DNA from: Timaviella obliquedivisa GSE-PSE-MK23-08B
Lineage (GTDB): Bacteria > Cyanobacteriota > Cyanobacteriia > Elainellales > Elainellaceae
Length of the DNA stretch: 64,000 bases
Direction of reading: 5' to 3'
Assembly (NCBI GenBank): GCA_019358855.1
Contig: JAHHII010000004.1
Location: 1 to 64,000, forward strand
Shown here: positions 1 through 64,000 of the stretch, one piece after another
Layout of the letters: each line of letters begins with the position of its first letter
How positions within the stretch are numbered: the first letter of the stretch is position 1
Made by a program: the position numbers and the translations under genes
The notes under the pieces: generated by a model
What the model saw: only the letters and a program-made list of their open reading frames with translations
What the model was told of the DNA's origin: nothing
Databases searched by the model: none

Positions 1-34
1 CAGTAGTCAGATTGCTGGGATATGCTTTACTCAT
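1..34 (-). CDS. IS5-family-like transposase, N-terminal fragment
   Basis: Eleven codons are visible on the reverse strand before the window edge, reading MSKAYPSNLTT. This matches the usual opening of cyanobacterial IS5-group transposases, recalled as MSKAYPSNLT followed by an aromatic or acidic stretch. No catalytic residues are in view, so it is not possible to say whether the gene is intact. Confidence 0.5.
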   Translation of the reverse strand, partial: MSKAYPSNLTT

Positions 35-121
35 ATTGCTTTCTCGGTGCTGCGTGCTTTCTATTCGCAGCTTACACTGAGAGAGCTTTTTTACCGACTA
101 GCTGACTTTTCAAACATCCTC
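1..121 (-). mobile_element. End of an IS5-type insertion sequence (partial)
   Basis: The reverse strand from about 121 leftwards looks like the upstream end of an IS. About 87 bases of non-coding lead sequence are followed by an ATG at 34-32 that opens a transposase-like frame running off the window. The Rpn gene at 123-272 loses homology to its family where this sequence begins. Its outer end reads GAGGATGTTTGAAAAGTC on the reverse strand. A TTA at 122-124 could be one copy of a 3-bp target duplication, but the other end lies outside the window. The family call rests on the first 11 transposase residues and the terminal sequence. Confidence 0.6.
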
Positions 122-122
122 T

Positions 123-272
123 TAGGTCAGCAAAGTATTCCTGCGGCAGAAATCGAATGGATTTAATATCAATGGTGCTAGCGAGGTCAGGCAGAAATAA
201 CTCTAGAAACTCAAAAAAGAAAGTTGAGAGGAGTTCTTTGAAGAGGCGATCGTGCTCAATCGTTTTGGTCAT
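123..272 (-). pseudogene. Rpn-family PD-(D/E)XK nuclease, 5' fragment cut by IS
   Basis: The first 50 residues begin MTKTIEHDRLFKELL and reach QEYFADL. This is the conserved N-terminus of the Rpn (recombination-promoting nuclease / putative transposase, DUF4351-like) proteins common in cyanobacteria, normally about 250-320 residues. After FADL the frame reads unrelated residues and stops, where the IS-like sequence begins. The nuclease core (the acidic residues and the ExK motif) is absent, so the fragment cannot be active. Confidence 0.7.
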
Positions 273-385
273 GAATCTAGGGTAATATAAACCAGTGTCT
301 AATCAGTTAACTTGTACTACTTCAAAGATGAAGACGTTTTCTTTTTGAAGAGAAGAGTGGTGAGAGCGAAAAGATTATGGATTCA

Positions 386-1327
386 CTACTGTCTCATCGC
401 TTGTATCGACTGATTTAATGTTCGAGCAATCTCTTGATTTCCCCTAAAGTTGAAATGAATATGATCGTGATAGAGAGTTTCAGCATTACCCATTTCATTA
501 AACTGGGGCAAAAAATCGATGAAGGGAATTGCTGCGTTCTTTGTAAAATCTTCGAGCCTTTGTCTAGCTTTCGTCTCATAATCACGAGAGCCAGGAGTTC
601 CAACTTCTCGTAACAAAGGAGTCATTGCTAAAAGTAATTGCCCCTGATGTTGAGCCACGAACGTTTGAATCTGTCGAATTGCTTCTAGATTGATTCCTAC
701 CCGATCGCCTTCTTCTTTTTGCCATGCCGCCAACTCTGGAATTGGCTGAGCTTTCATAGCATATCGGCTCAAGGCTTCTGAAATAGCGGACGCAGGCTGT
801 TGATTAGGATAATTGCGATCGCGCCCCACAGGAATTGAAGTCGGCGCAACTGCAAACAAATCATCGGTATTGATCAGCAGCACTACAATTTTCGATTCAA
901 AGCTGCCAAAGCGTTGCAAATATGCCAACTCATTTCGCGGTCCCCAAGAATTTGCCGAAGCGTTCAGTACCTCTGCTATTTCAGATCCCGCGAGACGCTC
1001 TTGCAACAAGGCAGAAATCGTATGGCGCTGATCCGTCCACCAACCGCCGTTGGCAATAGAATCACCCAACAGCAAAACGCGGAAAGTTTGCGCCGGACAG
1101 TGGGCTGTAATTGCACCACTGCGCATGGAATATTGATTAATCCCAATTTCATTGCCAAATCGTCGAGTTTGCTGATTAGGGGCAAGGAGGTAGCCAATTT
1201 GGGGATCGGCAATATACAGAAGCGGTTTACCAAAGCCAAGGAGCGATCGCAATCCTATCTCTGTGCCACCCACAGCAAGCACCAAGACCACTACCGTTCC
1301 CCCTAAGATCATCAAAACCTGACTCAC
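386..1327 (-). CDS. SGNH/GDSL-family hydrolase, membrane-anchored
   Basis: This 313-residue protein starts with a hydrophobic segment (about residues 5-22) that should act as a membrane anchor or uncleaved signal. An SGNH-fold catalytic domain follows. The nucleophile motif is GDS with Ser90 (LLLGDSIANGG), an N-containing block lies around NASANSWG, and the C-terminal Asp-x-x-His is HDHIH at Asp288/His291. The family includes esterases and acyltransferases that modify polysaccharides or lipids; the substrate cannot be told from sequence. It stands alone, pointing away from the small peptide gene at 1569. A direct repeat of GTGCCCTCT lies upstream of its start. Confidence 0.75.
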   Translation of the reverse strand: MSQVLMILGGTVVVLVLAVGGTEIGLRSLLGFGKPLLYIADPQIGYLLAPNQQTRRFGNEIGINQYSMRSGAITAHCPAQTFRVLLLGDSIANGGWWTDQRHTISALLQERLAGSEIAEVLNASANSWGPRNELAYLQRFGSFESKIVVLLINTDDLFAVAPTSIPVGRDRNYPNQQPASAISEALSRYAMKAQPIPELAAWQKEEGDRVGINLEAIRQIQTFVAQHQGQLLLAMTPLLREVGTPGSRDYETKARQRLEDFTKNAAIPFIDFLPQFNEMGNAETLYHDHIHFNFRGNQEIARTLNQSIQAMRQ

Positions 1328-1568
1328 ACGCGTGCCCTCTCAAAATGACATTTTTAGAGTGCCCTCTCTTTTGAGATAGCCCGGCAGTCGGATAGCAACG
1401 TGTTGAGCAATACACTTTTTTTAGGACATTAGCCAAAGGGTCGAAAAGAGATTGAGCCAATTCTTTAAAGGAGACTGAAAGTATGCTGATTGACTCAAGA
1501 TATTCTACTTTCGTGGCTAGAATTAAAGGGGAAAAATTCTCACCCGGTTTTATTTAAGGAGAGGAGAC

Positions 1569-1679
1569 ATGAAGTTGAACGAGGCGAATAGTTTGCCTGT
1601 GGTAGCTATCTCTGGATTCCTAATCTTGGGGTCGATCGCTTTCCTCATTTTCTGGGCATTACAAACGGCTTATGTGTAG
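1569..1679 (+). CDS. 36-residue single-pass membrane peptide
   Basis: The ORF starts at ATG 1569, preceded at close spacing by the strong ribosome site GGAGAGGAG, and ends at TAG 1677. The peptide has a short polar N-terminus (MKLNEANSLP), one hydrophobic helix of about 22 residues and a short tail ending TAYV. It is followed 37 bases later by a strong hairpin (1717-1744), so it looks like a monocistronic unit. Size and topology resemble the tiny subunits of photosystems, cytochrome b6f or NDH-1. I do not recognise it as PsbM, PsbT, PetN, PetG, PetL, PsaM or other family members whose sequences I can recall, so no name is given. Confidence 0.65.
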   Translation: MKLNEANSLPVVAISGFLILGSIAFLIFWALQTAYV

Positions 1680-1716
1680 AAACTAATTGGCTTTGGTAAG
1701 TTTCTTAATCCAAAAT

Positions 1717-1744
1717 GGGGGCGTTTCTCAAAAGAAACGCCCCC
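1717..1744 (+). terminator. Hairpin after the small membrane peptide gene
   Basis: GGGGGCGTTTC (1717-1727) and GAAACGCCCCC (1734-1744) form a perfect 11-bp stem with a 6-base loop. There is no clear T-run after it, so it may be a terminator or a 3'-stabilising structure. Confidence 0.65.
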
Positions 1745-1896
1745 TCAATTATGAGGAAGTGCATTGATATACTACATTTATGCTACACTTTGTAATTGCA
1801 GCATTATTTCAGCGTTTCTGAAAATTGTTCAGCAGTGCAGGAAGCCTGTTCTAGCAACAAAAAATTTTCACAAATGCGCCCCTTAGGAGGACGGTC

Positions 1897-3711
1897 ATGG
1901 CTCAGTTTCGGCACGTGGTATATTACTACCAAAAATATTGGGCGATCGCTCTATTTAGCATCATTGCCAGCGGCTTATTTGAACTCATCGATCTGGTAGT
2001 TCCTTACGCCATTGGACAATTGCTCAACGCGCTGTCGGGGCAAACCCTTGATGCGCCCTTACAAAGCTTCATTGATCGACTAGGCGACATGGCACAGCAA
2101 CCTGCCAGCCAGTCTCTGACTCTCATCGTTTTACTAGGAATTATCTTCGCCGTAACGGTAGTGCGCGCACCCATTCAACCCTGGATCGGTAACTGGTTCC
2201 ACTGGGACATTGCTTTCCGCACTCGCCGGGATCATCAGCACAAGACCCTGACCAAAATACTAACGTTACCCATCGAATTTTATGATGAAAATAACGCTGG
2301 ACGTATTTCCGGGCGGGTGGCAAAGGGATTGTCTAACCATACCTGGACTTATCCTGAAATTGCCGGACAGCTAATTCCTAAAGTGATCCGTGTTGTCGGT
2401 ATTTTTGTGATGATTTCGTTTGTCGATTGGCGAATTGCATTGCCTTTTATCATCTCTTTTGTCGTTATTTTGACGTTCATTGTGAAAGAATTAAAGCGGT
2501 TAATTCAAAAAGAAGTGGTGCTCGATCGCTACATCGAAAATACCGAAAGTCGTACTTCAGAAATTATCAGCAACATTAAAACAGTCAAAGCATTTGCGAC
2601 TGAAGCAAGTGAACTTAAGCGTCAACAGCAGCGGCTTAGCCGTGAGTTCAAGTTTGTGAACTATGTTATTCACAAAAGATATACCTGGCTGTTCTCTTGG
2701 CAAAAGCTCATGATTGAAGGATCAGTGTTTGTTGTCCTTGCCCTAACGTTATGGGCAACTGTTAAAGGACAAATTACGCTGGGTCACTTTGTCACAATCT
2801 TAACCATCTCCAGCATGGCGTACTCCGAGCTTGATCCGATTGGTGAATTAGCGTCAGTCTTTGCCCGACGATTTGCCTCAATGCAAAGTCTGCACGAGTT
2901 TTTCCAGCAGCCTAGGGGCAATGATGCAGTAGTCCTTGACCACTCCGAAGCTGTGCAAACCTATGAATTTACAGGCAAGGTGCATTTCAACCAAGTTTCC
3001 TTCGGCTACGATCGCAGCCGTCCTGTTTTACAAAACATTAACCTGCTAATCGAACCCTGCCAAACGATCGCTCTAGTCGGTCGGTCTGGCTCTGGTAAGT
3101 CAACCTTGGTTAAACTGCTATTTCGTTACTTCGAGCCTCATCAAGGACAAATTCTCATTGATGGTCAACCCATTAATGCACTTGATGTCACAGGATACCG
3201 ACGGCGACTGGCGATCGTTCATCAAGAAGTAGACGTTTTCAACGGCACGCTTCTTGACAACCTGATGTATGGCAACCCTGCCGTTACCCTCACCGAAGTG
3301 CAGGAAGCCTGTAATATCGCCAGAGTAGATGAGTTTGTGCGGCAGTTGCCCAGAGGCTATCAAACTGTTGTGGGAGAACGCGGCGTACGGCTATCGGGCG
3401 GACAACGACAGCGATTAGGCATTGCCAGAGCGCTACTCATGAACCCCGATGTACTGGTCTTTGACGAAGCGACCTCTAGCTTAGACTACGAATCAGAGCG
3501 ATCGATTCAACTGGCAATGCGGAGCATTCTGGGCACCCGAACGACGCTGATCATTGCTCACCGTCTTAGCACCGTCCGAGAAGCCGATAAAATCGTAGTG
3601 CTCGATCAAGGACAAATTGTAGAAATTGGTAACCACGACGAGTTGCTGACTCAAGGCGGTATTTACCATCGGCTCCATACGCTTCAAGAAACAGGCGAAT
3701 TGGTGCCTTAA
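1897..3711 (+). CDS. ABC exporter, fused permease-ATPase (MsbA/HlyB type)
   Basis: This 604-residue half-transporter has a six-helix exporter domain (about residues 10-320) and a C-terminal nucleotide-binding domain. Walker A is GRSGSGKST (about 395-403), the signature LSGGQRQR starts near 499, Walker B is VLVFDEAT (about 519-526), and the switch histidine is His555 in IIAHRL. It should work as a homodimer, exporting a lipid, peptide or drug-like substrate across the plasma membrane; the substrate cannot be assigned. The start is supported by GGAGG a few bases before the ATG. A bulged hairpin at 3716-3745 ends the unit. Confidence 0.9.
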   Translation: MAQFRHVVYYYQKYWAIALFSIIASGLFELIDLVVPYAIGQLLNALSGQTLDAPLQSFIDRLGDMAQQPASQSLTLIVLLGIIFAVTVVRAPIQPWIGNWFHWDIAFRTRRDHQHKTLTKILTLPIEFYDENNAGRISGRVAKGLSNHTWTYPEIAGQLIPKVIRVVGIFVMISFVDWRIALPFIISFVVILTFIVKELKRLIQKEVVLDRYIENTESRTSEIISNIKTVKAFATEASELKRQQQRLSREFKFVNYVIHKRYTWLFSWQKLMIEGSVFVVLALTLWATVKGQITLGHFVTILTISSMAYSELDPIGELASVFARRFASMQSLHEFFQQPRGNDAVVLDHSEAVQTYEFTGKVHFNQVSFGYDRSRPVLQNINLLIEPCQTIALVGRSGSGKSTLVKLLFRYFEPHQGQILIDGQPINALDVTGYRRRLAIVHQEVDVFNGTLLDNLMYGNPAVTLTEVQEACNIARVDEFVRQLPRGYQTVVGERGVRLSGGQRQRLGIARALLMNPDVLVFDEATSSLDYESERSIQLAMRSILGTRTTLIIAHRLSTVREADKIVVLDQGQIVEIGNHDELLTQGGIYHRLHTLQETGELVP

Positions 3712-3715
3712 GGTG

Positions 3716-3745
3716 AAGAGGGGTATCATCTCTAGATACCCTCTT
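3716..3745 (+). terminator. Hairpin after the ABC exporter
   Basis: AAGAGGGGTATC (3716-3727) pairs with GATACCCTCTT (3735-3745) across a 7-base loop with a single bulged G. It separates the exporter from the CBS-protein gene that starts at 3789. Confidence 0.6.
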
Positions 3746-3761
3746 GATGACCTTCAACTGA

Positions 3762-4904
<1,143 letters not shown>

Positions 4905-4997
4905 AGCGAAGGACAAACCAAGAAGACAAAAAATTATCGAGATTTTTTCGCTATGCTGTCCCCTCCTTGTGCTAACATCTTTACTTGTGGAATGAAT

Positions 4998-5079
4998 GGG
5001 TCGATGCCCGAGTGGTTAATGGGGGCGGACTGTAAATCCGCTGGCTACGCCTACGCTGGTTCAAATCCAGCTCGGCCCA
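4998..5079 (+). tRNA. tRNA-Tyr (GTA)
   Basis: The acceptor arm GGGTCGA pairs with TCGGCCC (with one G-T pair), and the discriminator is A at 5079. The anticodon loop CTGTAAA gives GTA. There is a long variable arm (GCTACGCCTACGC region) and a T-loop GGTTCAAATCC. The length of 82 nt fits a class II tRNA-Tyr. CCA is not encoded. Confidence 0.93.
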
Positions 5080-5104
5080 TTCCACACCTTTATGTTAGGA
5101 AATT

Positions 5105-5176
5105 GCCCGTGTGGCTCAGTGGTAGAGCACACCCTTGGTAAGGGTGAGGTCATCAGTTCAATCCTGATCACGGGCT
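5105..5176 (+). tRNA. tRNA-Thr (GGT)
   Basis: The acceptor arm GCCCGTG pairs with CACGGGC and the discriminator is T at 5176. The anticodon stem-loop CACCC-TTGGTAA-GGGTG gives anticodon GGT. The T-arm contains AGTTCAATCC. It lies 25 bases after tRNA-Tyr, so the two are probably co-transcribed and end at the 5203-5231 terminator. Debris of an integrated element lies just downstream. Confidence 0.93.
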
Positions 5177-5202
5177 TAAGATGAAACGTAAATACAATAA
5201 GG

Positions 5203-5231
5203 ACTCTATAGCTATGCTACTAGAGTTTTTT
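5203..5231 (+). terminator. Intrinsic terminator of the tRNA-Tyr/tRNA-Thr unit
   Basis: ACTCTATAGC pairs with GCTACTAGAGT (one bulged C) around a TATG loop, followed immediately by six T residues. Confidence 0.8.
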
Positions 5232-5245
5232 GACAGTACATTCTA

Positions 5246-5265
5246 GGCAACCTAGGGCAACCTAG
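5246..5265 (+). repeat. 10-bp tandem repeat between tRNA terminator and integrase fragment
   Basis: GGCAACCTAG occurs twice without spacing, 60 bases upstream of the integrase remnant. It contains a CCTAGG palindrome. Its position between tRNA and integrase would suit an arm-type integrase site, but that is only an inference. Confidence 0.5.
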
Positions 5266-5325
5266 GACAGCTTTAGCCGATCCCTACCCCTACTGTTGGT
5301 ATGGATTTGGTATGGAGGTCTGGGC

Positions 5326-5691
5326 ATGATGGCTGGAGCAAGGTCGAAGCGTGGGACGGCTGGGATTGAAAATCTAGAGGGAATGTTAAGACTGCGATGG
5401 AGCCATGAAGGTAAGCGCTATTGCCTCACGCTAGGGATGTCTGACACACGGGTTAATCGCATAGTCGCAGAATCTAAGGCGAAGACGATTGAAGGAAACC
5501 TGGCGACAGGTAACTTCGACCCCACGCGACGCAAATACCAGACCCAGCGGCAACAGCAATCAGACATTAGGATCGCTGAATTACTTCAACGCTTCACTGA
5601 ACGTAAGAGCAAGCGGATACAGGGGCGATCGCTCGACAAGTTCAAGGCATTGAAGAAACCACTTGCCGAGTTGGCATTGCTGAAAGAGTAA
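5326..5691 (+). pseudogene. Tyrosine-recombinase (phage integrase) N-terminal fragment
   Basis: The 121 residues begin MMAGARSKRGTAGIENLEG and match the arm-type DNA-binding region (DUF3596-like: MLRLRWSHEGKRYCLTLG) and the start of the core-binding region of cyanobacterial integrases. The frame stops at 5691, before any of the catalytic R-H-R-Y residues. An intact relative would be about 350-400 residues. The ATGATG at 5326 follows GGAGG. It sits just after tRNA-Thr, the usual position of an integrase at a tRNA attachment site, so it is best read as a relic of an excised or decayed island. Confidence 0.75.
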
Positions 5692-5761
5692 TGCCAAGAG
5701 TTTTGTCATGCAAGGGTTATACGTCCGACATACTCTAACCCAAGAAAACCTCCATGAGTGA

Positions 5762-5965
5762 TCAGTAAAAGCATCTCGTTCCACCGTTACCATCGGCTCA
5801 TTAGTCGTTGAGGGGTTTATACTGCCCAATGGTCAGTACCAGATGAGCCTTACCTCAATGGCTGACTCGGTTGATTTGGGAGTTCAGAACACCTCAGACT
5901 TTTTACGCTCAAAGACGCTCAAATCTTTAATGGGTGAAGGTTATACGCTTAAGAAAACATCGTAA
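5762..5965 (+). pseudogene. Fragment of a cyanobacterial phage/plasmid-type regulatory protein
   Basis: An open frame without a proper start runs from just after a TGA (5759-5761) to TAA 5963. It reads as a coherent domain: VTIGSLVVEGFILPNGQY, then a stretch beginning MSLTSMADSVD, then FLRSKTLKSLMGEGYT. This pattern (LPNGxYxMS, a helix, then LRSKxLKxLxGEG) is what I recall at the N-terminus of cyanobacterial proteins with a KilA/BRO-like or P63C-type layout. The first in-frame ATG is at 5837, already inside the domain, so the gene lacks its 5' end and its C-terminal part. The exact family is uncertain. Confidence 0.5.
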
Positions 5966-6181
5966 TAAAGACGTGCATATTAATGTTCATTAATGTATCT
6001 TTATTGTTCTTTTTAGCGTTCACAAAGCGGTCCTTTTACACTTTTATTTCCTACTTATTTTTTGCTTCACTAATTCTTCAACTTCCTAACGTTAGAGTTC
6101 AAGTCAAATTGCCCATAACTAGAGGTAGCCCCCTTTCAGAGCCTATAGATTTTACTCACTCTCTCCTCTTAATTGATCCTT
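5966..6181. other. Gap before the exopolysaccharide locus
   Basis: This AT-rich stretch holds no convincing gene. ATTAATGTTCATTAATGT near 5988-6005 is an imperfect direct repeat. The promoter for the aminotransferase at 6182 probably lies here, but I could not pick it out. Confidence 0.4.
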
Positions 6182-7393
6182 ATGACTAGTTCTCCCATGG
6201 TTATTCCATTCGTTGACCTTCAACTTCAGCATCAGCCTATTCAAGATCAGCTTAATCAAGCGATTCAGACTGTTATTCATCAAGGAGACTATGTTTTGGG
6301 TCAGGCTTTGAAGGAGTTTGAACTGGAGTTTGCCCAAGCCTGTGGCATTCCGTATGGCATCGGAGTTGCTTGTGGAACTGATGCGATCGCCCTTGGTTTA
6401 CAAGCCTGTGGCATTGGCAAAGGTGATGAAGTGATTCTGCCTGCCAACACCTTTGTTGCCACGCTCATTGGCGTGTTGCGGAGCGGAGCCACCCCCATTT
6501 TTGTAGATTGCGATCCCAAAACTGCCCTCATTAACTTGGACACAGCAGAAAAGGTAATTACGCCAAAAACCCGCGCCCTTGTGCCTGTCCATCTCTACGG
6601 TCAAATGGTTTCTCCGCGTCGTTTACTAGAGCTTGCCAGCACCTACAATTTAGTAATTTTTGAAGATGCCGCCCAAGCCCATCTTGCCGAGCGGGAAGGC
6701 TATCGCGCCGGGTCAGTGGGAACCGCAGCCGCGTTTAGCTTTTACCCTAGCAAAAACCTGGGCGCTTTTGGAGATGGCGGCATGGTCGTCACACGGGAAG
6801 AAATTGTGGCACAAACAATGCGATCGCTCCGTAACTACGGTGCCCCTCGCAAATACTTCCACACCGACTATGGCACCAATAGCCGGTTAGACACTCTGCA
6901 AGCCGCTGTACTCAAGACGAAGCTGCCTTATCTGCATGAGTGGAATAGCGATCGCAACCGGATTGCCCAACATTACGATGCCCTCCTGCAACCTCTCGCC
7001 AGCTACGGTATCATTCCTCTCGAAAACCAAACTGGCGGTGGTCACGTCTATCATCTTTATGTCGTGCGTGTTACCGCAGACTGTTCACTAGATCGCGATG
7101 CACTCCAGGCAGGCATGACTGATTTAGGCATTCAGACTGGCATTCACTACCCCATTCCCTGTCATCTCCAACCTGCATTTCAGCCGCTAGGCTATCCCGA
7201 CGGCAGCTTTCCCCACGCCGAAGCCCTTAGCCAAGGAATTCTCTCTCTTCCCCTATATCCAGGTTTAAGCAACGCCGCCATTCAACAGGTTGTTGCTAGC
7301 ATCAAAGCCTTGCTAGGACTGTCTCCAGAAAAAACTCAGATCTATTCAAACACGATTACTATCCAACCTCGACCCGTTGTCGTTAATCAATAG
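6182..7393 (+). CDS. DegT/DnrJ/EryC1/StrS-family sugar aminotransferase
   Basis: This 403-residue PLP enzyme is of the type that aminates keto-sugars on nucleotide-sugars for polysaccharide or glycan synthesis. It opens with VIPFVDLQLQHQP, the usual N-terminus, then GVACGTDAIALGL and PVHLYGQM. The cofactor aspartate is in FEDAAQAH, and the Schiff-base lysine is in SFYPSKNLGAFGDGG. The full length is present. ATG 6182 is chosen over 6173 because it gives the family-like start. It is the first gene of the polysaccharide/exosortase locus, although a strong terminator (7435-7471) follows it. Confidence 0.88.
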   Translation: MTSSPMVIPFVDLQLQHQPIQDQLNQAIQTVIHQGDYVLGQALKEFELEFAQACGIPYGIGVACGTDAIALGLQACGIGKGDEVILPANTFVATLIGVLRSGATPIFVDCDPKTALINLDTAEKVITPKTRALVPVHLYGQMVSPRRLLELASTYNLVIFEDAAQAHLAEREGYRAGSVGTAAAFSFYPSKNLGAFGDGGMVVTREEIVAQTMRSLRNYGAPRKYFHTDYGTNSRLDTLQAAVLKTKLPYLHEWNSDRNRIAQHYDALLQPLASYGIIPLENQTGGGHVYHLYVVRVTADCSLDRDALQAGMTDLGIQTGIHYPIPCHLQPAFQPLGYPDGSFPHAEALSQGILSLPLYPGLSNAAIQQVVASIKALLGLSPEKTQIYSNTITIQPRPVVVNQ

Positions 7394-7434
7394 TGCCTGC
7401 CTAGTCGCATCAATCTACGGTTCAAAAATTTCCT

Positions 7435-7471
7435 TCAGCCCAGGATCTTTGAAAAGACTGGGCTGATTTTT
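7435..7471 (+). terminator. Intrinsic terminator after the DegT aminotransferase
   Basis: TCAGCCCAG (7435-7443) pairs with CTGGGCTGA (7458-7466), followed by TTTTT (7467-7471). It ends 3 bases before the ATG at 7474, which argues against that ATG as the exosortase start. Confidence 0.85.
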
Positions 7472-7554
7472 AGATGCCTGTTGTCTCCCCATTTTTTTGG
7501 GGAATTCTACGGTTGGTTCTTCTGGATTTCCTCGACCAGAACTCCGGTATTCCC

Positions 7555-8466
7555 ATGATGCAAGTCAAATTCAAACGTTTTCCGCTCAGATACTTGCCCG
7601 AGATCACTATCCTTGGATTGCTTTTGGCGCTCTACATCCCAGTCCTGCTCCATTGGTATGACGGATGGCTTCACAAAAATATTAGTACTGAACACGAGTA
7701 CTTTAGTCATGGGCTTATTGGACTACCGTTTGCGGCTTATCTAGGCTGGGGGAGGCGCGATCGCTGGCAGCGACTTCCTAACCAGACTCACTTCTCTGGT
7801 TTCATCCTTCTCCTAATCGGAATAGCGCTTTACCTCAGCAACCTTACCGATCTCGTTAACCTATCTTTGCCCATTGTGCTGGCAGGGCTATGCGTTTGGT
7901 TCAAAGGTTTACCGGGGTTTCGGCTTCAGATATTCCCTCTGGCGCTAGTTTTGCTCGCGGCTCCCAACGAAATCCCTTATCTCGTTGCGCCCTACACTTT
8001 ACCGCTGCAAAAGTTTATTGCTGGAATGGCAGGTTTCATCTTGGTGCAATTTGGCATGGAGGTTCGAGTTGAACAAATTTACCTGTTTGTGAATGATCAA
8101 ATTGTCGAAGTCGCGCCGTACTGTGCAGGATTAAAGATGGTGTTTACCAGTCTTTATGTGGGGTTAATGCTGCTGCAATGGACAGGAACTCAGATTTCTC
8201 GCGATCGCCTTTTGCTGTTTTTTTCAGGCATCATTACCTTGAGCGTAGCCGCCAATATTATTCGCAACACTCTCTTGAGTTTCTTTCACGGTACAGGGCA
8301 GCAGCAAGCCTTTGAATGGTTGCATGACGGTTGGGGAGGCGATCTTTATTCCACCTGCCTGTTGATTTTGCTGATTCCTCTGTTGAGAGGGGTGGAACGA
8401 ATCACGGGGAATGATCAGCTAGATGAGTTTGAAGATCTTGAGGACTTAGAAGTAGACCAAGCCTAA
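7555..8466 (+). CDS. Cyanoexosortase (B type)
   Basis: This 303-residue polytopic membrane protein has about eight hydrophobic helices. Exosortases are transpeptidase-like enzymes that process proteins with PEP-CTERM-type sorting tails at the plasma membrane. The conserved triad is visible: Cys190 in APYCAGLKM, Arg237 in ANIIRNTLL and His257 in EWLHDGWGG. The B type is inferred because the next gene looks like the cyanoexosortase-B-associated protein and the locus is an EPS locus. The start is placed at 7555 (MMQVKFKRF) because the upstream in-frame ATG at 7474 abuts a terminator. The C-terminus is a highly acidic tail (DEFEDLEDLEVD). Confidence 0.85.
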   Translation: MMQVKFKRFPLRYLPEITILGLLLALYIPVLLHWYDGWLHKNISTEHEYFSHGLIGLPFAAYLGWGRRDRWQRLPNQTHFSGFILLLIGIALYLSNLTDLVNLSLPIVLAGLCVWFKGLPGFRLQIFPLALVLLAAPNEIPYLVAPYTLPLQKFIAGMAGFILVQFGMEVRVEQIYLFVNDQIVEVAPYCAGLKMVFTSLYVGLMLLQWTGTQISRDRLLLFFSGIITLSVAANIIRNTLLSFFHGTGQQQAFEWLHDGWGGDLYSTCLLILLIPLLRGVERITGNDQLDEFEDLEDLEVDQA

Positions 8467-8488
8467 TCTTTGCCCGATCGTTTTATAC

Positions 8489-8544
8489 AAGCCCAGTTAT
8501 ATAAGCCCAGTTATATAAGCCCAGTTATATAAGCCCAGTTATAC
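8489..8544 (+). repeat. Four tandem copies of a 14-bp unit
   Basis: AAGCCCAGTTATAT is repeated at 8489, 8503, 8517 and 8531 (last base differs), with a decayed fifth copy running to the ATG of the next gene at 8555. It fills nearly the whole gap between the exosortase and its partner gene and occupies the position where the ribosome site should be. Confidence 0.9.
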
Positions 8545-8554
8545 AAGCCTAGCC

Positions 8555-9277
8555 ATGATTTCCTCTCCTCCAGCCTTTTCCCGATCGCCTTTATCCAAGC
8601 TGCTGCTTGTCTTATTCGTATTGGCGATCGCTACTTTCATTACCTTTCCTAACTACTTTACGGGTCACTGGGCATGGCGAAAAGTGGCACAACTCGAAAA
8701 CGTGGCAGGACTCAAAGCAATTCAAACTAACGGAGTAGCGCTCCCCGGCTGGCACACCCTAGAGCAAGGCAAATTAGAAATTGGTGGGCATAAATGGTCT
8801 GCCCAAGCGATCGTTCCGGCATCTGAAGCCAAAACCGCCACCCTTCAAGACGCAACCCTTTTGATGTTGCGCCCCCAAACTTGGCAAAGAGATATGCCCC
8901 AAGTGGACTGGGTCGATATCAACGGCGCACAGCAATGGACAGCCGATTCGATTCAATCTCTCAGGTTTACTGTTCCTAGTACTATTCCTAGCGCCGATCA
9001 ACCGATTGAAATTGAAACCCGGTTTTTGCGGGGTTGGCATGGGAAAAAAACCTATGCCGTTTTGCAATGGTATGCCTGGAAAACAGGCGGCAGTTCTGCG
9101 CCAAGCTCATGGTTTTGGACAGATCAGTTCTCGCAATTGCGCGATCGCCGTCGTACCGCTTGGGTTGCCGTTAGCATTCTCATGCCCATTCAGCCATTAG
9201 GCGACATTAATACTCACAAATCCCAAGCCGAAACCCTTGGCAAACTTGTCCAATCCACGCTCACCAGCGCTTTATAA
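8555..9277 (+). CDS. Cyanoexosortase B system-associated protein
   Basis: This 240-residue protein has one N-terminal membrane helix (about residues 14-33) and a soluble domain on the far side of the membrane. Features typical of the family are an exposed-tryptophan-rich domain, the block MPQVDWVDINGAQQW, and the C-terminal GDINTHKSQAETLGKLV. Its place next to the exosortase supports the call. The biochemical role of the family is unknown; it is analogous in position and topology to EpsI/EpsC-like partners. The run-up to its ATG consists of the 14-bp tandem repeats. Confidence 0.75.
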   Translation: MISSPPAFSRSPLSKLLLVLFVLAIATFITFPNYFTGHWAWRKVAQLENVAGLKAIQTNGVALPGWHTLEQGKLEIGGHKWSAQAIVPASEAKTATLQDATLLMLRPQTWQRDMPQVDWVDINGAQQWTADSIQSLRFTVPSTIPSADQPIEIETRFLRGWHGKKTYAVLQWYAWKTGGSSAPSSWFWTDQFSQLRDRRRTAWVAVSILMPIQPLGDINTHKSQAETLGKLVQSTLTSAL

Positions 9278-9292
9278 GCTGCTCAATTTTCT

Positions 9293-10513
9293 ATGCGCCT
9301 TGCTCTTTCCTCTCTCTCAGTTCTTTCTTTAATGGGGCTTTACGCTGCTTGCCTTACCATTCCTGGCGCAATGGCTTGGACATTTTTTGCAGATATCGCA
9401 GTGGGTCAAGCAATTCCTGCCACAGAACAGGATCCCTATCTTCAACTTCTCAATGCAGCCCGACAGCGATTGATCCAACAAGAGTTACTTCATGCCGATC
9501 CATCTAATCGCGATGTTAACTCACTGCTATCTCACGAAAACTTTGACATTTACCGCTTAGGGCCCGGCGACTCTGTATATGTCAATGTCCTGCGCTTCCC
9601 TGATCTCTCTTTTCAAGGAACCCTTGATCAACAGGGCAATATGATTGTGCCATTAACAGGGGCATTATCGTTTCAAGGATTAACCGTAGAACAGGCGCGA
9701 GAACAAATTCGGACTAAGTTAGATCACTATGTCGTTAACCCGCAAGTAGATGTTATTTTAATTGCCCAAAGACCTGTTCAAGTCACGATCGCTGGAGAAG
9801 TCGTGAAACCCGGTTTTTACCCGCTGCAAGCGCCCCAACTCGCGACTGCACTGATAGCAGCCGGAGGAACAACAGGATTGGCTGATTTGCGATCGGTGAG
9901 AATTCGCCGCATTTTAGTAGATGGGTCTGTTCTAGAACAGGATATTGACCTGTTCTCACCTTTACGAGACTCTCAGTCCATTCCTAATGTTCGTTTGGCG
10001 GATGGTGATACGGTCATTATTCCGACTCTCACGGCAGCAACGAATGAAGAATATGATCGTAACCTCATTGCCCGTTCTACCCTGGCTCAGCAGCAAATTA
10101 ATATTCGGGTGCTTAACCGCGCTACACCCGCCGGGGGAGCTATCGGCAGCCTTCAGATTCCTAATGGCAGCACCTTCCTGGATGCATTAACCACCATTTC
10201 TCCTGATCTCAGCAGCGCTAATCTTCGTGAAATTGCGCTTGTTCGTTTTGATGTGCAACAAGGTAAAGCAGTCAGCATTGAGCTAGATGGAAAGAAGGCA
10301 ATTATGGGCGATATGTCTCAAAACCCGCGACTGGAACAGAACGATGTCATTGTGATTGGGCGCAACTTGATTGCTCGCATTACAAATACGCTCAATACTT
10401 TTACGCAGCCTTTTCGGGATGTTTTAGGGTTTCTTTTATTTTTTGATTCTTTGACCAACAGCGCCAGTAACCTTTTTCAACCCACGGGGTCTTCTTCTGA
10501 GTCTCGACGATGA
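9293..10513 (+). CDS. Polysaccharide export protein (Wza-like, SLBB domains)
   Basis: The 406-residue protein has an N-terminal signal region (hydrophobic residues 5-30). A Poly_export domain follows (YRLGPGDSVYVNVLRFPDLSF near residues 85-105, then QGNMIVPLTGAL). SLBB-type beta-grasp domains come next (VTIAGEVVKPGFYPLQ and a second repeat towards the C-terminus). It should form the outer-membrane or periplasmic channel of a Wzx/Wzy-type exopolysaccharide exporter. It starts 15 bases after the exosortase partner gene and 80 bases before the Wzc-like kinase. Confidence 0.88.
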   Translation: MRLALSSLSVLSLMGLYAACLTIPGAMAWTFFADIAVGQAIPATEQDPYLQLLNAARQRLIQQELLHADPSNRDVNSLLSHENFDIYRLGPGDSVYVNVLRFPDLSFQGTLDQQGNMIVPLTGALSFQGLTVEQAREQIRTKLDHYVVNPQVDVILIAQRPVQVTIAGEVVKPGFYPLQAPQLATALIAAGGTTGLADLRSVRIRRILVDGSVLEQDIDLFSPLRDSQSIPNVRLADGDTVIIPTLTAATNEEYDRNLIARSTLAQQQINIRVLNRATPAGGAIGSLQIPNGSTFLDALTTISPDLSSANLREIALVRFDVQQGKAVSIELDGKKAIMGDMSQNPRLEQNDVIVIGRNLIARITNTLNTFTQPFRDVLGFLLFFDSLTNSASNLFQPTGSSSESRR

Positions 10514-10593
10514 CGGTCAAGCCGGAGTAGCCACGGATACTTTACTCTAGCGATTTCTTGTCTTTATTTGTTCTTCTACGCATTACTTGTCCT

Positions 10594-12786
10594 ATGGCTT
10601 CCCCCTTTATCAAACGCTATCTTCTTGCTCTCGATCGCCACAAATGGGTGGGCGTTGCGGGTTGTGCTGTCGTCATTGGGCTTTCAGGAATTACCGCATT
10701 TCTTCAAACGGCTCCCGAAAATGCATACATTACTCAGGGTATTCTAACGTACAGCGCCCCGCCCGATACTTTCTCTGCTACAGGTGCAGTCCTTAAAAAA
10801 GAAGGGCAATCCATGACCAAAGAAATGCTGTTATCAACCTTTGTTTTGGGAACAACTTCTGACCGTCTTGCAAAGCAAAATATTCAAGCTAAGCCCAAAG
10901 AAATCAAGGAAAAGGCGATCGTTTTAATTACGGGTGGAAGCAGTGGCGAACCCCTTAAGGAAGGTGAAACTGCTGCTACAGGGCCTTTGCGGATTGTTGT
11001 AACCTATAAAGATAGGAAAGAAGAAAAATCTAAGTCAGTTTCGATCGCGCTTATAGAATCAATGGTTTTACAAAGCCGTGAATTCAACCGACAGCAACTC
11101 AACGATATTATTCAAAACCTCAATCTTATCCTGCCAAAGGTGACAGGAGAACTACAGGCTGCCGAGAAGAACTTGGAAGCATATATCCGGTTGCAAGGTG
11201 CCGTAATACAGGCAGCCGAAAGCGGCAGTTTAGTCGGTGCAATTACCAGTAACCAACAGCAGCAACGAGAAATTCGTCTTAACCTGGCAGGGGTCGAAGC
11301 CCAAATCCGCAGCTTGCAATCTCGTTTAGGACTCACTCCTGACCAAGCCTATGCAGCTTCAGCCCTCAGTGCCGATCCCATCATTGCTGATTTACGTGCC
11401 AGGATTTATCAGGCGCGATCGCAAATGAGCTTACTGTCCAAAACTTTACGCCCCGACCATCCGTCTATGGTTGATTTACAAAGCCAGCTTGACTCGTTCG
11501 ACCAATTGCTCCAGTCGCGGGTGGTAGAAGTGGCAGGCGGGGGAAGATTAGCAGCACCTTTAGCGGCAAGCAGTCAGATTCTTCAGGCTAGCAGCCTAGA
11601 CCCTGCCCGTCAGCAGCTTGCTAGTACACTAGTGAGCTTGCAAACTCAATCAGAGACGCTGCGACAGCAATTTGGTAATTTGCTCAAAACCGAACAGGAG
11701 TTGAAGCAAGACTACTCCAATATTCCTAACAAGCAGTTGGGGCAGAAACGGCTTGAGCAACAGGTAGCATTGAAACAGGCGTTTTATGATCAAGTTCAGG
11801 CAAAGCTAGCCGATGTGACGCTGGCTCAGCAGGAAACAGTGGGCAGTTTGGTGCTGATTCAAGATCCTGAAACCGTGGCAGAGGTCAAGCCAGGAACCAG
11901 TAGCTTGGTGATTTTGATCGTGGGTAGCATGATGGGCGTGTTCATTGGTGCAGGCTTGGTGCTGTTGCTTGATGCGATCGACCCCAAAATCTACACACTA
12001 GAAGATTTGCAAAATGCCTTACGCCAGCAGGACGTACCTATTTTAGGACTATTGCCCTATTTACCCTGGGAGGAAGAGCATGTTTTACCGATTATTGAGG
12101 AAGCAGGTTCACCCTACCTAGAGCCTTTTGAACGGCTACGAAGCAATCTGCGGCGAACGACAGGCGGCGAGACACTGAAGATAGTCATGTTGACTAGCAT
12201 TGTTGGTGGAGAGGGAAAAACAACGGCTGCTTACAATTTGGCGATCGCTTCTGCTCGAGCAGGCAAACGGACATTGTTGATCGAAGCCGATTTGCGATCG
12301 CCCTCCCGTGTCGCCTCCTTCGGCATAATCCTCGACCCTGACAGCTTGGTCGAACCTCTCCATTATTACGGCAACCTCAACGAATGCATCCGTCTCGTTC
12401 CCGGTATTGAAAATCTATACATTGTGCCCAGTGTCGGATCTCAGCGCCAAGCCGCCGCCGTTTTAGAATCTAGCGAAATGCGCCGCCTAATTGAAGACGG
12501 ACGGGGACGATTCGATTGGGTTATTTTAGACGCGCCTCCGCTCAGCCGATGTAATGATGCTTTGCTGCTAGAGCCTTATACCGATGGAATGGTGCTGGTC
12601 ACTCGCCCCGGACACACAGAGGAAAGTTTGCTGATAGAGACAGCACAGCAGTTTGTAGAGTCTGAAACAGTCCGGTTTTTAGGAGCAATTATCACTGATA
12701 CAGATATTCCTATTCAGGCTCATGATTTGCTGGCAGACTCATCACTCAATTTAGAAGAAGGCTCAGAACAAGCGGTTGTAACCTGA
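10594..12786 (+). CDS. Polysaccharide co-polymerase / BY-kinase (Wzc-like)
   Basis: This 730-residue inner-membrane protein has an N-terminal Wzz domain with helices near residues 15-35 and 440-465 and a long periplasmic coiled coil between them. The C-terminal BY-kinase domain has Walker A GGEGKTT (538-544), Walker A' LLIEADLRSPS (Asp566) and Walker B WVILDAPPL. It would control chain length and export of exopolysaccharide with the Wza-like protein. ATG 10594 is preferred to the in-frame TTG at 10558. The C-terminal tail has no tyrosine cluster, so the usual autophosphorylation site is missing. Confidence 0.9.
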   Translation: MASPFIKRYLLALDRHKWVGVAGCAVVIGLSGITAFLQTAPENAYITQGILTYSAPPDTFSATGAVLKKEGQSMTKEMLLSTFVLGTTSDRLAKQNIQAKPKEIKEKAIVLITGGSSGEPLKEGETAATGPLRIVVTYKDRKEEKSKSVSIALIESMVLQSREFNRQQLNDIIQNLNLILPKVTGELQAAEKNLEAYIRLQGAVIQAAESGSLVGAITSNQQQQREIRLNLAGVEAQIRSLQSRLGLTPDQAYAASALSADPIIADLRARIYQARSQMSLLSKTLRPDHPSMVDLQSQLDSFDQLLQSRVVEVAGGGRLAAPLAASSQILQASSLDPARQQLASTLVSLQTQSETLRQQFGNLLKTEQELKQDYSNIPNKQLGQKRLEQQVALKQAFYDQVQAKLADVTLAQQETVGSLVLIQDPETVAEVKPGTSSLVILIVGSMMGVFIGAGLVLLLDAIDPKIYTLEDLQNALRQQDVPILGLLPYLPWEEEHVLPIIEEAGSPYLEPFERLRSNLRRTTGGETLKIVMLTSIVGGEGKTTAAYNLAIASARAGKRTLLIEADLRSPSRVASFGIILDPDSLVEPLHYYGNLNECIRLVPGIENLYIVPSVGSQRQAAAVLESSEMRRLIEDGRGRFDWVILDAPPLSRCNDALLLEPYTDGMVLVTRPGHTEESLLIETAQQFVESETVRFLGAIITDTDIPIQAHDLLADSSLNLEEGSEQAVVT

Positions 12787-12815
12787 GGGGAAGAAGACAA
12801 ACCCAGCCTATGAAA

Positions 12816-12840
12816 AAGGACACAGTCGTGCTGTGTCCTT
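12816..12840 (+). terminator. Hairpin between the BY-kinase gene and the convergent small gene
   Basis: AAGGACACAG (12816-12825) and CTGTGTCCTT (12831-12840) form a perfect 10-bp stem with loop TCGTG. An A-run on its left gives a U-run when read on the minus strand, so it could serve both convergent genes. Confidence 0.75.
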
Positions 12841-12873
12841 ACAAGAAGATCTAGACTTGAATGGAGTAGGCTA

Positions 12874-13077
12874 TCAGTTTGTATATTTCAATTTCAAAGC
12901 GGCACGTTTAGGAAGTTTTTTCAGAATCATAGAGGGCAAGACTAAGGGCCATGCCAAGGTGCCAATTGAAACAACGAGCCAAGAGGTAACATCTGACTTA
13001 GAGGTGGAATTGTCCTTGAGAAATGCGCTCAGCAAGATACCAAAAACTAATGTTGCTCCAGTGAAGTACAGTGTCAT
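12874..13077 (-). CDS. Small conserved cyanobacterial membrane protein (two helices)
   Basis: This 67-residue protein has a hydrophobic first helix (MTLYFTGATLVFGILLSAFL), a short polar loop (KDNSTSKSDVT), and a second helix ending in WPLVLPSMILKKLPK. It resembles small two-helix proteins found in many cyanobacteria, whose function I do not know. It is convergent with the polysaccharide kinase gene. The opposite-strand ORF over the same region lacks protein-like character. Confidence 0.65.
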   Translation of the reverse strand: MTLYFTGATLVFGILLSAFLKDNSTSKSDVTSWLVVSIGTLAWPLVLPSMILKKLPKRAALKLKYTN

Positions 13078-13413
13078 AATCTTCTCGCTCGTTATATTCG
13101 TTACTCAGTAACCTAATAAAACCATCTGAACCTGCTTTGGGCTATGGCGAAAATCGCTGAAGTTTCGAGATGACTGATTTCGGACTTCAGTATATTTACT
13201 GAAGTCCGAAGGAGCATGGCTAAAGGTGATAGTCTAACCGTTACAAGAGAAGGGGCGATCGCTCAGCTTTGCCCTGAGAAAACTGAAGTTTCAGCGAACC
13301 CAAAAGCAGCAGAGAGACGGGCGATCGATGCTTTGTGCAAGGTTTAGCCCCTTAAACCAACATCTGCAAAAAAGCTCTCGCTGTAGCACACTGACTTTAA
13401 AGCGCCTGTAGCC
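13078..13413. other. Gap with a perfect palindrome, no gene seen
   Basis: Apart from the hairpin at 13179-13210 this stretch holds two further CTGAAGTTTC-type words (near 13157 and 13284) and two HIP1-like GCGATCG sites. No coding frame looks real. The promoter of the small membrane protein gene (minus strand) should lie near 13080-13130. Confidence 0.4.
13179..13210. repeat. Perfect 14-bp inverted repeat with 4-base loop
   Basis: TTCGGACTTCAGTA (13179-13192), loop TATT, TACTGAAGTCCGAA (13197-13210). There is no T-run and no gene ends nearby on the plus strand, so it is not an obvious terminator. It could be a dispersed palindromic element or a transcript-stabilising hairpin. Confidence 0.85.
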
Positions 13414-14466
13414 CTAACTCATCTCATAAATTTCCCCATTGGGCATTGTTGCGCCTTTCAAGCAAGCCCCTTCCAAATTAGCTTCCCAAAGATTGGCTTG
13501 CCGTAAGTTGGCATAGCTCAAGTCGGCTCTTGCTAAGTTTGCTCCAGCCAGGTTTGCCATGCTGAGATTAGCTTTCGTTAAGTTTGTGCCTGAAAGGTTG
13601 GCTGCTCGTAAGGTTGATTCCCGCAAATCTGCCTCATGCAAAATAGCACGAGTTAGATCAGCACTATGAAGAGTACTGCCAATCAAATTTGCGCCTACTA
13701 GGGTTGCCCGCCTTAAGTTGGCATGACTCAAATTTGCCATGCTGAGATTTGCCATGCTGAGATTTGCCATGCTGAGATTTGCATTGTAAAGCGTTGCTCC
13801 CACAAAGACAGCAAGGTTCAGCACCGCCACGCTTAAGTCTGCTTCCCGCAAATCGGCTTCTTTAAGATTGGCTTGAGTAAATGTGGCTTCTCGCAAATCA
13901 GCCTGATTTAAATCGGCGGCATAGAGATTTGCCTGACTCAAATTAGCGGTGTAAAGCTTGGCATGTTTCAAGTCTGCTTGCGTTAGGTCAGCACCTCGCA
14001 GATCTGCCAGACAGCAATCGGCATAGCTTAAGTTGGCATAGCTGAGATTCGCCTCTTTGAGAATGGCTTCACGAAGATTGGTGTTTCGCAAATTTGCCAT
14101 GCTTAGGGAAGCTGCATAAAGATTTGTTCCCTGGAGTGTGGCAGACCTCAAGTTTGCCTCTCGGAGATCTGCGCCTACCATGTTAGCCAAGGTAAGATCT
14201 GCTTTTTCAAGGTTAGCAGTATAAAAAATTGCCTCTTTCAAGTGGGCATGTCTGAGGTTGGCACGACTCAGGTCTGCCATGCAAAAATCGGCATGATTAA
14301 GAGAAACTTCCCGAAGGTCAGCATTGTTCAGCACTGCCTCTCGGAGATTCATGTTAGTAAACGTGGCTTGACTCAGATCGGGGGTGATATCTGCGTGTTG
14401 TCCTCGCCAGTTATTCCAGTCAGATATCCCTCGCTCAAGCAACGTTAGATGTTCCTGATTTGCCAT
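13414..14466 (-). CDS. Pentapeptide-repeat protein
   Basis: The 350-residue protein is made almost wholly of A(D/N)Lxx pentapeptides, which form a right-handed quadrilateral beta-helix. A short N-terminal cap comes first (MANQEHLTLLERGISDWNNW), and the protein ends in the typical LKGATMPNGEIYE. Repeats begin about residue 30. A local expansion (ANLSM in tandem) is encoded by 15-bp DNA repeats at 13741-13785. ATG 14466 is chosen because the cap is family-like; an upstream in-frame start at 14547 would add 27 unconvincing residues. The role is unknown; such proteins are abundant in cyanobacteria. Confidence 0.85.
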   Translation of the reverse strand: MANQEHLTLLERGISDWNNWRGQHADITPDLSQATFTNMNLREAVLNNADLREVSLNHADFCMADLSRANLRHAHLKEAIFYTANLEKADLTLANMVGADLREANLRSATLQGTNLYAASLSMANLRNTNLREAILKEANLSYANLSYADCCLADLRGADLTQADLKHAKLYTANLSQANLYAADLNQADLREATFTQANLKEADLREADLSVAVLNLAVFVGATLYNANLSMANLSMANLSMANLSHANLRRATLVGANLIGSTLHSADLTRAILHEADLRESTLRAANLSGTNLTKANLSMANLAGANLARADLSYANLRQANLWEANLEGACLKGATMPNGEIYEMS

Positions 14467-14785
14467 TGGATTGCACCTGTGCAGCCTAGTCGTGGGATTG
14501 TGGCAGCAAATGGGTTGCTGTGTGGGGAAGAGATAAGCCTCTGACAAAGGTGAATCTTGGATGATGCGGTGCAGCCAAGGACAGGAGATTAAATCTAGAG
14601 TTAGGCTTTGGCGCAGAATGCATACGGGGGTCTGTACTTACTTGGGTCTAATATTCCCATCCTGTTTAGCGAAACCTCCAAAACTCTGAGTGGGCTTGTT
14701 AAGTTGTGAACACGTTGTTTCTATTCTTTATGTAAGACAATTAGAGACACTTGATAAAGTGCCCCTAGAGAAGTGAATGATTTTT
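14467..14785. other. Gap between the pentapeptide gene and glgA1
   Basis: No gene is visible. It should carry the promoter of the pentapeptide gene and the 3' end of the glgA1 transcript (both minus strand). A weak CACTT/AAGTG stem near 14748 is the only structure noticed. Confidence 0.4.
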
Positions 14786-16210
14786 TTAGACTAATTCTGG
14801 CTGCTTTTTGAGTTCTGCGGGTTCTGCCTGAGGTTCGTCTTGGGGTAAGCCCAATATTCGTTGGTACATTTTGACGTATTCAACTGCTGATTTGTCCCAG
14901 CCAAAGTCTTGGGACATTCCCCGTTGCTGAAGTTCTCGCCATTCATCTTTGAACTGGAAGGCTTCCCAAGCTCTGACCATGCAGGTATAGAGGTCGAGAG
15001 GTTCGTAGCGATCGAAACAGTAGCCCGTTCCAGTATGCTCCGACGGCACGAAATGCTGGACTGTATCCACTAAGCCGCCTGTGCGGCGGACAATGGGAAC
15101 GCAGCCATAGCGGAGGGCGAGAAGTTGACTGATGCCACATGGCTCGAACCGAGATGGCATGAGGAATGCATCGGAGCCAGCATAGATGCGGCGGGCAAGG
15201 GTATCGTTGTGCAATAGGTAGGAGGAAACGCGACCGGGGTAGCGGGAAGCTATTTGCCAGAGTTGGGTTTCGTAGTAGCGATCGCCTGTCCCTAGCACAA
15301 TGAACTGAGCATCGGTGTAAGCGATGAAGCGATCCATCATTTGAATCACTAAGTCCAGCCCTTTCTGCTCGACTAAACGAGAAACCATGCCCACCAGGAA
15401 TGCTTTAGAGTTGACTTCTAGCCCTAACTCCTCCTGCAACGCAATCTTATTGGCAGTGCGTTGATCAAGAGTATCGGCGGTAAAGGGTGTAATGCTGCGA
15501 TCGGTGGCAGGGTTGTATAAATCGCGATCGATACCGTTTAAGATTCCGGTCAGTTTGCCGCTAATAAATGACAGCAGTCCTTCCATCTGCTCCCCATAGG
15601 CAGGGGTCTGAATTTGCTGGGCATAGGTAGGAGATACGGTCGTGACCAGATTGGCAGACTGCACCGCCGCCGCCAAGGTATTATGCCCTTGCATATACCA
15701 AGGGCACCAAGTTATCTGCTGCAAGCGCCAACGCCAAGGGCCCTGGTATGCCAAGTTATGAATCGTAAAAACAGTCGCAATGCTGGGATCTTCCTGCATC
15801 CAAACCGGAATCATGCCCGTATGCCAGTCGTGGCAATGAACAATATCAGGTTTCCAGTGGTTCCAGCAAAATTCTGCCGCACCATTAGCAAACAGAGTGA
15901 ACCGCCAATCCTCGCCTTCCCCAGAATAGACGTTGCGAGGGGCAAAGGCAGGGTGCTTAAAGAGATAGAGTGGTACCTCTGCACCTAGCTTCGTTTCGTA
16001 AACGCTGAAGCTTTGGAACATGGCAGTGCCTTCCCAAACAGGTTCTTTAGACACCTTAACTTTGTCATCGACAAAGCCATAGTAGGGCATGAAGACGCGC
16101 ACATCATGACCCATTGCACGTAAGACTTTGGGTAGCGCTCCCACCACATCCCCCATTCCCCCAACCTTGGCAATGGGAGCTGCTTCTGCTGCAACAAACA
16201 GAATCCGCAT
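14786..16210 (-). CDS. glgA: Glycogen synthase, GlgA1
   Basis: This 474-residue GT5 enzyme transfers glucose from ADP-glucose to growing alpha-1,4-glucan. The N-terminal ADP-glucose site K-x-G-G is in [14 protein letters not shown] (from about residue 16). HCHDWHTG is present, and the C-terminal catalytic block reads [19 protein letters not shown] followed by [11 protein letters not shown]. The length is complete. It lies upstream of nothing on its strand, with hemC 113 bases behind its start and in the same direction. A second synthase lies divergently beyond hemC. Confidence 0.95.
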
Positions 16211-16323
16211 ACTAATACCTCTGTCCCCGCGATAGATAAAACTAATGGAGCTGCCGCTCGCTAAGTCTCAATCTACAGTAAACCTGCGACAAAATATCGG
16301 CGTATTTTAGAGTGGCAATGCCA

Positions 16324-17286
16324 TTAAGCGCCTCGTTGAACTTCAAGGAAGATAGCTTCAAGGATCTCGGTTGCGCCTTGTTGCCGTAAGCTGCGCGCGA
16401 GTTGGATGCCTAAGGCTTCGGCTTCGCTAGCAAGTCCAGTGACCGTATCTTTCACCATTTTTTGACCATCAACGCTGGCGACCAATCCGGTGAGAGTCAG
16501 AGATTCGCCGTTGATGACAGTATTGACTCCGATAGGAACTTGGCAGCCGCCCTCTAACTCACGCAGGAAGGCGCGTTCAGCATAGCAACGTTGAGCAGTG
16601 GGTTGATGTTCTAGAGCTTTGAGAATTTGTAGGACTTCTTCGTCATCGCTGCGACATTCGATGCCTAGTGCGCCTTGACCGACGGCGTGAAGGGAGATTT
16701 CAGGGGAGATGATTTGATGAACCCGGTCTGCCATATCGAGGCGCTGCAGTCCGGCGACTGCCAGAATGATGGCATCGAATTCGCCAGAGTCGAGTTTCTG
16801 GAGGCGGGTGTTGAGGTTGCCCCGAATGTCTTTGAAGGTGAAGTGGGGGTAGTGATGGCGAAGCTGTGCCAGCCTCCGTAGAGAGGACGTACCGACGATC
16901 GCCCCTGCTGGCAGAGTATCAAGCTGCTTGTCTTTATGCTTAGCATGAACCACTAACCCATCAGCCGGATCTTCGCGCTCGGTGATGCAGCCCAGCATCA
17001 GACCTGCGGGTAGGTTGGTGGGCAAATCTTTGAGGGAATGGACGGCAAAATCGGTATCGCCTTGGAGCATTCCATTTTCGAGTTCTTTGGTGAAGAGACC
17101 TTTATCGCCAATTTTGGCGAGGGGCACGTCGAGGATTTTGTCGCCCTGCGTACTCATGGTGTGGACTTCAAACTTGCGATCGCCAAAATGTTTCTGCAAT
17201 TCGGCTTGCACCCAGTGAGTTTGGACTAAGGCGAGCTGACTTTTACGAGAGCCGATCCGGATGGGACGAGGAGGACTTGCGACCAT
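16324..17286 (-). CDS. hemC: Hydroxymethylbilane synthase (porphobilinogen deaminase)
   Basis: This 320-residue enzyme polymerises four porphobilinogens to hydroxymethylbilane in tetrapyrrole synthesis. Family features are [15 protein letters not shown] at the N-terminus, [20 protein letters not shown], and the dipyrromethane-cofactor cysteine in [11 protein letters not shown] (about Cys248). ATG 17286 gives the normal N-terminus; an in-frame ATG at 17310 would add eight residues. It supplies the haem, chlorophyll, bilin and cobalamin branches, of which cobJ (34428) is a later step. Confidence 0.95.
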
Positions 17287-17512
17287 TTGTAAATCAATGT
17301 TTAGAAACACTGCGAAAGGTAAATAAGCCTGGGCTTTAAGACACTTAGTCAGTCTACCTTAGTCAGGGACGTTGAGGAGACGAGGGAAAAGTTTGTAGGT
17401 TGCCAGGGTAGGATGCGCTATAACTTAAAACGTTTCCCTGCTGTACTCAGGATGCCTTTTCCTGGTTGAATGGGGATATAAAAAATCAATTTTTGTTACG
17501 GCAAGGGTAACT

Positions 17513-18988
17513 ATGTATATTGTGCAAATCGCCTCGGAATGTGCCCCGGTCATTAAAGCGGGCGGTTTAGGAGATGTAGTTTATGGACTAAGTCGTGAGT
17601 TAGAAGCTCGCGGCAACACTGTAGAACTTGTCCTGCCAATGTACGACTGTATGAGATACGACCACATTTGGGGCATTCATACTGCGTATCAAGATTTGTG
17701 GGTGCCTTGGTACGATGGGAGGATTCATTGCACAATATATTGTGGCTGGGTTCATGGGCTACTTTGCTTTTTCATTGAGCCGCATTCTCAGGATAGTTTT
17801 TTTCACCGAGGCAAGGTTTACGGCGACTCGGATGATAATATGCGGTTTGCGTTTTTTAGCAAAGCAGCATTGGAGTTTTTGCAGCAGAGTAGTAAAAAAC
17901 CTGATGTGATTCATTGTCATGACTGGCAGACCGGGTTAGTTCCAGTTTTGCTGTACGAAGTTTATCAGCATCATGGGATGGCGTATCAGCGAGTTTGTTA
18001 CACCATTCACAACTTCAAGCATCAGGGAATAGCGGGTGCTGAGATGTTGGCAGCAACAGGGTTGAATAATACGGCGTACTATTTTGACTACAGCCGTCTT
18101 CAAGATAATTTTAATCCGTTTGCACTAAATTTCATGAAGGCTGGCATTGTTTATTCAAATTATGTCACGACGGTTTCGCCACACCATGCTTGGGAAGCAA
18201 GGTTTACAGAAATTGGCTATGGATTAGGGCATACCTTAGAGTTACACCAAAATAAGTTTACTGGTGTATTAAACGGGATTGACTATACGGTGTGGAATTC
18301 GGAGGCTGATCATTACATTTCTGATTCTTACACTGCTGAAAATATTGAGGGTAAGGCTAAAAATAAGAAAGCTTTGCGCGATCGCCTTCTCCTAGAAAAT
18401 TCTGATAAACCGATCGTTGCTTTTATCGGTCGTTTAGATGAACAAAAGGGTGTACACCTGGTTCATCATGCTATCTACTACGTGCTTCAAAAAGGCGCAC
18501 AGTTCGTCTTACTAGGTTCAGCAACTGAAGCCAGTATTAATGATGTGTTTTGGCACGAGAAACAGTATTTGAACGACAATCCTGACTGTCATTTAGAGTT
18601 GGGCTTTAACGAAGAACTATCTCACCTCATCTATGCAGGGGCAGACATGATTATTGTTCCCAGTAATTATGAACCCTGCGGATTGACGCAAATGATTGGG
18701 ATGCGGTACGGCACGGTGCCAATTGTGCGGGGTGTGGGTGGACTTGTGAGTACGGTATTTGATTGGGATTATGACCCTAATCATCCGGTGGAAGAACGCA
18801 ATGGGTTTGTGTTTTATCAGACTGACTTTCGTGGGTTGGAGTCGGCAATGGATCGGGCGATCGATTTGTGGAACTTTGCGCCTGAGCAGTTTGAGGCGTT
18901 GGCAATTCAGGGGATGAATTGCGATTATTCTTGGAAGCAATCGGCAGAAACCTACAGCAACATTTATGAGTTTATTCGACACAAGTAA
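17513..18988 (+). CDS. glgA: Glycogen synthase, GlgA2 type
   Basis: This second GT5 synthase has 491 residues and belongs to the cyanobacterial GlgA2 lineage. It carries KAGGLGDVVYGL (Lys16), HCHDWQTGLVP, NGIDYTVWN and the C-terminal VPSNYEPCGLTQMIGMRYG with VRGVGGLVSTV. GlgA2-type enzymes tend to make longer chains than GlgA1. It is divergent from hemC, with a 226-base promoter region between. Having both synthases within 5 kb, separated only by hemC, is notable. Confidence 0.93.
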   Translation: MYIVQIASECAPVIKAGGLGDVVYGLSRELEARGNTVELVLPMYDCMRYDHIWGIHTAYQDLWVPWYDGRIHCTIYCGWVHGLLCFFIEPHSQDSFFHRGKVYGDSDDNMRFAFFSKAALEFLQQSSKKPDVIHCHDWQTGLVPVLLYEVYQHHGMAYQRVCYTIHNFKHQGIAGAEMLAATGLNNTAYYFDYSRLQDNFNPFALNFMKAGIVYSNYVTTVSPHHAWEARFTEIGYGLGHTLELHQNKFTGVLNGIDYTVWNSEADHYISDSYTAENIEGKAKNKKALRDRLLLENSDKPIVAFIGRLDEQKGVHLVHHAIYYVLQKGAQFVLLGSATEASINDVFWHEKQYLNDNPDCHLELGFNEELSHLIYAGADMIIVPSNYEPCGLTQMIGMRYGTVPIVRGVGGLVSTVFDWDYDPNHPVEERNGFVFYQTDFRGLESAMDRAIDLWNFAPEQFEALAIQGMNCDYSWKQSAETYSNIYEFIRHK

Positions 18989-19424
18989 ACTGATTCATCT
19001 GGTCAGTCATCTGCTCAAACCCAACCTGAAGGGGTGCAATTAGAAAGATTTTCAACCATTGCTTGAGCCATTTGAAACAGATCAACTGCGATCGAATCTG
19101 TAGTAAATCTGAAAATATGTGGAAAGATTCTAGCTATCAGATTGAGCAGTGTATTCTGCAGAAAGATTCCACCTAAGTACCGAATTTAGGGTGTTATGCC
19201 GAGTCATTCTCTCTACTTACCTCCCATGGGATCTGAGGTGGAGACCTTCAGTCTAATAATAGTGATACGGCAAACCTATCTGTAAATACGGCAAACCTAT
19301 CTGTAAGTATAATAAGGGACTGATGTATGTGCGCTACTGAAATAGCCTCAAATTCTTGTTGAGGAGTTCTTAAGATAGTGTTTACGTGATTAGGTTTAGG
19401 TTGGCTAAATTGGTAAGGTATCAG
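18989..19424. other. Gap with a possible coding relic and a 21-bp duplication
   Basis: On the minus strand 19185-19015 a frame stays open for 56 codons without a start and reads like protein (FTTDSIAVDLFQMAQAMVEN, then NCTPSGWV and a stop). I cannot name it; it may be the tail of a decayed gene or chance. A perfect 21-bp duplication lies at 19265-19306. Nothing else was recognised. Confidence 0.35.
19265..19306 (+). repeat. Perfect 21-bp tandem duplication
   Basis: A 21-base unit starting ATACGGCAAACC and ending TATCTGTAA occurs twice back to back (19265-19285, 19286-19306) in non-coding DNA. Confidence 0.9.
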
Positions 19425-19682
19425 TTAGCCTGCGTCAATACCTTCCCACATTTGAGAAAGTGGGATTCTTTGCCCAGAGGTTGCCTGTTGCAAAGCTCTA
19501 CGTAAACTTGCTTTTATATCTTCCACTGATGTATCGTCTGGATCTTGCTCACATTCTTCTGTCTGCTCAGAATACAAAATAATCACTCGAACAGTCCCTT
19601 GAGCCGTCAAGGGCACAGGCTCATGGAGGGAAAGATTCCCTTGTTCATCTACAACACCTGTGACTTCAACTGCCCTCACCAT
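19425..19682 (-). CDS. Small antitoxin-like protein
   Basis: This 85-residue protein begins MVRAVEVTGVVDEQGNLSL, a beta-rich opening seen in many cyanobacterial antitoxin-like proteins of about 70-90 residues. An acidic linker (CEQDPDDTS) follows, then a helix and a tail ending in LSQMWEGID, a common antitoxin-type C-terminus. It lies 81 bases downstream of a RelE/ParE-like gene on the same strand. The role is inferred from context and size; no activity is shown by sequence alone. Confidence 0.6.
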   Translation of the reverse strand: MVRAVEVTGVVDEQGNLSLHEPVPLTAQGTVRVIILYSEQTEECEQDPDDTSVEDIKASLRRALQQATSGQRIPLSQMWEGIDAG

Positions 19683-19763
19683 TACGACCTCAATCCATCT
19701 AGATTAAGAATAACTGACTCTCAACAGGATTGCATACCTTCTTCCAGCAGAAATCTAACTCAT

Positions 19764-20183
19764 CTATGCATTTCCATAGAACTCATTCAAAATGTTACGG
19801 ATTTCCTTAATACTGATATCCTCACGCTCTGACTTTGAGTAAATTGTTAAGAGTAGTACAGACGTTGGTGACTCAACCTGATATACCAAACGGTATCCAG
19901 CACTTTTACCCTTCTGGATATCCCGGTTCTTAACTCTTGTTTTGAGCACAACATAGCCTTCACCAATTCCTGTAAGGCGATCACCAACAAAATTGCCTAT
20001 CTGCAATTCCTGAACCACAGCTTGAATATCAGAACGGATACTACGATAGCGCTTTGCCAAATCGCGAAGACTCTGCTGAAACTCGGGAGTTAGATCCACT
20101 CGTACAACAGATTGCTGGCTTTGTGAATTAGATGGAGGATCAAGTTCTTTATCAGGATTTTGCTCACTCTGCATAGTGCTCAC
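19764..20183 (-). CDS. RelE/ParE-superfamily toxin-like protein
   Basis: This protein has 139 residues. The first 30 are polar and low-complexity. The remainder looks like a RelE/ParE/HigB fold: VDLTPEFQQSLRDLAKRYRSI, a helix, IGEGYVVLKTRVKNRD, then GKSAGYRLVYQVESPTSVLLLTIYSKSER and a C-terminal helix. The KSAGYRLVY and LLTIYSKSER blocks are the most toxin-like parts. Its start overlaps the end of the 186-residue upstream gene by 4 bases (ATGA type), so the two are translationally coupled. It is probably an mRNA interferase or related, but this is not certain. Confidence 0.65.
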   Translation of the reverse strand: MSTMQSEQNPDKELDPPSNSQSQQSVVRVDLTPEFQQSLRDLAKRYRSIRSDIQAVVQELQIGNFVGDRLTGIGEGYVVLKTRVKNRDIQKGKSAGYRLVYQVESPTSVLLLTIYSKSEREDISIKEIRNILNEFYGNA

Positions 20184-20740
20184 TCTGGTTGATAATCAAC
20201 GGCAATTGTTAACAGAAAAGCTCCTAGCCGTCTTGCTTCGATAGCAGTTAAATCACGAGGTATCACTACTTGGGCAAGAAAATCAGATCGGAGTGGAAAA
20301 GAGAGAGTTAAACCACTAGATGCCATTGTCTCAGCCCCCCGTTTCTCTGACGTTTTTGGAGCGCCCTTGCTTAAACGTTCTTGAGGAGTCACCCTTTCAT
20401 TAGATGGCCTGGCACGGGATTTGCCATTTAATCTTCGTGGCTTGTATGTAGCAGGATCGTCCCGCCAGCTAACGAATTCTTGAATTGCCAGTACTACACG
20501 ATTGCGGTACGTGTTAAGAGATTCAGGCGACACTGATACTGAATCATGGTTGGCTGTCCTATGCACCGCTAGATCGAGATCTACAGTGCGAATATCTCCT
20601 TCCTCAGCCTCAGATAAGTTAGCCATAAGCTTCAAGGCTGCTGAACGCCAGCCCCGAACAGTCTGAAATTTTATCAATCCTTTATCCGACACGTAGTCCA
20701 AGAATTTTAGGAAAGCTTCTTTTGAATAATTGGTACTCAT
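20180..20740 (-). CDS. Unknown protein coupled to the RelE-like toxin
   Basis: This 186-residue protein is of unrecognised family. The first 100 residues (EAFLKFLDYVSDKGLIKF through TYRNRVVLAIQEFVSWRDD) resemble the SAM-like core-binding fold of tyrosine recombinases. A basic, disordered linker (about 101-140) follows. The last 45 residues (LSFPLRSDFLAQVVIPRDL, then EARRLGAFLLTIA) resemble a short module found at the C-terminus of several bacterial proteins. It overlaps the toxin-like gene by 4 bases, so it is a candidate antitoxin or accessory factor. It has no catalytic recombinase domain. Confidence 0.6.
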   Translation of the reverse strand: MSTNYSKEAFLKFLDYVSDKGLIKFQTVRGWRSAALKLMANLSEAEEGDIRTVDLDLAVHRTANHDSVSVSPESLNTYRNRVVLAIQEFVSWRDDPATYKPRRLNGKSRARPSNERVTPQERLSKGAPKTSEKRGAETMASSGLTLSFPLRSDFLAQVVIPRDLTAIEARRLGAFLLTIAVDYQPE

Positions 20741-21174
20741 GATCCTTACCAGAAACTAAAGATTAGGTGATACGCCTCATTTATATCCAATTTTTCTTAA
20801 AAGATTAAGATCAAGATCAAAAATCCGTCTTTTATCCTACAAGTCAAAGCTTGGCTCACTAGATTTCGTTCTGATCTTGTCTGACAACATAGGTATCTCC
20901 AATGTCCCGTAGCGGTCTAGCAATTCAAAGACAGCGGACGGATGAAAGCTGCTGGTGCTGAGTTTAAGGCTACTTGCTGTCGCTGACTTGAGCCGTTATG
21001 CACAATCTTTCGATAAATGCGATCGCCCTCATCCATCTAAACGTCCTCACCTAAGATCTAGATGCATGGCAACAAACCTCTGTTTCTCGGCATTACAAGA
21101 CTGAACCGTTGCTTCAAAATTTGTGATATGAGCAATACTGGTAGCTAACTAGCACTTAATTGGGTCATACAGAT
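20741..21174. other. Gap upstream of pepA, possible antitoxin relic
   Basis: At 20951 a short plus frame reads MKAAGAEFKATC and then stops. This looks like the first residues of a Phd/YefM-type antitoxin (M-K-x-x-x-x-EFKAxC) but is too short to call. The promoter of the toxin cassette (minus strand) and of pepA (plus strand) must lie here. Nothing else was recognised. Confidence 0.35.
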
Positions 21175-22653
21175 ATGGAAGTACGCGGTATTGGCACACC
21201 CCGTCTAGAGTGGGCAGGCGATTGTCTCGTCATTGGCATGTTTGAAGACGCGATCGCATTAACCGAAGATTTGGCAGAACTTGATCAAAAGCTTGTGGGC
21301 ACTTTAGCAGAACTGATTGCCGAAACAGAGTTCAAGGGCAAAGAAGGCAGCAGCGCGATCGCTAGAGTCGGCGGCGGCAACCCTGTTCGCAAAGTAGCGA
21401 TCGTAGGATTAGGCAAACCTGAAGCGCTCAACCTAGAAAGCTTGCGGAAAGCAACGGCAGCAGCGATTCGTTTGGGCAAGAAAGAAAAATGCAAAACCCT
21501 GGGTCTAAGTCTGCCGATGTGGAACAACGAGCCAGCGCTAACAGCACAGGCATTGGCTGAGGCGATCGAACTGACCCTGCACCAAGACACTCGCTTTAAA
21601 TCTGACATAGAGAATAAAGAAATAAAGCTAGAGCAAATTGAGCTATTAGGGCTGGCTGGGCAAGAGGCTTCGATCCATCGGGCGCGGCAAATCTGCGCAG
21701 GTGTTGTTTTGGCAAGAGAGTTGGTCGCTGCTCCTGCCAACATCGTCACGCCTGCATTTATGGCTGAGACGGCAGAGGCGATCGCTCATGAATATGGACT
21801 AGAGCTAACCGTACTGGAAAAAGCTGACTGTGAGAAGCTGGGAATGGGGGCGTTTTTGGGTGTGTCTCTAGGATCGGACCTGCCGCCTAAATTTATTCAT
21901 CTTGTTTATAGACCGACGGACACGCCTCGTAGAAAGGTAGCGATCGTGGGCAAAGGCGTTACTTTCGACAGTGGCGGCTTGAACATTAAGCCCACAGGCA
22001 GCGGCATCGAAATGATGAAAACCGATATGGGCGGAGCGGCTGCAACTCTAGGGGCTGCTAAAGTCGTGGGTTTGCTGAAGCCAGATGTAGAAGTCCATTT
22101 TATTAGCGCTGTGGTTGAGAACATGATCAGCGGTCGGGCAATGCATCCGGGCGATATTCTGACCGCTTCTAATGGCAAAACCATTGAGGTCAATAACACC
22201 GATGCTGAAGGTCGCCTAACATTGGCAGATGCCTTGGTGTACGCCGATCAGTTGGGGGTCGATGCGATCGTTGACTTGGCAACTTTGACCGGGGCTTGTG
22301 TTGTTGCCTTGGGCGAAAACATTGCAGGCATGTGGACTGAAGATGAAGCGATCGCTGCTCAAATCACCCAAGCTTCCAACCTTTCCGGCGAAAAGTTTTG
22401 GCGAATGCCCATGGAAGAAAAATACTTCGAGGGCTTGAAATCGGTTGTTGCCGACATGAAGAACACAGGACCTCGTCCCGGTGGAGCCATCACCGCCGCC
22501 CTATTCTTAAAGCAGTATGTGAAAGATACGCCGTGGGCGCACTTGGATGTGGCAGGACCCGTTTGGACAGATAAAGAATATGCTTACAATAACGCTGGAG
22601 CAACTGGGTTTCCGGTTCGCACCTTGGTTAACTGGGTTTTGAGTGAAGGATAG
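21175..22653 (+). CDS. pepA: Leucyl aminopeptidase (M17), PepA
   Basis: This 492-residue cytosolic metallopeptidase removes N-terminal residues from peptides. The C-terminal catalytic domain carries the di-metal ligands in [16 protein letters not shown] and KTDMGGAAA, and the M17 signature [14 protein letters not shown]. The N-terminal domain (about 1-160) is the usual less conserved one. ATG 21175 is preferred; an in-frame TTG at 21160 would add five residues. Confidence 0.95.
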
Positions 22654-22813
22654 GCAGCAGTTTAAGCTGAATCAACATCTCTCAAAAATGTCATAAAAGA
22701 TTCAAGAGGAGTGATACGATCTTCACTTTGGAGTCTAAAATAAGAGACTGACCAGATATTAGAACTGGTTGATAACAGTTCGCTAGCCATTCACAGGAGC
22801 AAGATTTTCAGGC

Positions 22814-23101
22814 ATGATTAAACTGCGCTTAAAGCGGTTCGGAAAGAAATTTGAAGCGAGCTACCGCATTGTCGCCATGAACAGCGATACTCGCCGCGAC
22901 GGTCGCCCCCTTGAAGAACTTGGTTTTTACAACCCCAGAACTGACGAGGTTAAATTAGATGTTCCCGGTATCATCAAGCGCCTTCAACAGGGCGCACAGC
23001 CTACCAGAACAGTGCAAAGCATTCTGCGGAAAGCCAATGTGTTTGAACAGTTGAAGGGTGAAGATACGAATTCCGTCGCAGATACGAATTCCGTCGCTTA
23101 G
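22814..23101 (+). CDS. rpsP: 30S ribosomal protein S16
   Basis: This 95-residue protein begins [20 protein letters not shown], with [19 protein letters not shown], as in all S16. The core ends near residue 82. The last residues ([12 protein letters not shown]) are an in-frame duplication caused by an 18-bp tandem repeat. It is the first gene of rpsP-khpA-phoH, an arrangement common in cyanobacteria. Confidence 0.97.
23063..23098 (+). repeat. 18-bp tandem duplication at the end of rpsP
   Basis: GATACGAATTCCGTCGCA (23063-23080) is followed by GATACGAATTCCGTCGCT (23081-23098), directly before the TAG stop. It lengthens S16 by six residues. Confidence 0.9.
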
Positions 23102-23126
23102 TCGTTTAGTTGTTCAGGTAACCGCC

Positions 23127-23546
23127 TTGTCAGAAACAGAAACTCCCCTCCCTCAGACCATCGTCATCAACCCCGACTACTGCGGATTAGTCACCTATTT
23201 GGTGAAGCCGTTCTTAGAATCGCCCGATTCTCTGAAAGTTGACTGCGAAATTTCGCCCCGCTCGTCGCGAGTTCTGGTGCGAGTGGCTTTTGAGGGAGAG
23301 GATAAGGGGCGGGTATTTGGACGGGGCGGGCGTAATATTCAAGCCATCCGGACGGTGTTGCAGGCGATCGCTCAGGTCGCAGGGCAAACTGCTCACCTCG
23401 AAGTTTTTGGTGGACAGCCTGAGCGTGAAGAAGGTTCAGACGATCGCAGAGATGATTGGCGACCCGACGACCGACCAGAGTCATCCTCGCCTAGAGCGGC
23501 TTCACCCCATAGTCCGCCTAAGCCGCGTCCACGTTTCAAAGAATAA
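23127..23546 (+). CDS. khpA: KH-domain RNA-binding protein KhpA
   Basis: This 139-residue protein has a single type II KH domain. It has YLVKPFLESPDSLKVDCEI, then the GxxG-type loop GRVFGRGGRNIQAIRTVL. The family binds RNA and is usually encoded between rpsP and other RNA-related genes. The tail (about residues 100-139) is charged and rich in D, R, P and S (EREEGSDDRRDDWRPDDRPE), longer than in compact KhpA. TTG 23127 is chosen because the family aligns from there; the GTG at 23058 would run through the rpsP tail repeat. Confidence 0.85.
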   Translation: MSETETPLPQTIVINPDYCGLVTYLVKPFLESPDSLKVDCEISPRSSRVLVRVAFEGEDKGRVFGRGGRNIQAIRTVLQAIAQVAGQTAHLEVFGGQPEREEGSDDRRDDWRPDDRPESSSPRAASPHSPPKPRPRFKE

Positions 23547-23586
23547 TGCTTGAGAATAATTTTGAGTTCCCCTCGTAGAAGGTTGA

Positions 23587-24546
23587 ATGGGAACATCCCT
23601 CACGATTGAGTTTCCAAACCCTGATAGCGCGATCGCCATGACAGGCTTTCAGGAAGAAAATCTTAAGCTTCTGGCTCAGCAGACCGGGGCAAAGATTGTG
23701 TTGCGTGGGCAAGCGCTTGTTATTTCAGGAACCGAGAACCAGGTGGATCAGGTCGATCGGTTAGTGCGATCGCTGGAGTCTTACTGGGGACGAGGGAAAG
23801 CGGTCACCGGAGTCGATATTGTTACGGCTCGACATGCGCTCAATCATCAAAGCCAAGACGAACTTCAAGAACTTCAGCGCGATGTGATTGCACGCACTCG
23901 TCGAGGAGAGGAAATTCGAGCAAAAACTTTTAAGCAGCGGCAATATATTCAAGCCATCCGCACCCATGAAATGACTTTTTGCTCAGGTCCAGCAGGGACA
24001 GGCAAGACTTTTTTGGCAGCAGTAGTTGCCGTTCAAGCACTCATGGCTAACCAATATGAGCGGATTGTTCTAACCCGTCCGGCGGTTGAAGCTGGAGAAA
24101 AGCTAGGTTTCCTCCCTGGTGATTTGCAGCAGAAGATTGATCCTTATCTGCGTCCTCTCTACGATGCTCTGAACGAGATGATGGATGCGGAAAAAATTCC
24201 TAACCTGATGGAGCGAGGCATTATTGAGGTTGCGCCCCTAGCCTACATGCGAGGTCGGACGTTGAATAACGCCTTTGTGATTTTGGATGAGGCGCAGAAT
24301 ACAACGCCCTCTCAGATGAAGATGGTCTTGACTCGGCTGGGGTTTCGATCGCGTATGGTTGTAACAGGCGATACCACGCAAACTGATTTACCTTCTCATC
24401 AACAGTCGGGTCTGGCAGCAGCTAAGCGGATTTTGAAGAATGTAGATGGGATCGCCTTTTGCGAACTAACGAAAGCTGACGTGGTGCGCCATGCCTTAGT
24501 ACAGCGAATTGTAGCGGCATACGAGGAGCATGAGAACCAGGACTAA
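23587..24546 (+). CDS. phoH: PhoH-like P-loop protein
   Basis: This 319-residue cytosolic ATPase of the PhoH family is often linked with RNA metabolism or YbeY/ribosome genes. An N-terminal KH-like segment (about 1-70) is followed by the P-loop GPAGTGKT (134-141) and the Walker B-like VILDEAQNTTPSQMKMVLTR. TGDTTQTDLP and the C-terminal HALVQRIVAAYE are also typical. It is the third gene of the rpsP-khpA-phoH set. The annotated name follows the family, not a demonstrated phosphate role. Confidence 0.9.
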   Translation: MGTSLTIEFPNPDSAIAMTGFQEENLKLLAQQTGAKIVLRGQALVISGTENQVDQVDRLVRSLESYWGRGKAVTGVDIVTARHALNHQSQDELQELQRDVIARTRRGEEIRAKTFKQRQYIQAIRTHEMTFCSGPAGTGKTFLAAVVAVQALMANQYERIVLTRPAVEAGEKLGFLPGDLQQKIDPYLRPLYDALNEMMDAEKIPNLMERGIIEVAPLAYMRGRTLNNAFVILDEAQNTTPSQMKMVLTRLGFRSRMVVTGDTTQTDLPSHQQSGLAAAKRILKNVDGIAFCELTKADVVRHALVQRIVAAYEEHENQD

Positions 24547-24589
24547 TTTCTGGAGATCGCCCTACTTTTGTCCTACTGGTCACAGCCCA

Positions 24590-25408
24590 CTACTTCAACG
24601 TCAGAAACTTTTCTAGTGCCGTAGACATGGCTGGAGGCCAGCGACGAACCTGGGTCACCCAATCAATTTTCTTATAGCGTCGGTCTAACCCTACTGCCGC
24701 CACCCAGTTACTCTCTGCCTCACCCCGATCGCCACTTGCCCACAGTGCTGCAGTCAAAGCTGCTCGCATATCGGCAAAGTTAGGATATTTACGCACCAGG
24801 TTTTTCATTTGACGAATCGCTTCGCTGGTTTCACCCAGTTGGTACTGCGCTAAAGCATAGTTGGCGCGGGCAAAAACATATTGGGGTGCCATATCTACTG
24901 CTTTTTTATAGTCGGCGATCGCCTCATTCCATTGCCCTAGTCCGCCTTTAGCATTGCCCCGATTGTTGTAGGCTGCCGGATCATTCGGATCTAGTTCAAG
25001 GACGTGGTTGTAGTCGGCGATCGCTTCATCCCATTTGCCTAAACCTTCTAAAGCCGCGCCCCGATTCAGATAAGGGTCAGGAGCATTGGGCGCAAGTTCC
25101 ATCGACTTTTCGTAATCGGCGATCGCAGCTTCGAGCTTGTTCTGGCTGACTCTGGCGTTGCCTCGGTTGCTCCAAACCGCAGGTTCCTCTGGAAGCTGTT
25201 GAATTAGATCACTCCAATAATCTTCAGCAGCAGCAAAGTTGCCCTTGTTCGTGGCTTCAAACGCTTTAGAACGTAAATCTTCCACTAATTCCAGATTTAC
25301 CGGAGAAGTGATAGTCGGGTTGATTGCGGCAGAAGCCATAGCCTGGACAGGCAGAATACTCAACCAGGTCAAAAGAATTAAAAATATAGAGGCTAGAAAT
25401 GTCATCAT
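24590..25408 (-). CDS. TPR protein with signal peptide, probably lumenal or periplasmic
   Basis: This 272-residue protein begins with a signal peptide (MMTFLASIFLILLTWLS, cleavage near VQAMA-SA). About five tetratricopeptide repeats follow (EPAVWSNRGNARVSQNKLEA, then DPYLNRGAALEGLGKWDEA and DPAAYNNRGNAKGGLGQWNEA), with a C-terminal domain ending WVTQVRRWPPAMSTALEKFL. That C-terminus is shared with cyanobacterial and plastid thylakoid TPR proteins I recall, but the function is unknown. ATG 25408 is preferred to 25450, which would place 14 polar residues before the signal. It is convergent with phoH. Confidence 0.8.
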   Translation of the reverse strand: MMTFLASIFLILLTWLSILPVQAMASAAINPTITSPVNLELVEDLRSKAFEATNKGNFAAAEDYWSDLIQQLPEEPAVWSNRGNARVSQNKLEAAIADYEKSMELAPNAPDPYLNRGAALEGLGKWDEAIADYNHVLELDPNDPAAYNNRGNAKGGLGQWNEAIADYKKAVDMAPQYVFARANYALAQYQLGETSEAIRQMKNLVRKYPNFADMRAALTAALWASGDRGEAESNWVAAVGLDRRYKKIDWVTQVRRWPPAMSTALEKFLTLK

Positions 25409-25455
25409 GCGCTTATCATGCCAGGTTTTTGAAGGCAGGACAATCAGCATTTAAC

Positions 25456-25683
25456 TTACGAACCTAAGCTAACCCGCTGCTGCTTGACGGTTTGAATCTC
25501 CTGTAAAAGCACCTCGGTTTCTGCTTGAAGGTGAAGCAGTTCAACTTGGTGATTCGCTTGGTAGGGAAGTTTCTGAGAATTTTCTAGGGACACGCTATTT
25601 GAAGCAAACGTGGAAGCTGAGGGAGAGACAGCAGATGTAGAGAACTGCACTGTACGATCGTTAATCAAAGGTTGACTAGTCAT
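25456..25683 (-). CDS. Small cyanobacterial protein with coiled-coil C-terminus
   Basis: This 75-residue protein has a Ser/Thr-rich disordered N-terminal half. Its C-terminal helix (HQVELLHLQAETEVLLQEIQ) has the heptad pattern of a short coiled coil. It lies directly upstream of the TPR gene on the same strand. No function can be assigned. Confidence 0.55.
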   Translation of the reverse strand: MTSQPLINDRTVQFSTSAVSPSASTFASNSVSLENSQKLPYQANHQVELLHLQAETEVLLQEIQTVKQQRVSLGS

Positions 25684-25819
25684 TTTTACTTATTCACACC
25701 ACGGGTTTATTCTATCTTGTTTACTCGCCTTGATTGTATTGAATCTTTAAATAGGCGATTCTGAAGTTGTGAAGGTTCTTGAACTGGCTTAATTTAAGCC
25801 AGTTTTTAGGCACCTTGGC

Positions 25820-27115
25820 TTAGTTAACTTGAGGAAGGGTGCGGTTATCATCAATCTGTTGGCGGATTTCGCTACTCAGTCTGTGAAGTTCGGATTGAGC
25901 GATCGCCCGTTGCTCTCCGGAGTTCAGCCATTTTAACTGTACAGTCAGATTTTCTGCCTCAGCATCTCCCAAAATTAGGCAAGCTGCTGCGCCCTTGCGA
26001 TCTGCCCGCTTAAACTGTTTACCAAAAGCACTGCCGCTCAGGTCAAGTTCTGCCGAAAACCCCAGTTGTCGCAAAGTGTGGGCAATCTTTAAGGCTTGTG
26101 CCTCAGCACGATCGCCCTTCGACACCACATAAAAATCTAGCGTCGGAGCCTTGGGGGGTTGGAGTTGCTGCATCAAAATCACCAGCCGCTCTAGCCCACT
26201 TGCCCAGCCCACCGCCGGAGTTTCAGGGCCGCCCAACTCTTTCACCAATCCATCGTAACGTCCGCCTGCACAAACGGTTGCCTGTGCCCCCAGGTCATCG
26301 GATTGGATTTCAAAAACGGTGTGAGTGTAGTAATCCAGCCCACGAACTAGCTTGGCATTGATGTTGTAATCAATGCCCAAGTCGGTTAGCAACTGCTGAA
26401 CTTGTTCAAACCGTTTTTGAGAGGTGGGACTGAGGTGAGCATGAATGCTCGGAACATTTTGTAGAATGTCTTGGGTTTTTTGATCCTTAGTATCCAAAAT
26501 GCGCAGGGGGTTGCGAGTCAATCGATCTTGGGAGTCGGGATCAAGATCGTTCTGGTAGGGCGTGAGGAAAGCCACGAGGGCTTCACGGTATTGCAGACGA
26601 TCTTGCCGATCGCCAATGGAATTAAATTCTAAACGCAAGTTCTTTAGCCCAATGGCTTTGAGTAAATCGTTGGCGATCGCAATCACCTCAGCATCGGCAC
26701 GGGGATCAGCGCTCCCCAGCGCCTCAATGCCTACTTGGTGAAACTGTCGCTGCCGTCCTGCCTGAGGGCGCTCATAGCGAAACATGGGACCTGCATACCA
26801 AAGCCGTTGAATTTCGCCCTGGGCATGGAGATTATGCTGCACATAAGACCGGACTAATCCTGCTGTTCCTTCGGGTCGCAGGGTTAGCGAACGATCGCCC
26901 CGGTCTTGAAAAGTGTACATTTCTTTGCTGACCACATCAGTCGCTTCGCCAATGCCCCGCTCAAACAAATCAGTTTGCTCAAAAATAGGGGTACGAATTT
27001 CTTGATAGGTGGCTTTGCCAAAAACCTCACGGGCGATCGCTTCGATCTGTTGCCAGTACTGGATTTCGTCAGGCAAAAGGTCGCGCGTTCCGCGAGAGAC
27101 TTGAATCAGACTCAT
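25820..27115 (-). CDS. hisS: Histidyl-tRNA synthetase
   Basis: This 431-residue class II synthetase has GTRDLLPDE at the N-terminus, motif 2 (YAGPMFRYERPQAGRQRQFHQ) within residues 105-130, the histidine-specific block LVRGLDYYTHTVFE, and motif 3 (VGWASGLERLVIL). The C-terminal anticodon-binding domain runs from about 335. It is complete. It is preceded on the same strand by a small conserved gene and pedR. Confidence 0.97.
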   Translation of the reverse strand: MSLIQVSRGTRDLLPDEIQYWQQIEAIAREVFGKATYQEIRTPIFEQTDLFERGIGEATDVVSKEMYTFQDRGDRSLTLRPEGTAGLVRSYVQHNLHAQGEIQRLWYAGPMFRYERPQAGRQRQFHQVGIEALGSADPRADAEVIAIANDLLKAIGLKNLRLEFNSIGDRQDRLQYREALVAFLTPYQNDLDPDSQDRLTRNPLRILDTKDQKTQDILQNVPSIHAHLSPTSQKRFEQVQQLLTDLGIDYNINAKLVRGLDYYTHTVFEIQSDDLGAQATVCAGGRYDGLVKELGGPETPAVGWASGLERLVILMQQLQPPKAPTLDFYVVSKGDRAEAQALKIAHTLRQLGFSAELDLSGSAFGKQFKRADRKGAAACLILGDAEAENLTVQLKWLNSGEQRAIAQSELHRLSSEIRQQIDDNRTLPQVN

Positions 27116-27138
27116 GGTGCTCTTAATCTACAAAAGGC

Positions 27139-27396
27139 TTATTGAACGGGTTCCCAGGGGGCATAGCGATCGCCATAATAAGCCAAAATCTGCTCGACTC
27201 GACGACAAGATTCTTCATTTGCCTCCGGACCATACTGAATTGACAGCCCACCCGCTTGACTTTTAAGATACTCAAACTGCTGAGAAGTTTGGGGTAATAC
27301 CTCTACCTCTACTCCTGTCACCTGCCGCAAATGAGCCTCTATTTCCCGGTAAATAGCAAGGGGCATTTGGGGCGATGACCATTGGCTAGGTGTCAT
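27139..27396 (-). CDS. Conserved small cyanobacterial protein of unknown function
   Basis: This 85-residue acidic protein contains the predicted helix-strand-strand-helix sequence PLAIYREIEAHLRQVTGVEV, then GGLSIQYGP, then CRRVEQILAYYGDRYAPW. It resembles a small conserved cyanobacterial family; no function is known to me. It lies 23 bases upstream of hisS and 3 bases after pedR, so the three may be one operon. Confidence 0.6.
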   Translation of the reverse strand: MTPSQWSSPQMPLAIYREIEAHLRQVTGVEVEVLPQTSQQFEYLKSQAGGLSIQYGPEANEESCRRVEQILAYYGDRYAPWEPVQ

Positions 27397-27399
27397 AAT

Positions 27400-27699
27400 T
27401 TATACCTCTAGCTGGGGAGAAACTGGGTGGGGAGCGATCGGTAGAGTGCAGCAGTTGACTTCATCAATGCAAACTTTACCCCATTGCAATGCCCAACGAA
27501 CCAATGCCACACGATTGCTGGTTGCTGTCTTGGTCAAAATATTACTGATGTGATTATCGACAGTTCGCTTACTAATTTCTAGATCTTCAGCAATTTCCTG
27601 GTTGGTCAAGCCTGCGGATACAAGTTCAACAATTTGTAGTTCACGGGCAGAGAGATTCCCACTGACCTGAGCCTCCATCCCCGTTGTCATGTTTTCCAT
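27400..27699 (-). CDS. pedR: LuxR-type regulator PedR
   Basis: This 99-residue protein is essentially a lone GerE/LuxR DNA-binding domain without receiver (LSARELQIVELVSAGLTNQE, helix-turn-helix about 31-56). Its C-terminal extension ALQWGKVCIDEVNCC carries three cysteines (77, 83, 84). This size and cysteine-bearing tail match PedR, the cyanobacterial regulator that senses photosynthetic electron flow through thioredoxin acting on a cysteine. The call rests on domain, length and tail. Confidence 0.75.
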   Translation of the reverse strand: MENMTTGMEAQVSGNLSARELQIVELVSAGLTNQEIAEDLEISKRTVDNHISNILTKTATSNRVALVRWALQWGKVCIDEVNCCTLPIAPHPVSPQLEV

Positions 27700-27777
27700 C
27701 TGTAATATGTATATTTACCTACCGTCTTTTACCATTCTAAAGGCATGATTGAGATAAAGGCAGTGTTAAGAAAAACG

Positions 27778-27811
27778 TTTCTCTACACTACTCCTTTCTC
27801 TACACTACTCT
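27778..27811 (+). repeat. 17-bp tandem duplication over the acetyltransferase stop codon
   Basis: TTTCTCTACACTACTC occurs at 27778 and 27795, period 17. The stop codon of the gene on the minus strand (27800-27802) lies inside the second copy. Confidence 0.85.
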
Positions 27812-28357
27812 AAGTACTCGGCAAGGATTGCCTGCGGCGACCACGTTACTAGGGATATCTTGCGTTACAATGCTGCCTGCTCCAATGGTAGTGTTATTTC
27901 CAACCTTTACGCCAGGGCAAAGAATAGCACCACCGCCAATCCAAACATCATCTCCAATGGCGATCGGTGCAGCCATTTCTAATCCAGACCTTCTGGTTTC
28001 GGCATCTAAAGGATGATATGCCGTGTAAATTTGAACTCTGGGAGCTAGCAGGACGTTGCGACCAAAATAAACAGTGTTGCAATCTAAAATAATGCAGTCG
28101 TAGTTAATGTATAAATTCTCTTCTGCGTAAATGTGGCAGCCATAGTCACACTGGAAAGGGGGCTGTACTTCAAAGTTTTGACCGATCGCCCCAAAAAGAG
28201 CTTGAATAATGTCCTCTCTTTTTTTAACCTCGTCAGGGTGTGAGGTATTAAAAGCATGGAGGAGATTCTTAGCTTTTTTGTACATGCCCTTAAGTTCAGG
28301 ATCAGTGGCTAAGTAGGGCTCATTTGCCAGCATTTTTTCTCGCTCTGTCTTTGCCAT
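27800..28357 (-). CDS. Sugar/maltose O-acetyltransferase-like (LbH fold)
   Basis: This 185-residue protein begins MAKTEREKMLANEPY, the Mac domain of maltose/galactoside acetyltransferases. A left-handed beta-helix of hexapeptide repeats follows (FQCDYGCHIYAEENLYINY, then IGDDVWIGGGAILCPGVKVG and TTIGAGSIVT). The catalytic histidine is probably in QIYTAYHPLD. It would acetylate a sugar hydroxyl from acetyl-CoA; the natural substrate is open. ATG 28357 gives the family start; 28405 would add 16 odd residues. Confidence 0.88.
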   Translation of the reverse strand: MAKTEREKMLANEPYLATDPELKGMYKKAKNLLHAFNTSHPDEVKKREDIIQALFGAIGQNFEVQPPFQCDYGCHIYAEENLYINYDCIILDCNTVYFGRNVLLAPRVQIYTAYHPLDAETRRSGLEMAAPIAIGDDVWIGGGAILCPGVKVGNNTTIGAGSIVTQDIPSNVVAAGNPCRVLRVV

Positions 28358-28603
28358 TTTTCTAATTCCAAAGTTGACGATCGCTGCAATTGAATTTTTA
28401 GCCAATTTCTAAGCAGTGGTTCTGTTCCACTCAATCTAACGCACTGGCAGTTCTGAGTTAGCGCCTGAATTAACCTTTCTGTATTGAGCCACCAGAAGGT
28501 TATCTTCAAGACATACCTTAACGAGTCAACGTGTTACTGTCACTGTATTGTAGGGCTTTAGTTTTTTGTATGGCATCTTATTTTTTTAACTAAAAGGAGC
28601 CTT

Positions 28604-30895
28604 ATGCATCGGTTCCAAATTATTGCTCATACCCAAACGGGCGAATCTATTGGTTTGGTCGGTTCTACTGCTGAACTCGGATTATGGGATGTCGCCAAAT
28701 GTATTCGGCTTCAAACTACTGTCGATCGCTATCCCCTGTGGTGGACGGAAGCAGAGATCGATCTTCAATATGTTTGCAGTTCGACAGGTGAGATTGCCCC
28801 TGAAACTGTTGGATACCCTGAAACCGTTGAGTATAAGTATGTGCGTTTGGGTGCAGAAGGCAGCGTGGAATGGGAGCCTTTTAGCGAACACCGCTGGATT
28901 GCGATCGCTCCTGAAAACCAGTCTCAGAATTTGGTAGTCGATGATGGTGCTTGGGGTTATTGGCAGCCCTATCCCTTTGGATATGTGGAAGCGATCGCAG
29001 AACCTGCTGCTGAAGTGCGCCCAAATCCTGACTCTAAAGGACTCAAAATTGTAGTGATTGGCAGTTCTGTGGCGTGTGGGCATAAGGCTTGGTTGTTAAA
29101 CGGCTGGGTAAGCCAGTTAGGGCAGACCTTGCAGCAACAGTATGGTCATCGTCTGGTGAACGTATCAGAAGTAGGGACGAACGTTAGCAGCACGATTGCT
29201 CGGTTCGCATCAGTCGTTACACCTGAGCAACCAGATGTTGTGATCATTGCCTTATCTCTAGGCAACGAAGGGTTAGCCGATTGTCCTGCTCACCAATGGC
29301 GGGCAGTGCAACGGCGGTTTGAAAGCGGGTTGCAGCAGCTTGTAAAAATGACGCGCGAACTGGGAGCCTATCCAATTTTGGGTGGTGTTTATCCTCATGG
29401 CAACTATGCGAGCGAACACAATGAGTTACTTCAAGAAACTCATCGCCGGATGTTAGGTTGGGGCATTCCGGTGCTGGATTGGTTAGCCGCAGTAGACAAC
29501 GGGCAGGGAGCCTGGAAAGTTGGCACTTCTTTTGATCCGGCACATCCCAATACAATCGGTCATCGCTTGATGTATGAGGCGATCGATCTGCGCTTATTCG
29601 AGATGAACCCAGAAGAATTGGTAAAAGAAAAACAGCGCTTTCAGCAACCTGACGAAGTATTGGTATATCAAGATAGCGAAGAGTTTCAGATCTTTGCTTA
29701 CCCTCAAGAGAACCAGTTGCGAATTCGCAATGCCTCACCCTACGCTTACACCATCACGCCTACCTGGCAGTCATTGCAAACTGCACTGCAACATCAAGCT
29801 AGATTAATGTCAGGTCTTTATGTTGCAAATCATCATCAGGCAGGAGTTCTTCCTTTTTTTGCTGTGCAAGCGGATGGAGCGATCGAAACAACGATCTCTA
29901 TTCCTCCGGGTGCTGACCTAGAATATAGCGCAGCGTTCAATCTCTTTTCGCCTCACAATTCACAGTTACTGTTTTATGACGGAAATTTGGGGATCTTAAA
30001 ACAAGACGATAATCGCATCCGAGTCATCAATGAATCGACCAACGAATATAACATCCAGCCCATGTGGCAAGAGGTTCGCAATGCACTAAAAGCAATGCCC
30101 ATGGGTGTGTACGAAGATGCGCTTGACCCTGATGTACCTTTCCGTACTTTAATGATTGGTAACGGTGGTTTGGAAAGTCGAGTTAAATCTCCACCTAGAT
30201 CTGCCTTGCTGTTCCAATATAAGTGCGAGCTATCAGACATTAGCCGTGTTGCTATTCTTCCCTTAGGCGATCGCTGTGCCGTTCGCATGATGTTGTACAA
30301 GATGGAATATGATGGCCCTGCTTTCCCGTTCGATCTAACGCGCACGACTGAAATTAGTGACGTTGCCGACATGGTCGAATCCCGGTTCTATGACATGTGG
30401 AACCCGGATTTTTTAAATTACAGTGCTGATGCAGGTCGAATCTATCACCGGAAGTGGACAGGTCTATCTTTTGCCCATGAGATTGACGAAAAGGATGATC
30501 CACTCCACGATATGACTCCCGTTCATGAACGAATGCGCGATCGCTATACAGCCCGTGCTGGCAGATTTTGGTATGCAATCCAGGAGTGCGATAAGGTGCT
30601 TTTTGTGCGGACAGGCATTAGCGATCGGGGTGGCGTCATAGATCTAGTCAATAAGTTAGGAAAACAGTGCAACGGGAGACCCTTCCACCTCTTGCTCCTT
30701 TCTCCCCAATCCTCCGATGAGTTTGCGAACCTACCCCACGTATTGCACCACGACGTTGAGTTTAATCCCGATCGGATGTATGAGGACTTAGGGCATTGGA
30801 AATATTGCGCAGAGGTAATGCGCGGCATTCTAGAATCGCTAGGAGTCTCAAGCAAAAACCTGTTTTGGTGTCCGCCTAAGCTTCCAGAGGAATAA
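28604..30895 (+). CDS. CBM20 - SGNH hydrolase - duplicated module - DUF1796 fusion
   Basis: This 763-residue protein has four parts. Residues 1-110 look like a CBM20 starch-binding domain (RFQIIAHTQTGESIGLVGS, ELGLWD). Residues 147-335 are an SGNH/GDSL hydrolase: VIGSSVACGH with Ser near 154, GxND-like SLGNEGLADC, and the terminal DPAHPN with Asp and His. Residues 360-540 hold two copies of an unassigned 85-90-residue module. Residues 546-763 match DUF1796 (VAILPLGDRCAVRMMLYKM, AFPFDL), a putative papain-like cysteine-peptidase family. No signal peptide is seen, so it is probably cytosolic, acting on or near glycogen. The substrate is unknown. Confidence 0.75.
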   Translation: MHRFQIIAHTQTGESIGLVGSTAELGLWDVAKCIRLQTTVDRYPLWWTEAEIDLQYVCSSTGEIAPETVGYPETVEYKYVRLGAEGSVEWEPFSEHRWIAIAPENQSQNLVVDDGAWGYWQPYPFGYVEAIAEPAAEVRPNPDSKGLKIVVIGSSVACGHKAWLLNGWVSQLGQTLQQQYGHRLVNVSEVGTNVSSTIARFASVVTPEQPDVVIIALSLGNEGLADCPAHQWRAVQRRFESGLQQLVKMTRELGAYPILGGVYPHGNYASEHNELLQETHRRMLGWGIPVLDWLAAVDNGQGAWKVGTSFDPAHPNTIGHRLMYEAIDLRLFEMNPEELVKEKQRFQQPDEVLVYQDSEEFQIFAYPQENQLRIRNASPYAYTITPTWQSLQTALQHQARLMSGLYVANHHQAGVLPFFAVQADGAIETTISIPPGADLEYSAAFNLFSPHNSQLLFYDGNLGILKQDDNRIRVINESTNEYNIQPMWQEVRNALKAMPMGVYEDALDPDVPFRTLMIGNGGLESRVKSPPRSALLFQYKCELSDISRVAILPLGDRCAVRMMLYKMEYDGPAFPFDLTRTTEISDVADMVESRFYDMWNPDFLNYSADAGRIYHRKWTGLSFAHEIDEKDDPLHDMTPVHERMRDRYTARAGRFWYAIQECDKVLFVRTGISDRGGVIDLVNKLGKQCNGRPFHLLLLSPQSSDEFANLPHVLHHDVEFNPDRMYEDLGHWKYCAEVMRGILESLGVSSKNLFWCPPKLPEE

Positions 30896-31101
30896 CTTGA
30901 TGAATGAACTGGCTCTTCCGTATCTGGACGGCGATCGTACATTATAAATCCAGCCAACCTTGCTAAAGATTGCTCTAGCCGCTTGGCATCCACATCAACC
31001 TACTTGCTAGGGGTAGGGGCTGAAGTCTATGCACTAATCAGGTGGCTGATGAAGGGGGCAACTCTTAGGGTATCTGCAAAGCGGCGCGGCAATCACTTTC
31101 C

Positions 31102-31440
31102 CTAAGCCTCCATCAGTTCCCTCACTGCCATTTCTAACCCTGGCAGGTAGTGTTCGACCGCATTCCAAATCTGCTCCAAGTCAATGCCGCCCAGATAATT
31201 GTGAACCAACACATTCCGAAAACCCGCCAATGCCCGCCAATCTATGCCTGGCGCTTTTGCCTTCAATTCTTCAGACAGCCGCTGGGTCGATTCCGCCATC
31301 GTTTGCAACCGTCGCAACACCGCATCCTGAACCAATGCACTTGCCATAAACTCTGCTTTGCCATTGCGAGTATAGTTCTGAATCAGGGCGACACAATCCA
31401 AAATATGCTCTAAATAGATGCGATCGGTTTTGGGAGTCAT
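31102..31440 (-). CDS. hepT: HepT-like toxin (DUF86 HEPN ribonuclease)
   Basis: This 112-residue all-alpha HEPN protein has the catalytic R-x4-H-x-Y motif intact: Arg75, His80 and Tyr82 in RNVLVHNYLG. Such proteins are RNases inhibited by the partner nucleotidyltransferase MntA, which AMPylates the tyrosine of the motif. Its start overlaps the stop of the mntA-like gene by 4 bases. The antitoxin gene precedes it, as is usual for this system. Confidence 0.88.
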   Translation of the reverse strand: MTPKTDRIYLEHILDCVALIQNYTRNGKAEFMASALVQDAVLRRLQTMAESTQRLSEELKAKAPGIDWRALAGFRNVLVHNYLGGIDLEQIWNAVEHYLPGLEMAVRELMEA

Positions 31441-31733
31441 AAGGGCTTCGCTTCTGCCAACACGCTCTCTCGAATCAACGGACTAATAGCCCGCTCTGTC
31501 AGCACATCGACCTTCCGTCCTAATAAATCCTGCCAATCCATCAGCAAGCCACCTGGAAACCAAGGTGTAATTCTTTCCAGATCGTAATCAATCAAAAAAT
31601 CGATGTCGCTTTCCGAGGTTTCCTCACCCCGTACCACTGACCCAAACACACGAACATTAAACGCTCCATGCTGTGCCGCAACTTGCAAAATCTCTACTCG
31701 GTTTTCCCGCAATGTGTCTAGTAACGCCATCAT
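31437..31733 (-). CDS. mntA: MntA-like nucleotidyltransferase antitoxin
   Basis: This 98-residue minimal nucleotidyltransferase has GSVVRGEETSESDID, that is G-S-x10-D-x-D with Gly31, Ser32, Asp43 and Asp45, as in MntA antitoxins that AMPylate HepT. The C-terminal part (LLGRKVDVLTERAISPLIR) is also typical. It starts at 31733 or the next codon (MM); a GTG at 31742 is also possible. It forms an overlapping pair with hepT. Confidence 0.88.
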   Translation of the reverse strand: MMALLDTLRENRVEILQVAAQHGAFNVRVFGSVVRGEETSESDIDFLIDYDLERITPWFPGGLLMDWQDLLGRKVDVLTERAISPLIRESVLAEAKPL

Positions 31734-32116
31734 TTTTACCACTTCGACTTGAAAAGATCGTTAATTTAGTCTTGTTCTCGATTTCACATTCCATAGTATT
31801 TTGCACTGAAACCTACTGTTAAAGGCGCTCCATCATATATGTGACTAACAAATATACTGACTGTTGTCATCTATGGGGGTACTCCTTCTGAATGATTATG
31901 CAGAAACTTCTTATACATTATGCTAATCCAGACAGATTAGAGGGAAAGTTCCCATATCCTCTCTACCATAATCCTCCGCTCTCTACCCCGATCGCCCCTT
32001 TCATTTGCATCAAGTGTGTCCAAGTCGATGAATTTGCGGTAAAAATGCTAGAAGCTCAGAAAAAACCTGAGAGAATATCTTACTGACTGTTCCCCAACCT
32101 AGTGCGGTTTAAACTC
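31734..32116. other. Gap before the lytic transglycosylase gene
   Basis: No gene is supported. A 64-codon plus frame at 31892-32086 has no protein-like pattern. The promoters of the mntA/hepT pair (minus) and of the transglycosylase (plus) should be here. Confidence 0.4.
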
Positions 32117-34330
32117 ATGCTGGAGAGAAAAAAGAAGCAAGCGGTGGTTACGGGTGTGAGCTTAACCGCACTGACACTAGGTGCAGCAATATTTGTCCTA
32201 CCCACCACAGGAATGTTGCCTAAACTGCCTATAGTCGGGCAATGGTTCCAAACCTTACCCAGTTCTGTAGTCATAGAAGCTGACCCAGCCGATCGCGCCT
32301 CTAAAGTTTTAGCCGCCGCCACATTGCCAATCGTGCAGCGATCGCCCATTCTTCAAGCTGCCACCCAGCAAGGATCAGGACTCGATCGCCAGCGCGCCAA
32401 ATATTTGTTAGCCAGTGATTTAATCGAGCAAGGTAAAGGCGGTGCTGCCCTTCCGCTGCTTGAGCGCCTGGAAAATAGTTACTCTGTTTTGGCTCCCTAC
32501 GTTTTGATTAGACGGGCACAGGCTTACACCCAAATGGGGGAGACGGCAAAGGCTGAAGCGACCTGGCAAGCATTGGTCAAAAACTATGGGGACGATCCAG
32601 CTTCAGTAGAAGGTTTATTTGTATTAGGCAAAAAGAATCCGCAGTTTTGGAATCAGGCGATCGCCCAGTTTCCCCGTCATCCTCGCACAGTTGAAATTGC
32701 CCAAACTCGCCTTAAGCAAAATCCTAAGCAGCCTCAGCTTCTCCTCATTACTGCACAGGCGCTATATGCTCCCGATCTGGTTTCAGCGCTCGATCGCTTA
32801 AAAACCGAGTACGCAGCCCAGCTTAAGCCCGAACACTGGGAGGCGATCGGCTTTGGCTATTGGGAAAAACAAGAATACGCTAAAGCCGCCGAAGCCTATG
32901 CCAAGGCTCCTAGTACGCCGCTGACTCTTTATCGAGCGGGACGAGGAATGCAGCTAGAAGGCAAAATTACTGCCTCGGTTCTTGCTTACCAGAGGCTCCT
33001 TAAAGCGTATCCTGATGCCGACGAATCAGGAACCGCATTGTTAAAGCTAGCAGAAATGAATGCTCTGCCTGAAAATGCCGTGCCCTACCTCGATCAGGCG
33101 ATTAAGCGCTTTCCCAATAATGCGGCTGAGGCACTGGCAGCTAAGTCGAATATTTTGCAAGAAATTAATAGCCCTAAGTCGTCTATTCAGGCGCGGCAGT
33201 CTGTCCTCAGCCAATATAGCTCGTCGGAAGCAGCAGCAGAAATTCGCTGGAAGCAAGCAGAGGCAAATGCTAAAAAAGGCGATGCTAGAGCGGCTTGGGA
33301 ATGGGCGCGACAGTTGGCACAGGAAAATCCTAGTAGCAAACTTGCTCCTAAAGCTGCTTTTTGGGTAGGCAAGTGGGCAGCCCAAGTGGGGCGCAAGGAA
33401 GATGCCGCTGACTCTTTTCGATACGTGTTGGCAAACTATCCCGAGTCTTACTATGCTTGGCGATCGGCGGTTTACCTGGGCTGGGATGTAGGAGACTTTA
33501 CCACCGTTCGCCAAAAACTCCCCCCAATTACCAAGCCTCAAGTAAACGCCACACCGCCCATTGGCTCTGCTGCCCTGCGCGAGCTTTACCAGTTGGGGCA
33601 ATACCGCGACGCTTGGACGCTTTGGCAAACTGAATTTAAGAACCGCCAGCAGCCGTCTGTAACTGAGCAATTTACCGATGGATTAATGCGGCTAGGCATC
33701 AATGACAACCTGGAGGGGATTTTTATGATCTCTAACCTTGACGAGCGAGAGAAGCCAGCCGATCGCCAGGAACACGAGCAACTTCAGCAACAGCGATCGC
33801 ATTGGGAGGCGTTGTATCCCTTTCCCTATGAAGCGACGATCGCTCAATGGTCGCAGCAGCGCCAAATTAATCCTCTTCTTGTAACGGGACTAATTCGTCA
33901 AGAATCGCGCTTTGAAACTAAAATCCGCTCCGTTGCCGATGCGGTTGGGTTGATGCAAATAATCCCGGATACGGCTGATTTTGTGGCTGAGCAAAACGGC
34001 ATGAAAAAGTTTAACCTGGAAGACCCCAACGATAACATCAAACTTGGCACCTGGTACTTAGACTATACCCATCAGGAATACGATAATAATTCACTATTTG
34101 CGGTTGCCAGCTACAACGCAGGGCCGGGTGCCGTTGCTGGGTGGATTCAAGAGTTTGGTTTTACCGATCCTGATAAGTTTGTCACGCAAATTCCCTATCC
34201 TGAAACTCAAGGCTACGTAGAATTTGTGTTTGAAAATTACTGGAATTATTTGCGGCTTTATAACCCAGAGGTTTCGGAAAAACTTGCACAGGTTTCGCAA
34301 AAACAAGCAGTGTTAGGAAAAGCACAATAA
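32117..34330 (+). CDS. Soluble-type lytic transglycosylase (Slt70-like) with TPR superhelix
   Basis: This 737-residue envelope enzyme cleaves peptidoglycan glycan strands. An N-terminal membrane segment (about residues 8-30) is followed by a long alpha-superhelix of TPR-like repeats (about 60-550). The C-terminal SLT domain (about 580-720) has catalytic Glu596 in RQESRFET, then ADAVGLMQIIPDTA and VASYNAGPGAV. ATG 32117 (MLERKKKQ) is preferred to the GTG at 32102. The layout matches cyanobacterial Slt proteins. Confidence 0.92.
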   Translation: MLERKKKQAVVTGVSLTALTLGAAIFVLPTTGMLPKLPIVGQWFQTLPSSVVIEADPADRASKVLAAATLPIVQRSPILQAATQQGSGLDRQRAKYLLASDLIEQGKGGAALPLLERLENSYSVLAPYVLIRRAQAYTQMGETAKAEATWQALVKNYGDDPASVEGLFVLGKKNPQFWNQAIAQFPRHPRTVEIAQTRLKQNPKQPQLLLITAQALYAPDLVSALDRLKTEYAAQLKPEHWEAIGFGYWEKQEYAKAAEAYAKAPSTPLTLYRAGRGMQLEGKITASVLAYQRLLKAYPDADESGTALLKLAEMNALPENAVPYLDQAIKRFPNNAAEALAAKSNILQEINSPKSSIQARQSVLSQYSSSEAAAEIRWKQAEANAKKGDARAAWEWARQLAQENPSSKLAPKAAFWVGKWAAQVGRKEDAADSFRYVLANYPESYYAWRSAVYLGWDVGDFTTVRQKLPPITKPQVNATPPIGSAALRELYQLGQYRDAWTLWQTEFKNRQQPSVTEQFTDGLMRLGINDNLEGIFMISNLDEREKPADRQEHEQLQQQRSHWEALYPFPYEATIAQWSQQRQINPLLVTGLIRQESRFETKIRSVADAVGLMQIIPDTADFVAEQNGMKKFNLEDPNDNIKLGTWYLDYTHQEYDNNSLFAVASYNAGPGAVAGWIQEFGFTDPDKFVTQIPYPETQGYVEFVFENYWNYLRLYNPEVSEKLAQVSQKQAVLGKAQ

Positions 34331-34427
34331 AAACAGGTGCGATAAACTGCGAGAATGAAGTGGCTGAGCGTCTTGCGATCGCTGAGTTCATTATTTATTA
34401 AAAGTCGTATTCTTTGAAAGTTAGCTC

Positions 34428-36137
34428 GTGCCAAATCCTGCGATCGTCGTCTTGAATCAACAGAGTGTTTCTCTAGCCCACCGAATTAAAGCTGTTCTGC
34501 CCCATGCAGTTATTTATGGCTTGTGCGATCGCACCACCGAGGTTGATATCAGCTTTACCCAATTTGGTGAAACCCTGCGCGAACTATTTACTCACGGCAC
34601 ACCGATTATTGGCATTTGCGCCGCCGGAATCTTAATTCGTACCTTAGCGCCTCTACTCTCCGACAAACGACAAGAACCGACCGTTTTAGCCGTTGCCGAA
34701 GATGGTAGTGCCGTTGTTCCTCTGTTAGGAGGACTGCACGGAGTAAATGATTTAGCGCGTCAAATAGCTGTTGTTTTTGACGTATCTCCAGCTATTACTA
34801 CTACAGGTGATATTCGGTTTCGGACTGCGTTACTAGATCCACCTCAAGGATATCATCTTGCTAATCCTGATCAGGCTAAATCATTTATCTCGGATCTGTT
34901 GTCTGGAGCAAGCGTAAAGATAGAAGGAATAGCACCTTGGTTGAGTAATAGTCACTTGCCGATCGCCAGTGATGGATCGTTAACAATACAAGTCACAGAG
35001 CGATCGCTGCTACCGTCCTCCAACTGTTTAATTTACCATCCGAAAACTATAGCGATCGCCCTTAATAACGCCCTTAGCCCAGATCCCGAAATTGCGATCG
35101 CCTTCATTCGTCAAAAGCTGATAGAACTTAGTCTTTCTCCGACTGCGATCGCTGCCATTTTTGCCCTCGAACTTGATGCCGGACACCCTGGAATCGCCGC
35201 GATCGCTCAAGCATTTAACGTTTCTACCCGCTTTTTTCAACCGGATCAGCCCGCCTGGACAGTCGAAACGGTAGCGATGACAGCGGTCGGGGCATCAGGT
35301 CAACTCGTCTTGAATGAGGCGGAATGCGCGATCGCCCTCGCACCTCTACCGCTCAATGTGAACGCGATCGGACGAGCACAGGGACGACTGGCGATCGTCG
35401 GGACAGGGCCCGGCAGCGCTGAGTGGATGTCGCCGCAGGTAAAAGAATTGTTGAAGTCTGCGACCGATTGGGTCGGATATAGCACGTATCTCAACTTGGT
35501 GGAACCCTTACGACAAGGACAGCAGCGCCATGAGTCCGACAATCGGGTGGAGTTAGACCGGGCGCGGCAGGCATTGGATTTGGCAGCAGAAGGGCGATCG
35601 GTGGCGTTAATTTCATCCGGTGATCCAGGCATTTACGCGATGGCAACAGCAGTTTTTGAAGTGATTGAACAAGACGCGAAACCAGAATGGCAGCGGTTAG
35701 AGATTCAGGTTGCTCCCGGCATTTCGGCAATGCAAGCGGCGGCGGCACAAGTGGGCGCACCGATTGGGCATGACTTCTGTACTATTTCCTTATCCGACAT
35801 TTTGAAGCCCTGGGCAGTCATTGAACAACGCATTCTAGCTGCTGCTCAAGCCGATTTAGTGATTGCTTTTTACAACCCTATTTCCAGCCAACGAACTTGG
35901 CAATTGGCAAAAGCAAAAGAACTGCTGTTACAAGTGCGATCGCACCAAACTCCAGTCATTTTGGCGCGTAACTTGGGTAGATCGAAACAGGCGATCGTCG
36001 TCACTACGCTCGATCAATTTCAGCCTGAAACTGCGGATATGCGAACCATTATTCTAATAGGTTCAAGCAAAACCCGAATCATTCAACGCCCCTACGGAAA
36101 AGTTTGGGTCTACACGCCTCGCTGGTATGAAGGTTAA
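34428..36137 (+). CDS. cobJ: CbiG-CobJ fusion: precorrin-3B C17-methyltransferase
   Basis: This 569-residue protein joins two steps of cobalamin ring synthesis. Residues 1-320 are CbiG-like (GICAAGILIRTLAPLLSDK, then AVVPLLGGLHGVNDLAR, and a C-terminal lobe starting near KTIAIALNN). Residues 325-569 are an SAM-dependent tetrapyrrole methylase of the CobJ/CbiH type (RLAIVGTGPGSAEWMSP, SSGDPGIYAMA, AFYNPIS). The combination supports C17 methylation and ring contraction. The start is GTG 34428. This fusion is common in cyanobacteria, as far as I recall. Confidence 0.9.
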   Translation: MPNPAIVVLNQQSVSLAHRIKAVLPHAVIYGLCDRTTEVDISFTQFGETLRELFTHGTPIIGICAAGILIRTLAPLLSDKRQEPTVLAVAEDGSAVVPLLGGLHGVNDLARQIAVVFDVSPAITTTGDIRFRTALLDPPQGYHLANPDQAKSFISDLLSGASVKIEGIAPWLSNSHLPIASDGSLTIQVTERSLLPSSNCLIYHPKTIAIALNNALSPDPEIAIAFIRQKLIELSLSPTAIAAIFALELDAGHPGIAAIAQAFNVSTRFFQPDQPAWTVETVAMTAVGASGQLVLNEAECAIALAPLPLNVNAIGRAQGRLAIVGTGPGSAEWMSPQVKELLKSATDWVGYSTYLNLVEPLRQGQQRHESDNRVELDRARQALDLAAEGRSVALISSGDPGIYAMATAVFEVIEQDAKPEWQRLEIQVAPGISAMQAAAAQVGAPIGHDFCTISLSDILKPWAVIEQRILAAAQADLVIAFYNPISSQRTWQLAKAKELLLQVRSHQTPVILARNLGRSKQAIVVTTLDQFQPETADMRTIILIGSSKTRIIQRPYGKVWVYTPRWYEG

Positions 36138-36222
36138 GATTTAGTCGTTCAAGTGTACTATAATTTCAAGCAGATTCGCTTTGAGGCAAAATAGAGATAC
36201 GAGGCAAGAGTAGAGATATCCA

Positions 36223-37362
36223 ATGGATTATTCCACCATGAGCCAGCGACCTTATTCCATTCCCCAAACCGATCCGCCGCTTTCTCCGCGAGAAACGCTG
36301 CCCACCATGTATGACTTGCCCAGCGAAGACCCGGAGGAACCTGGTTTGCCCGACGAATTTCACGATCTTCAGCCCCAGTTATTAAGCGCAACGCTACGTC
36401 TGCAAAATTACGCTAAAGACCAAATCTTTACAGGCACAGATTTAAACCTGTACTACGATGTCCATCATCCTTTGTGGCATAAGCGCCCCGACTGGTTTCT
36501 GGCTTTGGGTGTGCCACGGCTTTACGATGGAAAAGATTTGCGGGCTAGCTATGTGGTTTGGCAGGAAGGGGTTAATCCTTTCGTAGTAGTGGAATTGCTA
36601 TCGCCTGGAACCGAGGATGAAGATTTAGGCAGATTTGCTGAATCAAATGCTGATATACCATTAGGCGAATCCATCCCCGCGCCTGACTCCAGCCCCGCGC
36701 CGTCAAATGGGCAATCGACTAAAGCTGTTCCGCCTGGAAAATGGCAGGTCTATGAACAGATTTTACGGATTCCTTACTATGTCGTCTTTAGCCGATACAA
36801 CAATCGCGTCCGAGCATTTCGTCTCGTGGGCGGTCACTATCAAGAGCAAAATCTTGACACCAGCAATCCTCGCGTCTGGATTCCCGAACTAGATTTAGGT
36901 TTAGGCTTATGGGAAGGTGAGTTCGACGGCATTGAGCGATCGTGGCTGCGCTGGTACGATACTGATGGAAACTGGGTTTTAACAGAAGCAGAGCATCAGC
37001 AACAGCGAGCAGAACGCCAACGCCAACGGGCAATTCAAGAGCGACAACGGGCGGAGCAAGAGCAACAACGGGCAGAACAACAACGACAAAGGGCAGAGCA
37101 AGAGCAACAACGGGCAGAACAACAACAACAAAGGGCAGAGCAAGAGCAACAACGGGCAGAACAACAACGACAAAGGGCAGAGCAAGAGCAACAACGGGCA
37201 GAACAACAACGACAAAGGGCAGAGCAAGAGCAACAACGGGCAGATACAGCAGAAGATCAACTGAGGCAGGTGGTGATGAATTTGTTGCAAGCAAACTTAT
37301 CAGTCGCTCAGGTGGCGAATATGACTGGGCTGACTGAGGATCAAGTCAGACAGATGGGTTGA
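36223..37362 (+). CDS. Uma2-family (DUF820) protein with long RAEQ coiled coil
   Basis: The 379-residue protein has an N-terminal PD-(D/E)XK-like Uma2 domain (about 45-235: RPDWFLALGVPRL, VVVELLSPGTEDEDLG). About 85 residues of nearly perfect QRAEQEQQ repeats follow (about 258-340), forming a charged single-helix or coiled coil. It closes with a short helical tail (VMNLLQANLSVAQVANMTGL then TEDQVRQMG) that looks like a small HTH or oligomerisation motif. Uma2 proteins are very numerous in cyanobacteria and their role is unknown. Its stop overlaps the ATG of bioF. Confidence 0.8.
   Translation: MDYSTMSQRPYSIPQTDPPLSPRETLPTMYDLPSEDPEEPGLPDEFHDLQPQLLSATLRLQNYAKDQIFTGTDLNLYYDVHHPLWHKRPDWFLALGVPRLYDGKDLRASYVVWQEGVNPFVVVELLSPGTEDEDLGRFAESNADIPLGESIPAPDSSPAPSNGQSTKAVPPGKWQVYEQILRIPYYVVFSRYNNRVRAFRLVGGHYQEQNLDTSNPRVWIPELDLGLGLWEGEFDGIERSWLRWYDTDGNWVLTEAEHQQQRAERQRQRAIQERQRAEQEQQRAEQQRQRAEQEQQRAEQQQQRAEQEQQRAEQQRQRAEQEQQRAEQQRQRAEQEQQRADTAEDQLRQVVMNLLQANLSVAQVANMTGLTEDQVRQMG
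37000..37245 (+). repeat. Internal DNA repeats coding the RAEQ coiled coil
   Basis: Tandem units of about 21 and 42 bases built on GGGCAGAGCAAGAGCAACAA and GGGCAGAACAACAACGACAA are nearly identical at the DNA level, which suggests recent expansion by slippage or unequal exchange. Confidence 0.8.
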
Positions 37363-38525
37363 TGATGGCTGTCGATAAGTTTGCGTTTATGCACCAAGCT
37401 CTCGAAAAACGATCGCCCACTCAACGACGATCGCTGCAACCACTCATCCCTCAAGATGCTGTGCATATATTGCAGGAGGGGCGATCGCTCCTTAACTTTA
37501 GTAATAATGATTATTTAGGTTTATCTAAACATCCAATCTTAATCCAAACGGCTCAGGAATATATCAGTCAATATGGAACGGGTGCAACTGCCTCTCGGTT
37601 AGTAACAGGAACTTACGATATTCATGAGCAAGTTGAGCAACAGTTAGCGATGGCTTGTGGACGCGAAGCCTCACTGTTGCTCAATTCTGGATTTCAGGCA
37701 AATTCAACGATTCTACCTCTGTTGGTCGATCGCCAGTCGTTGGTATTATGCGATCGGCTAGTTCATAATAGTATTCTTCAAGGGGTTCTTTCTAGTAAAG
37801 CTAGACTTGTCCGCTACCATCATAATGACTTGCACCATCTAGAAAAATTGCTTCAACAAGCTCATCAAAAAACATATAGCCGAATCCTAATTGCTTCTGA
37901 AACAATTTTTAGTATGGACGGTGATATCAGCGATATAGAGGAACTAATTCGACTTGCAAAAGAATACAACGCTATCCTTTATATTGACGATGCCCACGCT
38001 GTTGGCGTGATGGGAATAAATGGCATGGGTTTAGCTAGTCATCGTTCTGATATTGATGTGGTCATTGGCACGTTTGGTAAGGCGTTCGGATCAGCAGGAG
38101 CTTATGTTACTTGCTCCCATGTTATTCGGGATTATTTAATTAACTTTTGTCCTGGATTTATCTATACAACGGGTTTGCCGCCCGGAACGGTAGGCGCGAT
38201 CGCCGCTGCTCTCACTCTCATTCCTACGTTGAATTTAGAACGTCAACACCTCGCTCAAATCGCTGTATCTCTGCGATCGCAATTACAGCAAATCGGTTAC
38301 GACACTGGAAATTCTTGCTCCCACATTATTCCGCTAATACTTGGTGATGAGGCAAAAACCCTGAGACTAGCGCAATGGCTCAAAGAACACGGAATGCTAG
38401 CGATCGCCATTCGTCCGCCCACTGTTGCCCCCGGAACAGCACGAATTCGGTTGGCATTATCAAGCGCTCACACCACGATCCAGATCAATGATTTAATTAA
38501 TTGCCTGAAATTGTTTGAAGGATGA
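37362..38525 (+). CDS. bioF: 8-amino-7-oxononanoate synthase, BioF
   Basis: This 387-residue PLP enzyme condenses pimeloyl-ACP with alanine, the first ring-assembly step of biotin synthesis. Typical blocks are LNFSNNDYLGLSKHP, GTGATASRLVTG, YIDDAHAVGVMG and the Schiff-base lysine in GTFGKAFGSAGAY. Its ATG overlaps the TGA of the Uma2 gene, and its own TGA overlaps the start of the next gene, so the cluster is translationally coupled. Confidence 0.95.
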   Translation: MMAVDKFAFMHQALEKRSPTQRRSLQPLIPQDAVHILQEGRSLLNFSNNDYLGLSKHPILIQTAQEYISQYGTGATASRLVTGTYDIHEQVEQQLAMACGREASLLLNSGFQANSTILPLLVDRQSLVLCDRLVHNSILQGVLSSKARLVRYHHNDLHHLEKLLQQAHQKTYSRILIASETIFSMDGDISDIEELIRLAKEYNAILYIDDAHAVGVMGINGMGLASHRSDIDVVIGTFGKAFGSAGAYVTCSHVIRDYLINFCPGFIYTTGLPPGTVGAIAAALTLIPTLNLERQHLAQIAVSLRSQLQQIGYDTGNSCSHIIPLILGDEAKTLRLAQWLKEHGMLAIAIRPPTVAPGTARIRLALSSAHTTIQINDLINCLKLFEG

Positions 38526-39208
38526 GGATGCCGACCACTATTATTGCGTATCATGGTTGGGGGTTTGACCAGACTTGCTGGCAGCCGTGGAAAGATTTAT
38601 TGGCTCAACGAGGAGAAGATTTACTGATAAGCGATCGCGGCTATTTTAATTCTCCAGCCTTGCCCATTGCTGCTAATACAAACCATAGAACCATTCTTTT
38701 CGTGCATTCTTATGGGCTACATCTCTGTCCTTCTGAACAACTCCACCGTGCAGATTTATTAGTCGTTTTTAGCAGTTTCCTTTCCTTCCATCCTCAATTA
38801 GAGGCAAAAAAAAGGCGATCGCTGTTGATGCTTTCTCAGATGATGACTCAGTTTAAAGCTAATCCTCAAACTGTTCTAGAGGCATTCAGAACGAAGTGTT
38901 ATCATCCTGTTTTGTGGGAGCGATCGCCTGATTCTAGCAAGGCTATTAATTCTGAATTACTACTGCATGATCTGGAGAGTTTAAGTGCTTGTTTGTTAGA
39001 TGTTTCTCTTTTGAAGAAAATTCCCAAAATTCTAATTTTGCATGGTGTTCAAGACCGAATAGTTTCAGTTGAAAAAGGGCGAGAACTTTCTGCACATCTG
39101 CCCGATAATAGTCAATACATTGAAATTGAACAGGCGGGACACGGTTTGCCATTTACCCATATTGATGTCTGTTGGTCATGGCTTTGTCGAAGGTTGGGCG
39201 CAGAATGA
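38522..39208 (+). CDS. Alpha/beta hydrolase, probable pimeloyl-ACP methyl ester esterase
   Basis: The 228-residue alpha/beta hydrolase has nucleophile Ser63 in LFVHSYGLHLC. The acid is probably the Asp of HGVQDRIVS and the base His the one in QAGHGLPF. It sits between bioF and bioC, where the enzyme that removes the methyl group added by BioC is expected. It is not clearly BioH or BioG; BioK and other non-orthologous replacements are known in cyanobacteria. An ATGA overlap links it to both neighbours. The function is inferred from context and triad. Confidence 0.72.
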   Translation: MRMPTTIIAYHGWGFDQTCWQPWKDLLAQRGEDLLISDRGYFNSPALPIAANTNHRTILFVHSYGLHLCPSEQLHRADLLVVFSSFLSFHPQLEAKKRRSLLMLSQMMTQFKANPQTVLEAFRTKCYHPVLWERSPDSSKAINSELLLHDLESLSACLLDVSLLKKIPKILILHGVQDRIVSVEKGRELSAHLPDNSQYIEIEQAGHGLPFTHIDVCWSWLCRRLGAE

Positions 39209-40002
39209 ACGATAAGTCTGAGAAACTGAAAATTGCCCAAAGTTTTGGACAAGCGGCATTAACGTACCATGCTGAAGCATCGTTACAAAAAAACTGCGCG
39301 ACAAAACTTTTAGCTCTGCTGGAATCATGGGAAGTGCCTTCAGGAGTGTTGTTAGAGATAGGTTGCGGAACAGGTTTTTTAACTCAGGAATTGTGCGATC
39401 GCTTCCCTAATCACCCGTTCCAAGTCACTGATCTCTCAGCCGAGATGTTGCACTTTTGCCAAGCCCATTTACAGATCGCACCCGATCGCGCTCCAGTCTC
39501 GTTTCGGCAGATGGATGGTGAAACGCTAGAGGGTAATGAACGCTATGGATTAATTGTGGCGAATTTTGTCATTCAGTGGTTTAAGCATCCTGTAGAAAGT
39601 TTATTAGGTTGGCTAGAACGATTGAAGCCTACTGGAATTCTATGCTTAGCATTTCCAACTTGTGATTCTTTTCCAGAGTGGCGGCAGGCTTGTGAATCTC
39701 TCCAAATTCCGTTCACGGCAAATTCACTACCCAATTCTCAGTTTTTAATACAAGCGTTATCTAAGGTGTCCCAAGATTCATATTTGCAAGAGGAGATATT
39801 CTGTACAACACATCGGAACGCGAGTGATTTTTTTAGAGGGCTAAAATCTATAGGAGCTAGCGTGAATACTTCAAAACAAAAGTCATCTGTCGTTGAGATG
39901 AAGAAGTTGATTCGATATTGGGATGGTAACGTTAATAAAATGGGAGAAAATAATGTTTTACAAGTTCATCATCATGTCGCTTTTTTGTTGATTCAACGAT
40001 AA
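39205..40002 (+). CDS. bioC: Malonyl-ACP O-methyltransferase, BioC
   Basis: This 265-residue class I SAM methyltransferase has SAM motif I LEIGCGTGFLT (from about residue 50). The N-terminus KLKIAQSFGQAALTYHAEA and the LIVANFVIQWFKHP region are typical of BioC. It masks malonyl-ACP as a methyl ester so that fatty-acid synthesis can make the pimeloyl chain. ATG 39205 overlaps the upstream TGA. Confidence 0.9.
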   Translation: MNDKSEKLKIAQSFGQAALTYHAEASLQKNCATKLLALLESWEVPSGVLLEIGCGTGFLTQELCDRFPNHPFQVTDLSAEMLHFCQAHLQIAPDRAPVSFRQMDGETLEGNERYGLIVANFVIQWFKHPVESLLGWLERLKPTGILCLAFPTCDSFPEWRQACESLQIPFTANSLPNSQFLIQALSKVSQDSYLQEEIFCTTHRNASDFFRGLKSIGASVNTSKQKSSVVEMKKLIRYWDGNVNKMGENNVLQVHHHVAFLLIQR

Positions 40003-40064
40003 ATTATTACATCTGTTTTTTAGTGAATAGGCGATCGCCCCTTGTAAAATTCTATCTCTCTCCT

Positions 40065-40682
40065 ATGCTCTTCCCTCCCCAATTTTTCATCACCGGAACC
40101 GACACTAACATCGGTAAAACCGTCGTCTCTGCTCTGCTCACTTTAGGTTTACGCTATGCCTACTGGAAGCCCGTCCAATCCGGTTTAACCCCCATCACCG
40201 ACACCGAATTTATCCGCTCTGCCACAGGCTTAGATGCCTCCTACTTTATACCAGAGCGCTACCGCCTTACCCAATCGCTCTCGCCCCACGCTGCCGCAAA
40301 AATTGATAGCGTTAAGATTGCCCTCAGCGATTTTCAACTCCCCGCAACCGACAAACCCGGCTTAATCGTCGAAGGCGCTGGCGGATTAATGGTGCCCCTG
40401 AATGATCAAGATTTAATGATTGATTTAATTCGATCGCTCAACCTACCTGTGTGTCTCGTCACCCGCAGTACGCTCGGCACAATTAACCACACGTTGATGT
40501 CGATCGCTACCCTCCAGCACGCTAAAATTCCAATTCTAGGTGTCATTATTAATGGGCAAAAGAATCAAAGTAATCGAGAGGCGATCGCCCATTATGGTAA
40601 AGTTCCCATACTTGCTGAACTAGAGCCACTTGTTACCATCACCCCCGCCACCCTCAAAGTAGCATTCCAGCAATTGTTTTAA
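40065..40682 (+). CDS. bioD: Dethiobiotin synthetase, BioD
   Basis: This 205-residue P-loop enzyme has GTDTNIGKTV at residues 11-20 (Lys18), WKPVQSG and VEGAGGLMVPL. It carboxylates and closes 7,8-diaminopelargonate using CO2 and ATP. ATG 40065 gives the normal N-terminus; an upstream GTG at 40023 would add 14 residues. It is the fourth gene of the cluster. Confidence 0.93.
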   Translation: MLFPPQFFITGTDTNIGKTVVSALLTLGLRYAYWKPVQSGLTPITDTEFIRSATGLDASYFIPERYRLTQSLSPHAAAKIDSVKIALSDFQLPATDKPGLIVEGAGGLMVPLNDQDLMIDLIRSLNLPVCLVTRSTLGTINHTLMSIATLQHAKIPILGVIINGQKNQSNREAIAHYGKVPILAELEPLVTITPATLKVAFQQLF

Positions 40683-40719
40683 AAATGCACAGAGCATACT
40701 CTCTACTATTCGTTTCTCT

Positions 40720-41997
40720 ATGTCTCATCCCAACATTTGGTATCCCTTCGCTCAAGCTAAAACCGAACTTGCTCCTATTAAAATTAAGTCGGCACAAGGC
40801 ATTTGGCTAGAGCTAGAAGATGGCTCTAAAATCATGGATTGTATTTCAAGCTGGTGGGTTAATTTGCACGGTCATGCTCACCCTAAAATTGCCGAAGCGA
40901 TTTACAAACAAGCGCAACAGTTAGAACACGTTATTTTTGCAGGATTTACCCACGATCCAGCAGAGCAATTAGCAGAGGCTTTAATCGCTAAATTACCTCC
41001 AGGTTTTAGCCGAGTTTTTTTTAGTGATAACGGCTCTACGGCGGTGGAAGTTGCGCTAAAAATGGCGTATCAATATTGGGTTAACCATAATCAAAAACGG
41101 CAGACTTTTCTTGCGTTTGAAGGCTCCTATCACGGTGATACCATAGGTGCGATGTCGGTGGGAGGGCGATCGCTGTTTTCGGATGTATATCGATCGCTGC
41201 TATTTGATGTTGAGTATCTGCCCTTTCCTGATACCTACTTTGGAGACACGCTAATTGAAGAAAAAGAAGAACGTATTTTAGAGCAACTTCGAGGAAAGAT
41301 AAATCACTCTCCAGAACAATATGCAGGAATAATTGTTGAACCGCTGGTGCAAGGTGCGGGCGGAATGCGGATGTGTAGACCTGAGTTTATTCAAAACCTT
41401 AGAAAAATTGCAGATGAATTTAACACTCTATTAATATTTGATGAAGTGATGGTGGGGTTTGGGCGAACAGGAGATTGGTTTGCTTGTCGGAAAGCCAATG
41501 TTACACCTGATATCATCTGTTTGTCTAAGGGTTTAACAGGCGGCACATTACCGCTATCAGTGACAGTTTGTTCTGAGAAAATTTATGATGCATTCTACAG
41601 CGATGATCCCTTAAAAGCTTTGTATCACGGGCATAGCTATACGGCGAATCCTTTAGGCTGTGCAGTGGCACTCGCTTCGATGGAATTACTGATCGAAAAT
41701 GAAACAGCTTTTCGCCAAATGGAACAACTGCACTGGACACACCTCCAGCCCTTGCTAGATCATCCTAAGCTAGAGCGTTTGCGAGTGATGGGAACTATTG
41801 CCGCGATCGATATTATTTCTGAGCAACCGGGATATTTAAACCCAATTTCGCTGCATATTCGGCAACAGGCGATCGCCCATAAACTCCTGCTGCGACCGCT
41901 TGGAAATGTCCTATACTTACTCCCGCCCTACTGCATTACCGCCGATGAATTGGCGCTTGCTTACCAGGGTATTACCGCCATTTTAGAAACGGTGTGA
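40720..41997 (+). CDS. bioA: Adenosylmethionine-8-amino-7-oxononanoate aminotransferase, BioA
   Basis: This 425-residue class III PLP aminotransferase has HPNIWYPFAQ at the N-terminus, ISSWWVNLHGHAHP, FEGSYHGDTIGAMS, FDEVMVGFGRTG and the PLP lysine in ICLSKGLTGGTLPL. It converts KAPA to DAPA with SAM as amino donor. It is complete and lies between bioD and bioB. Confidence 0.95.
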   Translation: MSHPNIWYPFAQAKTELAPIKIKSAQGIWLELEDGSKIMDCISSWWVNLHGHAHPKIAEAIYKQAQQLEHVIFAGFTHDPAEQLAEALIAKLPPGFSRVFFSDNGSTAVEVALKMAYQYWVNHNQKRQTFLAFEGSYHGDTIGAMSVGGRSLFSDVYRSLLFDVEYLPFPDTYFGDTLIEEKEERILEQLRGKINHSPEQYAGIIVEPLVQGAGGMRMCRPEFIQNLRKIADEFNTLLIFDEVMVGFGRTGDWFACRKANVTPDIICLSKGLTGGTLPLSVTVCSEKIYDAFYSDDPLKALYHGHSYTANPLGCAVALASMELLIENETAFRQMEQLHWTHLQPLLDHPKLERLRVMGTIAAIDIISEQPGYLNPISLHIRQQAIAHKLLLRPLGNVLYLLPPYCITADELALAYQGITAILETV

Positions 41998-42049
41998 AAC
42001 GGTATGATGTGTACCGACCTCTCCGCACAATCTCCTCAAACGATTCCCC

Positions 42050-43021
42050 ATGGCTGATATTCGTCACGACTGGACTACCGCAGAAATCCAAGACCTTCTG
42101 CACCAACCGCTTTTAGACTTGGTTTATCGCGCCCAAACTTTGCATCGGCAATATAGCGATCGCCAAATTCAGCTTGCTACATTGCTGAGTGTCAAAACTG
42201 GTGGGTGTGCTGAAAACTGCGCCTATTGTCCCCAGTCTGCCCACTACGAAACCACTGTCCAAAAGCAGCCGACTCTGCCCGTAGCGGAAGTTTTAGCGTC
42301 TGCGCAAAAAGCCAAGGATTTAGGAGCCAGCCGCTTTTGCATGGGCTGGGCATGGCGCGAAATTCGGGACGGCGAAGCGTTCGACCAAATGCTAGAGATG
42401 GTGCAAGGTGTCAAGAAGCTGGGTCTGGAGGCGTGCGTCACGGCGGGAATGCTGAATGAATCTCAGGCGCAACGGTTGGCAGCAGCAGGCTTGACGGCAT
42501 ACAACCATAATTTAGATACCAGCCCCGAAAACTACGACAATATTATTACCACACGCACCTATGGCGATCGTCTCCAAACCCTCGACCATGTGCGGCAATC
42601 AGGCGTTCAGGTCTGCTGTGGCGGCATTATTGGCTTGGGTGAAACCTGGGGCGATCGCGCTCAAATGCTGCAAGTTCTCGCTACCCTGCAACCCCATCCT
42701 GAAAGCGTTCCGATTAATGCCCTCGTTGCCGTTGCCGGAACGCCCCTAGCCGATCAGCCGCCCGTTGATCCGTTTGACTTGGTGCGAATGTGCGCCACTG
42801 CCCGTATCCTCATGCCCAAAGCGCGAGTAAGGTTGAGTGCAGGGCGATCGCGGTTATCGGATGAGGCACAAGTTCTTTGTTTTTTGGCAGGGGCAAACTC
42901 AATTTTTTACGGCGATAAGCTATTAACCACAGAAAATCCAGATCAAGATAGCGATCGCCAGCTTTTAGAAAAAATTGGAGCGTTAGAAGAGCGGACTCTA
43001 GCTTCTGGGTACTCTAAATAG
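42050..43021 (+). CDS. bioB: Biotin synthase, BioB
   Basis: This 323-residue radical-SAM enzyme inserts sulfur into dethiobiotin. The cluster motif is [15 protein letters not shown] with Cys53, Cys57 and Cys60. Further [2Fe-2S] ligands are expected at the cysteines in EACVTAG, QVCCGGI and the arginine in VRLSAGRS. It is complete and is the last gene of the biotin cluster. Confidence 0.95.
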
Positions 43022-43051
43022 TTACCTAATCGAGTCCAGCAATTCCTTCCT

Positions 43052-44095
43052 ATGGCACAAGATAATAGCTTGGCGAAAGCGCGTAATGTTGCTGCGCTCA
43101 GTGGGTTGAACGTATTTCGTGATTCTGTCGGGCGCAAGGATAAAAACGATTTCTATACCTTCACGCTCAATCGCAGCAGTAGCTTTACTCTGAACCTGTC
43201 TCAGTTGAAAAACAACGTTAATGTTGAGCTAATTCAAGCGGGTCAGACGCTTCTAAAATCTGCCAGATCTGGGAAGAAACCTGAGGCGATCGCCACCACT
43301 TTATCCGCCGGAACTTACCATATCCGGGTTTATCGCGGTCGTAACGACAGCAAATATCGTCTTCAATTAAGCGCATCGCCTATTGCCTCAGCAGTTGACT
43401 CTCCCTTATCTGATCCTAATCCGGTAGGAGGTAGCCTTGAGCCACCGCCTATTGTCCCCATTCCGCGTGTTCCCATTCCCCAATTGCTCTCAACCAGTGG
43501 ATCAGAAATCGGTTCCATTGACCCTACCACTGGTATCTTTTCGCCCTTAGCAAATATCAGCACCTCGTACAACGACATTGCCTCCGCTCCGAACGGTGGG
43601 CTGTTTGGGGTTTCATCTAATTCGCTCTACCAAATTGATCCAGCGACAGGTGGGTCATCCCGTGTTGGCAGTCTGGGCACCTTCATAAACATGAATTCTC
43701 TGGCGTTTACACCCTCTAACAACCTTTATGCAGCGGGTGGATCAGGGTTCTATTTCATTAATACTGCTACTGGGACAGCTTCACTCGTTGCCAACATTCC
43801 AGGCTTCAACAGTAGTGGCGATTTGCTTTACGATGATGCCTCCGGTCGATTTTTAGCCACCTCAAATGCTCCGTTCCCAACCAAAGATTCTCTGTACTCC
43901 ATCGGGCTAGGTGGTGATGCTACAGTGATTGGTAGCGTTGGGTTTGACAGCGTTTGGGGATTAGCGATCGCCAAGGGCACTCTGTACGGCTATACCTCCA
44001 ACCGTCTGCAAATTATCATCAATCCCACCACTGGCATGGGAAAATTCGATCGAATGGTTACTGGAACTGTCAATCAAATCTATGGAGCGACTTAA
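43052..44095 (+). CDS. PPC-domain plus beta-propeller-like protein
   Basis: This 347-residue protein's N-terminal 110 residues match the pre-peptidase C-terminal (PPC) fold of many cyanobacterial proteins (FRDSVGRKDKNDFYTFTLNR, then LSAGTYHIRVYRGRNDSKYR). A Pro-rich linker (PPPIVPIPRVPIPQL) leads to a domain of repeated blades (SEIGSIDPTTGIFSPLANIS, SLYQIDPATGGSSRVGSLGT) resembling DUF4394/NHL-like propellers. No signal peptide is visible at this start, although PPC proteins are usually exported. Function unknown. Confidence 0.7.
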   Translation: MAQDNSLAKARNVAALSGLNVFRDSVGRKDKNDFYTFTLNRSSSFTLNLSQLKNNVNVELIQAGQTLLKSARSGKKPEAIATTLSAGTYHIRVYRGRNDSKYRLQLSASPIASAVDSPLSDPNPVGGSLEPPPIVPIPRVPIPQLLSTSGSEIGSIDPTTGIFSPLANISTSYNDIASAPNGGLFGVSSNSLYQIDPATGGSSRVGSLGTFINMNSLAFTPSNNLYAAGGSGFYFINTATGTASLVANIPGFNSSGDLLYDDASGRFLATSNAPFPTKDSLYSIGLGGDATVIGSVGFDSVWGLAIAKGTLYGYTSNRLQIIINPTTGMGKFDRMVTGTVNQIYGAT

Positions 44096-44116
44096 TATAG
44101 ACGGTTCTACAGATAC

Positions 44117-44887
44117 TTAGACTGATACGCTGAGTTTCACCTCGAACCGTTGCCAAGCTTCAGGTTCGAGGACTTGGGTAGAGAGTTGCTTTTGCGCCAA
44201 GAGCGATCGCAATTCATCTGCTCCACCCTCAGCTTTTAACACCGACATCAACAGCCCCTCAAACGAAATATCACCGCCCGCCGCTGTCGGCAACATTACT
44301 TGAGGTCTTAGCCATTCTGCCGCCTCAACCGCACTAGCGCTCCCCTTAATCACAGAGCCTAGCAGTGGCAGCTTGAGATCAATAATGGGCGTAATCACTA
44401 TATCAACTGGAGCCACATCTTTAAGCGTAGGAGAATGATAACCATGAGGCTCATAGTAAAGCTTAGTATTCTGCGCCAAATCCGTCAGTAGATAGCCATT
44501 TTCCACTAGCGTCGGCCCTACCGGCGATCCAGGGAATGCCCGGATTTGTACCTGATCTGCCAGAGTAAATGTCTCGCCGTGAGCGATCGCCGTAACCTGC
44601 GTATAGCCCATTTTCTCAACTACTTTTGCTCCGCCGGGTGAACCCACAACAGGAATAGCGCGATCGAGTTTCTCCAATGTTGGCGGGTGCGCGTGATCGG
44701 GTAATCCTTGAGACAGTAGGATTAGATCAATGTCTTGGGGGATGGGGCGAGCGATGTTTTTTTTACCCTCAAATAGCCAGGTTAGGTTGCCGAAGCTGAG
44801 AGAACCAACCAGCCAGGGGTCTAACAAGATCCGTTTTCCACCCATTTCAATGAGCCAAGAATTGCTGTCTAGCCAGGTCAGATACAT
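44117..44887 (-). CDS. MBL-fold protein with atypical metal motif
   Basis: This 256-residue protein of the UlaG-like metallo-beta-lactamase group opens MYLTWLDSNSWLIEMGGKRI and LLDPWLVG. The usual H-x-H-x-D-H is replaced by LSQGLPDHAHPPTL, which keeps only the D-H part, and PHGYHSPTL supplies later histidines. Close relatives with a Q-x-x-x-D-H form occur in cyanobacteria and plastids as I recall, so this is probably a distinct subfamily, not decay. The substrate is unknown. Confidence 0.8.
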   Translation of the reverse strand: MYLTWLDSNSWLIEMGGKRILLDPWLVGSLSFGNLTWLFEGKKNIARPIPQDIDLILLSQGLPDHAHPPTLEKLDRAIPVVGSPGGAKVVEKMGYTQVTAIAHGETFTLADQVQIRAFPGSPVGPTLVENGYLLTDLAQNTKLYYEPHGYHSPTLKDVAPVDIVITPIIDLKLPLLGSVIKGSASAVEAAEWLRPQVMLPTAAGGDISFEGLLMSVLKAEGGADELRSLLAQKQLSTQVLEPEAWQRFEVKLSVSV

Positions 44888-45036
44888 TGCATTTTCCTAA
44901 AGCGTATTTGAACATATTGTAACAATTTATAAAGTCCCAAAATTGCAGAAAGGGCGATCGATAAACTATTTACGCAAGGAAAGGAAAAGCGACTCGTAGG
45001 CAAATACTCACAAAACCCACTTAATAATTCACCTTT

Positions 45037-45065
45037 TTGACTAATATTTTTCATAGTTTTATGAA
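45037..45065 (+). promoter_or_regulatory. Candidate promoter of the 45072-45160 RNA
   Basis: TTGACT (45037-45042) and TATGAA (45060-45065) are separated by exactly 17 bases. A start site near 45072 would follow. Evidence is sequence pattern only. Confidence 0.5.
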
Positions 45066-45071
45066 TAGGGG

Positions 45072-45160
45072 GGTTACACCCCTCACCCTATTGGTGCCAT
45101 AATGTGTCCTGTAGATGCACCCTGATGGTTGGGAGAGTTTGCAAACGCTCTCCCTTTTTT
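45072..45160 (+). ncRNA. Candidate free-standing small RNA with intrinsic terminator
   Basis: An approximately 90-base unit with no reading frame lies between a promoter-like pair and a strong terminator. Hairpin 1 is AGGGG/CCCCT (45067-45083); it would be partly lost if the start is at 45072 and kept if the start is a few bases upstream. Hairpin 2 is GGTGC/GCACC (45093-45097 with 45117-45121). Hairpin 3 is the terminator. The stretch ACCCCTCACCCT after hairpin 1 resembles the Yfr1 core ACUCCUCACACC at 9 of 12 positions, but Yfr1 cores are normally invariant, so I do not call it Yfr1. Confidence 0.5.
45131..45160 (+). terminator. Strong intrinsic terminator with no upstream gene on its strand
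   Basis: GGGAGAG (45131-45137) pairs with CTCTCCC (45148-45154), followed by TTTTTT (45155-45160). The nearest gene upstream runs on the other strand, so this implies a plus-strand transcript ending here. Confidence 0.85.
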
Positions 45161-45238
45161 ACACCCATTTCTAAAACATTCGCAATCTGTATTAGAAATA
45201 GGTCTGGGGTTAGGCACAATTAGCAATGCTCAACATTT

Positions 45239-46726
45239 ATGCTAAAGAAGAATGCTTCATCTACATATCTCGTGAATCAACCGACTGTATTGAACCCGTT
45301 CTTTTCACTTTCGTACGAGCCAGCTTTAGAGAGCTTGGGCGAAGATTATGGCGATCGCGTCACTGCCGAAGCTTTTCCCCAGCATACCCTGCGGTTTCGC
45401 AACGATGACATTTTTCCTATCCTGGGGCTAGACCCACAGAAGGTTACTGATGATCATTTTACCGAAGCCTTTGGCGCTTTTGCCGGATCGCAGCCCTGCC
45501 TTGCCCTCCGCTACCACGGCTATCAGTTTGGGGATTATAACCCTCAACTAGGCGACGGACGAGGATTTCTGTATGGGCAAGTGCGGGGCACAGATGGCGA
45601 ATTGTACGACTTTGGCACCAAAGGTTCGGGCAGAACGCCCTACTCACGGGGTGGCGATGGGCGGCTAACGTTGAAAGGAGGAGTGCGGGAAGTGCTGGCG
45701 GCTGAAATGCTGTACCGCTTGGGGGTGAGAACTTCTCGGTGTCTTAGTCTAGTGGAGACAGGGGAAGGACTTTGGCGGGGAGATGAACCTTCGCCAACTC
45801 GCTCTTCAGTCATGGTAAGGTTTTCGCGATCGCACATTCGCTTTGGCACCTTTGAGCGACTGCATTATTTGGGGCGAAAAGATCTGATTAAAACGCTGTT
45901 AGATCACGTCATTAAGTATTACTATCCGCATCTGTTGAACAAGGATGATTCCTACGTTCGCTTCTATGCCGAGCTAGTCATGCGCGTTGCAGAACTGGCT
46001 GCCCAGTGGATGTCGGTTGGGTTTTGTCATGCCGTTTTGAATACCGACAATATGTCCATTACGGGCGAAAGCTTTGACTATGGCCCCTACGCTTTTATTA
46101 ACCAATACGATCCACAATTCACTGCTGCCTATTTCGACTATTACGGACGGTACTGCTATGGCAACCAGCCCGGAGTATGCGTTTGGAATTTGCAAATGTT
46201 GCAAGTTCCCCTGAAAGCGGTTATTGACCCGATGGAAATGGAGTCGGCTTTGGCAGGGTTTTATTCGCATTTTCAAACGGTTTATCGGCAGCGCATGTTA
46301 AGTAAGCTAGGGCTTGAGATTGGCTTTGATGCGGTGTCTGAGGCGATCGCGGATGGGTTGTTGAAGCGAACGTTGCAGCTTTTGGGGGAAAGCAAGGCAG
46401 GGTATCACGACTTTTTTATGAGTTTAAGGGAGCAGTTTTCAGCAAGTTGGCGAGAGGATGAGGGAAAGATTTTTGAGCAAATTACTGGGACTTTAAGTGG
46501 AGACACTAGTTCTTTTGAGCAATGGCGATCGCTTTATTACCAAGTCTTAAATAGTCTGCCACCCAATGAAATGGAGGCGATTGCTCACCGACTAGCCCAG
46601 CATAATCCTACAACGGTGTTGATTAGACCGGAGATTGAAGCGGTGTGGGAGGCGATCGCCCAGGAAGACAATTGGCAACCGTTTCAAGATCTTTTGAGCC
46701 GGATTAAGCGATCGGTTGTGGAGTAG
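45239..46726 (+). CDS. selO: Protein adenylyltransferase SelO (YdiU/UPF0061)
   Basis: This 495-residue pseudokinase-fold enzyme AMPylates proteins in oxidative stress. Family blocks are [61 protein letters not shown], and [20 protein letters not shown], which gives the Asn and Asp metal ligands. It has no selenocysteine-type tail (it ends in KRSVVE). The last 140 bases of the gene are partly duplicated 0.9 kb downstream (47486-47628). Confidence 0.92.
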
Positions 46727-46824
46727 TGAAGACCTGATGCGATCGAAGTTCTCTGGTTGTGGTTAGATTCTGCGTTCATAGGTTCGCTGTAATGTCCTTG
46801 AATTTGGCATATTTTTCTGGAAAG

Positions 46825-47079
46825 TTATGCCACTTCTTGGTCTGTATTAGTCTGGCTTTCTAGGTACAAGGTGTGAGCGCTAAAGTCTTGTTCGTGGAGC
46901 CATTGCACACCGCCAAAGAAGGGTTTGACCTGTTTAAAGTATTGAATATTCTTCAGCTCTACAAAGATCCCTTTTTCTAAATAGGGACTAACATCGAAGC
47001 ATTTTACCTCACCATTATCGAAGAATAGCCGTAGTGTGAAATCTGATAATGGTTCAACCTGTATAACTTTTGGAGACAT
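46825..47079 (-). CDS. DUF2442 protein (toxin-antitoxin-like partner)
   Basis: This 84-residue protein has the DUF2442 pattern: a beta-meander (VIQVEPLSDFTLRLFFDNGE, VKCFDVSPYLEKG), then FFGGVQWLHEQDFSAHTLYL. DUF2442 genes often follow DUF4160 genes in bacteria and the pair is thought to be toxin-antitoxin-like. It lies 14 bases downstream of the DUF4160 gene. Confidence 0.82.
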   Translation of the reverse strand: MSPKVIQVEPLSDFTLRLFFDNGEVKCFDVSPYLEKGIFVELKNIQYFKQVKPFFGGVQWLHEQDFSAHTLYLESQTNTDQEVA

Positions 47080-47093
47080 AGGTTTGTTTCCTC

Positions 47094-47363
47094 CTAGCGC
47101 AATGGATCTACTCTAAACACTTGTTGTCCTTCAACTGCTAATTGCCAGTTTGCTATAAGTTCGTCTTGATGAATTTCAATCCATGCTTGAACTAACTTGA
47201 GTTTTGAGCTACGGATTTTCCCCTCTAGAAGATTGCCTTCTGGAATCGCCAATACTGCTTCGTCTTCTTGATATTTAACATGGATATGAGGCGTGTGATG
47301 CTTTTGGTTGTCAAAGTAGTACATCAAAACGACTATGCCATAAAACATAGAAATAACTGGCAT
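47094..47363 (-). CDS. DUF4160 protein (toxin-antitoxin-like partner)
   Basis: This 89-residue protein has the DUF4160 signature: MPVISMFYGIVVLMYYFDNQ, then HHTPHIHVKYQEDEAVLAI, and the tail AWIEIHQDELIANWQLAVEG. ATG 47363 is the family-like start; 47393 would add ten residues. It is paired with DUF2442 in one transcription unit. The pair lies between selO and the broken copy of selO's 3' end. Confidence 0.82.
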   Translation of the reverse strand: MPVISMFYGIVVLMYYFDNQKHHTPHIHVKYQEDEAVLAIPEGNLLEGKIRSSKLKLVQAWIEIHQDELIANWQLAVEGQQVFRVDPLR

Positions 47364-47485
47364 GAGGAAAGAGCTAGAAAGCTTCTGAATCATACTCTAT
47401 CAAACAGAAGGCTGGCGATCGCTACTCCATGATTTTACAGTGTCCTCAATTCCTGAAGAATGGCTTGGGTAAAGGGATGGTTAGA

Positions 47486-47628
47486 GAGGCGATCGCTCAG
47501 CAGCTAGCGCAACATAATCCCACAACGGTGCTAAGTTAGACCGGAGATTGAAGCAGTGTGGGAGGCGATCGCCCAGGAAGATAACTGGCAACCGTTTCAA
47601 GATCTTTTGAGCCGGATTAAGCGATCGA
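47486..47628 (+). pseudogene. Broken copy of the selO 3' end
   Basis: About 142 bases match selO 46574-46715 with scattered substitutions (nearly all bases shared over GGCGATCGCCCAGGAAGA and GAGCCGGATTAAGCGATCG). A one-base insertion near 47532 shifts the frame and an in-frame TAG follows, so it encodes nothing. The match ends just before the selO stop region. It is a segmental duplication lying in the same direction as selO. Confidence 0.9.
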
Positions 47629-47657
47629 TCATGTCGCCATAGCGATCGTCCTCTGCT

Positions 47658-48545
47658 TCAACGGCTCACATTCAGCCAATCTAACAGTAGCGTTATCTGT
47701 TGTGACTGCCGTTCTGACTTGCGGTAAGCTAACCAGATTGAGTTTGTGACGGCTTTAGTGGGCTGCAAAACCAACGTTAATTGGCGATCGCTAATCCACT
47801 CTGTGCAGAGATAGTCGGGTAGAATACTGTAGCCAAGTCCTTGGGCGATCGCTTCTCGAATACTGCGCAAATCTGGAATGATAAACTGAGGATTAACATC
47901 CAATCGCCTACCAAAAACGACGCGCCAAAACCGCCGAATAATGGGTAAATCTTCGCTGTAGGCGATCCAAGCTTTGGATCTGAGCCATTGTTCAAGAGCC
48001 GTCAAATCCATCTGCGTTGGATCTAGTGACTGGGGAACTACTGCGGTAGGAGGTCCGATTAGCCAAAAGTGCTCTTCAAAAATAAGCTGATATTCTAACT
48101 CTGGTTTGGCAATTTTTTGAGTGGCGATCGCACAATCAATCTGCTTGGCTAACAGTTGCTCAATCAGATCTTGCACCAGTCCAAACTGCGTTACTAATAA
48201 AGTATTTTCCAACTTCGGCAAACGTTCTAAAACATATTCACTAAAAAATTCCGTCGGCGTACCTAACCGAATCATCAAAGGCGCATCGGCGAAAGTTGCT
48301 TTAGTCGGAATCGATTCTAAGGCTTCGATCGCCGCCACCACGCGAGTATACAAACGCTTTCCTGCTTCAGTAGGCAGCATCCGTCGGGGCATCCGTTGAA
48401 ATAGCACCATTCCTAGGGTCGATTCCAGCGCGGCAATATGCTGGCTTACAGCAGGTTGTGTCAGATGCAAGGCTTTCGCAGCGCCCGACACGGTTCCCAC
48501 CCGATACACATCCACAAAGCTACGATACCATTCCAAATTAACCAT
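47658..48545 (-). CDS. LysR-family transcriptional regulator
   Basis: This 295-residue protein has an N-terminal winged HTH (about 1-62: MVNLEWYRSFVDVYRVGTVS, GAAKALHLTQPAVSQHIAAL). A periplasmic-binding-like effector domain follows (residues 90-290). It is divergent from the PfpI-family gene at 48673, with 127 bases between the two starts. It probably controls that gene, as LysR regulators often do; the effector is unknown. Confidence 0.9.
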   Translation of the reverse strand: MVNLEWYRSFVDVYRVGTVSGAAKALHLTQPAVSQHIAALESTLGMVLFQRMPRRMLPTEAGKRLYTRVVAAIEALESIPTKATFADAPLMIRLGTPTEFFSEYVLERLPKLENTLLVTQFGLVQDLIEQLLAKQIDCAIATQKIAKPELEYQLIFEEHFWLIGPPTAVVPQSLDPTQMDLTALEQWLRSKAWIAYSEDLPIIRRFWRVVFGRRLDVNPQFIIPDLRSIREAIAQGLGYSILPDYLCTEWISDRQLTLVLQPTKAVTNSIWLAYRKSERQSQQITLLLDWLNVSR

Positions 48546-48672
48546 AAATATATTTATAGAAAAGTGCAGTGTTCATTATTTGTATTTTAGATAGATTGCT
48601 TTTAGCATGAAGTTATTGAGCAAAGAAACGTCAAGCGATTTGCAAAAACTGTCTTCTACTGGAGTTTTTATC

Positions 48673-49356
48673 ATGTCTCAGAAAGTTCTAATTGTTCTGA
48701 CCAGCCACAATACACTGGGCGACACAGGCAAAGAAACCGGATTTTACCTATCAGAAGTTAGCCATCCGGTTGAGGTTTTCGATCGCGCAGGCTTAACGGT
48801 TGAATACGTCAGCCCTAAAGGTGGAAAAGCACCTATGACTGGCAGCGATCGCACTGATCCAATTAATGCAGCATTCCTCGACAATCCTGAAAAAATGGCG
48901 CAGGTCGAAAATACCCTGCATCCTACTCAAATTAATCCATCGGAGTATGCCGCAATTTTCTACGCAGGTGGACATGGCACCATGTGGGATTTTCCTGGGA
49001 ATGGTGATCTTGCTCGGATTGCTGCCACCATCTATGAGCAGGGCGGCATCGTAGGCGCTGTCTGTCATGGCCCTGCTGGATTGGTCAATATTCAACTCTC
49101 AAACCAGGAATATTTAGTGGATGGAAAGACCGTTTCTGGCTTTACTAATGAGGAAGAGGCAGCAGTTGGATTGACCACAGTAGTACCGTTTCTGCTAGAG
49201 ACAATGCTGATAGATCGCGGAGCAACGGTAGAAAAAGCGCCGAATTTTCAGGCAAAAACTGTAGTAAGCGATCGCTTAGTAACAGGACAAAATCCGGCAT
49301 CCGCAGCAGGTGTGGGTGAACAGATCGTTGCGCTGTTGAAGCAAAAAATCTTCTAA
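48673..49356 (+). CDS. DJ-1/PfpI family protein (Hsp31-like)
   Basis: This 227-residue protein has the type 1 glutamine-amidotransferase-like fold. The nucleophile elbow is GAVCHGPAGL, with Cys followed by His. A conserved acid is in KETGFYLSEVSHPVEVF, and FYAGGHGTMWDFP is also Hsp31-like. Relatives act as glyoxalase III or protein/nucleotide deglycases or chaperones. ATG 48673 follows an in-frame ATG at 48607 that would add 22 residues. The divergent LysR gene suggests induction by stress. Confidence 0.88.
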   Translation: MSQKVLIVLTSHNTLGDTGKETGFYLSEVSHPVEVFDRAGLTVEYVSPKGGKAPMTGSDRTDPINAAFLDNPEKMAQVENTLHPTQINPSEYAAIFYAGGHGTMWDFPGNGDLARIAATIYEQGGIVGAVCHGPAGLVNIQLSNQEYLVDGKTVSGFTNEEEAAVGLTTVVPFLLETMLIDRGATVEKAPNFQAKTVVSDRLVTGQNPASAAGVGEQIVALLKQKIF

Positions 49357-49550
49357 CCTTTGGACTTCCGCTTCCGTATAGATCAAGAGATACCTTATTC
49401 TCGAAGCTGCCCCATTCCAACCGTTCTAGCCTTACTGTCACTAGCGATCGCCCCTCCATATTCCAGAGTAATACGCTGATTAAACGATCGGCTGACTGCA
49501 AAGTGATGAGTACGGGAATGCTATTGAGAATTCCTTCGCATTGATTTTCT

Positions 49551-51824
49551 ATGGTTGCGGTTAATGTCACTGTTTGTTGTCTTGCCTATGTCATGGGGTT
49601 GTTACTCACAGGGCTGCCCTGGAAGGTTTTGGGGTTACCTGTGGGCGCAGTGATCATGCTGTTGCTAGGCGCGATTGCCTCAACATATCTGCACAGAATA
49701 GGCATAAAGCCACGCACTTGGCTGCTGGCAGGACTATGTGGATGTTTAGCAGTTTTATACTTTCATGGACAATTGCCGCAGCCTGGTCAAAATGACATTA
49801 GCCGCCTGGTCAATTCGACAGAAGAGGCACAAGTGTTTACGGTTGAAGGAAAGATTGCCTCTTCGCCCCGAGTCACTCGGAGCCAGCGAGTGCAGTTTGA
49901 GTTAGATACGGATTTGGCGACAGGTCAGGTTGGTGAGGGAATAAAGCTCTCGCAGGTGAGTGGAAAGGTGTATGTAACAGTGCCGCGATCGCAAGATTCT
50001 CAACTTTATCCTGGGCGAACGGTTCGCATTCAAGGCTCGCTCTACAAACCCAACACAGCCAGCAATCCGGGTGGGTTCAACTTTCAGCAATACTTAGCGC
50101 AACAGGGAATTTTTGCTGGATTGAACGGTAAAGAAATTAGCTTTCCAGAGCGGGGAGATTCTGCGCCCTTTCTATGGACAATTCAACAGCGCATTATTCA
50201 GTCGCAAGCTTTTTTGATTAATGCAGATGTGGGGCATTTGATTAGCGCCATGGTGATGGGGCGTGGAGGCGTTGATATTGCCTACGAGATTCAAGATCAA
50301 TTTGCTCGGGTGGGCTTGGCTCATGCGTTGGCAGCATCAGGAACACAGGTGTCTCTACTAGCAGGCATTGTGTTGGCGTTAACTCAAGGACTCAATCGTT
50401 GGCTGCGGCTAGGAATTGGGTTAGGAATTTTGGCGATGTATGTGGGATTAACAGGAATTGAGCCTTCGGTAATGCGAGCGGCGCTAATGGGAGCCGTGGT
50501 TTTTTTAGCCGTTACGCTAGAGCGTCAGGTTAAGCCGTTATCGCTGTTACTGATGGTGGCAACATTATTGTTGCTGTGGAACCCGATCTGGATTTGGAGT
50601 CTAGGCTTTCAGTTAAGTTTTTTGGCAACTTTGGGATTAGTGGTGACTGTGCCGAAGTTAACGCAGTGGTTAGACTGGGTGCCCACCCGAATTACACCTT
50701 TAATTGCCGTCCCGATCGCCGCTTATCTCTGGACGCTTCCTTTACAACTTTCTGTTTTCGGTGTGGTTTCGCCCTACTGTATCTTGATCAACATTTTCAG
50801 CAGCTTGTTGATCACGCTCATCAGTGTAGGCGGCATGATTAGCGCTTTGTTAGCCCTCATTCATCCGGTTGCAGGAAGTGTTTCAGCGTGGCTCGTGCAT
50901 TTTCCAGCAGTAGCGTTTCTTAAAATTGCCGAACTGGGCGATCGCCTTCCAGGGAATGCGTTTGCTGTTGGCACAATCAGCCCAGTGCAGGTTCTATTAC
51001 TGTATGGAATATATTTGCTGGTTTGGTGGCAGCCTCAGTGTAGAAAACAGGCATGGCTTGCTGGAATCATTGGGCTGGGAATCGTTGCGGTACCCGTGGC
51101 GTATCTGACAACTCACTTGTCTCAGGTCACAATCTTATCTACGTCTAAAGAGCCTGTTATGGTGCTGCGAGATCAGGGCAAAGTGGGGTTGATTAATGTG
51201 GGCAGTGAGTCGGATTTACGCTTTACGGTGCTACCGTTTCTAAAGCAACAGGGGATCAATAGCGTTGATTGGGCGATCGCCCCCCGTTTACAAGCATCTG
51301 ACACTAATTGTTGGAAGCAAATGGTCGAAGGTATTCCAATTCGCATGTTTTACCCTGTTCCTACAGCAAAACCTAAAGCGATCGCAGAATTCACAACGGC
51401 TTACCGAGCCTTACAAAAACAAATTGAAGCGCGTCAAGGTATCGCCTTACAATTATCGAGCCAGCAGAAAATTCAATCAGGCGCAATCACGGCTCAATTG
51501 ATCAGCAATAACCCGGCAATTCTACAAATTCAGGCATATCAGCAAACCTGGCTGTTGCTTAATCATGGGTCTAACAATGAGCGTGTCATTAACCGCTTGC
51601 CTCGTGCTGACGTGTTGTGGTGGTCGGGAGAGGCTTTACGTGCAGAACTATTAGAGCAGGTGCAACCCAAAGTGGCGATCGCTTCTACCCACTCCCTTCC
51701 GGTTGAAACACAAACCTGGTTCAAAGCCCATCCAGCTATTACTCTCTACCAAACGGGTCAAGATGGTGCAGTTCAATGGACACCTCAGAATGGATTTAAA
51801 GCGACGATAGAAGCAAGACTCTAA
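49551..51824 (+). CDS. comEC: ComEC/Rec2 DNA-uptake channel
   Basis: This 757-residue membrane protein would carry single-stranded DNA across the plasma membrane in transformation. Three N-terminal helices with a DUF4131 OB-like domain (about 1-190) are followed by the Competence domain with about eight helices (HLISAMVMGRGGVD, HALAASGTQVSLLAG). A C-terminal MBL-like domain starts near 525. That domain lacks the metal motif: ILSTSKEPVMVLRDQGKVGL and later blocks have no H-x-H-x-D-H. It is therefore probably not a nuclease. Confidence 0.88.
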   Translation: MVAVNVTVCCLAYVMGLLLTGLPWKVLGLPVGAVIMLLLGAIASTYLHRIGIKPRTWLLAGLCGCLAVLYFHGQLPQPGQNDISRLVNSTEEAQVFTVEGKIASSPRVTRSQRVQFELDTDLATGQVGEGIKLSQVSGKVYVTVPRSQDSQLYPGRTVRIQGSLYKPNTASNPGGFNFQQYLAQQGIFAGLNGKEISFPERGDSAPFLWTIQQRIIQSQAFLINADVGHLISAMVMGRGGVDIAYEIQDQFARVGLAHALAASGTQVSLLAGIVLALTQGLNRWLRLGIGLGILAMYVGLTGIEPSVMRAALMGAVVFLAVTLERQVKPLSLLLMVATLLLLWNPIWIWSLGFQLSFLATLGLVVTVPKLTQWLDWVPTRITPLIAVPIAAYLWTLPLQLSVFGVVSPYCILINIFSSLLITLISVGGMISALLALIHPVAGSVSAWLVHFPAVAFLKIAELGDRLPGNAFAVGTISPVQVLLLYGIYLLVWWQPQCRKQAWLAGIIGLGIVAVPVAYLTTHLSQVTILSTSKEPVMVLRDQGKVGLINVGSESDLRFTVLPFLKQQGINSVDWAIAPRLQASDTNCWKQMVEGIPIRMFYPVPTAKPKAIAEFTTAYRALQKQIEARQGIALQLSSQQKIQSGAITAQLISNNPAILQIQAYQQTWLLLNHGSNNERVINRLPRADVLWWSGEALRAELLEQVQPKVAIASTHSLPVETQTWFKAHPAITLYQTGQDGAVQWTPQNGFKATIEARL

Positions 51825-51929
51825 ATCTACAACTAAATTGAGGTCGAACTAGCTTAAAGTTGAAACTCCCTCATGATCTTGCCTGTCGTTAAGACATTAA
51901 CCTATTAACTACAACCTATCACCTACAGA

Positions 51930-52433
51930 CTACTGCTTATGATTGACCAGGCTCAATAGCTTTAGCATTGCCTCTTTCGAGGGCTTCACCTTAAGATAAA
52001 AGCGCAAAGGCTCGGCAACACAAATTCCATTAATCTCTACATCTACCGCTCCGCTGACATTCATGACCGCAGCCACTAATTTAATGAGAAACTGCTGACT
52101 AAGGATATTGCCAAGCAGCACCACTACTGTGCCACGTTGAGCAATCTTCAAATTCTCTAACTCATCAGGTTCAAAAGTTTTGCTAAATTCTAGGGCAACT
52201 CGTTTCGCAAGCCCATCATGATCATACTCACCATTCAACCCAATTCGTTCGGGCGGAATGGCTCTAAACAACTGTGGAACAGGCTGACTGATAAACATTC
52301 CTTCGCACAGAGTTGGAAGAATACTGGCTGAGAAATCTCGGCGATCGTCTGCTTGAGTGGATACCGTTACTGGATCTATCGTCAAAACTGCCTCCTTCCA
52401 CCCCTGACAGCTTAAAAAGTTAATGGGGTTCAT
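51930..52433 (-). CDS. Conserved cyanobacterial protein with BON-like domain
   Basis: This 167-residue protein's middle (about 60-140) looks like a BON-type alpha/beta unit: NGEYDHDGLAKRVALEFSKT, then LKIAQRGTVVVLLGNILSQQ, then VAAVMNVSGAVDVEINGI. The first 50 and last 30 residues are not recognised. It has no signal peptide. It is convergent with comEC. Confidence 0.6.
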   Translation of the reverse strand: MNPINFLSCQGWKEAVLTIDPVTVSTQADDRRDFSASILPTLCEGMFISQPVPQLFRAIPPERIGLNGEYDHDGLAKRVALEFSKTFEPDELENLKIAQRGTVVVLLGNILSQQFLIKLVAAVMNVSGAVDVEINGICVAEPLRFYLKVKPSKEAMLKLLSLVNHKQ

Positions 52434-52741
52434 AAACTTTTTGCAAGGAGTTGATAATGTTTCTATGAAGCTACAGCCAATCTAGCATACAAAAGTGTTT
52501 CCGACACTACACGGATCACTTAGACACTAAGGGATTTTAGCAGGGTTTTTTGAGTGTCTTTAAGCACTCAGTAAGTAATAATACACAGAAAACTCCTGAT
52601 ATACAAGACATTCAAAGAACTAGCTAAAGTAGCTCAACTCCTGCACAGAAAAATTACAAGTTCACTTAAAAATGAAAGCATGAAAAAAGATACAAACTTT
52701 CTCCGTGTTTTCCGATCGTCCATAGGCATAATTTTATTGAG
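52434..52741. other. Gap between two minus-strand genes, nothing recognised
   Basis: This stretch contains no convincing frame. TGAGTG (52551-52556) and CACTCA (52565-52570) form a short hairpin. The promoter of the BON-like gene should be here. Confidence 0.4.
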
Positions 52742-53725
52742 CTAGGCGTGAATTGAGCCATCTGGCATAATTAGCCCCGCCAAATTTGCGCCTGTCAGCT
52801 TCACCATTAGCTTGTCCGACACTCCTACCCTTGCGCCGCGCAGATCGGCTCCGCGTAAGTCGGCTCCGCTTAAGTCGGCTCCGATTAAGTTGGCACCTTG
52901 CAAATTTGCGTGGCTAAGGTTGGCTTCGAGTAAATTTGCCCTAAATAAGTTAGCCCCAGTCAAATTTGCCCCTGTCAGATTGATACGATGCAAAAAAGCA
53001 TCGCTGAGATTAGCATTGTGGAGATTGGCATGGCTAAGGTTACGGCTCGACAAGTCTTTCTCTTTGAGGTCGGCGCCTACTAAATTGGCACCGCTGAGGT
53101 CAGGAGGCTGAGGGCGCGGTGTAGCTTGGGGCGATGGAGACGAGTTCCAGGATGCTTGATCGCGCGGGGCGCTTTGGGGAGGCTGGCTGGGGCGCGCACT
53201 ACTTTGGGCAGATGAACTGTGAGCAGATGAACCGTTTGTAGAATTATGACTGCTTTGGTTTTTGTGAGCTTGGGCAGAACCGCCATTTTGCGAAGGTCCA
53301 TTTTTAGAGGAGCCTTTCTGAGACGCATCGCCATAGGCAGGTCGAGGGGGCGATTGATAATAGTGGTAGCGAGGCGGAACCGTATGCTTTCCAGATGATG
53401 ACGGTGGTGACTGAGGTGACGGTGGTGACTGAGGTGACTGCGCAGACGATTGGGGCTGAGCCTTAGGCTGAGTAGTTTGAGGCTGTGTCCTGGGAGAAGC
53501 AGCGCTGGCCGCTTTACGATTGGCAATATGCGATCGCAAATGATCCCGCGCTTGGTTCAGTTCTTGCAGCTTCTCGTGAGCTTTTTCTTGAAGCCGAGGA
53601 TTGTCCTTGGGAAGGCGATCGGGATGCCAAATAAAAGCCAAGTCCCGATATGCCTGGTTAACCTCGTCCAACGAGGCACCAAGCTCTAAACCCAAGACTT
53701 TGTAGTAGCGTTCTAAATCACTCAT
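52742..53725 (-). CDS. DnaJ-domain protein with pentapeptide repeats
   Basis: The 327-residue protein has an N-terminal J domain (about 4-70) with the Hsp70-stimulating HPD at residues 34-36 (FIWHPDRLPK). A long disordered linker rich in Q, S and P follows (about 75-205). Pentapeptide repeats (about 208-310: SGANLVGADLKEKDLSSRNL onward) come last, ending in LAGLIMPDGSIHA. J-domain pentapeptide fusions occur in cyanobacteria. It may recruit DnaK to an unknown client. Confidence 0.85.
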   Translation of the reverse strand: MSDLERYYKVLGLELGASLDEVNQAYRDLAFIWHPDRLPKDNPRLQEKAHEKLQELNQARDHLRSHIANRKAASAASPRTQPQTTQPKAQPQSSAQSPQSPPSPQSPPSSSGKHTVPPRYHYYQSPPRPAYGDASQKGSSKNGPSQNGGSAQAHKNQSSHNSTNGSSAHSSSAQSSARPSQPPQSAPRDQASWNSSPSPQATPRPQPPDLSGANLVGADLKEKDLSSRNLSHANLHNANLSDAFLHRINLTGANLTGANLFRANLLEANLSHANLQGANLIGADLSGADLRGADLRGARVGVSDKLMVKLTGANLAGLIMPDGSIHA

Positions 53726-54041
53726 CTACAAAAAATAGCCCACAGTTGTTTACTAACAGCTAAAAAAGAACTCAAGATTCATTTTTACTAACGATCTCTC
53801 TCCATGCTACAAGGCTACTCGAACCCCTGATCTGCTGAGATGCTAAAGAATTACTAGGAAATTCCTATAATGAGCATAGCTTCATTGCTGCAAACGCCCG
53901 CCTAACGCCAACCAAGGCTGATTCTCATGTCATTACAAATCTGTCTAAATCTCCTCGACAGAAGTGTCATTTCAGAACTAGACTGATATATTCATCAAAC
54001 TTTTGTACAGCAACGCATACAGAAGAAACCCAAGAAATATT
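53726..54041. other. Upstream region of ilvB, no leader gene seen
   Basis: This gap separates the divergent J-domain gene and ilvB. I looked for a leader peptide rich in Ile/Leu/Val codons and for known riboswitch cores, and found none. Confidence 0.4.
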
Positions 54042-55931
54042 ATGACTAAAGTCTTCCCTTTGCCCTCCCCCAGTGCCGTGCTGACCCAACCTGGGTTACC
54101 ATCTCAAATTCAGACGGTAACTCAGGCAACAGGTGCATACGCACTGATTGATAGCTTGAGACGACATGGTGTTAAGCATATTTTTGGCTACCCTGGTGGT
54201 GCCATTCTGCCAATATATGATGAGCTATATCGGGCAGAGTCGGCGGGCTTTGTGAAGCATATTTTAGTCAGGCATGAGCAAGGAGCAGCCCATGCAGCCG
54301 ATGGTTATGCGCGGGCGACAGGGCAGGTAGGAGTGTGCTTTGGGACTTCGGGACCAGGAGCAACTAACCTGGTGACAGGTATTGCCACCGCTCAGATGGA
54401 CTCGATCCCCATGGTGATTATTACGGGGCAGGTTGGGCGGGCTTCGATCGGCAGCGATGCGTTTCAAGAGACGGATATCTATGGTATTACGTTGCCCATC
54501 GTCAAGCATTCTTATGTGGTGCGTGACCCAAAAGATATGGCGCGGATCGTGGCAGAAGCGTTTCACATTGCTGCTACGGGACGACCAGGGCCAGTTTTGA
54601 TTGATGTTCCTAAAGATGTAGGACTAGAAAAATTTGATTATGTGCCAGTTGAACCGGGAACAGCGAAGTTACCTGGGTATCGCCCTACTGTAAAGGGCAA
54701 TCCCCGGCAAGTCGTGCAGGCTTTAAAGTTGATTCGACAGGCGCGCCGACCTTTGTTATACGCCGGGGGTGGAGCGATCGCCGCTGGTGCCCACGCCGAA
54801 ATCAAAGAGCTAGCGGAGCGCTACAACATTCCGGTTACCACGACCCTCATGGGCATTGGCGCGTTTGATGAACACCATCCTCTTGCCGTGGGCATGTTGG
54901 GAATGCACGGCACAGCATACGCTAACTTTGCCGTTACTGAATGCGACTTACTGATTGCAGTCGGCGCACGATTTGATGATCGGGTAACTGGAAAACTGGA
55001 TGAATTTGCCGCTCGTGCAAAAGTCATTCACATCGACATTGATCCCGCAGAGGTTGGCAAAAACCGCATACCTGATGTGCCTATTGTGGGCGATGTCCGA
55101 CGAGTGCTGACGGATTTATTGCAGCATGATGCTAAAAGCGACAGCGCCGCTAGTTCCACTCAAACTCAGGATTGGCTGCAAAGAATCGCTCGCTGGAAAG
55201 TCGATTATCCTCTGGTGGCACCTAGCTATCCAGGCGTGTTGTCTCCCCAGGAAGTCATCGTTGAAATTGGTCGGCAGGCTCCCCACGCTTGCTACACGAC
55301 AGACGTAGGGCAGCACCAAATGTGGTCGGCACAGTTCCTCAAGAATGGCCCTCGTCGCTGGATTTCGAGTGCAGGTTTAGGGACAATGGGCTTTGGGATG
55401 CCTGCGGCAATGGGTGCAAAGGTTGCGCTTCCTGATGAACAAGTGATTTGTATTAGCGGTGATGCTAGTTTTCAGATGAACCTTCAAGAGTTGGGTACGT
55501 TGGCGCAGTACGGCATTAACGTCAAAACTATGATTATCAACAATGGTTGGCAGGGCATGGTGCGCCAGTGGCAGGAAGCGTTTTATGGAGAGCGCTACTC
55601 TTCGTCGAACATGGAGCCGTCAATGCCTGACTTTGTGATGCTGGCACAGGCGTATGGCATTAAGGGGATGCTGGTGAAAACGCGGGAAGAGTTGGCAGGG
55701 GCGATCGCTGAAATGCTAGCTCATGAGGGCCCTGTGCTGATGGATGTCCAAGTGAAGCGCGACGAAAATTGTTATCCTATGGTCGTTCCGGGTAAGAGTA
55801 ATGCCCAAATGGTAGGGTTACCCAAGCTGCTAGAGCCGGAAAATCCCAAAGCTCTAACGAATTGTGGCAACTGTGGCGCTGAGAATCAGCCAGGCAATAA
55901 GTTTTGCCCAGAGTGTGGAACAAAACTCTAA
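54042..55931 (+). CDS. ilvB: Acetolactate synthase, large subunit, with zinc-ribbon tail
   Basis: This 629-residue TPP enzyme makes acetolactate or acetohydroxybutyrate for branched-chain amino acids. It has [17 protein letters not shown], the catalytic Glu in [19 protein letters not shown], and the GDASFQMN and [12 protein letters not shown] regions of the TPP site. The last 20-odd residues ([20 protein letters not shown]) are a C-x2-C-x10-C-x2-C zinc ribbon, not part of the catalytic fold. ATG 54042 is chosen; an in-frame TTG at 54003 is less likely. Confidence 0.95.
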
Positions 55932-55951
55932 AGCACTGAGATAAATCCATC

Positions 55952-55989
55952 TTAAAGCTCTTCTTTGTCTGCGCAGGGAAGGGCTTTAA
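55952..55989 (+). terminator. Hairpin after ilvB
   Basis: TTAAAGCTCTTC (55952-55963) pairs with GAAGGGCTTTAA (55978-55989) over 12 bp including one G-T pair. No T-run follows. It lies between ilvB and the convergent DUF2283 gene. Confidence 0.6.
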
Positions 55990-56064
55990 CTGTTGATGCG
56001 CTCTACGAAGTAATAAGGCTGTGCATAATAATAAGTCTCAGGTTTAGAACGGAAGCACTCTACA

Positions 56065-56265
56065 TTAGGCAGTGGTTTCCAACAAAATTTGCTGCCATGA
56101 GTTAGGGCTTCTTTGGCTAATGTATAAGACTTCAAACCCAACCACTTTACCCTCAGCGTTGTAATCCAATATGATTCCATCACTAACTTCTTCAGACTCG
56201 ACGATCGCAGAATCATCGAGTCTTAGATACAATGCATCGTTTTCTTTGTGGACAATCAGTTTCAT
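56065..56265 (-). CDS. DUF2283 protein
   Basis: This 66-residue protein has the DUF2283 pattern (HKENDALYLRLDDSAIVESE, GIILDYNAEGKVVGFEVLYI). Its start overlaps the stop of the DUF4258 gene by 4 bases. Such DUF4258-DUF2283 pairs are widespread and behave like toxin-antitoxin modules in arrangement; DUF2283 would be the antitoxin-like member. Confidence 0.82.
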   Translation of the reverse strand: MKLIVHKENDALYLRLDDSAIVESEEVSDGIILDYNAEGKVVGFEVLYISQRSPNSWQQILLETTA

Positions 56266-56516
56266 TTCACTCTCCGATCAAAGAAGATTGTTACTACCCG
56301 TTTTGGGGTTAGGTAAGGATTCACAACAACCCGTAACCATCGATTACCAAAGTTTTGGATACGTTTAAGGTAGTGAGTATTACCATGAGGATCAGCAAAG
56401 GGTAAAAGTCTTTCAGGGTCAGTGAGTGCTTCTTCTATCCATAATTCTAGAATATTGCGCTCTTGCATTTGGTGACGGGCATGTACAGAGAGTTCAAATT
56501 CAGGGAATACAGACAT
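56262..56516 (-). CDS. DUF4258 protein (toxin-like partner)
   Basis: This 84-residue RelE-like small protein begins with the family block ELSVHARHQMQERNI and contains LRVVVNPYLTPKRVVTIFFD. DUF4258 members are usually encoded just before DUF2283 proteins, as here. No direct evidence of toxicity is available from sequence. Confidence 0.82.
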   Translation of the reverse strand: MSVFPEFELSVHARHQMQERNILELWIEEALTDPERLLPFADPHGNTHYLKRIQNFGNRWLRVVVNPYLTPKRVVTIFFDRRVK

Positions 56517-56671
56517 GGCTCACGATCGACTTGTTTACCGTGAGGATGACGGATGAAATCTAAGTATAGCGATCGTCCTGCATTATGGATGTTTCTCAAG
56601 TGCTGCTAAGAGTTTCTGAATCTTTGAATCTGTCTATATAAAATTGTGGATATGCTAACGGACTTAATATA

Positions 56672-57932
56672 ATGAAAATGATTTTTTTCAATATCGGTTG
56701 GATGGAACACTATCAAGGAATCACTTCTACTGAATCCTCTTGATGGAGGGGCAAGTTTCCTGATGAAAATGGGTATGGCTATGAAATCTTTAACTTTCTA
56801 CCTTTTAGCGATTATATGTATGGTTACGTTCAACCTTCTGGAAAGGGTGACTACTTTGAGCGGACAATTAACATTGATAACCTAGATGCGCCAAAGCATG
56901 ATGTTGTAAACGATGTATTATCTGTTTGGCTAGCAAGTCATCCAGACAAAAGTGGTACGCGAGTTATAGGTTGGTACAAAAGCTCGACCGTTTATCGGAA
57001 GCACCAGCCATCTCCCAACGGCTCTAATAGAACCTTTAAAGATTCCACATCCTCCTTTGGTTATTGTGTGACAGCAAAGGCAGAAAATTGTGTCTGCTTA
57101 CCCATAGAGGAAAGAACTATTCGAGTTCCAAGAATGGTAAAGGGCGGTGGCGGTTTAGGACGATCAAACGTTTGGTTTGCTGACGGTCAGAAAGAAATTA
57201 CTCTAAATTGTCGCAAAGAAGTAGAAGAGTTAGTTTTGCAGTATCAAACCTCAGAAATAACCCAGTTAAGTAACATTCGGCAAGAAATGGAGCAAGGAGA
57301 TTTCTTTAACACTGAGACTTTAAAAGACGCAAGAGAGCGAGTGTTAATCTCTATAGTTCGTCGTCAAGGGCAAAGCCAATTTCGTCAGCAACTTCTTAGA
57401 GTTTATAAAGGGAAATGTGCTATTTTGGGCAATGATGTGGAACAAGCCTTAGAGGCAGCACATATTATTCCTTATTGCGGACTCGAAACAAACACCACTT
57501 CTAACGGATTATTGCTGAGAGCAGATCTTCATACTTTATTTGATCTCAACCTAATCACCATAGATCCGCAGACTATGAAAGTTTTAATTGCACCTAAATT
57601 AACGTGAGTTCGGGTTAAGCCAGAAGCTGGAAAGCTTGCAAAATCTAGCATTAGATCGTTTGTTGGGTAACATTCTATTTGCAATAAGCCTTGCTATTGA
57701 GAATACCCTCAATTATTGAGTTTGTTGATAATGCTTTTAGAGGGTATGTGGAGCTAAGCAACGCAAAATCAAGGCTTTCAGCGATTTCTTATTCCGAACT
57801 CACGTTAAATTAATGCAAACGCAGTGTCGGGCTTTTTCTAAAAAAGAAATAACCCTTCCTGAAAGCGAAACCAACAGACCTGATAAAACGGTAATGGAAA
57901 AACATTATGCTCAGTGCGAGTGGACGAAATAA
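56672..57932 (+). pseudogene. HNH endonuclease gene broken by a nonsense codon and a MITE
   Basis: Reading starts at ATG 56672 (MKMIFFNIGWMEHYQG), a family-like N-terminus. An in-frame TGA at 56741-56743 interrupts it, after which the frame continues (FPDENGYGYEIFNFLPF). From the internal ATG 56816 a 263-residue ORF ends at 57607 with the HNH part: KGKCAILGNDVEQALEAAHI, then NGLLLRADLHTLFDLN. That stop is contributed by a 204-bp MITE (57602-57805). Beyond it the native C-terminus continues in frame (TLPESETNRPDK, then HYAQCEW) to TAA 57930. A protein from 56816 may still be made but lacks both ends. Confidence 0.85.
57595..57812. mobile_element. MITE (204 bp) with 7-bp target duplication
   Basis: The element spans 57602-57805. 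Its ends are ACGTGAGTTCGG and, inverted, CCGAACTCACGT (12 bp perfect). TAAATTA flanks it on both sides (57595-57601 and 57806-57812). It has no transposase gene and would depend on an IS with matching ends elsewhere. Removing the element and one TAAATTA restores the HNH reading frame exactly. Confidence 0.9.
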
Positions 57933-58000
57933 AAATACTTCTTTTCATCGTTTCGACTTTGCATCCGTTATTACTTGGTAGCCACTAAAACTATTTCTAA

Positions 58001-58009
58001 TGCTATGAT
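58001..58009 (+). promoter_or_regulatory. Extended -10 element of the 58042 gene
   Basis: TGCTATGAT fits an extended -10 (TGn followed by a TATAAT-like hexamer, TATGAT). It lies 32 bases before the ATG at 58042. No matching -35 was seen. Confidence 0.45.
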
Positions 58010-58041
58010 GCCCTTGAACTTTTGTGTTGAGGCAAGCTGGA

Positions 58042-58509
58042 ATGACGTCTACCTACACGCCAGAAGAAGCAAAAAAGGTCATTAAAGCCGTTACATTGAG
58101 CGGTATTGCAGTCGCCATAGCCGATATGGGTATTGTGTCTACTGCCATTGAAGCCACTGCTTTAGCCAAAGAGGTTGCGGGTGTGGCTAAAAAGTATCCT
58201 AACAACACCATCGTTCAAGGTGTGTTTTCTGATGAAGCCATTAAAACTTTCTCTCCTGGTGAACCTCCTAAAGACTTGACACCTGATAATGCAGCGGAAC
58301 AAGCGATCGCTGCAATTACCGATGCCCTTACCACTTTAGAAACCAAAGCAACACCTGAAGAAATCAGTGAGTACAAGCAGTTTATTTATTCGGCAGCCGA
58401 ACATGTTGCCAATGCAGCAGGCAGCGGTTTGTTTGGCAGAGGTAATCCTAAAGTGAGTGATACTGAGGCAGCAGTTCTAACGAAGCTGAAGGGCGCTTTG
58501 AGCATCTAA
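58042..58509 (+). CDS. Helical protein of unknown function
   Basis: This 155-residue, mostly helical protein begins MTSTYTPEEAKKVIKAVTLS. The C-terminal block YKQFIYSAAEHVANAAGSGL, followed by FGRGNPKVSDTEAAVL, looks conserved. I do not recognise its family. ATG 58042 is preferred over the TTG-type upstream start at 58024. It is monocistronic, with an extended -10 upstream and a hairpin terminator downstream (58578). Confidence 0.65.
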   Translation: MTSTYTPEEAKKVIKAVTLSGIAVAIADMGIVSTAIEATALAKEVAGVAKKYPNNTIVQGVFSDEAIKTFSPGEPPKDLTPDNAAEQAIAAITDALTTLETKATPEEISEYKQFIYSAAEHVANAAGSGLFGRGNPKVSDTEAAVLTKLKGALSI

Positions 58510-58577
58510 ACTGTTATTCTCAAATGTTTTTCCTTGGACACTCACTCTGCATTTGATTTTCTCATAAAGCAATTAAT

Positions 58578-58610
58578 AATGGCACCCTGTTCATTGAGCA
58601 AGGTGCCATT
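58578..58610 (+). terminator. Hairpin after the 58042 gene
   Basis: AATGGCACC (58578-58586) pairs with GGTGCCATT (58602-58610), 9 bp perfect with a 15-base loop, followed by an AT-rich tail. Confidence 0.7.
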
Positions 58611-59108
58611 ATCTATATCTCAAGACCTGAGTTTTCACTTTGAAGAGACGATCGCCCCCACAATAATACTTTTGCACAATTTAGGAACGGCTTTCGCGCG
58701 ATTTAGGAACGCATTATTTTCTAAATACGCTGGTCCAAGAGGCAAGAGGTTGACAAGTTATATCGCCTTCTTGAGAAGCGTTTGCACCGCTGTCCATCGC
58801 CCGAATTTTAATAGATAGTAAATATCCTAGTTCCAAAACCCATAGTTTGAGGGAAGGTTATCCCAGTTGCAGCATCATGAAAAATTTGATGGATAGCGAT
58901 CGCCTCTTAGCTCAGCCCTACTGTTTCATTGCCAAAGAAATCGACATCATTTACTCATCAAATCGTACCAGCTTAACCTTTACTCATGACATGACTTCAT
59001 CTATTGCCCTTGCCGATCTGCAAACCATTACATGCCATGGCTTTACTTATCCTGTAGCACTCACAAATTGCATTGCCTTCAAAAGCTCCCCTACTTTGAG
59101 ACAGCAGT
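58611..59108. other. Gap before the second Uma2 gene, nothing firm
   Basis: TTTAGGAACG occurs twice (near 58679 and 58701). A 105-codon plus frame at 58847-59164 overlaps the Uma2 gene antisense and shows no recognisable pattern, so it is not called. Nothing else was recognised. Confidence 0.4.
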
Positions 59109-59687
59109 CTATACCAGAACCCTTGCTACCTCGATCGCCACATCGGGAAAGGCAAGAGGGTTAATAATCCCTGTCGTGAATTCCTGTCGAGATTGATATT
59201 TCCCATCCACAGGATCACGAAACACGATAAGGATATTTTTCTTGAGGTTGTTCACCCAGTACTCAGAAATACCCGCTACTGCATAGATGTCAGCCTTGAT
59301 TCCCAAATCCTTGTCTAGGCTGCTATTGGAATACTCTATGACCCAAAAAACGTTTTCTGGGTAAGGGTGATGAGTTCTGTATTCCTTTCCTAGTCGCTGC
59401 ACAACTGCAATGTCTGGCTCTGGCTCTGAGCCACTAGGGAGTGTAATTGGTTTTGCCGGACGCACCTGTGCCCGATCGCCTAGTAGCCTCGTCAAATATT
59501 CGCCCATGTCGGTAGAACCGTGAGCATGGGGCATTCCTTCTGGGGACATTTCGACAACGACTCCGTTCAATAGTTCGACATGGCAATCGTCCCAAATCCC
59601 CACGTCAACCATGCGGTGATATTGCTCAAGGGTGATTTTTACGGGGACGAGTTCGGGCGTGGTGGGTTGCTGCAACGTCTGGGTCAT
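59109..59687 (-). CDS. Uma2-family (DUF820) endonuclease-like protein
   Basis: This 192-residue protein is the standard Uma2 length. ITLEQYHRMVDVGIWDD at the N-terminus, VELLNGVVVEMSPEG, SEPEPDIAVVQR and FWVIEYSNSSLDKDLGIKAD carry the PD-(D/E)XK acids and the lysine. The family is massively expanded in cyanobacteria and of unknown role, possibly linked to mobile elements. Unlike the copy at 36223 it has no coiled-coil tail. Confidence 0.9.
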   Translation of the reverse strand: MTQTLQQPTTPELVPVKITLEQYHRMVDVGIWDDCHVELLNGVVVEMSPEGMPHAHGSTDMGEYLTRLLGDRAQVRPAKPITLPSGSEPEPDIAVVQRLGKEYRTHHPYPENVFWVIEYSNSSLDKDLGIKADIYAVAGISEYWVNNLKKNILIVFRDPVDGKYQSRQEFTTGIINPLAFPDVAIEVARVLV

Positions 59688-60557
59688 GGCTACACCTCAA
59701 GAGGGTATTTCGATCCTACTTGAGATGTAGCATAACCCCAAGGTTACCTAGCTTGCTCTCTTGCATTTCTGGTTGCTGGGTAAGGTCGCCTGGTAAGCCT
59801 CGATCGCCCTCATGTAGGTAGCCCAATCATGCCGATTCACCATCCAATCCTCAATTAGTTCTTTGTTGTAGAGGATTTTCTGGACGGGCTGAACAAAATG
59901 AATGCCCAAATAACTAGTGGTCTGCCCTGTAACGGCTTAAGGTTCGGTCTGTGACTTGTAGGAGTGAGCAGGTTTCCGTTTTGCTATGGAACGGGCACTC
60001 TGCTTTCAGTGTCGTCGCCTCTACTGCGTTGAGAGAGTCATATTGGCGCCATTTGGTACTTTGTTCACCACTACAACGCATCCTTACCTGTTTAGGACTA
60101 CCCGAGAAAGATACTTCAATGAACGTTAATCTACACGTCTTTATTACGCTTTTTTCTTAGGTAAAACTTAAAAAAGATACGATATTACCCACTCGGGGAA
60201 TACCCTGAAGTTCACTGCATTGCTATGGTTTAAAAGCCACTCATTCAGAGAAAAGAAAGGAATTCCTGATTTTTGACGAAGAGTGATGGTTCCCGGAACC
60301 AATGCCAAGCTGTCCTCTAAACTGAGTTTGCGTCCTGCTAGGTATAAGGAAATCGATCATCAGTATTTGGTGCTGCTTTACTCATGATCCCTGATTCTGG
60401 CGGAGAGGTAAATAGATGTTCTAGATGCAGCTTGGCATTTAAACTGAGTTAGGAGTGAAAATAAGTTGTGCAAAAAAAGGGTAGATAGAATGCCGAGACT
60501 TCATGCGTTTCGCGTAGGCGCGGTAAACTGTTGGGGTTGATTTGGCGCTGGTGCGGT
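59688..60557. other. 870-bp gap with a coding relic and paired repeats
   Basis: On the minus strand 59935-59750 a start-less frame reads like protein: SYLGIHFVQPVQKILYNKEL, then IEDWMVNRHDWATYMRAIEA, then a stop. It looks like the C-terminal end of a decayed gene I cannot name. At 60301-60450 a 12-bp inverted repeat and an 11-bp direct repeat lie together. No intact gene is visible. Confidence 0.4.
60301..60450. repeat. Paired inverted and direct repeats
   Basis: AATGCCAAGCTG (60301-60312) and CAGCTTGGCATT (60428-60439) are perfect inverted copies. TAAACTGAGTT occurs at 60318-60328 and 60440-60450 in direct orientation. The block could be the remains of a small element or an RNA structure. 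Confidence 0.7.
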
Positions 60558-62699
60558 ATGGTGACGTTCTTGTTGGAAGTTGGAACAGAGGAATTGCCTG
60601 CAAGTTTTGTAGGTTCGGCTTTGGAGCAATGGCGATCGCGCATTCCTGCCAGTCTCAGCGATTTGTTTTTGGTGTCAGAATCCATAGAGCTATACGCTAC
60701 ACCCCGACGACTAGCAGTGGTAATCAAAGGTTTGCCTGCGCAACAGCCCGATCGAGAAGAAGAAGTTAAGGGTCCTTCAGCGCAAGCGGCATTCAAAGAA
60801 GGTAAGCCAACGAAAGCAGCAGAAGGCTTTGCCCGATCGCGCAATGTTGATGTCAGCGCCTTTGAGATTCGGAGTACCGACAAGGGCGAGTTTGTTTTTG
60901 TTAACCAAAAGGTTTCAGGTCGCCCGACCGCCGAAATTTTGATAGAACTGATTCCACAATGGATTTTTGGGCTGGAAGGTAAGCGGTTTATGCGTTGGGG
61001 TGATGGCGATTTGCGGTTTCCACGCCCCATTCGGTGGCTGGTGACGTTGCTTGATGACCTCGTGTTACCCATTACATTGGTCAATGGATCAGAAAGTTTT
61101 ACAAGCGATCGCCTTTCCTATGGGCACCGAGTTCTTCATCCATCGCCTCTTTTAATTCCCCATGCGGCTGAATATGTTGCCTGTCTCAAAGCTGCCTCGG
61201 TTGAAGTTGACCCGGCTTTGCGGGAAGCAACCATTGCAGAGCAGGTACAGGCTACGGCTCAGACCGTGGGGGGATACGCTGCTATTTCTCCTAGTCTGCT
61301 TGAGGAAGTTCGGGATTTGGTAGAGTTTCCGAGTGCAGTCATCGGGCAATTTGACCCGGAGTTTTTGGATCTGCCGACTGAGGTCATTATTACGGAGATG
61401 GAAAGCCATCAGCGGTATTTCCCAGTGCTGAAGGCTGAAGGTTCTTCAGAGCTACTGCCCTACTTTATTACGATCTCTAATGGTGACCCGGCTAAAGCAG
61501 ATGTCATTTCAACAGGTAATGAACGGGTAATTCGGGCGCGACTATCAGATGGAAAATACTTTTTTGATCTCGATCGCAAGCAGCCTCTTGAAAGCTATCT
61601 GCCTCGGCTGGACAAGGTAACTTTTCAAGAAGATTTAGGATCAGTACGAGATAAGGTCGATCGCATCCTCACTATTTCTTGCGTAATTGCCGATCAGCTT
61701 CAAGTGACTGCGGCAGAGAAAAGCATTATTGAGCGATCGGCTCTTCTCTGTAAAGCTGATCTGGTGACTCAAATGGTAGGTGAGTTTCCTGAGCTTCAAG
61801 GCGTTATGGGACAAAAATATGCGATTCATGAGCCGCCTGCTGTCGCTACCGCAATCTTTGAACATTATTTGCCTCGTGGTGCGGGCGATCGCCTGCCCCA
61901 AACGTTAGCAGGTCAAGTCGTAGGGTTGGCAGATCGACTGGATACGCTGGTCGGCATCTTTAGTTTAGGAATGTTGCCCACAGGTTCGTCTGATCCCTTT
62001 GCGCTACGACGGGCGGCAAATGGGATGGTGAATGTCATGTGGGCAGCAAATTTATCATTAAACTTGTCTCAACTGCTCCAGCAGGTTTGTGACACTGCTC
62101 AACAGGCTGTTCAAAAGAAAACAACGGCATCCTTACAGGAACAGCTTCAGGAATTCTTCTTGCAACGGGTACGAACGCTGTTGCAAGAACAAGGAGTTGA
62201 TTATGACTTGGTCAATGCGGTGCTAGGGGAGAATGATGCAGAGTACGCTCAGCGAACGCTACAAGACTTGCTAGATGTACGCGATCGTGCCTTGTTTTTG
62301 CAATCTATCCGAAAAAACCAAATCATCGATCGCATTTATGAAACTGTGAACCGGGCATCCCGCTTGGCAGTACAAGGAGATTTAGAGACAACTCAGCTTG
62401 ATCCTACCGCTGTGATTCGTCCTGACTTATTTAAGCAGCCTTCTGAGCAAGCACTCTATGAGGCGCTGATCGATCTCGTTCCGCAAACTGAGGGAGCGCG
62501 ATCGCAGCGCAACTATCAACAGCTTGTTGAGGCATTGGCGCAGGTTGCACCGACAGTCAGCAATTTCTTTGACGGGGCACAGAGTGTGATGGTGATGGAT
62601 GCAGACTTAGAAGTGAGACAAAATCGGTTGAATTTGTTGGGATTACTGCGGAACCATGCGCGGGTGCTGGCAGACTTTGGGGCGATCGTGAAACCATAG
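60558..62699 (+). CDS. glyS: Glycyl-tRNA synthetase, beta subunit
   Basis: This 713-residue subunit of the alpha2-beta2 type GlyRS begins [20 protein letters not shown], the family N-terminus. It has [20 protein letters not shown], an HD-like middle ([40 protein letters not shown]) and a C-terminal anticodon-binding DALR-like region. ATG 60558 is preferred. The alpha subunit gene (glyQ) is not in the window. Confidence 0.95.
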
Positions 62700-62720
62700 A
62701 AAATCGTGAAGCCATAGAAA
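62685..62720 (+). repeat. 18-bp tandem duplication at the glyS stop codon
   Basis: ATCGTGAAACCATAGAAA (62685-62702) is followed by ATCGTGAAGCCATAGAAA (62703-62720). The glyS stop TAG lies in the first copy and a second TAG in the second, so the copied unit contains the stop codon. Confidence 0.9.
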
Positions 62721-62723
62721 AAG

Positions 62724-62742
62724 GGCTTGGCGATGCCAAGCC
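62724..62742 (+). terminator. Hairpin after glyS
   Basis: GGCTTGGC (62724-62731) and GCCAAGCC (62735-62742) form an 8-bp perfect stem with a GAT loop, preceded by A residues. No T-run follows. Confidence 0.65.
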
Positions 62743-63037
62743 TCCAGCCTATTTCAACAGAACCTCAATAACGATCAATGAGAAGAAGTGAAAGCCTTAT
62801 CAGTGTTTCCAAACTTGAATCGGATTGCCTAGCGATCGCCGTTAGCACCAGGCTCATCATCATAGTGTTGAGGACGTTATAGTGTTGAGGACGTTGCGCG
62901 ATCGCACTAACCCACCATAAAAGAAGGCAAGTCCAGAGTCATGGGCAAAGGGCTGCGAAAATTAATACGAACGCCGTGTCGCCGCTATTAATCGGTAGGA
63001 TAGGGGGTGTCCCAGTCTGCAACTCTGTAATTTGATT
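62743..63037. other. Gap between glyS and murD
   Basis: It contains a 17-bp tandem repeat (62862-62895) and two GCGATCGC-type sites. No gene was seen. The murD promoter should lie here. Confidence 0.4.
62862..62895 (+). repeat. Perfect 17-bp tandem duplication
   Basis: ATAGTGTTGAGGACGTT occurs at 62862-62878 and again at 62879-62895 in the non-coding stretch before murD. Confidence 0.9.
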
Positions 63038-64000
63038 ATGGCTGCCTACGTCATTGGTCTTGGAAAATCTGGAATTGCTGCGGCTCGGTTGCTTAAGCAA
63101 CAAGGGTTTGAGGTTATAGTCAGCGATCGCAACGCCAAAGCTCTAAATTCAATTGAACAAGACCTAGCTGCTGAAGGAATTAGGGTGGAATTGGGACAGA
63201 CCTTCGAGCCTAATCCGACGACCATGCAGCAAATTATAGTTAGCCCTGGGGTGCCCTGGGATCTCCCGGGCTTGGTTAAGGCAAGAGAGCAAGGCATTGA
63301 GACATTGGGCGAAATGGAGTTGGCATGGCGGACACTTCAAAATAGTTGCGAGGGGTCGCTTTACCCTATACCTTGGGTGGGCATCACAGGCACAAACGGC
63401 AAAACCACGACAACGGCACTGATTGCAGCAATTTTTCAGGCAGCGGGATTACAAGCTCCGGCTTGTGGCAATATTGGCTATGCGGCTTGTGAAGTTGCTC
63501 TTAAGAAGCAACCCGACTGGGTAATTGCCGAACTCAGCAGCTATCAAATTGAGTCGGCAGCAAGCCTTGCCCCCAAGATTGGCGTGTGGACGACGTTTAC
63601 GCCTGACCACCTCAGTCGGCACAAAACCTTAGAGAATTACTATCGTATCAAGGCGCATTTGCTGCAAAATTCTGAGCATCAAATCCTTAATGGGGATGAT
63701 CCGTATCTTCGGAGCAAGGCTGACCAATGGCGGAGGGCTTGCTGGACGAACGTGACCGGAAAAGACAATCTCTTAGGAGAGGTTGAGCAGGGCGCTTATA
63801 TTGAAGATGGCTGGGCGATCGCTCAAGGTGAGGCAATTGTTCCAGTAGCAGCGCTGCGAATGGTAGGGGCGCACAATCAGCAGAATTTGTTGTTGGCGGT
63901 TTTGGTAGCGCGGATTGCTGGAATAAAAAAGGAAGCGATCGCCCAAGCCGTCCTGAATTTTCCTGGAGTTGCCCATCGATTAGAGTCCATTTGCACCTGG
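63038..64000 (+). CDS. murD: UDP-N-acetylmuramoylalanine--D-glutamate ligase, MurD (3' end outside window)
   Basis: 321 codons are visible from ATG 63038 to the window edge with no stop. The N-terminal domain starts [20 protein letters not shown]. The ATP-binding loop is [14 protein letters not shown], and [10 protein letters not shown] and [20 protein letters not shown] follow, as in MurD. It adds D-glutamate to the peptidoglycan precursor in the cytoplasm. The full protein should be about 450 residues, so roughly 130 are missing. Confidence 0.95.

Follow-up and report, generated by a model that had tools for sequence, protein, structure and literature searches.

A conserved cyanobacterial protein joining a CBM20 module, an SGNH hydrolase and a DUF1796 domain is co-inherited with an acyl-CoA ligase and may act on glycogen

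The window, by which we mean the whole 64,000-nucleotide stretch of Timaviella obliquedivisa DNA that was analysed, carries at positions 28604-30895 of its plus strand an uninterrupted open reading frame of 763 codons, with neither a stop nor a frameshift between the encoded domains. The features of this gene are:

28592..28599, plus strand: Shine-Dalgarno-like AAAAGGAG, four bases 5' of the ATG (sequence)
28604..30895, plus strand: coding sequence of a CBM20-SGNH-(beta repeat x2)-DUF1796 protein, 763 aa (open reading frame; full-length in relatives)
28610..28924, plus strand: CBM20 module, residues 3-107, predicted to bind alpha-glucan (Pfam; W28, K78 and W90 of site 1 conserved)
29054..29569, plus strand: SGNH/GDSL hydrolase domain, residues 151-322 (Pfam; S155, G191, N221, D311 and H314 invariant)
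29657..30226, plus strand: beta-rich repeat x2, in tandem, residues ~352-450 and 452-541 (model; self-match; no Pfam family)
30224..30892, plus strand: DUF1796 domain, residues 541-763 (Pfam, model; C558, D577, H625 and R651 invariant)

Divergent to the fusion gene lies a gene for a maltose/galactoside O-acetyltransferase-like protein (27800-28405, minus strand), and beyond it one for a LuxR-type HTH protein (27400-27699, minus strand). We considered the O-acetyltransferase-like gene as a natural partner of the fusion gene and rejected it, as the pairing is kept only in the sister genome L001. Downstream, positions 31102-31742 of the minus strand hold a type VII toxin-antitoxin-like pair composed of a HepT-like ribonuclease (31102-31440) and an MNT-type nucleotidyltransferase (31437-31742), which elsewhere adjoins the fusion gene only in L001.

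The initial annotation had proposed that a starch-binding-type module, an SGNH hydrolase and DUF1796 are joined in one cytosolic protein without a signal peptide, and this description holds. All three domains exceed the curated Pfam cut-offs within the single reading frame: the N-terminal segment matches CBM_20 (residues 3-107) with 56.9 bits (E 2e-15, cut-off 23.3), the central part matches Lipase_GDSL_2 (residues 151-322) with 56.3 bits (E 8e-15, cut-off 32.9), and the C-terminal part matches DUF1796 (PF08795, residues 551-674) with 32.0 bits (E 1e-7, cut-off 23). These E-values, together with the conservation described below, exclude chance. The N-terminus is conserved in relatives (MYRFQ or MHRFQ) and the CBM20 module opens the protein directly, with no evident signal peptide, so that we read the protein as cytosolic. 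The full-length predicted model has a mean pLDDT of 84. Between the SGNH and DUF1796 domains, residues ~352-541 form a tandem duplication, absent from the earlier domain description, whose two repeats match each other at E 1e-7; this region is mostly beta in the predicted model and has no match to a Pfam family.

A species-level scan, with one genome per species, gave 71 loci, all from cyanobacterial records, and of the relatives, 66 cover the full length in a single frame. Among 386 sampled cyanobacterial genomes, 26 have the gene intact, including G143, where it occupies two overlapping frames, and only fragments of it are present in G118 and G167. The gene is split in G143, L065, L067 and L071, in G143 and L071 near the boundary between the SGNH domain and the C-terminal half; fission and frameshift both fit. 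A frameshift artefact or a set of separate genes is rejected for the window's genome and most relatives. The combination is not the oddity of one genome; it is a conserved cyanobacterial protein. A search for plasmid copies matched only the SGNH part, at <31% identity. A literature search on DUF1796 by name, and on CBM20 with SGNH in cyanobacteria, returned nothing on the fusion protein; the modules are each of a known family, and their assembly and the partner described below appear undescribed in the literature searched.

We examined conservation in two sets of fusion-protein sequences, one of 67 and a more diverse one of 29. In the CBM20 module, W28, W46 and W90 never vary in either set; W28 and W90 are present in 67/67 sequences and K78 in 66/67, the sole variation being Arg. 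W28, K78 and W90 are aligned with W543, K578 and W590 of the Aspergillus niger glucoamylase starch-binding domain (1ac0), residues that we take to form its binding site 1, and the closest solved folds of this part of the protein are glucoamylase starch-binding domains. The fusion protein is the only CBM20 protein of the window's genome. From these residues we infer that the module binds alpha-glucan, which in a cyanobacterium would be glycogen, and another alpha-glucan could serve as the ligand.

The SGNH domain retains all of its blocks, namely Ser155 (block I), Gly191 (block II), Asn221 (block III) and Asp311-x-x-His314 (block V), and these five residues are invariant in both sequence sets, which bears out the intact Ser and Asp-x-x-His noted earlier. 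Block I reads GSSV in place of GDSL. The SGNH fold was confirmed on the predicted model (match to 4rsh, TMt 0.79, E 1.6e-8); the nearest solved folds include GDSL carbohydrate esterases, acting on acetylxylan and acetylmannan, together with TesA, while the best PDB sequence matches are TesA thioesterases. With site 1 of the CBM20 module conserved and the SGNH blocks complete, the esterase or acyltransferase at glycogen suggested in the initial annotation is plausible.

A partner for the fusion protein emerged from its gene neighbourhood. In 50 of the 71 loci a gene for a stand-alone AMP-forming acyl-CoA ligase of ~500 aa, here called ACS, lies near the fusion gene. It is convergent with the fusion gene in most Nostoc-like genomes, upstream on the same strand in L056 (394 bp) and G143 (125 bp), and downstream on the same strand in G398 (~160 bp) and G428 (~27 bp), and some of these arrangements are operon-like. 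In G476 the ACS gene that adjoins the fusion gene (G476:C1:3155065-3156547:+) is itself broken into two frames. A malonyl-CoA-synthase profile by itself cannot tell ACS from other ligases, and we therefore counted co-occurrence by ortholog search, in which ACS orthologs scored at least 430 bits, mostly above 640, and other ligases at most 295 in genomes for which both kinds were listed. In the 386-genome sample of the phylum, 19 genomes carry both genes, seven the fusion gene only, none ACS only and 360 neither; among 145 genomes of the family of G352 the corresponding counts are 28, zero, three and 114. Fisher's test, which ignores the relatedness of genomes, gives p ~1e-26 in each of the two samples. 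The concordance is also seen within genera that hold both states (g7, g14, g21, g71 and g145) and within families f1, f5 and f12, and the two genomes with fusion-gene fragments only have no ACS ortholog. Only one genus, g172, is discordant through having ACS without the fusion gene (G415, G443 and G471). In the window's genome ACS (76% identity) lies on another contig, unlinked to the fusion gene, and both genes are present yet far apart or on different contigs in G000, G101, G109, G119, G123, G149, G151, G191, G229, G278, G433 and G491. No conserved neighbours of ACS were recognised at the examined loci where it is unlinked from the fusion gene. Near ACS in two distant genomes there is a glutathione S-transferase-like protein of 400 aa (L147:6743-7945:+ and L142:1753-2982:-, 76% identical to each other); as a companion of ACS it was set aside, since no more than two of the examined loci have it.

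In the PDB, ACS matches MatB malonyl-CoA synthetases best (E 2e-71; the nearest other kind of enzyme reaches 1e-57), which is the basis for its likeness to malonyl-CoA synthetases in the way that it works; the sequence also seems to us to resemble human ACSF3, a resemblance we take as a lead only. Against NCBIfam NF005702 (malonyl-CoA synthase), ACS scores ~361-400 bits, below the cut-off of 558, and other acyl-CoA ligase models score it equally well, which leaves the acid that it activates uncertain; judged by sequence, this acid is probably malonate or a close relative. Three of the seven genomes with the fusion gene only, all of one genus, have a distinct MatB-type ligase (542-555 bits against the cut-off of 558), so that a malonyl-CoA-synthetase-type ligase, either ACS or this distinct type, is found in 22/26 fusion-bearing genomes. 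G131, G177, G286 and G332 carry the fusion gene with no recognisable ligase of this type.

The C-terminal domain bears on the claim of the initial annotation that the esterase is coupled with a cysteine-protease-like activity. C558, D577, H625 and R651 never vary in the two sets of fusion proteins, and the Cys and His expected of a papain-like peptidase are among them. Across the DUF1796 family, including members with as little as 13% identity, the equivalents of G555, C558, P575-D577, F595 and R651 (Gly, Cys, Pro-Phe-Asp, Phe and Arg) are invariant. The domain model, built from 35 sequences, has a pLDDT of 92.6 and a pTM of 0.90, and a comparison with the PDB found nothing at E<1e-3; none of its 50 best matches was a papain-type peptidase. 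The papain fold was not found in this model: it shows alternating, mostly parallel alpha/beta structure, with strands at 9-13, 124-130, 154-160 and 173-177 and helices between them, an order that is not papain's. The predicted structure is thus a strong indication that DUF1796 is not papain-like.

Matches to the model were found among giant-virus members of the family, and one of these is annotated as a glycosyltransferase. In Moumouvirus australiensis, two proteins termed papain-like, Ma462 and Ma464, are encoded inside a glycosylation cluster that also contains genes for a sulfotransferase, a glycosyltransferase and an aminotransferase (PMC10117803); the authors of that study left both out of consideration, seeing no direct relation to glycosylation. 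Ma462 shares its length (188 aa) and its virus with the fold match A0A2P1ELV7. For 20 stand-alone DUF1796 genes from other genomes in the phylum, we also surveyed the genes at most two positions away, with genes lying farther out at these loci (n=77) as controls. Family-2 glycosyltransferases make up 13/77 neighbours versus 2/77 controls (Fisher p 0.005), and DegT-type sugar aminotransferases 7/77 versus at most one control, as they are not among the 25 control families listed (p 0.014 if the control count is zero, weaker if it is one). Sulfotransferases and hexapeptide acyltransferases also occur among these neighbours. Glycosyltransferase-rich neighbourhoods and the giant-virus glycosylation cluster together point to glycan modification rather than proteolysis, and the protease-like activity proposed earlier is not supported. 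One further DUF1796 protein, of 566 aa (L079:1471-3168:+, in G355), has the domain at its N-terminus, followed by a C-terminal half that resembles a glycosyltransferase by eye and has no Pfam match.

From these data we infer a scheme in which the target would be glycogen, the acid malonate-like, the direction removal and DUF1796 a second site of glycan modification. The CBM20 module would hold the cytosolic enzyme on the alpha-glucan, where the SGNH centre may hydrolyse a short acyl ester, probably dicarboxylic and of malonyl type, through the customary Ser/Asp-x-x-His mechanism. A separate malonyl-CoA-synthetase-like ligase, encoded by the co-inherited ACS gene, would then turn the released acid back into acyl-CoA. 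DUF1796 may provide a second active site, with Cys558 together with His625 and Asp577, for which a transferase or an esterase is the simplest assumption. We favour salvage of this kind, in which a glucan-anchored enzyme strips a short acid ester from glycogen and a ligase recovers the acid, while giving it somewhat less than an even chance of being correct; the literature search gave no example of cyanobacterial glycogen that is malonylated or carries any other acyl group.

The main rival runs in the opposite direction: ACS would make the acyl-CoA, and the DUF1796 or SGNH site would transfer its acyl group onto glycogen to yield an acylated storage glucan. It draws on the same co-inheritance of ACS and the fusion gene, and the presence of DUF1796 relatives in polysaccharide synthesis clusters, near hexapeptide acyltransferase and sulfotransferase genes, speaks in its favour. 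However, the folds nearest to the SGNH part are mostly those of hydrolases. Malonyl-CoA is, moreover, already supplied by acetyl-CoA carboxylase, so that if the acid is malonate, a ligase for the free acid fits salvage better than the synthesis of a donor. We regard acylation as rather unlikely. A bolder extension, which we would put forward as a speculation with a low probability, is a glycogen ester cycle, in which a two-centre enzyme both adds and removes a malonyl-type acid that the ligase recycles, and in which DUF1796 would be an unrecognised glycan-modifying family with a fold new to solved structures.

It seems improbable that the SGNH part is a TesA-like thioesterase or lysophospholipase merely parked on glycogen granules, with ACS re-activating the fatty or short acid that this part would cleave off CoA or lipid. 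The TesA sequence matches and the nature of ACS as a CoA ligase would agree with such an activity, but carbohydrate esterases are among the best fold matches, a thioesterase paired with a ligase would be a futile cycle, and DUF1796 would be left unexplained. A link with ACS that is functionally meaningless, due to the hitch-hiking of neighbours or to shared ancestry, is very improbable in our view. The two genes often adjoin, and their protein distances are correlated (r 0.93), a pattern that shared vertical descent would equally produce; yet co-occurrence persists in genomes that have them at distant sites or on separate contigs, and their orientation has switched several times with adjacency retained. 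An esterase at glycogen combined with a papain-like cysteine protease, which would act on proteins bound to glycogen, is scarcely credible as a development of the initial annotation, as the Pfam name of DUF1796 (putative papain-like peptidase) and the invariant Cys, His and Asp of the fusion family stand against a confident model that finds no papain-type counterpart among its 50 best PDB matches, a mostly parallel strand and helix order, and relatives located beside glycosyltransferases and in the giant-virus cluster.

Cyanobacteria store carbon mainly as glycogen, which is usually regarded as plain glucose. If a conserved esterase or acyltransferase does act on this glucan with a co-inherited CoA ligase, the glycogen would bear acid esters or be cleared of them, with effects on glycogen breakdown and on the malonate and malonyl-CoA economy of the cell. 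The DUF1796 result, if true, would correct a misleading papain-like peptidase label in bacteria as well as giant viruses, among them the virus genes of the Moumouvirus study.

Each component can be set against a known system. ACS resembles MatB in its motifs RLMVSGSA and HHIHG, and differs from the MatB/ACSF3 malonyl-CoA synthetases in falling under the curated cut-off. The DUF1796 domain shares its Gly, Cys, Pro-Phe-Asp, Phe and Arg with stand-alone bacterial and giant-virus members and has the same predicted fold as the latter, whereas here it is fused to a putative glucan-binding esterase instead of standing alone or within a glycosyltransferase. The SGNH domain matches the fold of SGNH/GDSL hydrolases (PF13472/PF00657) such as the acetylxylan esterase Axe2 and the TesA thioesterase I at E 1e-8 to 1e-6, but has GSSV in block I, is read as cytosolic, and is joined to CBM20 and DUF1796. 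Compared with the CBM20 of Aspergillus niger glucoamylase (PF00686), the site-1 residues are kept and site 2 is partly kept (W46 and Y43 are present, the first Tyr is not), and the module is located at the N-terminus of a probable cytosolic esterase rather than on an amylase. A parallel in the way of working may be laforin: among the fold matches of the model is the structure 4rkk, named there only as a product-bound phosphatase, which we take to be laforin, a CBM20 glucan phosphatase. In both cases a CBM20 module would bring an enzyme that removes a small group to glycogen, although laforin removes phosphate, has an unrelated catalytic domain and is eukaryotic.
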